From the NCBI GenBank assembly GCA_015234065.1, contig JADFWS010000006.1:1-34563 (forward strand): DNA of 34,563 nucleotides, given 5' to 3'. The stretch is from Candidatus Omnitrophota bacterium. GTDB taxonomy: Bacteria; Omnitrophota; Gorgyraeia; Zapsychrales; Fredricksoniimonadaceae. The notes beneath the pieces were generated by a model that made no database searches, was not told where the DNA came from, and saw only the letters and a list, made by a program, of their open reading frames with translations. Shown piece after piece: positions 1 through 34,563 of the stretch; positions within the stretch are counted from its first letter, which is position 1, and each line of letters begins with the position of its first letter. The position numbers and the translations under genes are program-made.

Positions 1-478
1 TACAAAACTTTTAGTTGTTCCTATTAATGATGCTCTTCGACCGAGAATCTTAGATATTCCGGAACAAGCAAAAGAAGTGGAGTTTTCTACTGAGCCTATT
101 TCTAAAGATGAAGTATTTTTTTGGGGCATTACTCCCGAGAATCCTTTTTCTCCACCGAGTGGTCCGGAGCCTGTTTTTGTTTCGGTACGGCATTTGCGAA
201 ACAAGAGCATTTATTCGGAATTCTATGGAGCCTTCCTTTGGCATATTAAACAGGATGGTGATAAGAATTTAGTTGAGCCGTTTTATTTTTATTCAGACGG
301 CATTGGGTCAGTCTCGAGTAAAGGATTTAAGAAGGCCAGTGATATGGCTGATGCATTATGTCGAATTCACATGGGAGGAGATTGCCATTTTGTGTTTGAA
401 ACAACGCAAGATAGCTGGGGGAAGTCATTTCAAATAAATTTTACGAGTAATCCTAAAGCGGGGCCAGTAGTTTATTAA
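1..478 (+). CDS. Hypothetical protein, C-terminal part (5' end outside window)
   Basis: The reading frame is open from base 2 to the TAA ending at 478. The ORF-track start (a GTG at 77) is therefore probably internal, and the true start lies upstream of the window. The visible ~158 residues are soluble, with no membrane segment and no motif I can assign. They are rich in aromatic residues (FYFYSDG, SEFYGAFLWHIKQDGDK) and end in KAGPVVY. Base composition is clearly more AT-rich than the GC-rich operons after 5100, which fits accessory or transferred DNA. I do not recognise the family. The coding call rests on the long open frame and an ordinary protein-like composition. Confidence 0.6.
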   Translation, partial: TKLLVVPINDALRPRILDIPEQAKEVEFSTEPISKDEVFFWGITPENPFSPPSGPEPVFVSVRHLRNKSIYSEFYGAFLWHIKQDGDKNLVEPFYFYSDGIGSVSSKGFKKASDMADALCRIHMGGDCHFVFETTQDSWGKSFQINFTSNPKAGPVVY

Positions 479-532
479 ACAATCGTTGCCTGTATCTTTT
501 GGAAAAGTTATCTTAACAAAACGTCCACTGAA

Positions 533-784
533 TTGGGGAAGATCAATAGTCTTCCTCAAGCGAAGATCGCTGGTACGGCTTATGAGGTTAATGATACCAA
601 TCGACAGCGGATCTTGGAGTCATTTGGCGGCTTCAAGCTAAGAGCAGCGGGGTTAAAAATGTCGCAGAATGATGTTACTGAAAGAGAAATGTTTGAGACT
701 GGGCGCTATCAACATAAGAGCTTTCTTGCGCCATCTGATATGAGTGTTATGAAATTTTTGGATAGAGTTGTTATTTACAGATAA
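533..784 (+). CDS. Small hypothetical protein, possibly a gene fragment
   Basis: This is an 83-codon frame beginning at a TTG, with no convincing Shine-Dalgarno sequence. The same frame is open without a stop from just after the upstream gene's TAA (479). It could therefore be the tail of an older, longer gene interrupted by that stop. The peptide (AYEVNDTNRQRILESFGGF, KSFLAPSDMSVMKFLDRV) looks protein-like, but I cannot place it in a family. It sits between the partial gene and a tRNA-like 3' end in a region that appears to have been rearranged. Treat it as a possible remnant. Confidence 0.35.
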   Translation: MGKINSLPQAKIAGTAYEVNDTNRQRILESFGGFKLRAAGLKMSQNDVTEREMFETGRYQHKSFLAPSDMSVMKFLDRVVIYR

Positions 785-1022
785 TTAAGTTTAGGAAACT
801 TAAGGACAAAACAGATTCGGAAGGATTTGCGAGTAGTCGCCTTATTGGGCCTGCTCGCCGCTTCCTTTATGACGCAAGTCAGACTGGAGGTGTTAATGAG
901 CGTTAATGTCACAGTATCGACATGCCTTGGCGGAGCCTGGATCCTGGGGAGCTTGCTGAGTAAGCGGCCAATAAGGAGAGGCGAGGCGCAAGTCTTAATC
1001 TGATCTGCCTTAGGAGGATCCC

Positions 1023-1047
1023 GAAGGTTCGATTCCTTCACTCCCCA
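1023..1047 (+). ncRNA. tRNA/tmRNA-like 3' end (T arm plus acceptor strand)
   Basis: The sequence shows a perfect 5-bp T stem (GAAGG/CCTTC) around the canonical T loop TTCGATT. It is followed directly by ACTCCCC and a discriminator A. CCA is not encoded. A possible 5' acceptor strand GGGGAG lies at 946-951 and would pair over six bases, giving a ~102-nt molecule. The intervening ~70 nt do not form a clear D and anticodon arm. It may be the 3' end of a tmRNA or long-variable-arm tRNA gene, or only the 3' fragment copied by an integrating element. No GATTCGAC-type tmRNA 5' consensus was found upstream. Confidence 0.35.
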
Positions 1048-1183
1048 TCTTTTGAATCAATATGGACCACGGCTTTTATCGCAATTTCTTAGTGTATGGT
1101 AAGAGTCAAAAGAAATTCGAAAATGCTCTTGTGCTAGTGGCCTCGCTCCAACAATTAAAAGCATTTGTACCTATTAAATATTC

Positions 1184-1223
1184 TTGACTATTCGTATAAA
1201 TCGTATACACTTGTTTACAAGTG
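1184..1223 (+). promoter_or_regulatory. Putative abiE promoter with overlapping operator palindrome
   Basis: TTGACT (1184-1189) and TACACT (1206-1211) are spaced by 16 bases, a reasonable sigma-70-type promoter. The -10 region runs into a 16-bp palindrome, CACTTGT-TT-ACAAGTG (1208-1223), just before the abiEi coding region. AbiEi antitoxins are known to repress their own operon by binding inverted repeats in the promoter, so this palindrome is the natural candidate operator. If the promoter is right, transcription starts near 1218, which favours ATG 1248 over the GTG/ATG at 1221/1224. Confidence 0.45.
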
Positions 1224-1247
1224 ATGGCGAAATATACGAAAACTATT

Positions 1248-1850
1248 ATGGCATCAAAAACAGATCAGCTGATCAGGTTTTTTAAAGCCCAAGGAGCAGT
1301 GGTCAGATTTGCCGCTCTTCTCAAGGCGGGGTTTCATTCTGATACTCTGGCAGCGCTTGAGAAACAAGGGGCGGTTGAAAAAGTAAGCCGGGGCCTTTAT
1401 AAACTCTCGACTTCTTCTGTAAGTTCCCATCCTGATCTTGTTTCAGCTTGCCTTCAAGCGCCCCAAGGCGTTGTTTGCCTTCTTTCCGCACTTTCCTTCT
1501 ATGAAGTGACCAGTGAAATCCCTCGACAAGTGGAGATGGCCATTCCAAGAGGGGTGCGTGTTCGGAAGATCCAGTACCCGCCGGTTAAGCAGTATCAATT
1601 CTCACAAGAAGCATGGGCCGCTGGAATTGAAGAACGTAAAATCGAAGGGCATTCCATTCGCGTTTACGATCTTGCCAAGACAGTGGTGGATTGCTTCAAA
1701 TTCCGCAATAAGGTGGGGGCGGACGTGGCTCGGGAGGCTCTTAAGATCGCCGTGATTGAAAAGCATGTGCCGCCGAAAGATATCATGCATTATGCCAAGA
1801 TTTGCCGGGTGGCAAATATTATTCAGCCGATTCTGGAGGCGATAATATGA
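1248..1850 (+). CDS. abiEi: AbiEi-family antitoxin / transcriptional regulator (type IV TA)
   Basis: About 200 residues. The N-terminal winged-helix domain (TDQLIRFFKAQGAVVRFAALLKAGF, then LEKQGAVEKVSRGLYKL) is the AbiEi_4-type DNA-binding domain that autorepresses abiE operons. The C-terminal region (CLQAPQGVVCLLSALSFYEVTSEIP, VYDLAKTVVDCFKFRNKVG) is the conserved part of the family needed to counter the toxin. The stop codon overlaps the toxin start as ATGA (1847-1850), the usual AbiEi-AbiEii arrangement, so the two are translationally coupled. Starts at 1221 (GTG) and 1224 (ATG) are in frame. I prefer 1248 because MASKTDQL resembles family N-termini and the earlier starts overlap a palindrome. 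Confidence 0.85.
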   Translation: MASKTDQLIRFFKAQGAVVRFAALLKAGFHSDTLAALEKQGAVEKVSRGLYKLSTSSVSSHPDLVSACLQAPQGVVCLLSALSFYEVTSEIPRQVEMAIPRGVRVRKIQYPPVKQYQFSQEAWAAGIEERKIEGHSIRVYDLAKTVVDCFKFRNKVGADVAREALKIAVIEKHVPPKDIMHYAKICRVANIIQPILEAII

Positions 1851-2767
1851 AGAACGATGTAAAGAATATTGAAGCCTCTGTTCGTTCCCGGCTTCAAAAT
1901 AAGGCTAAAGAAACCAACCGTCCATTTGCGGAGGTTCTTCAATATTACGGGATGGAGAGGTTTCTTTACAGATTCAGTTTGTCCGGTTATGCGGATAAAT
2001 TTATTTTAAAAGGCGCGCTGATGTTTACGGCGTGGGAAATCCCTGACCGACGGACTACGCTGGATATCGATTTCTTGGCATATTTTGACAATCAGATCGT
2101 TGCGATCGAAAAAGTGATTAAGGATGTCTGTAAGGTGGCGACGGAGGATGGGCTTCGGTTCGATCTGGACACAGTGATTGGTCAGAAAATAAAAGAGGAC
2201 GCCGACTACCATGGATTGCGCGTGAAGTTTACAGGCTTTCTTGAGCGTTCACGGATTCCGATGCAGATCGATATCGGATTTGGTGATGTCGTGTATCCCA
2301 AGTTTAAGGTGATCGATTATCCGGTTATTTTGGATTTTCCCAAGCCTCATCTTAGAGGGTATCCGGTCGAGAGTGTTGTCAGTGAGAAGTTTGAAGCCAT
2401 GGTCAAGCTTGGCATGTTAAACAGCCGAATGAAGGATTTTTTCGATGTCTGGACCATGATGCGTTGTTTTGATTTTACAGGGGCGGATATTGTTCAGGCG
2501 CTTCAAAAAACATTTGAGCACCGTAAAACGGCATTACCGGTCAAGAAACCTCTTTTTGCGCAGGAAATTTATGATGAGAATTCGGATCGGCAGAAACTTT
2601 GGAAAGCATTTTTGATTAAGGGGCAGATCGAGCATGCTCCGGAGCGGCTTGGCGTGGTGGCAAAAGACATTGAGGATTTTCTTATCAAGCCGGTTGAGGC
2701 CCTGGCAAAAGGGTCAGAGTTTCATAGTGCGTGGAAGGCTTCAGGAAAGTGGATCAGTAAAAAATGA
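1847..2767 (+). CDS. abiEii: AbiEii/AbiGii-family nucleotidyltransferase toxin
   Basis: About 306 residues. The nucleotidyltransferase signature is visible: FILKGALMF near residues 50-60 (the family's KGG-type motif with Ala in place of the second Gly), then RRTTLDIDFLAYF near 68-80 with the paired catalytic Asp residues, then MQIDIGFGD. The stretch VVSEKFEAMVKLGMLNSRMKDFFDVW is the strongly conserved AbiEii helix. Some relatives (MenT-type toxins) transfer nucleotides to tRNA acceptor ends; whether this one does is an inference. ATG 1847 follows the antitoxin with a 4-base overlap. The frame upstream of it (from 1802) lies inside abiEi. The stop overlaps the next gene's ATG at 2764, extending the coupling to a phosphatase. 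Confidence 0.88.
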   Translation: MKNDVKNIEASVRSRLQNKAKETNRPFAEVLQYYGMERFLYRFSLSGYADKFILKGALMFTAWEIPDRRTTLDIDFLAYFDNQIVAIEKVIKDVCKVATEDGLRFDLDTVIGQKIKEDADYHGLRVKFTGFLERSRIPMQIDIGFGDVVYPKFKVIDYPVILDFPKPHLRGYPVESVVSEKFEAMVKLGMLNSRMKDFFDVWTMMRCFDFTGADIVQALQKTFEHRKTALPVKKPLFAQEIYDENSDRQKLWKAFLIKGQIEHAPERLGVVAKDIEDFLIKPVEALAKGSEFHSAWKASGKWISKK

Positions 2768-3459
2768 AGACTTTTGTTAGCGGAGATATCCATGGGGCGT
2801 ACAAGGCGCTTTTGCAGTGCCTTGAGCGTTCCGGTTTTGATTACCAAAAGGACCGTCTGATCGTTTTGGGGGATGTCTGCGACGGTTACCCGGAGGTCCG
2901 GCAGTGTATTGATGAGCTGCTCAAGATCAAGCATTGTGATCTGGTTATTGGCAATCATGACAAATGGGCGCTGGATTGGGCCTTGCGTGGGGATAAGCCG
3001 GAGATCTGGACCGGTCAGGGAGGAGATCGGACGATCGCCTCGTATGATGGTGGGCCGATGCCGCAGAGGCATATTGATTTCTTGAAGAGCGGACAGCTTT
3101 GGCTTGAACTTGATGGGCAGGTTTTTGTTCATGGTGGGCTCAATCCGGATGTGCCGCTTAAGAGTCATAGCGCGGAGGCGCTCATGTGGGACCGGAATCT
3201 TCTTGATACGGCGTGGAAGATGGAGAAGGCTGGTCGAAAGCAAAAGCTGAGCCAGTGGGGTGATAGCTTCTTGGGCCACACTACAACTGAGTTATATCGA
3301 ACATTTGAGCCGATCCATGCGTGCAATGTTTGGGATCTTGATACCGGCGCGGGTTGGTCGGGTAAGCTTACGATCATGAATGTTAGGACGAAGAAATATT
3401 GGCAATCGGATTTTTCGTCTGATCTTTACGGCGGAACACCGGATAAGTTGATGTGGTGA
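2764..3459 (+). CDS. Calcineurin-like metallophosphatase (phage/PP-type)
   Basis: A 231-residue protein with the metallophosphoesterase metal ligands in order: GDIHG at residues 7-11, GDVCDG near 37-42, GNHD near 62-65, VHGG near 124, and GHTTTE near 175. The fold and length match lambda-phosphatase-like serine/threonine phosphatases and diadenosine tetraphosphatases. The true substrate cannot be read from sequence. It begins with an ATGA overlap on the AbiEii stop, so it is probably co-translated with the toxin-antitoxin pair. That is unusual, because abiE loci normally end at the toxin. It may be a passenger of the island or a third component. Confidence 0.85.
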   Translation: MKTFVSGDIHGAYKALLQCLERSGFDYQKDRLIVLGDVCDGYPEVRQCIDELLKIKHCDLVIGNHDKWALDWALRGDKPEIWTGQGGDRTIASYDGGPMPQRHIDFLKSGQLWLELDGQVFVHGGLNPDVPLKSHSAEALMWDRNLLDTAWKMEKAGRKQKLSQWGDSFLGHTTTELYRTFEPIHACNVWDLDTGAGWSGKLTIMNVRTKKYWQSDFSSDLYGGTPDKLMW

Positions 3460-3478
3460 GGGTCAGATTGGAGTTCGT

Positions 3479-3991
3479 ATGAGTTATGTTATGGTCGACA
3501 TTGAGGCTGACGGCCCGATCCCGGGAGACTTTTCGATGGTCTCTTTTGGCGCGGTTATCGTTGAGCCGGGTCTGCATAAGATTTTTTATGGCAAAGTGCG
3601 TCCGATATCGGAGAAGTGGGTTCCTGAAGCGCTTAATGTTAGCGGGTTCAGCCGTGAGGAGACATTGTCGTTTGAAGACCCAAAGTTGGTTATGGAGAGA
3701 TTTGATCGGTGGGTCTGCGAGCAGGCAAAGGACCGGCCGATTTTTGTCGCGGATAATAACGGCTTCGATTGGCAGTTCATTAATTGGTATTTCCATCACT
3801 TTCTTGGACAAAATCCTTTTGGTTTCTCATCGATGAATTTGGGCTCGTTTTATAAGGGGCTGCTGAAGGATGTTCGGAAGAGCTTTAAGCATCTGCGCAA
3901 GACACCGCATACACATAATCCGGTTGATGATGCCAAGGGGAATGCTGAGGCTCTCTTGGCAATGATTCAGGAGTTTGAGTTGGTTATGTAA
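3479..3991 (+). CDS. DEDDh-type 3'-5' exonuclease (RNase T/DnaQ superfamily)
   Basis: A 170-residue stand-alone exonuclease domain. Exo I is VDIEADGP (Asp7, Glu9), Exo II lies in ADNNGFDWQF, and Exo III is HNPVDDAKGNAEAL with His146 four residues before Asp151, which defines the DEDDh subclass. The size fits small RNA- or DNA-trimming exonucleases rather than a polymerase subunit. ATG 3479 is preceded by GGAG at a suitable distance. It lies 19 bases after the phosphatase and probably belongs to the same transcript. Known relatives trim RNA 3' ends, including tRNA. The substrate here is not known. Confidence 0.82.
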   Translation: MSYVMVDIEADGPIPGDFSMVSFGAVIVEPGLHKIFYGKVRPISEKWVPEALNVSGFSREETLSFEDPKLVMERFDRWVCEQAKDRPIFVADNNGFDWQFINWYFHHFLGQNPFGFSSMNLGSFYKGLLKDVRKSFKHLRKTPHTHNPVDDAKGNAEALLAMIQEFELVM

Positions 3992-4040
3992 TAATGGTAT
4001 GGGTGTGTTTTGGAAGAAGTTCTTTTATGGATATGATGTG

Positions 4041-4811
4041 ATGAAGAGAAATGCGATTTCATTCTTGGTAACACCGGAGGAATTTAAGTTTCTGGCGGGA
4101 GTTCAGCATCTGGAGCCTGGGATTTGTGAAACGCTTGATAAGGCCAAAGCTGAGGAAGGCGGTTTACGGCTTCGGTTTGATTATGAAGATTTGGATGACT
4201 GCCTTGGCGCTTTGGCTTTTGAGGTCAATCATACGACAGCTGACAAGAAAGAGTCGAGGCTTCACGTGTTATGTGAAAGATTAGAGGGCTATGCTCGCTT
4301 GCGGGATCATGTGCGCCGGCATGGCCGGCCGGTGATGGCCAAGAAGGATGCGGCAAAGTTTGCGGTGTCTGTTTTTGAAGTCAGGATGCTTCAGCATCCT
4401 TCGGAAGGTGTGGATGTGGTCCGGACGATCGCGGTGTCGAGTTACCGGAGCCTTTACCATTTGGCAGAGGCGGTCATCAAGTCGGTCGGGTTTAAGCTGG
4501 ACCATTGTTTTGCCTTTTATGGTGATATGGATGCCAAGCCGTCATCCAAGCAGAGTGAGATTTACGAGCTTTTTGTGGATATCGGAGAGGAGGCGAGTGG
4601 GCCGCACGCCAAGGGCGTCAAGAACGTGCAGATTGGTGCGGCATTCTCGGCTGTAGGTAAAAAGATGTTGTTTAGGTTTGATTATGGGGACGATTGGCGG
4701 TTTTCTGTCGAGTTGAAAGACATTCGGGCGATTGAGCCCGGCCAGAGGTTGCCGATCATTTTGAAAAGAGTGGGGAAGGCGCCGAAGCAGTATCCACCTT
4801 GCAAGGATTGA
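4041..4811 (+). CDS. pRiA4b ORF-3-like / IS1096 TnpR-like family protein
   Basis: About 256 residues. The C-terminal ~130 residues show the plasmid pRiA4b ORF-3-like pattern: SSYRSLYHLAEAVIKSVGF, HCFAFYGDM, then MLFRFDYGDDWRFSVEL and a closing VGKAPKQYPPC. This is a small, widespread and functionally obscure domain often carried by plasmids, insertion elements and islands. The N-terminal part (TPEEFKFLAGVQHLEPG, LDDCLGALAFEVNH) is not recognised. The frame is open from 3975 and overlaps the exonuclease. ATG 4041 is chosen because it avoids the overlap and starts a sensible N-terminus, though its ribosome-binding site is weak and 3999 is also possible. Confidence 0.7.
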   Translation: MKRNAISFLVTPEEFKFLAGVQHLEPGICETLDKAKAEEGGLRLRFDYEDLDDCLGALAFEVNHTTADKKESRLHVLCERLEGYARLRDHVRRHGRPVMAKKDAAKFAVSVFEVRMLQHPSEGVDVVRTIAVSSYRSLYHLAEAVIKSVGFKLDHCFAFYGDMDAKPSSKQSEIYELFVDIGEEASGPHAKGVKNVQIGAAFSAVGKKMLFRFDYGDDWRFSVELKDIRAIEPGQRLPIILKRVGKAPKQYPPCKD

Positions 4812-4957
4812 TTCAATCCGTGCTAACACCTTGCTAACAAACCAGCCCGGAACAGGGGCAATCACGAGAAACCGGAAGCAAGTCGTTTTGCAGCCAACTC
4901 CTAACACCCCTAATGATTAGACACCGACGGCAAACAGCGTGAACAGCGTCGAGGCCT

Positions 4958-4984
4958 CTCATAACCTGAAGGCCGTTGGTTCAA
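4958..4984 (+). other. tRNA-Met-like 3' fragment, probable att site
   Basis: This 27-nt run reads as a tRNA from the anticodon loop onward: loop CTCATAA with anticodon CAT, stem strand CCTGA, variable AGGCC, T stem GTTGG, and T-loop start TTCAA. It then diverges from tRNA sequence, and there is no matching 5' half. Integrative elements of the tyrosine-recombinase class usually use exactly this anticodon-loop-to-3'-end segment as att core, leaving such fragments at their far border. It lies just after the abiE/exonuclease module. The element's integrase and the other att copy would be outside the window or lost. Confidence 0.5.
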
Positions 4985-5042
4985 TGCTTCAGCATCTGGC
5001 ATTCCGCCGAAGGCGGGTGCCAAAATTTTGCTCCCCCCGAAC

Positions 5043-5072
5043 CACGCAAGGGGATAAAAATCCCCTTGCGTG
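5043..5072. repeat. Perfect 13-bp inverted repeat hairpin
   Basis: CACGCAAGGGGAT-AAAA-ATCCCCTTGCGTG is a perfect 13-bp stem with a 4-base loop. Neither strand has a following T tract, so it is not a standard intrinsic terminator. It sits between the tRNA-like fragment and the start of the next operon. It may be a REP-like element or an operator for the downstream genes. No second copy was seen in the window. Confidence 0.6.
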
Positions 5073-5160
5073 ATAAAGAAATATTGATAATATATCCATT
5101 CATCCCGGGAATGTCAGGGTTTATGGAACTGCCGGCTTAAGCGGTTTGTAAGGGGGGCGT

Positions 5161-5820
5161 GTGGGTCAACTCCGTTCTTTATGGACAGCATTGTTCCCGC
5201 CTAAGAATGACAGGCCGGGCTATGCGATGATCTGTGAGAAAGTACGCGCGCTCGAAGGGCAGTTTAAGGCGGTTCATGTCGGGACCCAGGCATTTGCCAA
5301 AGCGGCGGGATTAAAATGCCCACGCGGGTGCGGAGCGTGCTGTGCGGGCACGTCAGTTGAAGCGACCGAACTTGAGATGCTGCCTTTGGCGGTCAGCCTT
5401 GTTGAAGACGGTGAGGCTGAAATATGGTATAACCTCGCGGAACAGCGGGCGTTTCGCGGAGGGTGCGTATTCTACAAGCCCGGGCGTAAAACAGGCGAGG
5501 GTTCATGCGCGCAGTATGCGTATCGTCCGCTTGTATGCCGGCTTTTTGGGTATTCGGGTAATCCCGATAAAGACGGGAAGATCCGTTTTTCAGCGTGTAC
5601 GCGTTTACGCCAGGAGCAGGCCTCGTGTATCGCACAAGCGAATGAGGGTATTGCCGCCGGGCGTTTGAACATACCGGTCATGACTCAGGAAGTGATGAAG
5701 CTTACGGGGATCGACGCGGGCCTGGCGCGCGATCTGATCCCGATCAACATGGCATTCAAGCGCGCGGTGGAGCGTGTTTGGTTATCACAAGGAAGGTTTG
5801 CATGCAATCGTTCGACATGA
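5161..5820 (+). CDS. YkgJ-family cysteine-cluster protein
   Basis: 219 residues, GTG start with AAGGGGGG just upstream. The YkgJ/UPF0153 (CxxCxxCC-type zinc or iron-chelating) pattern is visible. CPRGCGACC is near residues 54-62, followed by GSCAQYAYRPLVCRLFGYS near 119-137. This family is thought to bind Zn2+ or Fe-S clusters, and its biochemical role is unknown. It is the first gene of the operon leading into a P-loop kinase-like protein and a Gld-type ABC transporter. Its 3' end overlaps the next gene by 19 bases. The role in this context is not inferable beyond likely co-expression. Confidence 0.75.
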   Translation: MGQLRSLWTALFPPKNDRPGYAMICEKVRALEGQFKAVHVGTQAFAKAAGLKCPRGCGACCAGTSVEATELEMLPLAVSLVEDGEAEIWYNLAEQRAFRGGCVFYKPGRKTGEGSCAQYAYRPLVCRLFGYSGNPDKDGKIRFSACTRLRQEQASCIAQANEGIAAGRLNIPVMTQEVMKLTGIDAGLARDLIPINMAFKRAVERVWLSQGRFACNRST

Positions 5821-7544
5821 TGGATAACAAGATCATTTTAAGGGTCCAGGACCGTATCTGTGAGACGGAAGACGAGGTTCTTTCCAGTGAATTGTTCAGC
5901 GGTATCGTGACCTCGGCGCTGGAAAAACTGGTCAAACGCAATTCCATTCTGCTCAATGTGTTCGGGAAGAATACGGTCACGGACAGCGACGTGGACACGA
6001 TCATCGAGACGCTTAAGTTCTTAAGTAAGATGCCGGCGAACCTGGTCCCGAATGTGGTCCCGGGAGCGTCGATCCTTCTTAAAGATCCGATCCAGTTCAA
6101 CGGGCTGGTGGAATATATTTATAACTTCTGGCGCAGTTTCGACCGGTTCATTATTTCTGATTCCAAAGGCAAGGATTGGGACAAGCGGCCGTATCGCACG
6201 TTTAACGAAACGATCGGGCACCTGACCAATCTGATCCGCCGGATGTACCGCGATATTCAGGAAAATGTGACAGGACAGCATCCGCGCATTTATCGCCAGG
6301 TCGCGGCCGGCGCCGAGGTGTCGACGATCGCGGTCTCGAAAGCGGTCAAGCTTCCGATGGAATATGAAGTGCTCAATAAAGTTTCCATGATGCGTCAGAT
6401 GCTTATTTATCCGCCGCTGATCCTGACGCCTCCGAACAATAAGCGTTCCGGCCGGTTTGAACGCGTGATGGAGAATCCGCTGAAAGGGATCGATTTTAAT
6501 TCCCGCGAATGGCTGTGTTATCCGGCCAAGGTCGGGGAGCTCGTGATCCTGGTGTATTTCCACAACAGTTACGCGGAGCTGGGGCATTCGCTCTGTAATT
6601 TATTTGAAATGGCCGAGGACGAGGATCTTGAACGCGCGCCGGACGCGATCTATGCGTATGGTGTTCCGCCCGAAAGTCTGGCGCGGTTTGAGTGCAAGCA
6701 GATCTTTTTTGAGGATACGGCGAACAATATCCTGGTGGGCGCGGTGCCGCGTTCTGCGGAGTTCGGGTATTTCGGGTATTTGAAAAAGATGATCCTGACA
6801 CTGCATAACATTATCATGATGCGCCGCGGTATCCTGCCGTTTCACGGGGCGCTGGTGCGTTTGATCCTGAAAGGCAATATTGACCGGACCATTCTTTTTA
6901 TCGGCGACACAGGCGCCGGAAAATCCGAAACGCTCGAGGCCCTGCGCGGTATCGGCGAAGGGGAGATCCAGGATTTGATCGTGATCGCGGATGACATGGG
7001 TTCGATCAAGATCGCGCCCGACGGAAGCATTGTCGGGTACGGGACCGAGATCGGCGCGTTTCTCCGGCTCGACGATTTACAACCCGGCTATGCGCTCGGG
7101 CAGATCGACCGTGCGATCATCATGAACGCGAATCAGGTGAATGCGCGCATTATTATACCGGTGACAACGTATGAGCAGGTGATCAGGGGCCAAAAGATCG
7201 ATATTATCATGTACGCGAATAATTACGATGCCATCGATGAAGAACATCCGATCATTGAACGGTTCAAGGATCCCGAGCGGGCGCTTTCTGTCTTTCGTGA
7301 GGGGACTGCCATGAGCAAGGGTACGACCACATCAACGGGTTTGGTGCATACGTATTTCGTGAATCCTTTTGGCGCGGCGCAGTACAAGGATCTGCATGAT
7401 CCGCTGGCGAAGAAATATTTTGAAGCGTTCTTTAAGGCAAATGTATTTGTGGGCCAGATGAGAAGCCGCCTGGGCCTTTCCGGGTGGGAGCGCAAAGGGC
7501 CTGAAGATGCGGCCAGGGAATTGCTTCGCGTGATCAAGGGGTAA
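5802..7544 (+). CDS. HprK/PEPCK-like P-loop protein
   Basis: About 580 residues. Near residue 368 is a Walker A of the HPr-kinase/PEP-carboxykinase type, FIGDTGAGKSET, preceded by LPFHGALVRL. It is followed by an acidic IADDMGSI near 394, the equivalent of HprK VADD or PEPCK kinase-2. Downstream are an R/N-rich region (RAIIMNANQVNARIIIP) and STGLVHTYFVNPFGAAQY, which recalls the ATP-PEPCK C-terminal region. The N-terminal ~330 residues are not recognised. It is far longer than HprK (~310 aa) and lacks HPr-system neighbours. The ATG at 5802 is chosen for its AAGGAAGG ribosome-binding site. ATG 5778 (no site) and ATG 5817 (ATGA overlap) are alternatives. Substrate unknown: it could be a protein kinase or a divergent PEPCK. 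Confidence 0.6.
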   Translation: MQSFDMMDNKIILRVQDRICETEDEVLSSELFSGIVTSALEKLVKRNSILLNVFGKNTVTDSDVDTIIETLKFLSKMPANLVPNVVPGASILLKDPIQFNGLVEYIYNFWRSFDRFIISDSKGKDWDKRPYRTFNETIGHLTNLIRRMYRDIQENVTGQHPRIYRQVAAGAEVSTIAVSKAVKLPMEYEVLNKVSMMRQMLIYPPLILTPPNNKRSGRFERVMENPLKGIDFNSREWLCYPAKVGELVILVYFHNSYAELGHSLCNLFEMAEDEDLERAPDAIYAYGVPPESLARFECKQIFFEDTANNILVGAVPRSAEFGYFGYLKKMILTLHNIIMMRRGILPFHGALVRLILKGNIDRTILFIGDTGAGKSETLEALRGIGEGEIQDLIVIADDMGSIKIAPDGSIVGYGTEIGAFLRLDDLQPGYALGQIDRAIIMNANQVNARIIIPVTTYEQVIRGQKIDIIMYANNYDAIDEEHPIIERFKDPERALSVFREGTAMSKGTTTSTGLVHTYFVNPFGAAQYKDLHDPLAKKYFEAFFKANVFVGQMRSRLGLSGWERKGPEDAARELLRVIKG

Positions 7545-7574
7545 TGTTTTATATCTGAAGCGTGGAGGTTCTTT

Positions 7575-8309
7575 ATGATCAACGTTCAGAACGTATCGAT
7601 GCAGTATGGCCCGACGCTGGCGCTTGACCGGGTGTCATTTGAGGTCAAAGAGGGCGAGATCCTGGGGCTTCTTGGGCCGAACGGCGCCGGGAAATCCACG
7701 CTCATGAAGATCTTGACCACGTTCATTGCGCCGCTGTCCGGCACGGTGACGCTCGGCGGGTTTGATGTGCTTGACGCGTCGCTTAAAGCCCGCGAACTTG
7801 TGGGCTACCTTCCTGAAAATGTTCCCTTATACATGGATATGCGCGTGGATGAGTATCTGCGGTTCGTAGCCGAGGCTCGGGGCCTGGGCGGCGCGCGTTT
7901 ACGTGAGCGTATCGATTGGGTTGTGGCAGCCTGCAATCTGGCGCCTGTCTGGAAACACGGGATCATTGAACTTTCAAAAGGGTTTCGTCAGCGTGTGGGA
8001 TTGGCCCAGGCGCTGGTGCATGACCCAAAGATCCTGATCCTCGACGAGCCGACGAACGGGCTTGACCCGGTGCAGATCATCGGCATCCGCAAGCTCATCA
8101 AAAGCCTGGCCAAAGAAAAGACTATTGTTTTCTCAACGCATATTTTGCAGGAGATCGAGGCTGTTGCGGATCGTATCGTGATCCTGCATGAAGGAAATAT
8201 TGTGGCTCAAGGCACAAAGTCCGAGTTGGCAGCGCAGGCTGGCAGTGACACGCAGTCTCTCGAGGAGCTGTTTATCGGCCTTCTCAGTAAGAACCGGGGG
8301 GCAGTATGA
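7575..8309 (+). CDS. ABC transporter ATP-binding protein, GldA/CcmA-type
   Basis: 244 residues. Walker A GPNGAGKST is near 35-43, the signature LSKGFRQRVGLAQAL near 134-148, Walker B ILILDEPTNGLDP near 152-165, and the switch His in VFSTHILQE. The sequence is of the ABC-2/GldA class that energises exporters. It has a good ribosome-binding site (TGGAGG) and overlaps the permease by ATGA (8306-8309). With the next two genes it forms the conserved trio ATPase, permease plus GldG-like protein, and DUF4340 protein seen in many bacterial phyla. In Bacteroidota, GldA/F/G are linked to gliding motility; elsewhere the cargo is unknown. Confidence 0.88.
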   Translation: MINVQNVSMQYGPTLALDRVSFEVKEGEILGLLGPNGAGKSTLMKILTTFIAPLSGTVTLGGFDVLDASLKARELVGYLPENVPLYMDMRVDEYLRFVAEARGLGGARLRERIDWVVAACNLAPVWKHGIIELSKGFRQRVGLAQALVHDPKILILDEPTNGLDPVQIIGIRKLIKSLAKEKTIVFSTHILQEIEAVADRIVILHEGNIVAQGTKSELAAQAGSDTQSLEELFIGLLSKNRGAV

Positions 8310-10843
8310 AAAATGCCCATCAATTGCGTTCTGTTTTTATGAGGGAGCTGTCCGCCTATTTTAATTCTCCGATCGCGTATATCTTCATTGTCGTGTTCGT
8401 GACGCTCAGTTGTGGCATGTTCATGTCGAATTTCTTTTTGGTGGGCCAGGCGGACATGCGCTTCTTTTTTGACATGCTGCCGCTCGCGCTGTGTGTTTTT
8501 ATTCCGGCGCTGACCATGCGCCTGTGGGCTGAAGACCGCAAGGGGAATACATTTGAGCTGTTGCTGACCTTTCCCATGCCGTCGTGGAAAGTCGTGATCG
8601 GGAAATTCGGCGCGGCATTTGTTTTTTATTTTTTAGCACTCGCGGCGACATTACCGGTCGCGGCCATGCTGTTTTGTGTGGGCACGCCGGATCCAGGCAC
8701 GGTTTGGGGCGGGTATAGCGGCGCGGTATTTCTCGGCGGCTTCTATCTGGCGCTCGGGCTTTTTATTTCAGGGCTCTTTGCGGACCAGATCGTGGCGTTC
8801 ATTATGGCCATGGTCGTGATGTTCTTTTTTTGGGCGGCCGGCTGGGAAGTTGTCGCAGGGACGATCGACGGCTGGATCCCGGGGGCCGGAAGTTTTCTCG
8901 CGAATACGCTGGGCGTGACGCGTCATTTTACAGGATTTGAAAAGGGGATCGTAGACCTTCGCGACATCCTTCATTTTGTACTTTCCGCCGGGATATTTCT
9001 TGTTTTAAATGCGCAGGGCATTGAAGACCGCCTGAAGCGCCAGGCCAAGGTTTTCTTTGCGGCAACGGCGATCCTGGGTTGTGTGATCATTTTAGCAGCC
9101 GATGTCCTGCTTGCGGATATGCCGCTGGGACGCCTGGATATTACCAAAGGCCGGCTTTATACCGTGACCGAAGCGGCGGGCAATATTCTTGCCAGGCTGG
9201 ATGCGCCGGTGACGCTCAAGTTGTATATCACGCCCCAGGATAAAATGCCGACGGCCATGAAATCGATCGAACAGGACATCAAAGACCGGCTCGAAGAGCT
9301 TAAGGTCGTGTCGCGCGGTAAGCTTGTGCTCAAAACGATACGCATGGACGCCGAGGTTTTTGACAAAGAAGCGAAAGAGAACGGATCGCAGGCCAGTCAG
9401 CTTGCGCGGCACGGCATTGCGCCGATCTCAGTGCGCAGTATTGATAAAGATGAAGTGGGTGTCAAGCTGGTGTATGCGTCGATCGCGGTAGGGTACAAGG
9501 ACCGCGATGAGGAATTTATTCCGCGTATCCTGCCGAATACGGTCCAGAACCTGGAATATGAGGTTGCGTCCAAGATCTATCGCATGATGCTCGACAAGAA
9601 GCCGTCGGTCGCGCTGGTGGCACCATATAAAGAGAAGAATGTGGATGCGTCGATCCTGGAGATGTTCAAGCGCATGGGCCAGCCCGCGCCGCTGAATATG
9701 CGTGATGATGCGTTTCGCGCGCTTGAATCCGGGCTGCAGTATGAGAATTACAAGGTAAGCCGTATCCACCTGACAGAGAAAGAACCTATTCCCGACGGGA
9801 CTGATGCGCTCGTGATCGTGGCGCCAGAAAAACTTTTGCCGCGCCAGCGCTGGGAGATCAGTAAATTCCTGTATGAAGGCGGGCATGTGATCGTGGCCGC
9901 GCAGTCATATACGTTTGATTACAATCAGAACCCTCGCGGCACCGCGATCACACCGAAGCGGGTTTCCAGTGACATGAATGATGTGATCGCGCCGTATGGC
10001 GTGAAGGTCGATGACGCGATCCTCATGGATAGCCGCCACGAACTCATCAATGTTCAAAGCAACCTTGATGCCGGGCCAGTGGCATTCACGGCGCCGGTGA
10101 AAGTGCCGATCCAGATCGTGGTCGATCAGGAAAGCATGAATCAGAAAGTGGCCATTACGTCCGGCATTCCGCCCATATTTTATCTGTGGGGTTCGGCGTT
10201 GACGATCGATCATGCTAAAGTGGGCGATGCTAAACTGAAAGAAACCGTTCTTATCAATTCCAGCCCGAAAAGCTGGAAGGTGTTGACGTCGGGAAGCATG
10301 CTCACAGCGCAGCAGGTGACGGAGCAGGGAAAACTGTTCCAGCAATTTCCATTGGCCGTTATGCTGGAAGGAAAGTTTCCGGATGTTTTTGCAGGAAAAA
10401 CGGCTCCGGATTGGGATGAAGGCGCCGCATCTGCGAAGGCGAATGAGGCTGGTGTTGTGAAACCGGTGGAGAAGAAAATATCTGCGGCCGTGATGCCTGA
10501 TCCTAAAAAGGCCAAACCGGGGGCGTTGCTCGTGGTTGGTTGCTCTAAAATGTTCGAGGAAGAGCTCATTCGGGATAATGGTTCCATGATGTTCTTTACC
10601 AATGCCGTGGATGTGCTGACGCTCGGCGGGGCTTTGGTCAATATTCGTAATCATCAGCCGATCATCCGCCGGGTCAGGCCATTGTCCGGCGCAGATAAGG
10701 CGTTATGGCGCTTTGTCACGGTGGGCCTTGTGCCGTGTGCGTTTGTGCTGTGGGGGTTGTTAAGGTTTATGTGGCGGCGCCAGGAGAAAGAGCGGTATCT
10801 GAAGATGTTGTCCGCTCAAAAGAGTGTCGGGGAAAACGTATGA
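8306..10843 (+). CDS. ABC-2 permease fused to GldG-like auxiliary domain
   Basis: 845 residues. Residues ~1-240 form a six-helix ABC-2 permease (FMRELSAYFNSPIAYIFIVVFV, LTMRLWAEDRKGNTFELLLTFPM, then several hydrophobic helices), equivalent to GldF. After another helix near 250-270, a large extracytoplasmic region begins with DITKGRLYTVTEAAGNILARLDAPV, the hallmark of GldG/ABC_transp_aux domains. A C-terminal helix near 795-815 re-enters the membrane. In many genomes the permease and GldG-like parts are separate genes; here they are one protein. A Lys/Ala/Pro-rich stretch (residues ~700-735) precedes the last domain. It overlaps both neighbours by ATGA, so a tight operon is expected. Confidence 0.85.
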   Translation: MKNAHQLRSVFMRELSAYFNSPIAYIFIVVFVTLSCGMFMSNFFLVGQADMRFFFDMLPLALCVFIPALTMRLWAEDRKGNTFELLLTFPMPSWKVVIGKFGAAFVFYFLALAATLPVAAMLFCVGTPDPGTVWGGYSGAVFLGGFYLALGLFISGLFADQIVAFIMAMVVMFFFWAAGWEVVAGTIDGWIPGAGSFLANTLGVTRHFTGFEKGIVDLRDILHFVLSAGIFLVLNAQGIEDRLKRQAKVFFAATAILGCVIILAADVLLADMPLGRLDITKGRLYTVTEAAGNILARLDAPVTLKLYITPQDKMPTAMKSIEQDIKDRLEELKVVSRGKLVLKTIRMDAEVFDKEAKENGSQASQLARHGIAPISVRSIDKDEVGVKLVYASIAVGYKDRDEEFIPRILPNTVQNLEYEVASKIYRMMLDKKPSVALVAPYKEKNVDASILEMFKRMGQPAPLNMRDDAFRALESGLQYENYKVSRIHLTEKEPIPDGTDALVIVAPEKLLPRQRWEISKFLYEGGHVIVAAQSYTFDYNQNPRGTAITPKRVSSDMNDVIAPYGVKVDDAILMDSRHELINVQSNLDAGPVAFTAPVKVPIQIVVDQESMNQKVAITSGIPPIFYLWGSALTIDHAKVGDAKLKETVLINSSPKSWKVLTSGSMLTAQQVTEQGKLFQQFPLAVMLEGKFPDVFAGKTAPDWDEGAASAKANEAGVVKPVEKKISAAVMPDPKKAKPGALLVVGCSKMFEEELIRDNGSMMFFTNAVDVLTLGGALVNIRNHQPIIRRVRPLSGADKALWRFVTVGLVPCAFVLWGLLRFMWRRQEKERYLKMLSAQKSVGENV

Positions 10844-12207
10844 AGCAGTCATTGTTGATCTTTGGAGTTGTGGCCGTGCTGTTGGTCGGGTTGTGGGTTA
10901 TGAAAAATGCCCGCAATGCCCGCGAGGAGCGTGAACTGCCTTTTTCAGGAGCAGAAGTTTATCAGCCTGCTTTTGACCCGAAAACAGTCACAGAAGTGGT
11001 GATCGCGTCGCCTAAGGTGAATATCCATTGTCGTAAGGACAAGGATGCCTGGCAGGTGGTCAATGTGTTTGGCGGCATGCCGGCGGACCCGAATACGGTG
11101 ACGACATTTTTAAATTCTTTTACAAGTGTCCGGGGTGAGATGCGCTCAGCAGACCCCTCTCTTTTGAAGGCGTACGGGGTGAGTGATGCCGATGGCTTGC
11201 GTATCCAGATATTTGCGGCAGGTAAATTGCTTGAAGACCTCTATCTGGGGGCTAAGGCCACACAGGGGAAACGGGATAATTTTTTGCGCCGCGCCGGGTC
11301 GTCGGTCGTGTATGTGATCCCGGATGATGTGCTGAACTTTTTGGGGATCAGGCCAGATGCCGGAAAGAATGAGATAGACCGAGACCAGTGGCTCGATAAA
11401 AAGATCATGATGGTGGATACCGCCGCTGTCACAGGGCTGGATATTACCGATGGTGGAAAGCCGTTGGTGGCGCTCACAAAAGATGCCAAAGGGGCATGGC
11501 TGTCGGGAATACGCTATCCATTCGGGGTGGACACCGCTAAAGTGAACGGGTATCTGGATATGCTCGGGAATTTGCGGGCATTTGCCGTTACAGCACCGGA
11601 GGCATTTGTTTTTGATGACAAAAGCTGGACGCTGAAGCTGAAGCGCGCAACGGGCGAAGCTTTGGCCATTCAGCGCGGGGCTAAGGATGACGGCACTTTT
11701 TATCTAAAAGTTTCAGGCAAAGAATATTTATACAAAGTGGCGGTGTATCATTTCTCGAATTTGGGCAAGACCGCAGGAGACTTTTTCACGACCAATCCAT
11801 TCGGATTTGATGAAAAGAAGGTTTCTCTTCTTAAGATCGATTACGCTGCGGATAAAAAGAAACTGGAGCTTTTGCATGTGGAAGGTAAAAGCGGAGATGG
11901 CCTGGAATGGAAGACGGCTAAAGGGGAGAGCTTTCCGGCGGAGAAAGTTGAGCAGATTGTCCAAATGCTTAAAAATTTGCCGTTATTGACACCCGGAGTG
12001 GCTCAGCCAAGATCGGATATGGTCCTTTCTTTTTCGTTGCGCCAGGATAAAGAAACGCATGATTATCGGATCCGTAATAATACATTTAAGGATCCGCAGT
12101 ATGCCTGCTTTCCGCTGATGATCGACAAATTAAAGCCCGAGTTCTGCCTCGAAGAAGGCCAGATGCGTTCGTTGACTGCCGCGGTCGACGCTTTGAGCAG
12201 GCGATAA
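10840..12207 (+). CDS. DUF4340 domain membrane-anchored protein
   Basis: 455 residues. The start is ATG 10840, overlapping the permease stop as ATGA. The ORF-track start at 10705 lies inside the permease. An N-terminal signal anchor ([18 protein letters not shown], residues 3-20) is followed by a large extracytoplasmic portion with repeated beta-rich modules: [78 protein letters not shown]. This is the usual DUF4340 layout of partners found next to GldA/GldFG-type transporters. It probably works on the outer face of the membrane with the GldG-like domain. Confidence 0.8.
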
Positions 12208-12241
12208 TAACAGTTCGGCTAACAGGAAAGCCCACAGGCGC

Positions 12242-14899
12242 ATGGTCAACCGCTCGCTTACCTTCAAAATCCTCCTTATTTTTATTCTGGCCGCAGTGCT
12301 TCCGCTCACGGTTGTTTCGTTGGGATTTTATAATGAAATAGGAAAAACGATCGGCCGCCTGGCGGATGTGCGGATCATGGGCACCCTGCATGAGGTTGGT
12401 TCTGACATAGAACGTGACATCAGGATATCGGCGGCACATGTTCAGGCACTCGCGGATAATAATGTGCTCCGGTCGGATACGGCATCCAAGGATGAGAAAC
12501 GCGCAGAGCTTGTTAAAGTTCAGGAATATTACAAGGCTTTTGAAGATATTACTCTTGTTTCCCCTGAAGGGACGGTCTTGGCTTCGAGCGGTACGCAGGG
12601 TCACGAAATATGGAATAAACAGCCCTGGTTCCTGAGTGCCTGCGCCGGTCATTTCGTGTTTTCGCCGGTGCATATGCTTTTGGATCCTCCTCGGGCTGTT
12701 CTCATCATGGCAGCACCGGTGATCGGCGAGGATGGCCGGGTGAAAGCGGTCGTGGCCGGCCGGATGAACATGGACGTGGTTTGGAAGCTCATTGATAATG
12801 TTGATGTCGGGCATAATGCCCATCTTTTTTTAACGGATCCGGCAGGAAAATGGATCGCCGGACCGGACAAGGCCATGCTGTTGACGCCGATGCGCCCGGA
12901 AGGCTTGCGTGAGCGGATATCCCGGGAATTGACGGGCCGGGCTGAGGTTGCAGGTGAAGACAGGAAGCGTAAGGTGGTGTATTTTCAGTTCCTGGAAGGG
13001 CCGTTTGAGCGTAGCGGCCTTGACTGGCGCATCGGTTTTATTCAGGATGCGGATGAGTATGATGCGCTTTTAAATATGATCCGGGCACAGCTTTTATGGA
13101 TGCTTCTTTTAGCCATCCCGGTGATCTTTGTTCTTTGGAACGTCCTGCACCGCTGGTTCATCCGGCCAGTCCGCCGGCTGACAAAAGCTGCCCGGGAAAT
13201 GGCCGCGGGCCGCTTTGATCAGCATGTGAAAACCTCTTCCGGGGACGAGCTTTCAGAATTGGGCCAGGCGTTCAATAGCTTGGGTGACAGCCTGATAAAA
13301 ACAACAGCGTCGCGCGATGATCTTTTAAAAGAAACGGATATGCGCCGGAAGGCGGAAGATGAGCTTCGCCGTTCCAAGATCCTGGTTCAGGCGGTCCTTG
13401 AAGTGGCGCCTGTGGCGTTGGTGCTCATTGATAAGCGCTGGAACATCCGGCAGGTCAATAAAATGGCGCTCAAGCTGTTCGGATATCGCATGGCGGAAGA
13501 GCTTCTCGGCAAAATGTGCGGCGCAACTATTTGTCCGCAGAAGCGCGAAGGCTGTGCCATGATGGATCCGGGAACTGAACTGAAAGTCCTGGAAACAACG
13601 ATCGTGAACAGGTTCGCGGTTGAGGTTCCGGTCATTCGTGCGGTGCAGTCGATCGTGATCGACGGAGAGACGTATATCCTAGAAGCGTTCGTGGATATTT
13701 CCGACCGTATTTTAGCGGAACGCAAGTTGAAGCAGGCCAAAGAGCTTGCCGAAGAGGCGAACCGGATGAAGACGGAATTCGTGTCGAATGTTTCGCACGA
13801 GATCCGTACGCCGCTGAATTGTATCATCGGATTTACCGAAGTCCTGTTGAATACTCAAGACCCGTCGCTCGTGAAAGAACGCGGCGCGCTGATCCTGAAA
13901 GAAGCGGAGACACTGCTTGAGCTGTTGAATAATATCCTTGATGCCGCGAAGATCGAATCCGGGAAGATGGTCCTGGCGCATGATCCGCTCAGTATCACCG
14001 AGGTCCTGCAGGGGATCGAGAGGGTCATGTCTTTGCAGGTCAGGGATAAGGGGCTTGAGTTCAAATTGTCGATCGCCGCGAACATGCCCGGGCGGGTGAT
14101 GGGCGACGCGCTTCGGCTGCGCCAGACCCTCATGAATCTGGTTTCCAATGCCATTAAATTCACGGACAAAGGCCGGATCCTTTTGTCTGCCCAGGTTAAG
14201 TTCTTATCGGAACAAAAGGTGCAGGTGCGTTTCGATGTGGTAGATACCGGCATCGGGATCGCCAGGGATAAACAGAAATATATTTTCCAGCGTTTTTCCC
14301 AGGCGGACGGCAGTATTACGCGCAAGTACGGCGGTACCGGGCTCGGCACGGCTATTTCCAAACAGCTTGTTCAGCAAATGGGCGGCGATATTTGCGTCGA
14401 GAGTGAAGAGGGGCTTGGGTCCAGGTTCTGGTTTGAAATTCCCATGGATATCATGCCGGATGCGGTGGCTGTAGAGCCGGCCGTAACGCCGGTGTTGCCA
14501 GGAGGGGCCGGCGGGCCGTATGTGCCGAAGATACTGGTCGCCGAGGATTACCCGGCTAACCAGGATGTCGTGCGGATGCATCTTGAAAGCGCGGGATATC
14601 GTGTGCATATTGTTTCCGATGGGATTGAAGCGCTTGACGCGTGCAAGGCCGAAGCGTTCGATCTTTTGTTGTTCGATCTTCAAATGCCCCGGATGGATGG
14701 CCTGACCGCGCTCGAGCGCATTCGTATCGAGGCGCCGTTATGCCGTGCCGCACCGGTGATTGTTTTAACCGCGAATACGTCCCGCGATATTGCGGACAGC
14801 TGTTATCAAAAGGGCGTGTGCGAGGTGCTTTTAAAGCCTGCCAAGCGACAGGCCCTTCTTATCGCGGTCGATCGCTGGATCAAAAGTCGGATGGCCTGA
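12242..14899 (+). CDS. Hybrid histidine kinase (dCache-HAMP-PAS-HisKA-HATPase-REC)
   Basis: 885 residues. A first TM helix (residues ~7-28) and a second (~280-303) bracket a double-Cache sensor domain ([33 protein letters not shown]). Next come HAMP ([18 protein letters not shown]), a PAS domain near 380-490, and HisKA with NVSHEIRTP (phospho-acceptor His519). The HATPase has the N box [17 protein letters not shown] and [11 protein letters not shown]-terminal receiver has [11 protein letters not shown] and acceptor Asp812 in [10 protein letters not shown]. The PAS carries three cysteines (MCG, ICP, GCA), suggesting a redox or metal function. No response regulator with an output domain is nearby, so it may signal through a distant partner. 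The following ATPase starts 3 bases after its stop. Confidence 0.93.
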
Positions 14900-14901
14900 G
14901 C

Positions 14902-15657
14902 ATGGATGTGGTATCCCTTAAAGATATTTCTGTGATGCGTTCGGGCAGGCGCGTGCTTCATCGCCTGTCGTGGACGACCCGTTATGGCGAGCATTGGGCG
15001 GTCATGGGGCCGAACGGTTCCGGGAAAAGTACGCTTATGGAAATTCTTTTGGGGTATCTTTGGCCAAAAGACGGGGAAGTGTCTGTTCTTGGCCGTACGT
15101 TTGGCCATACAAATCTCTGGGAATTGCGCGCGTTGGTCGGGTATGTGGCGCCCTGGGTTTTCAAGCGCATGGCTCCGGAGACGATTGTTTTTGATGCGGT
15201 GGCGTCGGGTGTTGACGGCTCGATTGGCGCGCCGACACGGATATCGCCAGGGCTTAAAAAAGATATTATGCGGCAGTTGCGGTTTTTTGCGTGTCTGCAT
15301 TTAAAAGACCGCCCTTTTGGCGAGCTTTCCTCCGGTCAGCAGTTGAAGGTGGCCCTTGCCCGTGCACTGGTCCATGGCCCGAAAGTGTTGATCCTGGATG
15401 AGCCGTTCTCCCTTTTGGACGTGGGCGCGCGGGTGAGGATGTATCAATGCCTTGAAAAACTCGTTCGCAGAAAGAATGCGCCGCAGGTCATTTTGGTCAC
15501 GCATCATCAGGCGGATATGCTTTCTTTTCTTACGCACGGCCTTATCTTGAAAGATGGGCGGGTCTTCATGAGTGCGCCGAGGAAGGCGGCGTTTGCGCCT
15601 GCAGTTCTGGCGCGCGCGTTTGGTATTTCAAAGGAGCTTTTCAGCAAGTATTTCTGA
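14902..15657 (+). CDS. Orphan ABC ATPase, ModF/YlmA-like
   Basis: 251 residues from ATG 14902, two bases after the kinase stop. The ORF-track start (14641) lies within the kinase gene and is rejected. Walker A GPNGSGKST, signature LSSGQQLKVALARAL, Walker B VLILDEPFSLLD and His switch LVTHHQ are intact. The pattern (GYVAPWVFKRMAPETIVFDAVASG) is of the ModF/YlmA type, single ATPases without an adjacent permease. No transporter subunit is encoded nearby. It could regulate, act with a distant permease, or serve a non-transport role. The ribosome-binding site is poor, which fits coupling to kinase translation. Confidence 0.8.
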   Translation: MDVVSLKDISVMRSGRRVLHRLSWTTRYGEHWAVMGPNGSGKSTLMEILLGYLWPKDGEVSVLGRTFGHTNLWELRALVGYVAPWVFKRMAPETIVFDAVASGVDGSIGAPTRISPGLKKDIMRQLRFFACLHLKDRPFGELSSGQQLKVALARALVHGPKVLILDEPFSLLDVGARVRMYQCLEKLVRRKNAPQVILVTHHQADMLSFLTHGLILKDGRVFMSAPRKAAFAPAVLARAFGISKELFSKYF

Positions 15658-15771
15658 TGGAATAAGATAAAAAAATAAGACCTGTTTTCTCCAAATTGTT
15701 GTAAAATACCACAAATGGTCAAAGGCAGTATGTGCATCAAAAAACCGTAACCTGTTACAAGGAGGAAATGT

Positions 15772-16452
15772 ATGCATGGATGGGAAATCGTGATCATTGA
15801 TCCGGTAAAGAACATGCTCAGTTCGGTGGCGGTCTTTTTACCGCGCATGCTAGGGGCGCTCGTGATCCTTTTGGTGGGTTGGATCATTGCCAAGGTGTTA
15901 AGCGGGCTTTTTCAGAAACTTCTGGATGGTGTCAAATTCAATACGTTTTCGGCTGAGATCGGTTTGAGCGACTTGCTTTCCAAGGGCGGCGTGGTTTTAG
16001 CGCCGGTAGCGCTTTTAGGGGCTTTGGTCTATTGGGCGGTCATGATCATTGTATTTGCGGTTACGGTCGACAGCATGGGGCTGACCGTTGCGGCACAGCT
16101 TTTGGAAAAGATCGTTGGTTATATTCCGAATGTGGCATCCGCGGTGTTCGTGGCGATCGTGGGTACATTCTTCGCGAATCTTGTGGCCGGGATCGTTAAG
16201 ACGGCAGCGACGAACGCGAGTTTGTCCCGTGCCGAGCTTTTGGCTTCGATCTCCAAGGGCGCGATCGTGGTGTTCACGACCGTGCTGGTGTTTGAAGAGC
16301 TGAATATTGCGGCGCTTTTTGTCGGCGTGACATTCCAGATCTTCTTTGCCGCGATCTGCTTTGGACTCGCGCTGGCATTCGGGTTGGGCGGAAAAGACCT
16401 GGCATCCAAGATCCTGTGGGACTTCTTCAATAAACAGAATGAAAAGAAATAA
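15772..16452 (+). CDS. Conserved TM-helix protein, mechanosensitive-channel related
   Basis: 226 residues, very good ribosome-binding site (AAGGAGG). About five hydrophobic helices are visible. The first, LPRMLGALVILLVGWIIAKVLSGLFQKLL, is the conserved TM-helix repeat found in small-conductance channel relatives. It recurs as ASAVFVAIVGTFFANLVAGIVKTAA. The length and lack of an MscS beta domain place it in the TM_helix family rather than true MscS. The protein ends in a Lys-rich tail (KQNEKK). A strong terminator lies 20 bases downstream, so its transcript probably ends there. Confidence 0.75.
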   Translation: MHGWEIVIIDPVKNMLSSVAVFLPRMLGALVILLVGWIIAKVLSGLFQKLLDGVKFNTFSAEIGLSDLLSKGGVVLAPVALLGALVYWAVMIIVFAVTVDSMGLTVAAQLLEKIVGYIPNVASAVFVAIVGTFFANLVAGIVKTAATNASLSRAELLASISKGAIVVFTTVLVFEELNIAALFVGVTFQIFFAAICFGLALAFGLGGKDLASKILWDFFNKQNEKK

Positions 16453-18484
16453 TTGTTCTCAGGTTGATGATAAAAAGCGCGGGGCTTTCGAGCTCCGCGC
16501 TTTTTTATTGGGGGTCATCTCAAGCCTGGCGCAGGTCGCGCTGGTGCGCGAGCTTTTGACTGCTTTTTACGGCAATGAAGTGGCATATGTTTTGGTCCTG
16601 TTATTGTGGCTTGCGGGCAATGCGCTGGGCGCGTGGAGTGCGGGCAGGCGGCGTGGAAGTGCAACGGTATTTTTAGTCGGGGCGGTTCTTTTATTGCCTG
16701 CCAGCATTGTTTTGATCAGGTTATTCAGGATTATTCTCGGCCTTGCGATGGGTGAGGATGTCGGGCCTGCGTTTGTATGTGTTGCGGCAGTTGTTGCGAT
16801 CGTGCCGGTGAGTATTCTTTTAGGCGCCTGTTTCACAGCGCTTGTTCGTGCGGGAAAAACAGCGGTTAGAGTGTATACGTTTGAAGCGGCAGGATTTTTA
16901 GCAGGCGGCTTGCTCAGTGTTATTTGGCTTCCGATGGTAATGGGTTTTTTAGATGCCGGGCCTTTGCATTTTACGCGGGAGTTGCAGTGGCCTGGGTATC
17001 ATCTGGTGGCGACCCAGGAATCGCCTTACGGGAATATTGTCCTTTTGGAAAAAGGAGGGGCGTATTCCATGTTCGAAAATGGCCAGCGGATGTTCACGAC
17101 GGGAGATGTTCTGTTTTCAGAGGAACGCGTTCATTTTGCGTTGTTGTCACATTCGGCGCCGCGGCGCGTGCTGTTGATCGGCAGCGGGATGGGTGGTGCG
17201 CTGGAAGAAGTGCTGAAGTATCCGGAAGTGATGGTGGATGATGCAGAGCTTGATCCTGCCGCGGTTGATATGGGGCGCAGATATATTCCGGGTGTTGGCC
17301 GGGCTTTGTCTGATGCGCGGATCCGGGTTGTTTCGGGTGATGCCCGGGCGCTGGTGCGGCGTATGCACGGGCAATATGATGTTATTATTGCTGGCAGCAT
17401 GCCGCCATTAAGCCTGTTGGCGAACCGATATTACACGGTAGAGTTTTTCAAAGAGGCGTTCGAGGCGCTTCGTCCTGATGGTGTATTGTCTTTTTCTGCG
17501 CCGGCATCTGAAAACTATTTGAATTCAGAGGCGAAACGGGTGTTGCGGGGGCTTTACACGACGGCAAAAGGTGTATTTCCTGAGGTTAAGGTTTTGCCGG
17601 GGGATCAGTATATTTTTCTTGCCGGAAAATTGCCCGGGACCGTGACGGATCGCGCGGATGTGCTTGCTGTACGCTTGAAGGCGCGTGCGATCAGGACGAA
17701 ATTCGTTCAAGAATATTATGTTGCGTCGCGGTTAAGCCCGGACCGGATGGCCAACGTGTCCGCGCTTGTTGATGTGCCCGGCGAGGTCAATACGGACCTT
17801 CGCCCCGCGGGATTTATGGCGGCGGTGGCGTATCAGGCCACGCATGCGTCAGACATGGTTCCCAAAGTTTTTGATATTTTTAAAGCCTGGGGTTGGGTCG
17901 TGTTTCTGATCCCGGTGTTCGCGGCTGGCGGCATGTTGATGGCGCGTTCCGGGAGTAAGCTGCCCGTGGGTACGGTCATGGTGGCGGCAGGCTTTGTCGG
18001 GATCGCGCTGCAGATCGCGGCATTGTTTGTGTATCAGGCGAAAGTCGGTTATTCGTATATGGCTGTCGGGATATTTTCGGCGCTTTTTATGGGAGGGGCC
18101 GTCCTGGGAAGCCGGGTGGGGCGATGGTCGGATCAGGGGCTTTTGTCGTGTGTGAGAGGCCTGTGTTTTTCCGGCGGGATCTTTGCCTGGATATTATTGC
18201 TGCATCCTGATGGAGGCATGGCATCCTGGGCGTGTTTTACGGCGTCGTTAGCTGCCGGGTTGTCGACGGGGGCGTTCTTTTCCTGGGCGCTATCTGTCAC
18301 TAAAGAAGGCTTTGCCGGAACGCTGTATGCGCTGGATCTTTCCGGCGCAGTGCTCGGAACGCTCTGCACCGGAATATTCATCCTGCCTATCTGGGGCGTT
18401 GAAGGGCTTGCGCTTTTGTGTGTCTGGATTGCGGCATGTCTCGCGGCGGGATTTTATCCCAGCAGAGAATCGGCTGACCTGTAA
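16439..18484 (+). CDS. Membrane-embedded spermidine-synthase-like protein
   Basis: About 681 residues from ATG 16439, which overlaps the upstream gene by 14 bases. The 16346 start of the track is internal to that gene. A TTG at 16508, after the terminator, is an alternative start. An N-terminal block of about six helices is followed by a spermidine-synthase-like Rossmann domain: YGNIVLLEKGGAYSMFENGQ, LLIGSGMGG, DDAELDP, VVSGDARALV, YDVIIAGSMPP. A C-terminal block of about six or seven helices follows. In true SpeE the nucleotide motif is GGGDGG and the catalytic Asp is in YDVIxxDxxDP. Here they read GSGMGG and YDVIIAGSMPP, so polyamine synthesis is unlikely. Similar fused membrane proteins are common in environmental bacteria and have no known function. 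Confidence 0.72.
   Translation: MKRNNCSQVDDKKRGAFELRAFLLGVISSLAQVALVRELLTAFYGNEVAYVLVLLLWLAGNALGAWSAGRRRGSATVFLVGAVLLLPASIVLIRLFRIILGLAMGEDVGPAFVCVAAVVAIVPVSILLGACFTALVRAGKTAVRVYTFEAAGFLAGGLLSVIWLPMVMGFLDAGPLHFTRELQWPGYHLVATQESPYGNIVLLEKGGAYSMFENGQRMFTTGDVLFSEERVHFALLSHSAPRRVLLIGSGMGGALEEVLKYPEVMVDDAELDPAAVDMGRRYIPGVGRALSDARIRVVSGDARALVRRMHGQYDVIIAGSMPPLSLLANRYYTVEFFKEAFEALRPDGVLSFSAPASENYLNSEAKRVLRGLYTTAKGVFPEVKVLPGDQYIFLAGKLPGTVTDRADVLAVRLKARAIRTKFVQEYYVASRLSPDRMANVSALVDVPGEVNTDLRPAGFMAAVAYQATHASDMVPKVFDIFKAWGWVVFLIPVFAAGGMLMARSGSKLPVGTVMVAAGFVGIALQIAALFVYQAKVGYSYMAVGIFSALFMGGAVLGSRVGRWSDQGLLSCVRGLCFSGGIFAWILLLHPDGGMASWACFTASLAAGLSTGAFFSWALSVTKEGFAGTLYALDLSGAVLGTLCTGIFILPIWGVEGLALLCVWIAACLAAGFYPSRESADL
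16472..16506 (+). terminator. Strong intrinsic terminator with UUCG loop
   Basis: A 15-bp stem (AAAAAGCGCGGGGCT / AGCTCCGCGCTTTTT, one G-U pair) closes a TTCG tetraloop, and the 3' arm runs into TTTTTT. This is a textbook intrinsic terminator for the channel-like gene ending at 16452. Unusually, it lies inside the N-terminal coding region of the following spermidine-synthase-like gene, where it encodes DDKKRGAFELRAFL. Confidence 0.85.
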
Positions 18485-18612
18485 AAGCGCGCTTCTTTAA
18501 GACTGATTTTGATGGCATCTTTGTTGAAGAAGTCAAAGCCCTTCAAGAATTTTGGCGCGAAAAAGCCTGCCAGGGAGAGGCCGCAGATCTTCAGGAATTG
18601 ACGTCTGTCCAT
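18454..18612 (-). CDS. 52-aa Tat-leader peptide downstream of amrS
   Basis: Too short for the ORF track. On the minus strand, ATG 18612 is preceded by GGGAGG, which touches the amrS stop codon 9 bases upstream, so it is clearly set up for coupled translation. The peptide begins MDRRQFLKICGLSLAGFFAP, a twin-arginine-type signal (RRQFLK then a hydrophobic stretch). It ends after ~30 more residues (KISLKEARFYRSADSLLG). From memory, many bacterial AmrS-type proteins carry a Tat leader and a similar EA.YY-type segment fused in front of the radical SAM domain. Here that piece seems to be separate and located after the enzyme. It overlaps the convergent gene's end by 31 bases. Confidence 0.6.
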   Translation of the reverse strand: MDRRQFLKICGLSLAGFFAPKFLKGFDFFNKDAIKISLKEARFYRSADSLLG

Positions 18613-18621
18613 AAGCCTCCC

Positions 18622-19596
18622 TTATTTCCAGATGCCGGGTATCACGGCTTTGCAATGGCCGCAGGTACCGTCATTCAAATGGTTTTCTGTGATCGCAAAG
18701 CCCTGCCGGCCGATGATTATTTTTTGGCATGTTGGGCAGAAGGTGTTGTTGCCCGGATGGTCCGGCAGGTTCCCGACGTACACAAAGGACAGTCCTTCGG
18801 CCTTGCCAATGTCCCAGGCGCGGGTGATCGTGCTTTCCGGCGTAGGCGGGAGGTTGAGGAGCTTGTGCATGGGCCAAAAGCGTGAAAAATGCAAGGGCGT
18901 GTCTTTGCCCAGATGGTCTTTGACCCAGCGGCAGAGCGTGCGGATGTCGTTATCCGTATCGTTCCACGTCGGGACGATCAGGTTTGTGACTTCGAGCCAG
19001 AGGCCTTTGTTGCGCATCGTGACGGCGGCATCGAGAACGGGTTTAAGCGTGGCGCCGCACATTTTTTTATAGAAATCTTCCGTCATGCCTTTGATCGTCA
19101 GATTGGCGCCGTGGCTGACGCGGCATAGTTCAATTAACGGGTCCTGTTCGATATATCCGGCCGTGACGAGGAGATTCAGAAGGCCTTCTTTTTTTGCACG
19201 CGCGGCAATATCTTCGGCATATTCGTAGAAAATGACAGGGTCGGAATAGGTATAGGCAAGGCTGCGGCAGTCATGACGCAGGGCCTGGGATACGGCGTCA
19301 TCGGGCACGAGATCGATATTTTCGGTCTCTTCCGGCGGGCGTTGGGATATTTCCCAATTCTGGCAATAGAGGCAGTGAAGATTGCATCCGGCGGTCGCCA
19401 GAGAAAAGGACCTGCTTCCGGGCAAGATATGAAAGAACGGCTTTTTCTCGATGGGGTCGATATGGACAGAGCAGGGCTTGCCGTAGACGAGCGAAAAAAG
19501 TTTCCCGCCGACATTGGTGCGTACCCGGCAGTTGCCGCGGGCGCCCTCGATGATCACACAGCGCCGGGGGCATAAGAAGCAGGTCACGGGTTTCAT
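18622..19596 (-). CDS. amrS: AmrS-family radical SAM protein (AmmeMemoRadiSam)
   Basis: 324 residues. The radical SAM cluster motif is CNLHCLYC (CX3CX2C). An N-terminal Cys region (CFLCPRRCVI, CRVRTN) and the block LVYGKPCSVHIDPIEKKPFFHILPG are typical of the AmrS/pyruvate-formate-lyase-activase-like family. A C-terminal zinc-ribbon-like segment CPTCQKIII...GTCGHC ends at PGIWK. The family usually occurs with AMMECR1 and MEMO proteins; neither is in this window. Its reaction is unknown. The start overlaps the upstream small membrane gene by ATGA, and the neighbours suggest a link to a membrane flavin/Fe-S electron path. Confidence 0.88.
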   Translation of the reverse strand: MKPVTCFLCPRRCVIIEGARGNCRVRTNVGGKLFSLVYGKPCSVHIDPIEKKPFFHILPGSRSFSLATAGCNLHCLYCQNWEISQRPPEETENIDLVPDDAVSQALRHDCRSLAYTYSDPVIFYEYAEDIAARAKKEGLLNLLVTAGYIEQDPLIELCRVSHGANLTIKGMTEDFYKKMCGATLKPVLDAAVTMRNKGLWLEVTNLIVPTWNDTDNDIRTLCRWVKDHLGKDTPLHFSRFWPMHKLLNLPPTPESTITRAWDIGKAEGLSFVYVGNLPDHPGNNTFCPTCQKIIIGRQGFAITENHLNDGTCGHCKAVIPGIWK

Positions 19597-19778
19597 GGTT
19601 TCCAGTATTTCCCTTCATGTAGCGTGAGCCCCATGGCATTGAACTTTTGCGCCCATTCCTGCGGCGTGAAGCGGGATGCCGGCTCAGGGTTCAGACCAGT
19701 ATATATGACCGTCAGTATAAGCGCTGCTGAAAAAGCGACAAGCAGTGTAAAGGCAAAATCATTTCTTTGAGCAGGCAT
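19593..19778 (-). CDS. 61-aa single-pass membrane peptide
   Basis: The track lists 71 residues from 19808. I prefer ATG 19778 because it shortens the overlap with the upstream gene to 20 bases and has GGAG upstream. The peptide has one hydrophobic helix (FAFTLLVAFSAALILTVIYTGL, residues ~8-29) and a short soluble tail (TPQEWAQKFNAMGLTLHEGKYWKP). Its stop overlaps amrS as ATGA. I do not recognise the family. Tight coupling on both sides argues that it is a real component of the flavoprotein/AmrS operon, perhaps a small accessory subunit. Confidence 0.6.
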   Translation of the reverse strand: MPAQRNDFAFTLLVAFSAALILTVIYTGLNPEPASRFTPQEWAQKFNAMGLTLHEGKYWKP

Positions 19779-20985
19779 GGGGTCCAAACTCCAATTGGCC
19801 GGCGACACAGCTGTTCAGGCAGTTGCCGCAGAGGATACATTCGGCGGCGTTAATGAGCGGCCGTTTGTTGTTATCGAGGCTGATGGCGTGCGTGGGGCAG
19901 GCGCTGATACACGCGGCACAGCGAGCACAGCGTGGCTTCACCCGAATTTTAAAGAAGCTGAAAGCGCCGGCCAGGCCAGTTAATGCTCCGACGGGACAAA
20001 GATGTGTGCACCAGAACCGGAAGTAAAAGATCGCGAGGATGATCATCAGGCATAAAAAGCCGGCCGCGAGCGTTGACCCGTGGCCTGTAAAGAGCGTAAT
20101 AAAAACTTCGATATTGGCAGCGGCGGAATCATTGCGGATAAAACAAAGGCCTAAAACTAAAAAAAGAAGCGCATATTTCACGTAGCGTGTGTTTTGGTCT
20201 GTGGTTACGGATATAGGGAAAGTGCGCACACGGCGTTTTCCAAAAAGTTTAAACAGCAGGTCCTGGAGAAGCGCGAAGGGGCAAAGGCTTCCGCAATAGA
20301 TCCTCCCGACGACAAATGTGGCCGCCAGGCCGAGAAGCAATGTCATGAACCAAAGAGGTTGTGCAAAGAATCCCGGGATGTTGCCGAGCGCGGCGTTGGC
20401 GATCTGAATGATCGAGAGCATGGTTTTGGTGATCAGCCCAAAATAGATAAACCCTCCGAGCATGGCGGCCCAGCGCAGGAGCGTATTTTTTAAGAGCAAC
20501 GCGGTTAAGGCGAGGGCTAAAAGAACGACAGGGATCAGGATGGTGGCCCAGTTGATCGGCGGTGTTTTGATCGAATGCGGCTTTTGAGCGGCTTGCGCGA
20601 GGCAGGCGTGGATAGTATTTGTGATCGCTTTGTGTGAAATCGTAGCGCCTGAAATGCCGTCGATGTCATAGCCGAGGGACAGAGGGCTTGCAAAAGTCTT
20701 TCCAATGAATTGTTTGACGAAGAGGCTTAAATCGCCGGTATAGGAAAATGTTTCGTTGTTTTTGAGGACATCAATGTTCGTTATTGTGCCGTTCGGCCCG
20801 ATAAAAACGCGCAGCGGAATGTGCCCGCCATAGCCTTGGATTTCAGGCGCTACCTTGTGGGACAGAAGCACGATGATTCCGGGTTGGGCGTCAACAAGGG
20901 CAGGCTCGTCTGTTCGAAAAAATAAAGACACAGCACCGATGCTTAAGAAAACAATAAAAACACTCGCTAAAATCTTAATGTGCAT
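19759..20985 (-). CDS. NosR/RnfG-like FMN-binding polyferredoxin membrane protein
   Basis: 408 residues. An N-terminal anchor (ILASVFIVFLSIGAVSLFF) leads to an extracytoplasmic FMN-binding domain with the flavinylation motif DGISGATISH (SGAT, Thr115), the site where ApbE attaches FMN in RnfG/NqrC/NosR relatives. About four to six helices follow, with GSLCPFALLQDLLFKLFGKRR and THLCPVGAL, the CxxxCP motifs of NapH/NosR-type proteins. A C-terminal pair of [4Fe-4S] motifs is CARCAACISACP and CILCGNCLNSC. The architecture is that of a transmembrane electron conduit. No apbE or nitrous-oxide reductase gene is nearby. It heads the minus-strand operon with the 61-aa peptide, amrS and the Tat peptide. 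Its mRNA may be leaderless. Confidence 0.85.
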   Translation of the reverse strand: MHIKILASVFIVFLSIGAVSLFFRTDEPALVDAQPGIIVLLSHKVAPEIQGYGGHIPLRVFIGPNGTITNIDVLKNNETFSYTGDLSLFVKQFIGKTFASPLSLGYDIDGISGATISHKAITNTIHACLAQAAQKPHSIKTPPINWATILIPVVLLALALTALLLKNTLLRWAAMLGGFIYFGLITKTMLSIIQIANAALGNIPGFFAQPLWFMTLLLGLAATFVVGRIYCGSLCPFALLQDLLFKLFGKRRVRTFPISVTTDQNTRYVKYALLFLVLGLCFIRNDSAAANIEVFITLFTGHGSTLAAGFLCLMIILAIFYFRFWCTHLCPVGALTGLAGAFSFFKIRVKPRCARCAACISACPTHAISLDNNKRPLINAAECILCGNCLNSCVAGQLEFGPHACSKK

Positions 20986-20991
20986 GTAAAC

Positions 20992-21019
20992 ATTTTACCT
21001 GAATTTCACGAAACATCAA
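20992..21019 (-). promoter_or_regulatory. Putative promoter of the flavoprotein-amrS operon
   Basis: On the minus strand, TTGATG (21019-21014) and TAAAAT (20997-20992) are 16 bases apart. The -10 ends only six bases before ATG 20985, and no Shine-Dalgarno sequence is visible, so the transcript would be nearly leaderless. The -35 falls in one arm of the large palindrome at 21010-21062. Confidence 0.35.
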
Positions 21020-21062
21020 CAACCGCCACAACCTCCGGGGTTATGGCGGTTGTTGATGTTTC
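21009..21062. repeat. Palindromic element, copy 1 (24-bp stem)
   Basis: Bases 21010-21062 form a 24-bp inverted repeat with one mismatch and loop TCCGG. The arms begin GAAACATCAACAACCG and end CGGTTGTTGATGTTTC. The first 43 bases (21009-21051) match the element at 34421-34463 at 39 of 43 positions. It lies between two divergent gene starts, so it cannot simply be the terminator of either flanking gene. It could be a REP-like dispersed element, an operator, or a bidirectional insulator. Confidence 0.75.
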
Positions 21063-21076
21063 ATCAAGGACGTGCC

Positions 21077-21105
21077 TTGATTTGCGCGGGGAATATTTAT
21101 ATGTT
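21077..21105 (+). promoter_or_regulatory. Putative promoter of the 1008-aa protein gene
   Basis: TTGATT (21077-21082) and TATGTT (21100-21105) are separated by 17 bases, giving a leader of about 48 nt before ATG 21160. An AT-rich tract lies around the -10. The assignment is tentative because both hexamers deviate from consensus. Confidence 0.3.
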
Positions 21106-21159
21106 ATTCTTTACCATTCTTTACTTGTTGGAATATCTAAAATCATATCATGAGGCGCT

Positions 21160-24100
21160 ATGTTTCACTGGTTTAAACAAATGAATGATCGTCGTATTCT
21201 TTTGCGTATCTCTATGCGTACGATGGTGTTTGCGCTCTGCTTTTCGCTGGTTTTTGGGCCTGGCGCACAGGTGCGTGCAGATGTTTTTAATGTGAATTCC
21301 CTTCCTCAGCCGGGGGCCATGCTGGGTATATCGCCTGCGTTTGTGCCTGCGCTTGTGAGAGGCCTGATCGTTGATCCCCAAAAGCCGTTGAATTTCCAAT
21401 TTATTGTGGATAGTGGCAATGGCGCGGCAACGACGGATGCTGTACGCAGTGAAGGTGCTCGCATGGTGCGCTATTTCCTGGCTTTTTTGACAGTGCCGGA
21501 AAAAGACCTGTGGGTCAATCTTTCGCCATATGAGCATGACCGCATGATCGCCGATGGTTTGGGGAAGACTGTTCTTGGCCGCGATCTTTTGGCCCAGGAT
21601 TATGTTTTAAAGCAACTGACAGCTTCGCTTATTTATCCTGAAAAAGGCCTCGGGAAAGAATTCTGGGCCAAAGTTTATGCCGAAGCCAGGTCCCAGTTCG
21701 GAACGATAGATATCCCTGTCGATACATTCAATAAAGTCTGGATCATGCCGGAGCGTGCTGAAATCTTCGAGCAGACTAATCGCGTTTATGTGACGGGTGC
21801 CAAGCTCAAGGTCATGCTGGATAGTGATTATGTCGCCATTGCGAATAATACAGCGGCGGCTCCGTCGATCACCAGGCAAATTATTCGTGAGATCGTCCTT
21901 CCGGCCATTGAAAAAGAAGTCAATGAAGGCAAAAATTTTGCTCCACTCCGTCAGATCTATTACACTGCGATCCTGGCCAAGTGGTATCGCGATGCTATTA
22001 CACAAACGCTGTTGAAACAGGCCTATTTGGGAAAGAACAAGGTCGCGGGTATTGATTCCGGGGATGTGAAGTTGAAAGAAGAGATCTACGCCCGTTATAT
22101 CGCTGCGTATAAGGTGGGTGTGTTCAATTACATTAAAGAAGAAAAAGACCCTTTGACCAACGAAGCGATCCCGCATAAATATTTCTCCGGCGGGATGGTT
22201 GATTTTGCGATGAACCATGTTGTGTTAGAGCATGCGTTGAATGTAACGGCTACAGGTGGAACATTTAAGTTAGGGGTTCAGCTTTTAAAAGCATCGCGGC
22301 AGGTAGAAAGTGAACTTCAGTCGGATTCCAGGGATAGCGCGATGAGCTCATTCTTTTCACGCCGTCCCGACCTTAAGCCCGAAAGCGCTTTTGACAAGAG
22401 TGTCAAAGAGGGCCTGAATAAAGCGTATAAAGAGGGGCGCCTCGTGGAGCCGTTACCGTATGCCGGGGCGGCAGATGGTGCGTATCATGTGGAGACTGGG
22501 GGCCCGATGGCCGTGGAGCCGTTGGAGTTCTCGCCGAGAACCATGATCGGTGATTTTAACGGGATTCCCCTTTATGGCCTTGATAAGCCCAGGTTCCCAA
22601 ATTCTTTTGCGGTGACGTTTAAAGGCGAGTTGACCCGGGAGATTCTTGAGCAGGTCATTTATATGGCGGTTATTTCTCAAAAAAATGAGGTCAAGTTTGT
22701 GTACGATCAGCCACGCACGCCTGAGGCCGCGTCCTATGTTCAGGGGTTTGATGACCCTGAGATATTCTTGCCGATTGAAACAGTGATCACAAAACCGGGA
22801 TATGAAGATGGCGGGGTCGTTGTAAGTGGCCTTTTGGAGCATCCGGATAAGTGGTATCCGGGTAAAAAAGTCATTGTTCTTCAAGGGCAGGATGCGATGG
22901 AGTTGAGCCGGGTTCTTTGGGCTCAGCTGGAAAATCTTCAGGCCGGGGAGAGAGTGTTTCAGCAAAGAGAGATCCAGAGTGACAAAGTGATCATCCGGAC
23001 GATGAAAGAACAACGTTCGGCGATCCCGTACAGTCTTTTGATCGCGAAAAATGTGGATGAGAGCGGCAGGGTCGCGGGGCTTAAGGTGTATATTTTTATG
23101 CGTGGGGAAGCGGTTGGCCAGGTAAAGGGCTTAAGCATGCCGCTTGGCACCGTTGAAATGGCGGGTGATTTTGTCCTTCCAGAGACTGTAGCGCCCGAGG
23201 TCCTGACAGAATTAATCAGGCAGGGTGATTTTAAGGGAGCGCGAAAAACGATTTCTGTTCAAACGGCTGTGACGGAAGAGCCGCGGCCTGTGCGGCCTGC
23301 GGAAGAAGAATCAGCCATGGTATCGGGAGATTTTTCCGATCCTGTTTTTGCTTTAGAATGGTTTTTACCGGCGGCAAGCCTCCTGCTCACAACGGTGGTG
23401 GCGGTTGGTGTCGGCATTCCGGCATGGCAGGCATTGAGGAAGGAAAAGAATGTGCGCCGCGGCCAGCTTCAGCAGAAATTAAATCATCGCTGGCACGAAG
23501 GTGTATATATCAACGCGAATGATTATATAGATGTCTTAACAGATAATTTCTTCAAAGAAGAGAGTCGGGTTAGCGCTTGGAACGATCTTGTGCTGGAGCG
23601 ATGGAAGTTGCATGAAGAGATGTTGGCACTATCATCGCGGTTAAGCAGTATGGATCCGGCGAATGCGAACAGCCTTTTAACCATGGCGGAGCTTACCAGA
23701 AAACAGCATGACGCGATCCAATTTTATGACGATCCTTTTCGCCAGGCGTTTGCGGCTGCGAAAGGCCGGCGTAAGAAGATCCTGACAGCGCTTGGCCGTC
23801 AATGGGATTATATGACCGGGCATGATGTGGATAATCCTGACGGGAAAGGCGTGTTTGCGTCGTTGGATCCGGACATAGCCCGACGTTTGTCGATGGATGT
23901 GTACAGATTGATCGCGCCGAGGATGGCGGCTGATGCGGCACCGGCTCTTTCCGAGAACATGGTGCAAGAGGAGTCGGCGATGACAGGTTCTGTGCGTCAG
24001 GAAAAGATGGACGGTGGTATTGATATTCAAAACATTGGCCTGACGAAGAGCGGCGCTTCGGCCGACATTCAATATGACGTGGCCCAGGCTCAGGGCATTC

Positions 24101-24186
24101 TTGACGGCGGGTTTGAAGGTTTTGCACCGGTGATCACGAGTGTCATTCCAATGGTATCCCCGCAGCAAGCCCTTGGCGTGCATTAA
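21160..24186 (+). CDS. Large Omnitrophota-type exported protein of unknown function
   Basis: 1008 residues. The N-terminus has a signal-peptide-like helix (MRTMVFALCFSLVFGPG) and a possible cleavage after VRA (residue 40). A ~200-residue conserved-looking block follows: SLPQPGAMLGISPAFVPALVRGL, KDLWVNLSPYEHDRMI, LLAQDYVLKQLTASLIYPEKGLG, PVDTFNKVWIMP. The middle region (~430-700) has no motif I can name. A second helix (LPAASLLLTTVVAVGVGIPAW, ~733-757) precedes a charged C-terminal domain. The end carries MDGGIDIQNIGL...FAPVITSVIPM. The tetrapeptide [D/E]SAM occurs three times in linker-like places (residues 392, 717, 938). From memory the N- and C-terminal blocks recur in very large Omnitrophota proteins. 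Function unknown. GAGG precedes ATG 21160. Confidence 0.8.
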   Translation: MFHWFKQMNDRRILLRISMRTMVFALCFSLVFGPGAQVRADVFNVNSLPQPGAMLGISPAFVPALVRGLIVDPQKPLNFQFIVDSGNGAATTDAVRSEGARMVRYFLAFLTVPEKDLWVNLSPYEHDRMIADGLGKTVLGRDLLAQDYVLKQLTASLIYPEKGLGKEFWAKVYAEARSQFGTIDIPVDTFNKVWIMPERAEIFEQTNRVYVTGAKLKVMLDSDYVAIANNTAAAPSITRQIIREIVLPAIEKEVNEGKNFAPLRQIYYTAILAKWYRDAITQTLLKQAYLGKNKVAGIDSGDVKLKEEIYARYIAAYKVGVFNYIKEEKDPLTNEAIPHKYFSGGMVDFAMNHVVLEHALNVTATGGTFKLGVQLLKASRQVESELQSDSRDSAMSSFFSRRPDLKPESAFDKSVKEGLNKAYKEGRLVEPLPYAGAADGAYHVETGGPMAVEPLEFSPRTMIGDFNGIPLYGLDKPRFPNSFAVTFKGELTREILEQVIYMAVISQKNEVKFVYDQPRTPEAASYVQGFDDPEIFLPIETVITKPGYEDGGVVVSGLLEHPDKWYPGKKVIVLQGQDAMELSRVLWAQLENLQAGERVFQQREIQSDKVIIRTMKEQRSAIPYSLLIAKNVDESGRVAGLKVYIFMRGEAVGQVKGLSMPLGTVEMAGDFVLPETVAPEVLTELIRQGDFKGARKTISVQTAVTEEPRPVRPAEEESAMVSGDFSDPVFALEWFLPAASLLLTTVVAVGVGIPAWQALRKEKNVRRGQLQQKLNHRWHEGVYINANDYIDVLTDNFFKEESRVSAWNDLVLERWKLHEEMLALSSRLSSMDPANANSLLTMAELTRKQHDAIQFYDDPFRQAFAAAKGRRKKILTALGRQWDYMTGHDVDNPDGKGVFASLDPDIARRLSMDVYRLIAPRMAADAAPALSENMVQEESAMTGSVRQEKMDGGIDIQNIGLTKSGASADIQYDVAQAQGILDGGFEGFAPVITSVIPMVSPQQALGVH

Positions 24187-24236
24187 AACGCGCGCAACCC
24201 CTGGGGATCGTGGCAGCCCGGCGGATCCGTTCGTTT

Positions 24237-24257
24237 AATCGAGAAGTTTTCTCGATT
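24237..24257. repeat. Inverted repeat in the 1008-aa gene/hnd intergenic region
   Basis: AATCGAGAA-GTT-TTCTCGATT is a perfect 9-bp stem 50 bases after the 1008-aa gene. Flanking GCGCGC blocks (near 24190 and 24261) could enclose it. There is no T tract on the plus strand, so terminator activity is uncertain. Confidence 0.4.
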
Positions 24258-24290
24258 CTCGCGCGCCTTAAAATAACCAAGCTTTTCTTC

Positions 24291-24320
24291 TTGCCATACC
24301 TGCACACAAGCCCCTATAAT
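24291..24320 (+). promoter_or_regulatory. hnd operon promoter (sigma-70 type)
   Basis: TTGCCA (24291-24296), an 18-base spacer, and a perfect TATAAT (24315-24320) form the best-matching promoter in the window. It predicts a start near 24327 and a ~90-nt leader to hndA. The leader contains two short palindromes, TTGAA-CGA-TTCAA and the one at 24369-24383. Confidence 0.6.
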
Positions 24321-24368
24321 CACTCAATCGTGAAATTTTGAACGATTCAAATTCCCCGATATATCAAT

Positions 24369-24383
24369 CATGTTACATGATCC
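24369..24383. promoter_or_regulatory. Palindrome in the hnd leader, possible operator
   Basis: ATCATG-TTA-CATGAT is a perfect 6-bp inverted repeat with a 3-base centre, about 45 bases downstream of the predicted transcription start and 33 bases before the hndA ATG. It does not match the Rex consensus (TTGTGAANNNNTTCACAA type). It could bind an unknown regulator or fold in RNA. Confidence 0.3.
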
Positions 24384-24416
24384 GGGTTTAATGTTGTTGC
24401 CTTCAAAGGAGAGTCC

Positions 24417-24899
24417 ATGGTAGTTGAAAACTTGGCAGATGATGTAAAGAAGGTCGTGGAACGCTGGAAGGATAAAGAGGGCAACCTCATTATGGTCCTT
24501 CACGATATCCAGGATCATTACGGGTATGTCCCGCGTGAAGCCGCGCTTGAGATCTCGCGTCAGCTGGACCAGCCGCTGGCGCGGATCTATGAAGTTCTGA
24601 CTTTTTACAATTATTTCAAACTTCAGCCGCCGGGAAAGTTCAATATTTCGGTGTGTTTGGGCACGGCCTGTTATTTAAAAGGTGCGGCGGCTCTTATTGA
24701 AGAAGTGACCCGCGTTCTTCATATTAAGGAAGGCGAAACCACTAAAGACGGGCTTTTTCATTTGCAGATCGTGCGTTGCCTGGGCTGTTGCGGCCTGGCG
24801 CCGGTCATCACGGTGGACGGGAAAGTATATAGTGCGGTCAAGCGCGCGGATGTGATGGAGATCATTGCCGAGCATTCCAAGAACCACGGCCAGAAATAA
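24417..24899 (+). CDS. hndA: [FeFe]-hydrogenase subunit, NuoE-like [2Fe-2S] protein
   Basis: 160 residues, AAGGAG ribosome-binding site. A NuoE-type thioredoxin-like fold is shown by LIMVLHDIQDHYGYVPREAA, then the [2Fe-2S] ligands in CLGTACYLKG and CLGCCGLAPV. In electron-bifurcating and NAD(P)-linked hydrogenases this subunit (HydC/HndA) carries one cluster and docks to the flavin subunit. It is the first gene of a four-gene operon driven from the TATAAT promoter upstream. The size is normal for the family. Confidence 0.92.
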   Translation: MVVENLADDVKKVVERWKDKEGNLIMVLHDIQDHYGYVPREAALEISRQLDQPLARIYEVLTFYNYFKLQPPGKFNISVCLGTACYLKGAAALIEEVTRVLHIKEGETTKDGLFHLQIVRCLGCCGLAPVITVDGKVYSAVKRADVMEIIAEHSKNHGQK

Positions 24900-24914
24900 T
24901 ATCAGGAGATTTTT

Positions 24915-25256
24915 ATGGGGATCGTGAAACAGGACCTGTTGAACATGAAGACCGTGGCGGTGAACAAGCGCGCCAAGAACTGGATCCGTGTCGGGTATTC
25001 GACGTGCGGTGTGGCTGCCGGGGCCAAGGAAGTCCTCGAAGTGCTTACGGAAGAAGCCAAGACGCGCGGACTCGACGTTGAAGTGAAAAAGTGCGGCTGT
25101 CTGGGGCTGTGTTCGGCAGAGCCGCTCGTGGAAGTGAATGTAGAAGGCGCGCCGCGCGTATTTTACGGCAAGGTGAATAAGGATGTCGCGCATAAGATCA
25201 TGGACGAGCATGTGTGCCAGAAGAAGCTCGTTGATGGGCATATTTACGAGATTTGA
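24915..25256 (+). CDS. hndB: [FeFe]-hydrogenase subunit, thioredoxin-like [2Fe-2S] protein
   Basis: 113 residues with AGGAG upstream. The pattern GYSTCGVAAGAKEVLEVL followed by KKCGCLGLCSAEPLVEV is the HndB-type [2Fe-2S] thioredoxin-like protein, the fourth subunit of tetrameric hydrogenases such as Desulfovibrio fructosovorans HndABCD. It carries the four cysteines missing from the N-terminal thioredoxin-like region of HndC in this locus, so the cluster seems to be supplied by a separate polypeptide. Confidence 0.88.
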   Translation: MGIVKQDLLNMKTVAVNKRAKNWIRVGYSTCGVAAGAKEVLEVLTEEAKTRGLDVEVKKCGCLGLCSAEPLVEVNVEGAPRVFYGKVNKDVAHKIMDEHVCQKKLVDGHIYEI

Positions 25257-25270
25257 TGGGCCAAGGGCCC

Positions 25271-25316
25271 GTCATCCTGAGGCCGGAAGGCCGAAGGATC
25301 GCCCCACGGGAATGAC
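25271..25316. repeat. REP-like palindromic repeat between hndB and hndC
   Basis: The 46 bases begin GTCATCCTGAGGCC and end CGGGAATGAC. The ends pair as GTCAT/ATGAC, with an inner hairpin GGCC-GGAA-GGCC. Sequences of the type GTCATCCTGAGG...CGAAGGATC are familiar as dispersed palindromic repeats in many genomes. Its position inside an operon, in an otherwise compact array, fits insertion of a small mobile palindrome. Confidence 0.55.
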
Positions 25317-25345
25317 GCATATTTAATAAAGCATGAGGATGAGAT

Positions 25346-27079
25346 ATGAAACGGATATTGATCCAGGATACAGACGGGAATAAAAAGAAGGACCTGCGCG
25401 ATTTTGCGGTGGCCTTAACAAGCCAGCTGCGCGAGCGCAATCTCGACGGGCAGTGCCAGGTGGTAACAGTGGCTGACCTCGGGGTTTATAATAAAGGCTT
25501 GGCGGCGCGCGTCTTGCCGGAGGGCTTTATTTACAAGAATCTGGAAATAAAGAATATCACTGAGATCATCGACAAGACCATTATCGCGGGCCAGAAGATC
25601 GACGCATTGGCGTTTGACAAGAAGAGTAAGCAGATGCGCGTGGTCCTTCGTAATTGCGGGGTTGTTGATCCCGAGAGTTTTGATGAGTACGTGGGCAATG
25701 ACGGGTATCAGGGCCTTGTGCGCGCGCTGGAGATGGGGCCTGAGCAGGCGATCGCCGAGATGAAAAAATCCGGCCTGCGCGGCCGTGGCGGCGCCGGTTT
25801 TCCGACGTGGCTTAAGTGGGATATTACGCGCAAGGTGTCTGGTGACGTAAAATATATTATTTGCAATGGTGATGAAGGCGATCCGGGCGCGTATATGGAT
25901 CGTTCGGTCCTCGAAGGAGATCCCCACTCGGTCATCGAAGGCATGATGATCGGCGGGTTTGCGGTCGGCGCGACGTATGGGTTCTTTTATATCCGTGCCG
26001 AGTACCCGCTCGCCGTTGAACGCATCCAGAAGGCGATCAACAAGTGTTATGAAAAAGGCCTGCTGGGAAAGAATATTTTAGGGAGCAATTTCAATTTTGA
26101 TATGGAGATCCGTTTGGGTGCCGGCGCGTTTGTGTGCGGCGAAGAGACGGCGCTCATCGCGTCTGTCGAAGGCCTGCGCGGGTATCCTCGCCCTCGTCCG
26201 CCATTCCCGTCGGTCAAGGGCCTGTGGGATAAGCCTACGGTCATTAACAATGTGGAAACGCTGGCGAACATTCCGTATATTTTCGCCAAGGGTGGCGAAG
26301 AATTCGGCAAGATCGGGACCGAAGGTTCCAAGGGGACCAAGGTATTTGCGGTCACTGGCAAGGTGCGCAATTCCGGCCTGGTCGAGGTGCCGATGGGGAT
26401 CACGCTCCGCGAGATCGTGTTCGATATCGGGGGCGGCGTTTTTGAGAATAAGGCGATCAAGGCGATCCAGACCGGAGGCCCGTCGGGCGGTGTGATCCCG
26501 GAGCAGTATTTTGATACGCCGGTCGAATATGAAAGTTTGCAGAAGCTGGGGTCTATCATGGGTTCCGGCGGCATGATCGTCATGGACGAAGACGATTGCA
26601 TGGTCGATATTTCCAAGTTTTATCTTGGGTTTTGTGTTGATGAGTCGTGTGGCAAATGCGCGCCGTGCCGTATCGGTGGCACCCAGATGCTCGGGATACT
26701 GACCAGGATCTCGGAAGGCAAGGGTAAGGCGGACGACCTTAATAAGTTGAACCAGATCGCGCTCGCGATGCAAAAGGCTTCTTTATGCGGCCTTGGGCAG
26801 ACGGCGCCGAATCCGGTCTTGTCCACGCTTAAATATTTTGCGGAAGAATACCGGGCTCACGTAGAGGACGGAAAATGTCCGTCAGGAAAGTGCGCAAGCC
26901 TTGTGTCGTTCTTGATCCATAAAGACAAGTGCACGGGCTGCGGCCTTTGTGCGCGCAACTGCCCTGTGAACGTGATCGCAGGCAGCCGCCAGGAAAAGTA
27001 TGTGATCGATCAGGAAAAGTGCATCAGCTGCGGGATGTGCTACCAGGTCTGTAAATTCGACGCGGTGGAGCGTCAATAA
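25346..27079 (+). CDS. hndC: [FeFe]-hydrogenase flavin/NAD(P)-binding subunit, NuoF-like
   Basis: 577 residues. The FMN/NAD(P)H module has GRGGAGFPTWLKW (near 145) and CNGDEGDPGAYMDR (near 172). The N3-type [4Fe-4S] cluster has ESCGKCAPCRIGG (near 432) and SLCGLGQTAPNP. Two C-terminal ferredoxin motifs, CTGCGLCARNCP and CISCGMCYQVCK, complete a HydB-type subunit. The first ~110 residues align with the thioredoxin-like [2Fe-2S] domain of HydB, but the expected CVGTGC and CCGRC cysteines are absent, leaving a cluster-less domain. This is the site of flavin-based electron bifurcation in HydABC-type enzymes. The gene starts 89 bases after hndB, across the REP-like repeat. Confidence 0.93.
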   Translation: MKRILIQDTDGNKKKDLRDFAVALTSQLRERNLDGQCQVVTVADLGVYNKGLAARVLPEGFIYKNLEIKNITEIIDKTIIAGQKIDALAFDKKSKQMRVVLRNCGVVDPESFDEYVGNDGYQGLVRALEMGPEQAIAEMKKSGLRGRGGAGFPTWLKWDITRKVSGDVKYIICNGDEGDPGAYMDRSVLEGDPHSVIEGMMIGGFAVGATYGFFYIRAEYPLAVERIQKAINKCYEKGLLGKNILGSNFNFDMEIRLGAGAFVCGEETALIASVEGLRGYPRPRPPFPSVKGLWDKPTVINNVETLANIPYIFAKGGEEFGKIGTEGSKGTKVFAVTGKVRNSGLVEVPMGITLREIVFDIGGGVFENKAIKAIQTGGPSGGVIPEQYFDTPVEYESLQKLGSIMGSGGMIVMDEDDCMVDISKFYLGFCVDESCGKCAPCRIGGTQMLGILTRISEGKGKADDLNKLNQIALAMQKASLCGLGQTAPNPVLSTLKYFAEEYRAHVEDGKCPSGKCASLVSFLIHKDKCTGCGLCARNCPVNVIAGSRQEKYVIDQEKCISCGMCYQVCKFDAVERQ

Positions 27080-27092
27080 AGGAGTTCAAGTC

Positions 27093-28853
27093 ATGGCAAC
27101 GGCACTGATGGTGAAAGCGCTTATTAATGGTATCCCGGTCGAAGTGGAAGCCGGGACAAGCATTCTTGACGCGGCTAAAAAGGTACAGGTCAATATCCCG
27201 ACACTCTGCAAACACCCCGACCTGACGGCGTCCGCCGGTTGCGGTATTTGCATTGTGAAGGTGAAAAATAACAGAAAACTCTTGCGTGCGTGCTGTACGC
27301 CTCTTGAGAACAACATGGAGGTCATGACGCATGATCCCGAGATCGTTCAGACGCGCCGTACGGTGCTTGAGCTGATCATGTCGAACCATCCGACGGATTG
27401 TTTGATCTGCGGGCGCAACAATGATTGCGAGCTTCAGAAGATCGCGGCCGAGTTTGGTATCCGTGAGGATCTGTTCGAGCGCGTGCTCCCCGAGATCCCG
27501 GTGGATAAGTCAACCGGGACGATCATCCTTGAGCCGAAAAAGTGCATCAAGTGCGGGCGCTGTATCGATGTGTGCCAGAATATGCAGGATGTGTGGGCTT
27601 TGTCTTTTATTCAGAGAGGCTTTAAGACGCGTATTTCACCGGCAGGGGATATCAAGCTTGCCGAATCGCCATGTGTGCGTTGCGGCCAGTGTTCCGCGCA
27701 TTGCCCGACGGGTGCGATCTTCGAGAACGATGAAACGCAGAAAGTCTGGTCGCTCCTTCAGGATCCGGACAAGCATTGCGTGGTCCAGATAGCGCCGGCG
27801 GTCCGTGTGGCTGTTGGTGAGGGGTTCGGATATCCGGTTGGGACGAACTTGACCAAAAAATTATATGCGTTGTTACGCCGTTTAGGGTTCAAGGCGGTGT
27901 TTGATACGAATTTCGGTGCCGATCTTACGATCATGGAAGAGGGCACGGAGTTCGTAGAGCGGTTTGTGAACAAAAAGGGCCCGTTGCCGCTCATCACCAG
28001 CTGCTGCCCGGCGTGGGTTGATTATCTTGAGAAGTATTATGGCGATATGATCAGCCTGTTCTCGTCGGCCAAGAGCCCGCATGAAATGGTGGGGGCGCTG
28101 ACCAAGACGTATTATGCCGGTAAAAAGGCGATCGATCCTGCCAAGATCAAAGTGGTTTCGATCATGCCGTGTACGGCCAAGAAATACGAGATCAGCCGCA
28201 CGGAAGATATGTCGGCGTCGGGGTATCAGGACGTGGATGTGTCGTTAACGACGCGTGAGCTGATCCGCATGATCAAGCAGGCCGGGATCGACTTCAAGAA
28301 TCTTCCGGATGAAGACGCGGACCTGATGCTCGGCGATTATGCCGGCGCGGGTACGATCTTCGGCGCCACGGGTGGTGTTATGGAAGCGGCACTGCGTACG
28401 GCGTATTTTGCGATCACGGGCGAGAATCTCAAGGATGTGAATTTCACGGCGGTCCGTGGATTGCAGGGTGTCAAGGAAACCACGGTCAACGTGAAGGGCA
28501 CAGAGGTCAAGATCGCGGTGGCGCATGGGCTTAAGAATGTCAAGTTCGTGATGGATAAGGTGCGTGATGCGCTGAAGAATAATCAGCCATTGCCATATCA
28601 TTTTATTGAGGTCATGGCATGCCCCGGCGGATGTGTCGGCGGCGGCGGCCAGCCGTATATGGTGACGGACGATATTCGTAAGCAGCGCGCAAAGGGCTTG
28701 TACGACGAGGATGCTGGTATGCCCAAGCGCTGTTCGCATGAGAATCCGTTTGTTCAGGAGCTGTACAAGGATTTTCTGGAAAAGCCGTTGTCACACAAGG
28801 CGCATAAGTTACTGCATACGCATTATAAAGCGCGCCCGTTGTATGTGAAATAA
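27093..28853 (+). CDS. hndD: [FeFe]-hydrogenase catalytic subunit, group A3
   Basis: 586 residues. An N-terminal plant-type [2Fe-2S] region (CKHPDLTASAGCGIC...ACC) is followed by the His-ligated [4Fe-4S] site (HPTDCLICGRNNDC) and two ferredoxin motifs (CIKCGRCIDVC, CVRCGQCSAHCP). The H-cluster signatures are intact: L1 TSCCPAW (near 302), L2 MPCTAKKYE (near 358) and L3 MACPGGCVGGGGQP (near 508). Domain content and the NuoE/NuoF-like partners place it in the NAD(P)-linked, often bifurcating group A3. It lacks the extra C-terminal [2Fe-2S] domain of Thermotoga HydA. AAGGAG precedes the ATG. The enzyme should be cytoplasmic, as no signal peptide is seen. Confidence 0.95.
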   Translation: MATALMVKALINGIPVEVEAGTSILDAAKKVQVNIPTLCKHPDLTASAGCGICIVKVKNNRKLLRACCTPLENNMEVMTHDPEIVQTRRTVLELIMSNHPTDCLICGRNNDCELQKIAAEFGIREDLFERVLPEIPVDKSTGTIILEPKKCIKCGRCIDVCQNMQDVWALSFIQRGFKTRISPAGDIKLAESPCVRCGQCSAHCPTGAIFENDETQKVWSLLQDPDKHCVVQIAPAVRVAVGEGFGYPVGTNLTKKLYALLRRLGFKAVFDTNFGADLTIMEEGTEFVERFVNKKGPLPLITSCCPAWVDYLEKYYGDMISLFSSAKSPHEMVGALTKTYYAGKKAIDPAKIKVVSIMPCTAKKYEISRTEDMSASGYQDVDVSLTTRELIRMIKQAGIDFKNLPDEDADLMLGDYAGAGTIFGATGGVMEAALRTAYFAITGENLKDVNFTAVRGLQGVKETTVNVKGTEVKIAVAHGLKNVKFVMDKVRDALKNNQPLPYHFIEVMACPGGCVGGGGQPYMVTDDIRKQRAKGLYDEDAGMPKRCSHENPFVQELYKDFLEKPLSHKAHKLLHTHYKARPLYVK

Positions 28854-28905
28854 GGCGTGGCAGTATTAATATAAATCCTGTACCAAGGGCGCGTGCCTGA
28901 GGCGA

Positions 28906-28968
28906 GGGATCGGGAAGAGTAGATATTCAAGCCCCGGTCCTGTTTTATCAGGATCGGGGCTTTTTATT
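28906..28968 (+). terminator. Terminator with competing upstream stem (possible attenuator)
   Basis: The terminator stem AAGCCCCGGTCCTG / CAGGATCGGGGCTT (28929-28942 and 28949-28962, one G-U pair, loop TTTTAT) runs into TTTTTATTTAT. An upstream segment GGGATCGGG (28906-28914) repeats part of the 3' arm and can pair with CCCCGGTCC in the 5' arm, forming an alternative hairpin that would prevent the terminator. Only about ten bases separate the T tract from the ribosome-binding site of the TM1266-family gene, leaving no room for a promoter after it. Expression of the maturation operon must therefore pass through this element. Confidence 0.7.
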
Positions 28969-28981
28969 TATAGGAGGCATC

Positions 28982-29230
28982 ATGGATAAGCGGCTTGGTT
29001 TTATTGGCATTATTATCGAGGACCGGCGGAAGTCGGCGCCGAAAGTCAATGAGCTGTTGACCCAGTACGGGGAATCGATCATTGCGCGCACAGGCATCCC
29101 GTATCGGCCGAAGCATTGCAATGTGATCACGCTCGCGGTGGAAATGTCGACGGATGAGCTTGGCAGTCTGACCGGGAAGCTAGGCGCGCTTGAAGGTGTC
29201 ATGGTTAAATCGGCACTCGCAAAGGCTTAG
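28982..29230 (+). CDS. TM1266-family iron-only hydrogenase system regulator
   Basis: 82 residues, TAGGAGG ribosome-binding site. The ACT-like/NikR-C-like small protein (RLGFIGIIIEDRRKSAPKVNELLTQYG, IIARTGIPYRPKHCNVITLAVE, LGSLTGKLGALEGVMVKS) is the TM1266 family, consistently found with hydE/F/G and called a putative iron-only hydrogenase system regulator. It has no DNA-binding domain of its own, so the mode of regulation is unproven. It opens the maturation operon and follows the attenuator-like terminator directly. Confidence 0.88.
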   Translation: MDKRLGFIGIIIEDRRKSAPKVNELLTQYGESIIARTGIPYRPKHCNVITLAVEMSTDELGSLTGKLGALEGVMVKSALAKA

Positions 29231-29236
29231 GTGCGT

Positions 29237-30610
29237 ATGGATTATCGAACTGAACAAGATTCTCTTGGCTCAAAACAGGTCCCGATCAATGCGTACTACG
29301 GCATTCATACGGCGCGGGCGCTGGAGAATTTCTCATCCGGCACGCGGCGTGTGCCGCTGTGCTTGATCTATGCGTTAGCGATGGTGAAGCGGGCGGCGGC
29401 TGAGGCGAACCGGGATCTGGGGTATCTTCCGCCGGATATCGCAGGTGCGATCAGTACAGCCTGTGATGATGTATCTGCAGGGAAGTTGGATGGGGAATTT
29501 ATGTTGAATGCGTTTCAGGGCGGAGCCGGCACATCCACGAATATGAATGTGAATGAAGTACTTGCGAATCGGGCGCTGGAGATATCGGGTCAACCTAAAG
29601 GCGCGTACGGTGTTATCCATCCGCTGGATCATGTGAATAAACATCAGTCGACCAACGATGTATATCCGACGGCGCTCAAGGTGGCGCTGATCGGTCAGTT
29701 TCGGGGGCTGGCCGAGGCGGTGGCGGGTGTGCAGGGCGCGCTTCAGCGTAAGGAAAAGGAATTTGCGGGTGTGGTCAAGATCGGCCGGACCGAGCTTCAG
29801 GAGGCGGTCCCGATGACGCTCGGCGCCGAGTTTTCGGCGTGGGCAGAGGCGGTGTCAAGGGATCGCTGGCGCACGTTTAAATGTGAAGAGCGTTTAAGGG
29901 TTGTCAATCTTGGCGGGACCGCGATCGGGACCGGGTTGGGCGCGCCGCGAGAGTATATCTTTCTGGTGATCGAGAAATTGAGAGCGATCACAGGGCTTGG
30001 GCTGGCCCGCGGCGAGAATCCCGTCGGAGAGACCGCCAACGCGGATGTGTTGGTTGAGGTGTCGGGTATCCTCAAGGCGCACGCCGTGAATCTTCTGAAG
30101 CTATCGAACGACCTGCGGTTGCTCAATGAGTTGGGCGAGATCAGGTTGCCGTCCCTTCAGGCAGGCTCGTCTTTGATGCCGGGCAAAGTAAATCCGGTGT
30201 TGTGTGAGGCGGCGGCGCAGGCCGGGCTTCTGGTGATCGCGAACGATATGCTGGTGACCGAAGCCGCATCACGGGGCACACTGCAGATCATTGAATTTTT
30301 GCCGCTTCTGGCAACGGCGCTGATCGAGTCTTTGGAAATCCTCAAAGACATTGATATAAAATTGGCCGTACATATCGGCGGGATCAAGGCGGATGAGGCA
30401 AAGTGCCGTTATTATTTTGATCGAAGCCCGACGTTGGTGACGGCATTTGTGCCGTATGTCGGGTATGACCGGTGTGTCGCGATGTTGAAAGAATTTGAAG
30501 CGTTGCCGCAAGAAAACCTGAACGATTTCCTCGTTGAAAAGCTGGGGCGGGAAGAGGTTGAGAAGGTTTTGGCACCGCATAATCTCGTCGGTTTGGGGTA
30601 CAGGAAATAA
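29237..30610 (+). CDS. aspA: Aspartase/fumarase-family lyase in the maturation operon
   Basis: 457 residues from ATG 29237. A GTG at 29231 is equally in frame. Aspartase-type motifs are present: GTSTNMNVNEVLANRALE, HVNKHQSTNDVYPTALKVA, GRTELQEAVPMTLGAEF, GTAIGTGLGAP and the signature GSSLMPGKVNPV. The family releases ammonia from L-aspartate to give fumarate. Genes of this type recur beside hydE/F/G, and the H-cluster azadithiolate nitrogen derives from ammonium, so a local ammonium supply is a fair inference. After the signature loop the sequence diverges from E. coli aspartase, so another substrate is possible. The stop overlaps the hydF ATG (TAATG). Confidence 0.85.
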   Translation: MDYRTEQDSLGSKQVPINAYYGIHTARALENFSSGTRRVPLCLIYALAMVKRAAAEANRDLGYLPPDIAGAISTACDDVSAGKLDGEFMLNAFQGGAGTSTNMNVNEVLANRALEISGQPKGAYGVIHPLDHVNKHQSTNDVYPTALKVALIGQFRGLAEAVAGVQGALQRKEKEFAGVVKIGRTELQEAVPMTLGAEFSAWAEAVSRDRWRTFKCEERLRVVNLGGTAIGTGLGAPREYIFLVIEKLRAITGLGLARGENPVGETANADVLVEVSGILKAHAVNLLKLSNDLRLLNELGEIRLPSLQAGSSLMPGKVNPVLCEAAAQAGLLVIANDMLVTEAASRGTLQIIEFLPLLATALIESLEILKDIDIKLAVHIGGIKADEAKCRYYFDRSPTLVTAFVPYVGYDRCVAMLKEFEALPQENLNDFLVEKLGREEVEKVLAPHNLVGLGYRK

Positions 30611-31863
30611 TGGAAACAACGTCAAAATCATTACGGCTTCAGATCGGTATCTTTGGACGGACAAACGTCGGGAAATCGAGTTTTTTGAATATGCTCACCG
30701 GCCAGGATGTGGCGATCACGTCTTCGGTGCCGGGCACGACCACGGATGTGGTTGAAAAGTCGATGGAGCTTTTGCCGCTCGGGCCGGTCGTGTTTTTGGA
30801 TACGGCGGGATTGGATGATGTATCTCTTCTCGGTGCAAAGCGTGTGGAGCGCGCACGCCGGGCGCTTGATCGCTCTGATGTGGCGCTGGTTCTGGTCGAG
30901 CCGAATGTATGGGGCGATGAGGAGCGTTTACTGGCGCAGGAATTGAGGGATAAGAAGAAGCCGTTTATTATCATTGTGAATAAATCTGATTTAAAAGCGT
31001 CATCGGATGATTCTTTAAATCAGTTGCGTCAGGTTACGGACAGGATCGTTGTTCTTTCGAGTGTCGCGCCTGAAGGGCGTGCGCAGGCGCTGGAAGAGAT
31101 CAAGCGCTTGCTTATATCGGTATGCCCGGAAGACTTTCTAAGGCCGCCGGCATTGTTGGGTGATCTGGTGCCGTCGGGAGGTTTGGCTGTGCTGGTTGTT
31201 CCGATCGATCTCCAGGCTCCAAAGGGGCGGCTTATTTTGCCGCAGGTGCAGGCGATCCGAGATGCGCTGGATAATGATGCGGCAACACTTGTCGTCAAAG
31301 AGCGGGAATATGCCGCGATGCTGGCCCGGCTTAAGGCATTGCCGGACCTGGTGGTGTGTGATTCGCAGGTGGTGATGAAGACGGTCGCGGATACGCCCGA
31401 GGCGGTGAAGTGCACGACGTTTTCCATTTTATTTGCACGTTTTAAGGGTGATCTGATCGAGCTGGCCAAAGGGGCGGCGCATATTGAAGCCTTAAAGCCC
31501 GGCGACAAAGTCTTGATTGCGGAAAGCTGTTCGCATCACGCGGCCGAGGATGATATCGGCCGTGTCAAGATCCCGCGCTGGCTGCGGCAATATGTCGGCG
31601 GAGACCTTCAGGTCGATCATTTCTCGGGCCGGGATTATCCGAAGAATTTGAGCGAGTACAAGCTGATCGTCCATTGCGGCTCATGCATGCTGACCCGCGG
31701 GGAAATGCTGTTGCGTATTCATCAGGCGAAAGAAAAAGGTGTGCCGATCACGAATTATGGCGTCGGGATATCTTTTGTTCAAGGAGTTTTGAGGCGCGCA
31801 TTATCGCCATTTCCGGCGGCATTGGACGCATTCAATAAGGAGATGTTACATGTCAGAAAATAA
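30610..31863 (+). CDS. hydF: [FeFe]-hydrogenase maturation GTPase HydF
   Basis: 417 residues. The N-terminal GTPase has G1 GRTNVGKS (16-23), the G2 Thr and G3 in SVPGTTTD...VVFLDTAGLDD, and G4 NKSD. A middle dimerisation region follows. The C-terminal cluster-binding domain has CSH (near 307) and HCGSC (near 355), the expected CxH...HCxxC ligands of the HydF [4Fe-4S] scaffold. HydF is the scaffold that receives the binuclear iron intermediate and transfers it to apo-hydrogenase. It overlaps aspA by one base (TAATG) and hydG by 14 bases. Confidence 0.95.
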   Translation: METTSKSLRLQIGIFGRTNVGKSSFLNMLTGQDVAITSSVPGTTTDVVEKSMELLPLGPVVFLDTAGLDDVSLLGAKRVERARRALDRSDVALVLVEPNVWGDEERLLAQELRDKKKPFIIIVNKSDLKASSDDSLNQLRQVTDRIVVLSSVAPEGRAQALEEIKRLLISVCPEDFLRPPALLGDLVPSGGLAVLVVPIDLQAPKGRLILPQVQAIRDALDNDAATLVVKEREYAAMLARLKALPDLVVCDSQVVMKTVADTPEAVKCTTFSILFARFKGDLIELAKGAAHIEALKPGDKVLIAESCSHHAAEDDIGRVKIPRWLRQYVGGDLQVDHFSGRDYPKNLSEYKLIVHCGSCMLTRGEMLLRIHQAKEKGVPITNYGVGISFVQGVLRRALSPFPAALDAFNKEMLHVRK

Positions 31864-33343
31864 TCATACATCATGGATGGGCGGACGCATCCGCATGGAC
31901 GAGGTCACAAAATATATGGATCAGGGCCGGGATTTTATTGATGATGCCAGGATCCAGGCGCAGATCAATGCGGCACCAAAAGAACCATCGGCGGCACAAG
32001 TTCGTGACATTTTAGCTAAATCCTGGGCGATCAAGGATCTGACGCCGGACGAAGTAGCGGTCCTGATCAATGTGAATGATCCGGGCTTGCTTGAAGAAAT
32101 GCGCGCGATGGCGCTTAAGATCAAGCTTAAGATCTATGACAACCGTATCGTGACATTTGCGCCGTTTTATCTCGGAAATTACTGCGTGAATAAATGCGCA
32201 TATTGCGGATTTAATCAGGACAATGCCACGGCCAAGCGCAACGTGCTTGATCCTGAGCAGATCCGCCGGGAAGTGGAGGTTTTGACCGGCACGATCGGGC
32301 ACAAGCGCCTGATCGCGGTGTACGGCGAGCATCCGCAGAATGATGTGGATTATGTCGTTGAATCACTCAAGGCGATTTATTCCGTGCGTGTTAAGACGCG
32401 TCACGGGCATGGCGCGATCCGCCGGGTGAATGTGAATGCGCCGCCGTTCTCGATCGACGACCTTAAAAAGATCAATGAGGCCGGGATCGGCACGTATCAG
32501 GTTTTTCAGGAGACGTACCATAAAGAGACATACGCCAAAATGCATCCGAAAGAAACGATCAAGGGCAATTATGATTGGCGTTTGTATTGTATGCACAGGG
32601 CTATGGAGGCCGGGATCGACGACGTCGGGATCGGGGCTTTGTTCGGCCTGTACGATTGGCGTTTTGAGCTCATGGCGCTTATTTATCATACGCAGGAATT
32701 GGAGAAACGGATGGGCGTTGGCGCGCATACTATTTCTTTCCCGAGGCTGGTGCCGGCGCTCAATTCCATGATCACGCCCGACTGGCCGTATCTGGTGAAT
32801 GATGCGGATTTCAAGAAGATCATGATGATCATCCGCCTGGCGGCGCCGTATACCGGGATGATCATTACCGCGCGTGAGAAGGCGGAGATTCGTAATGAGG
32901 CGGTCTTGATGGGCGTGACGCAGATGGATGCGTCGTCACGGATTTCGATCGGCGGCTATTCGGATTGCGTCACCGAACAGGACGAGGTGAAACAGCAGTT
33001 TATTCTGGGGGACACGCGTTCGCTCGACCAGCTGATCCGCGATCTGGCACAGATGGGTTTTATTACTTCTTTTTGCACGGCCGGGTATCGCTGCGGCAGG
33101 ACGGGAAAATGTATTATGGACCTGTTGCGCAGCGGCGCGGAGGGCAAGTTCTGTAAATTGAATGCGGTCCTGACATTCCAGGAATGGCTGGATGATTTTG
33201 CGTCGGAAGACACGCGCAAACTGGCCATGCCGCTCATTGAGCGTGAAGTGGCCGAGATCAAGGACAAGAATCCGGGAGCGCTCGCCATATTCCTCGAATA
33301 TCACGACCGGATCAAGAAGGGCGAACGGGATCTGTATTTATGA
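31850..33343 (+). CDS. hydG: [FeFe]-hydrogenase maturase HydG (tyrosine lyase)
   Basis: 497 residues. The radical SAM motif CVNKCAYC spans residues 112-119. HydG cleaves tyrosine to form the CO and CN ligands of the H-cluster. The C-terminal auxiliary cluster region reads CTAGYRCGRTGKC from residue 409, ending with Cys435. In well-studied HydGs the motif is CTACYR with CX2CX22C. Here the second Cys is Gly412, while additional cysteines stand at 415 and 421. The rest of the family pattern (RTRHGHGAIRRVNVNAPPFS-like region, GAHTISFPRL, ASSRISIGGY) is intact, so function is likely but cluster ligation may differ. AAGGAG precedes the ATG, and the gene overlaps hydE by ATGA. Confidence 0.94.
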   Translation: MSENNHTSWMGGRIRMDEVTKYMDQGRDFIDDARIQAQINAAPKEPSAAQVRDILAKSWAIKDLTPDEVAVLINVNDPGLLEEMRAMALKIKLKIYDNRIVTFAPFYLGNYCVNKCAYCGFNQDNATAKRNVLDPEQIRREVEVLTGTIGHKRLIAVYGEHPQNDVDYVVESLKAIYSVRVKTRHGHGAIRRVNVNAPPFSIDDLKKINEAGIGTYQVFQETYHKETYAKMHPKETIKGNYDWRLYCMHRAMEAGIDDVGIGALFGLYDWRFELMALIYHTQELEKRMGVGAHTISFPRLVPALNSMITPDWPYLVNDADFKKIMMIIRLAAPYTGMIITAREKAEIRNEAVLMGVTQMDASSRISIGGYSDCVTEQDEVKQQFILGDTRSLDQLIRDLAQMGFITSFCTAGYRCGRTGKCIMDLLRSGAEGKFCKLNAVLTFQEWLDDFASEDTRKLAMPLIEREVAEIKDKNPGALAIFLEYHDRIKKGERDLYL

Positions 33344-34338
33344 ACCGTGATGACATCCTGAAATCGTTGATGACCGCAGACCTGGCCGCTTTATGTGCCG
33401 AGGCGGACCGTGTGCGTCGGGAACATGTCGGGGATGCGGTGCATTTGCGCGGGTTGATCGAGTTTTCAAATGCCTGCGGCCGGGATTGTTTGTATTGCGG
33501 GCTTCGCCGGTCCAATCGGGAAGTGGTGCGGTACCGGATGGGGACGGATGAAATATTCGCGTCGGCCGCGTTTGCGGCAGGGCTGGGGTTCAAGAGTTTG
33601 GTTTTGCAGTCCGGGGAAAGTGCGCAATATGAAACGGATGCTTTGTGCGCGCTGGTGCGCCGGATCAAGGCCGAGCTGGGTGTGGCGATCACGCTGTCGA
33701 TCGGAGAGAAAACGCGGGAAGAGTATGCGGCACTGAAAAAGGCCGGTGCGGACCGGTACTTGCTCAGGTTTGAGACATCGTCGGATGTGCTGTTCCGGAA
33801 GCTTAAGCCGGATTCTTCGCAGGCTGAGCGCATGGCCTGTTTGCACGCCCTGCGTGAGGTCGGCTTTCAAGTGGGCAGTGGCATCATGGTCGGGCTTCCC
33901 GGGCAGACCGTGGAGATGATCGCGGATGATATTTTCTTAATGCAGGAACTGGATCTCGACATGATCGGTTTTGGCCCGTTCATTGCGAATCCCGAAACGC
34001 CGCTCAAGGATCAGGGGAATGCGTCGCTGGACTTGACGTTGCGGACATTAGCCGTTATTCGTATTGTCATGAAGAATGTGCATATCCCGGCGACAACCGC
34101 CATGGGGACCATTGATCCCGAGGGTCGTCAGAAAGCTCTGCGTGCTGGAGCCAATGTGCTCATGCCGAATGTGACGCCTACGGTATACCGTGAAATGTAT
34201 CAACTCTATCCTAACAAGCCGGGCCTCAAGCAGGCACCGAGCGATACGTTTGAAACGCTCGTAAAACTCGTTCATTCCGTAGGCCGCACCGTCGCCATTG
34301 ATGCCGGCCACAGCCTTAAGCCTGCGCCATCACCTTGA
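33340..34338 (+). CDS. hydE: [FeFe]-hydrogenase maturase HydE (radical SAM)
   Basis: 332 residues. The cluster motif CGRDCLYC occupies residues 46-53, preceded by LIEFSNACG as in HydE/BioB-like enzymes. Other HydE-typical stretches are QSGES, LSIGEKTREEYAALKKAGADRYLLRFETS and GSGIMVGLPGQT. HydE processes the HydG product (the Cys-bound Fe(CO)2CN synthon) on the way to the binuclear cluster. It starts with an ATGA overlap on hydG and is the last gene of the maturation operon. The element at 34421 lies ~80 bases downstream and may end the transcript. Confidence 0.94.
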   Translation: MNRDDILKSLMTADLAALCAEADRVRREHVGDAVHLRGLIEFSNACGRDCLYCGLRRSNREVVRYRMGTDEIFASAAFAAGLGFKSLVLQSGESAQYETDALCALVRRIKAELGVAITLSIGEKTREEYAALKKAGADRYLLRFETSSDVLFRKLKPDSSQAERMACLHALREVGFQVGSGIMVGLPGQTVEMIADDIFLMQELDLDMIGFGPFIANPETPLKDQGNASLDLTLRTLAVIRIVMKNVHIPATTAMGTIDPEGRQKALRAGANVLMPNVTPTVYREMYQLYPNKPGLKQAPSDTFETLVKLVHSVGRTVAIDAGHSLKPAPSP

Positions 34339-34416
34339 AGAGCATGCATTGTTTGGCATCATTTTTGGGGACAACTTCAGAGCCTAACCATTGCCGATCT
34401 TTTTAAGAATCGTATT

Positions 34417-34463
34417 TTGACGAAACGTCAACAACCGACATAACCTCCGGGGTTATGTCGGTT
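34417..34463. repeat. Palindromic element, copy 2, with extra palindrome
   Basis: The 43 bases 34421-34463 match copy 1 (21009-21051) at 39 positions. The inner hairpin AACCGACATAACC / GGTTATGTCGGTT is perfect over 13 bp with the same TCCGG loop. One C-G pair of copy 1 is A-T here (compensatory change), and the C/A mismatch of copy 1 is a T-A pair. The outer arm is not conserved on the right. Immediately left, TTGACG-AAA-CGTCAA (34417-34431) forms another palindrome overlapping the element. It follows hydE and may serve as a terminator, although the T tract is weak. Confidence 0.7.
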
Positions 34464-34563
34464 TCCCTATGTTATACATAATATTAAAATGGTTTTTTTA
34501 AATAAAACTATTTTGTCTTGTCAAGGAAGACTCAAAGATTTCTTGACTATCTTTAATTATAAT
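34464..34563. other. AT-rich tail of the window, no gene seen
   Basis: The last 100 bases are AT-rich. They contain short self-complementary runs such as AAAATGGTTTT against AAAACTATTTT, and GTCTT against AAGAC. TTGACT and TATAAT both occur near the end but only 9 bases apart, too close for a promoter. They may be part of promoters for a gene beyond the window. Confidence 0.4.

Follow-up and report, generated by a model that had tools for sequence, protein, structure and literature searches.

The window (the whole stretch of DNA analysed, 34,563 nt) carries on its minus strand a compact set of four genes, which encode a membrane flavoprotein, a small membrane-anchored protein (uP), the radical SAM enzyme AmrS and a short peptide (dP); neighbouring genes of the set overlap or nearly touch. 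The features considered here are as follows.

16346-18484, plus strand: polytopic spermidine-synthase-like gene, convergent, whose 3' end overlaps dP by 31 nt
18454-18612, minus strand: dP, a stand-alone Tat-leader peptide of 52 aa, MDRRQFLKICGLSLAGFFAPKFLKGFDFFNKDAIKISLKEARFYRSADSLLG
18457-18498, minus strand: tail of dP, sharing homology with the N-terminal strand that one-piece AmrS carries, and with a conserved (L)AG-COOH end
18553-18612, minus strand: Tat-type n- and h-region of dP, MDRRQFLKICGLSLAGFFAP, of low hydropathy, with R3 invariant and F6 nearly invariant (n=33)
18616-18621, minus strand: Shine-Dalgarno-like GGGAGG of dP
18622-19596, minus strand: amrS, AmmeMemoRadiSam radical SAM enzyme, 324 aa, signal-less, with CxxxCxxC kept
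19593-19808, minus strand: uP, membrane-anchored ORF, 71 aa from GTG 19808 or 61 aa from ATG 19778
19759-20985, minus strand: NosR/PceC-like membrane flavoprotein (FMN_bind, NapH-type 4Fe-4S), overlapping uP

The dP gene and its conservation

A sequence-only reading of this DNA had proposed a 52-aa ORF after amrS with a ribosome-binding site touching the amrS stop, and both are present as described; amrS ends in GIWK-TAA, the GGGAGG of dP stands directly 3' of this TAA and is followed by CTT-ATG, leaving a short spacing of 3 nt between GGGAGG and ATG and 9 nt between the amrS stop and the dP start. It had also been suggested that lack of conservation in related genomes would speak against the peptide; a profile search over 92 related genomes finds dP immediately 3' of amrS in 33 of them, the relatives of the window contig (G000:C143) being Omnitrophota, and a few loci that bear the label of other phyla or groups (L087, L104) have dP as well. 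In the alignment of 33 sequences A41 and G52 are invariant along with R3, and Y44 and L50 are nearly so along with F6. The dN/dS ratio is ~0.08-0.49 in measurable pairs, i.e. below 1, with changes mostly at third codon positions. dP is thus confirmed as a real conserved gene under purifying selection.

Conservation and dN/dS rule out a chance ORF. dP may have originated as a degraded second amrS, but the purifying selection rules this out as its present state. A further dP-like place in the window's own genome (G000:C3) proved to be noise within an unrelated region.

The polytopic spermidine-synthase-like gene recurs near amrS, convergent or on the same strand, in the window and in L076, L161, L162, L166, L168, L170, L171, L173, L175, L177 and L178. 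This suggests that its product is functionally linked to amrS, perhaps to SAM-type cofactors.

Leader and tail of dP, and the shortened AmrS

The leader of dP is probably of Tat type, as the sequence-only reading had it; the second arginine of its RR signal varies among relatives, residues 3-4 being RR in 22, RK in 8 and RS, RN or RA in 3 (n=33). Mean hydropathy is 1.56 for dP, which is Tat-like and unlike a TM anchor, versus 2.72 for uP. The dP of the window matches no NCBIfam family over its cut-off and reaches PF10518 (TAT_signal) at E 0.15, below the cut-off; at E values up to 1, TIGR01409 (TAT_signal_seq) is matched by 13 of 33 relatives and PF10518 by 15 of 33. Two of nine relatives checked exceed the TIGR01409 cut-off, and the over-cut-off matches among relatives are to generic Tat-signal models only. 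For formate_TAT (TIGR02811) the best relative scores 17.4 bits against a cut-off of 48.45, and the window dP gives no match. On reading the sequence, the window dP displays no obvious AxA cleavage motif past the h-region.

The stretch behind the leader, described earlier simply as a short tail, is the best-conserved portion of dP and always has Gly-stop at its end; the consensus is KEAxxYxxxDxLAG-stop. The N-terminal positions of one-piece AmrS that are missing from the window AmrS read [K/R]EAxxYxxLxxxxVxCxLCP. A PSSM of 25 dP tails, with the last three residues left out, was run along the full length of 37 fused (one-piece) AmrS proteins drawn from many phyla; in 30 of these the top-scoring position lies no more than 30 residues ahead of the first Cys, mostly at an offset of -16, -15 or -18. 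Profile A1, built from dP only, matches the N-termini of fused Tat-AmrS ORFs (~370-435 aa) to positions 44-47 of 51; its matches in other large proteins mostly end at ~20-32. In an AF2 model of a natural Tat-AmrS fusion (L094) the segment KEARHYRVID, with a pLDDT of 83-96 (block means), comes out as an ordered strand belonging to the AmrS fold, and strand 50-54 adjoins strand 57-60; the Tat leader is poorly defined. That AmrS of other lineages can begin with a fused Tat-like leader is borne out in L089, L094, L101, L106, L108, L118, L128, L177 and L193, and the comparison with such N-termini, which had been proposed, finds on dP the matching element that the window AmrS lacks. Sequence comparison shows the dP tail to be a homologue of the N-terminal strand that the window AmrS is without. 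The LAG-COOH end has no counterpart in fused AmrS forms and is kept despite a degenerate EAxxY in L159 (KKDIYLKHNLAG) and L161 (RDSDLYKKHNLAG); it could be the end of the strand, a C-terminal protease recognition signal or a modified site.

The window AmrS matches TIGR04337 with 356.4 bits (cut-off 220) and is aligned only from profile position 12, the first 11 positions being missing; C71, C75 and C78 of the CxxxCxxC motif are invariant in alignment A4. AmrS proteins encoded beside dP mostly begin at about position 7-12 of this profile and have no leader of their own. By a strict rule, dP is found in 45 of 63 loci with core AmrS (its own element missing) versus none of 67 loci with the element; the split form with dP is essentially one clade in the AmrS tree (3 changes for fused or not, 7 for dP), so the Fisher p-value of this contrast is not independent evidence. 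The same tree traces the split/dP state to essentially a single ancient event that was long kept, not to many independent ones. Some of the 18 core loci without dP differ at the AmrS N-terminus (a CxxCH insert in AmrS of Chloroflexi type) or have a Tat-like ORF that ends differently. Inside the split clade, G005 has a core AmrS, and no dP, convincing uP or TatC was found there.

Two further arrangements of AmrS were observed. In L128 and L177 two AmrS genes stand in tandem, both fused to a leader of their own; loss of one body from such a pair is a possible source of dP. A CxxCH...CH domain, possibly heme- or metal-binding, is inserted between the EAxxY element and the AmrS core in L072, L077, L078, L079, L084, L093 and L107; AmrS proteins bearing it are mostly Anaerolineae/Chloroflexi-labelled.

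uP, the NosR-like partner and genome context

The tail of uP, GLTLHEGKYWKP at 19596-19631 (minus strand), is the AmrS N-terminal element also found on dP, without the LAG; the A/G plus aromatic pair of uP falls on the same AmrS positions as the pair of dP. uP overlaps the amrS ATG by 4 nt (ATGA), and uP-equivalent ORFs end at the amrS start in most split loci. The sequence-only reading of dP as a split and re-ordered leader stands insofar as the element missing from AmrS sits on dP; uP carries this element too, so the AmrS N-terminus is offered twice and has not simply been moved. Since uP offers the element as well and is more tightly coupled to amrS, the role of resident N-terminus may not fall to dP.

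In L002, L009, L011, L016, L023 and L024 uP is a C-terminal extension of the NosR-like protein. L170 (G037:C2, 10-2064) encodes one 684-aa protein in the order FMN domain, TMs, Fe-S, TM, element and AmrS. The FMN domain of PceC and NosR faces outward (PMC5928378); given this orientation and the helix count, the AmrS part of L170, which follows the last TM of the NosR-like protein, would lie outside by the usual topology. The L170 fusion suggests that an extracytoplasmic radical SAM enzyme receives its electrons through a NosR-type route.

TatC (G000:C176, E 4.4e-61) is encoded in the window's own genome, as is a Memo-AMMECR1 fusion with a Sec signal. When genomes of at least 85% completeness are compared, without correction for phylogeny, TatC is present in 25 of 25 with dP versus 26 of 40 without dP. 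Where the search found no TatC, AmrS has non-RR TM or Sec leaders (G045, G048, G059, G082, G084, G085, G090); no TatC was found in G037 either, which has the NosR-AmrS fusion instead, and RR-fused AmrS occurs in the TatC-positive genomes G083, G087 and G088. In the window and most of its close relatives Memo lies elsewhere in the genome and dP is still by amrS; dP lies between amrS and a secreted Memo-AMMECR1 gene in L070, L155, L157, L158, L165 and L167. A separate observation is L171 (G085:C15), where an ORF at 1199-3748 in amrS orientation encodes an AmrS-Memo-AMMECR1 protein of 849 aa with an N-terminal signal or TM.

A proposed Tat leader acting in trans

As dP is conserved and its tail copies the front strand missing from AmrS, dP most likely docks on AmrS and exports it; it is considered slightly more probable than not that dP is the Tat leader and first β-strand of AmrS on a separate chain, which docks, exports its cargo and hands it over to uP. 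In the cytoplasm the tail (KEARFYRSADSLLG) would fill the vacant edge of folded, Fe-S-loaded AmrS; by analogy with Tat hitchhikers, the dP-AmrS complex would next engage the Tat system through the twin-arginine leader of dP and be moved across the membrane. Once outside, AmrS would pass to the equivalent strand of uP, which forms the membrane tail of the NosR-like electron conduit. We infer each of these steps (docking, Tat export, hand-over to uP and extracytoplasmic work of AmrS) from the evidence above. A more far-reaching version, that a stand-alone signal peptide exports a radical SAM enzyme via Tat by strand complementation and that the NosR-like strand replaces it to give a membrane-bound extracytoplasmic AmmeMemoRadiSam machine, is put forward tentatively.

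Several observations count against a leader in trans: the second arginine of dP is K, S, N or A in 11 of 33 sequences, LAG-COOH is kept where EAxxY is degenerate, and L012, which is TatC-positive and has a core AmrS with uP, lacks dP. An AF2 model of an AmrS-TAA-dP read-through displayed no docking and a dP pLDDT below 50, for a single chain whose tail was without alignment depth; in the joint dP-AmrS alignment made for AF2 (A2) the dP rows spread across AmrS, and it was not used.

Homology of the tail to the AmrS strand would also fit if dP were an uncleaved Tat or N-terminal signal anchor that tethers AmrS through this strand without exporting it; several fused AmrS proteins carry TM rather than Tat leaders, and an AxA motif after the h-region of the window dP is not obvious. 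This is nevertheless thought improbable, as the same element already sits on uP, a clear membrane anchor, the hydropathy of dP is low and Tat-like, every dP-bearing genome of at least 85% completeness has TatC, and the position of AmrS behind the last NosR-like TM in L170 would place it outside.

dP may instead be an independent Tat substrate, namely a small protein acting on Memo-AMMECR1 or the NosR-like partner with a borrowed AmrS-like tail, such as the relic of a tandem Tat-AmrS gene. Tandem genes of this kind do exist (L128, L177), dP lies next to the secreted Memo-AMMECR1 gene in the six loci named above, and the 17.4-bit score is a weak formate_TAT match of one dP member; a relic, however, would not stay under purifying selection or retain an invariant end across this many genera, and dP stays by amrS where Memo is elsewhere, which leaves this reading with a still smaller chance. 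The least probable reading considered is that dP is a substrate of AmrS, with radical SAM modification of its C-terminal ...LAG and a leader that exports the product: a short peptide beside a radical SAM gene, a very C-terminus that is its most constant part (G52 in 33/33) and the relationship of AmrS to glycyl-radical activases (the only solved relatives found are pyruvate formate-lyase activases) would suit it, but no peptide of this kind accompanies AmrS in fused and canonical systems, the tail is accounted for as the AmrS N-terminus, and uP carries the same element without LAG.

Export of AmrS by dP, if it holds, would be a novel variation on Tat hitchhiking. Hydrogenase HybOC and PaoABC of E. 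coli are Tat hitchhiker complexes (PMC4273604, PMC10924467) in which, as proposed for dP-AmrS, a signal-less cofactor-bearing protein is carried by a twin-arginine partner; that partner is a full subunit, whereas dP is little more than a leader and one strand homologous to its cargo. The tyrosinase caddie MelC1/MelC2 of Streptomyces (PMC2758597) likewise pairs a small helper bearing a Tat leader with a signal-less hitchhiking enzyme in one operon; MelC1 is a folded copper-loading helper encoded upstream, whereas the dP gene lies downstream of its enzyme gene and specifies no folded domain. Two features of hitchhiker and caddie systems are found here, a signal-less AmrS encoded beside the leader-bearing dP and TatC in the genome. 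One-piece Tat-AmrS proteins (TIGR04337; L094, L089, L128) share the leader type and a homologous KEAxxY strand with dP; their leader is covalent and N-terminal and has no LAG end, whereas dP is separate and has one. The formate dehydrogenase region TAT target (TIGR02811) resembles dP as a short stand-alone Tat protein in a redox-enzyme operon; dP is below its cut-off, and the TIGR02811 protein is not known to share homology with the N-terminus of the neighbouring enzyme. The open literature searched yielded no paper describing a Tat leader for AmmeMemoRadiSam, and a search for fdhX returned nothing.

Radical SAM enzymes require SAM and low-potential electrons. If export in trans is correct, a Tat leader needs neither a covalent link to its cargo nor a folded subunit, and a peptide of ~50 residues that completes the fold of its cargo would both mark that cargo as folded and export it; it would also become testable why a radical SAM enzyme repeatedly acquires export leaders and a NosR-like conduit.

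What the first reader, a model, noticed from the sequence alone, without database searches (positions are those of the whole stretch)
21160..24186. 1008-aa Omnitrophota-type exported protein of unknown function
It has a signal peptide, a conserved N-terminal block, an internal helix and a GGID-type C-terminal block. It resembles a large uncharacterised family that appears restricted to Omnitrophota, where very large surface proteins are common. It is a leading candidate here for undescribed biology such as envelope organisation, predation or secretion.
Basis: partly seen in the sequence, partly recalled or inferred. Interest (0 to 1): 0.7.

Follow-up and report, generated by a model that had tools for sequence, protein, structure and literature searches.

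The report
Exported carrier with swappable enzyme cargo
The gene is one of about 26-33 in this bacterium that share the same exported front part and the same short tail but carry almost completely different middles, in relatives often intact metabolic enzymes, which suggests an undescribed way for Omnitrophota to place swappable enzymes outside the cytoplasm.

Summary
The 1008-aa ORF is real and has the parts described. It is not a lone surface protein. It belongs to a multi-copy, Omnitrophota-specific modular family: signal peptide, conserved ~310-aa N-domain (confident model, no fold match in the PDB), highly variable middle, and a conserved ~58-aa "GGID" tail. This genome holds 26 N-domain genes plus 7 tail fragments at contig ends. 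In 85 of 89 complete family ORFs both ends are present; the exceptions look like split genes. 135 middles fall into 109 unrelated clusters. Many middles are cytosol-type enzymes: phosphoglucose isomerase with catalytic motifs intact, PGK, transketolase, transaldolase, PPDK, glycogen debranching enzyme, starch synthase, UDPGP; others are ankyrin, WD40 or TPR repeats. Where tested (PGI, PGK), genomes also keep a stand-alone copy. A [DE]-x-A-M motif is strongly over-represented, lies at module boundaries, and is present or absent by genome; it looks like a processing site. Best reading: a carrier family that exports exchangeable cargo, perhaps to a prey or host cell. Shown: architecture, modularity, distribution, motif. 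Inferred: export route, cleavage, destination. The window protein's own cargo is an ORFan with a membrane helix.

The parts
21160..24186 (+). the gene: 1008-aa family member
   Evidence: ORF and translation; paralogues
21160..21279 (+). probable Sec signal peptide, residues 1-40 (VRA|D)
   Evidence: read by eye; a simple hydrophobicity scan finds an h-region in 122 of 126 family N-termini and an AxA-like site in 80
21283..22200 (+). conserved N-domain, residues 42-347, ending in KYFSGG
   Evidence: alignments A1 and A4; AlphaFold2 pLDDT 84.9, pTM 0.83; no Foldseek match
22333..22344 (+). boundary motif DSAM, residues 392-395
   Evidence: enrichment in the family
22345..23307 (+). cargo module A, residues 396-716, an ORFan
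   Evidence: no relative in the family set or in 81 genomes of the order
23308..23319 (+). boundary motif ESAM, residues 717-720
23320..23970 (+). cargo module B, residues 721-937, with a predicted membrane helix and a helical stretch
   Evidence: sequence; helices in a low-confidence model
23362..23427 (+). hydrophobic helix, residues ~735-756
   Evidence: sequence
23971..23982 (+). boundary motif ESAM, residues 938-941
24010..24183 (+). conserved GGID tail, residues 951-1008
   Evidence: tail profile found in 85 of 89 complete family ORFs; pLDDT ~70-86 in the full-length model

Best explanation
The gene is one member of a lineage-specific family of Sec-exported carrier proteins. The constant N-domain and the constant GGID tail most likely serve routing or assembly outside the cytoplasm, and the middle is exchangeable cargo: in relatives, enzymes of central carbon and glycogen metabolism, nucleotide enzymes, methyltransferases, kinases, DNA-binding domains or ankyrin/WD40/TPR repeats. 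After export the chain is probably cut at [DE]-x-A-M (or a lineage-specific substitute), freeing cargo from the ends. The window protein carries an ORFan cargo plus a membrane-anchored helical module. Shown: constant ends, variable middles, enzyme cargo (catalytic motifs intact in the PGI case), additional stand-alone PGI and PGK copies, motif at module boundaries, Omnitrophota distribution. Inferred: export, cleavage and destination (own envelope, medium, or a prey or host cell).
For: Constant ends with variable middles: 85 of 89 complete ORFs carry both ends, 135 middles fall into 109 clusters, and N-domain and tail identities correlate. Enzyme cargo; complete PGI aligned to solved PGIs with GGRYS, ESNGK, GQH and GVELGK motifs present. 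Fused PGI and PGK are extra copies. Hydrophobic N-termini in 122 of 126. Motif: 225 vs 40 in shuffles vs 26 in other ORFs; 1 of 40 inside recognised domains that cover 27% of the cargo; by-genome presence or absence. Multi-copy across Omnitrophota.
Against: No experiment shows export, cleavage or destination. Signal peptides were judged by a simple scan. Enzymes such as PGK or adenylate kinase need nucleotides that are scarce outside a cytoplasm, so they would work only in another cell or not at all. Most middles match no known family, so enzymes are a minority of the cargo. Transaldolase was found only as the fused copy in this incomplete genome, which could mean that some fused enzymes act in the cytoplasm.
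Confidence: 0.55

Rival explanations
1. Surface or envelope proteins: the N-domain and tail anchor or polymerise the protein in the cell envelope, and the diverse middles are display, adhesion or structural domains.
For: Signal peptides and constant ends; repeat domains in some members (ankyrin, TPR, WD40); large proteins of this phylum have been proposed as adhesins (PMC10066038); a membrane helix in the window member.
Against: Whole metabolic enzymes, in the PGI case with catalytic motifs intact, are not expected of structural proteins; the tail has no membrane helix or known anchoring motif.
Confidence: 0.22
2. Enzymes of the bacterium's own periplasm or of an internal membrane compartment: the cargo carries out metabolism for the cell itself in a non-cytosolic space.
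For: A consistent theme of glycolysis, pentose phosphate and glycogen enzymes; extra copies beside housekeeping ones.
Against: Different genomes carry different cargo with little overlap, which is unlike a conserved pathway; cofactor supply is unclear.
Confidence: 0.15
3. Gene-capture by-products: a repeat-rich, fast-recombining gene family that picks up foreign or duplicated segments with little selected function.
For: Very high turnover of middles; palindromic DNA elements cluster at these genes.
Against: Long open frames of up to 6160 aa without stops, intact PGI catalytic motifs, constant ends under strong conservation, cargo shared at 55-77% identity between different genomes.
Confidence: 0.06
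4. The [DE]xAM Met is an internal translation start, so modules are also made as separate proteins.
For: Met is part of the motif and modules begin after it.
Against: Shine-Dalgarno-like sequence upstream is no commoner than before other Met codons (6% vs 5%); the acidic residue and Ala are conserved with all four Ala codons used; the motif is present or absent by genome.
Confidence: 0.05

Closest known systems
Chlamydia trachomatis secreted glycogen-metabolism enzymes (GlgA, GlgB, GlgX, GlgP, MalQ; PGM CT295), PMC4829429 and PMC9251005
   Same: Housekeeping-type sugar enzymes sent out of the bacterium; the same enzyme classes (starch/glycogen synthase, debranching enzyme, MalQ, PGM) appear as cargo here.
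   Different: Chlamydia uses type III secretion signals on otherwise ordinary enzymes. Here a large N-domain with a Sec-type signal and a C-terminal tail flank the cargo. Parallel in function only; no homology claimed.
Polymorphic toxin or effector families (constant trafficking region plus variable effector end)
   Same: Constant exported part joined to rapidly exchanged domains, many paralogues per genome.
   Different: Both ends are constant and the middle varies; cargo is mostly metabolic or regulatory; no toxin domain recognised among the cargo matches shown. Immunity genes were not searched for.
C-terminal sorting-tag proteins (T9SS CTD, PEP-CTERM, sortase substrates)
   Same: Short conserved C-terminal block on proteins with unrelated middles.
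   Different: No Pfam or NCBIfam match; no membrane helix in the tail; in the data seen the tail always goes with the N-domain.
Giant ORFs of Omnitrophota (PMC10066038)
   Same: Same phylum; very long, poorly annotated proteins; N-domain frames here reach 6160 aa.
   Different: That study describes giant ORFs (>20 kb) as poorly conserved; the passages read do not mention this N-domain/tail architecture. Whether its giant ORFs include members was not tested.

Membership tests
The N-domain/GGID-tail family described here | conserved ~310-aa N-domain | tested here: met
The N-domain/GGID-tail family described here | C-terminal GGID tail | tested here: met
   residues 951-1008
The N-domain/GGID-tail family described here | middle unrelated to the other members | tested here: met
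The N-domain/GGID-tail family described here | signal peptide, functional export | tested here: inconclusive
   hydrophobic N-terminus with an AxA-like site; no experiment
C-terminal sorting-tag proteins (T9SS CTD, PEP-CTERM, sortase) | match to a known C-terminal sorting domain | tested here: not met
   0 families in Pfam and NCBIfam at E <= 10
Type IX secretion substrates | SprA translocon in the genome | tested here: inconclusive
   no hit in 15 genomes, but no control genome rang either
Polymorphic toxins | variable toxin domain with a cognate immunity gene | not tested
   no toxin family among the cargo matches shown; neighbouring immunity genes not searched
Type III-secreted chlamydial-type enzymes | type III secretion signal and apparatus | not tested
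   a Sec-type N-terminus argues against it; the apparatus was not searched

The most novel reading that the evidence does not exclude
An undescribed effector-deployment system of Omnitrophota: dozens of Sec-exported polyproteins per genome, cut at [DE]xAM, that deliver intact metabolic enzymes and interaction proteins from swappable cassettes into a prey or host cell, with a new-fold N-domain and a GGID tail as the routing parts.
Probability: 0.28. Interest if true: 0.92.

Novelty: categorically new. Interest (0 to 1): 0.75.

Why it matters
Omnitrophota are widespread, uncultured and proposed to be predators or parasites, and the roles of their large proteins are poorly understood (PMC10066038). 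A family that takes up roughly 4% of this genome (estimate) and appears to place exchangeable enzymes outside the cytoplasm would give that question a concrete handle: a constant N-domain and tail to trace, a candidate cleavage motif to test, and cargo lists that hint at the target cell's metabolism. The N-domain is also a confident model without a structural relative in the libraries searched.

Tried and rejected
(1) Known family for the whole protein: none. (2) Tail as an independent sorting tag on proteins without the N-domain: every tail-only ORF lies at a contig or locus end or follows a split ORF, and 468 kb of other contigs of the same genome hold neither N-domain nor tail. (3) Identity of the window's cargo: no relatives; likeness to the L067 cargo (weak ATP_transf hit) is not significant (Smith-Waterman 60 vs shuffle mean 40, maximum 61). 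(4) Fused copies replacing housekeeping enzymes: rejected for PGI and PGK; transaldolase was found in this 86%-complete genome only as the fused copy, left open. (5) Internal translation starts at the motif: no Shine-Dalgarno enrichment. (6) A full-length model did not resolve the cargo (mean pLDDT 52.8). (7) My genome-wide palindrome search failed because the pattern was one base too long; the comparison was made on fetched contigs instead. (9) First motif hypothesis [DE][SNA]AM held only for this genome; the general form is [DE]xAM, and about a third of the full-length proteins lack it.

Full report
Observation. The ORF at 21160-24186 (+), 1008 aa, is as described. It has a hydrophobic N-terminus with a VRA|D site, a conserved N block, a hydrophobic stretch at ~735-756 and a GGID block at the C-terminus. 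Pfam and NCBIfam give no match at E <= 10, and sequence searches of the PDB give nothing convincing.

It is a family, not a single protein. Searching the window's own genome (1.75 Mb, 176 contigs, 86% complete) returned about 25 further places matching residues ~20-350, mostly at 44-60% identity, and separate matches to the last ~60 residues. After fetching those contigs and listing ORFs, 26 genes carry the N-domain. The 8 of them that lack the tail run off a contig end or are interrupted there, and all 7 tail-only ORFs start at a contig end. The true number is therefore 26-33, roughly 4% of the assembly (estimate).

Across the phylum. Nearly all record titles shown say Omnitrophota; one Elusimicrobia and one Bacteroidales record may be mis-binned, and two say only 'bacterium'. 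In 384 sampled genomes of the phylum, 137 have a match at E <= 1e-10, including most genomes of the window's order, with up to 78 first-look candidates in a genome (only six scored per genome) and open frames of up to 6160 aa.

Architecture. With profiles for both ends, 85 of 89 complete N-domain ORFs also carry the tail. Three of the four others are followed by an ORF that has the tail, so they look like split genes; the fourth is interrupted at a contig end. The middles between the two ends are almost all unrelated: 135 middles fall into 109 clusters at E < 1e-5. N-domain and tail identities correlate (rho 0.36, 0 of 200 permutations reach it), so the ends tend to travel together. Some cargo-sharing pairs have close N-domains and some do not, which suggests vertical inheritance plus exchange.

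Cargo. In this genome: transketolase with a histidine phosphatase domain (L053), transaldolase (L048), PPDK N-part (L059), phosphoglucomutase (L069, truncated at a contig end), histidine-kinase ATPase (L062), methyltransferase (L052) and weak HD and HTH hits. In other Omnitrophota: phosphoglucose isomerase, PGK, PPDK, PGM/PMM, UDPGP, starch synthase, glycogen debranching enzyme with 4-alpha-glucanotransferase, adenylate and nucleoside-diphosphate kinases, LpxC, Maf, glutamate and alanine dehydrogenases, epimerase, SNF2, methyltransferases, M48 peptidase, and ankyrin, WD40 and TPR repeats. Many other middles match nothing. The PGI cargo of L094 aligns over a nearly whole PGI (614 bits to 3hjb) and keeps the motifs that hold the catalytic residues. 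Genomes with fused PGI or PGK also keep a stand-alone copy in a ~400-aa frame, so the fused copies are extra. For other cargos this was not tested, and transaldolase was found only as the fused copy in this incomplete genome.

Boundary motif. [DE]-x-A-M occurs 225 times in the family sequences against 40 in shuffled copies and 26 in other ORFs of similar total length. Counting [DEN].AM, it concentrates within 80 aa after the N-domain (45 of 85 proteins, 7 expected from the density in the rest of the middle) and within 45 aa before the tail (28, 4 expected). Only 1 of 40 instances falls inside a recognised domain although these domains cover 27% of those cargos (binomial probability about 6e-5, my arithmetic). 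The PGI cargo is bracketed by DEAM and DKAM. The motif is frequent in some genomes and absent in others; a few of the latter have SSP[VLI] instead (small numbers). Its codons vary and there is no ribosome-binding-site signal, so it looks like a protein-level signal. Proteolytic processing is the simplest reading but is inferred. Part of the raw count comes from FDPAM inside the tail itself; the domain-avoidance count stops before the tail.

Structure. The N-domain models well (pLDDT 84.9, pTM 0.83), with no Foldseek match at E <= 0.001 in the PDB or viral libraries. Cellular predicted structures could not be searched, so 'new fold' is provisional. In the full-length model the N-domain and tail are fairly confident while the cargo is not.

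The window member. Its middle consists of an ORFan module (396-716) and a second module with a membrane helix (721-937), bounded by DSAM, ESAM and ESAM. No relative of the middle was found in 81 genomes of the order, the window's own included.

Interpretation. Constant, apparently exported ends with exchangeable, partly enzymatic middles work like a carrier or effector system. The nearest functional parallel is Chlamydia (from general knowledge also of the PVC group), which secretes glycogen enzymes and a phosphoglucomutase by type III secretion (PMC4829429, PMC9251005); that is an analogy only. An exit route is open: 15 of 15 genomes checked have several secretins, 4-10 each, but no link to the family was tested. 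The paper searches made found no description of this family; most subscription papers are not in the library, so prior description cannot be excluded.

Verdict. Observation confirmed; interpretation partly supported and considerably extended. Interest 0.75.

Noticed in passing
window 21027-21045 and 34439-34457; L047 12504, L048 2353, L049 1816 and 4622, L051 4694, L052 4682, L055 11152, L062 11278, L066 1984, L069 12121: An interspersed palindrome (core CATAACCTCCGGGGTTATG inside a longer inverted repeat) clusters at family genes: 13 of 21 sites on family contigs lie inside or within 300 bp of a family gene, against 8 sites in 468 kb of other contigs of the genome. It could be a mobile element, a terminator or a recombination site.
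   Followed up: partly
L060 7416-10670, L061 2710-5871, L048 6174-9323, L063 1-930, L065 5494-6814, L073 1-259: Translated repeat-like inserts (GDPSASPQDD, GATRWVA, RRGDPLGRP) sit in a variable loop of the N-domain and in linkers, as if palindromic DNA elements had inserted in frame into these genes.
   Followed up: no
G000 and 14 related Omnitrophota genomes: Four to ten secretin-family matches per genome, suggesting several type II or type IV pilus-like machines.
   Followed up: no
L048 1-2121: Transaldolase in this genome was found only as cargo of a family member; the genome is 86% complete.
   Followed up: partly
L192, L193, L194: Three IMG/VR contigs encode the N-domain at 47-54% identity; they may be host contigs misassigned as viral.
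   Followed up: no
window 24417-34338: Downstream lie NuoE/F-like and [FeFe]-hydrogenase-like ORFs, a lyase-like ORF, then HydF-, HydG- and HydE-like maturase ORFs (by eye only, not tested), apparently unrelated to the finding.
   Followed up: no
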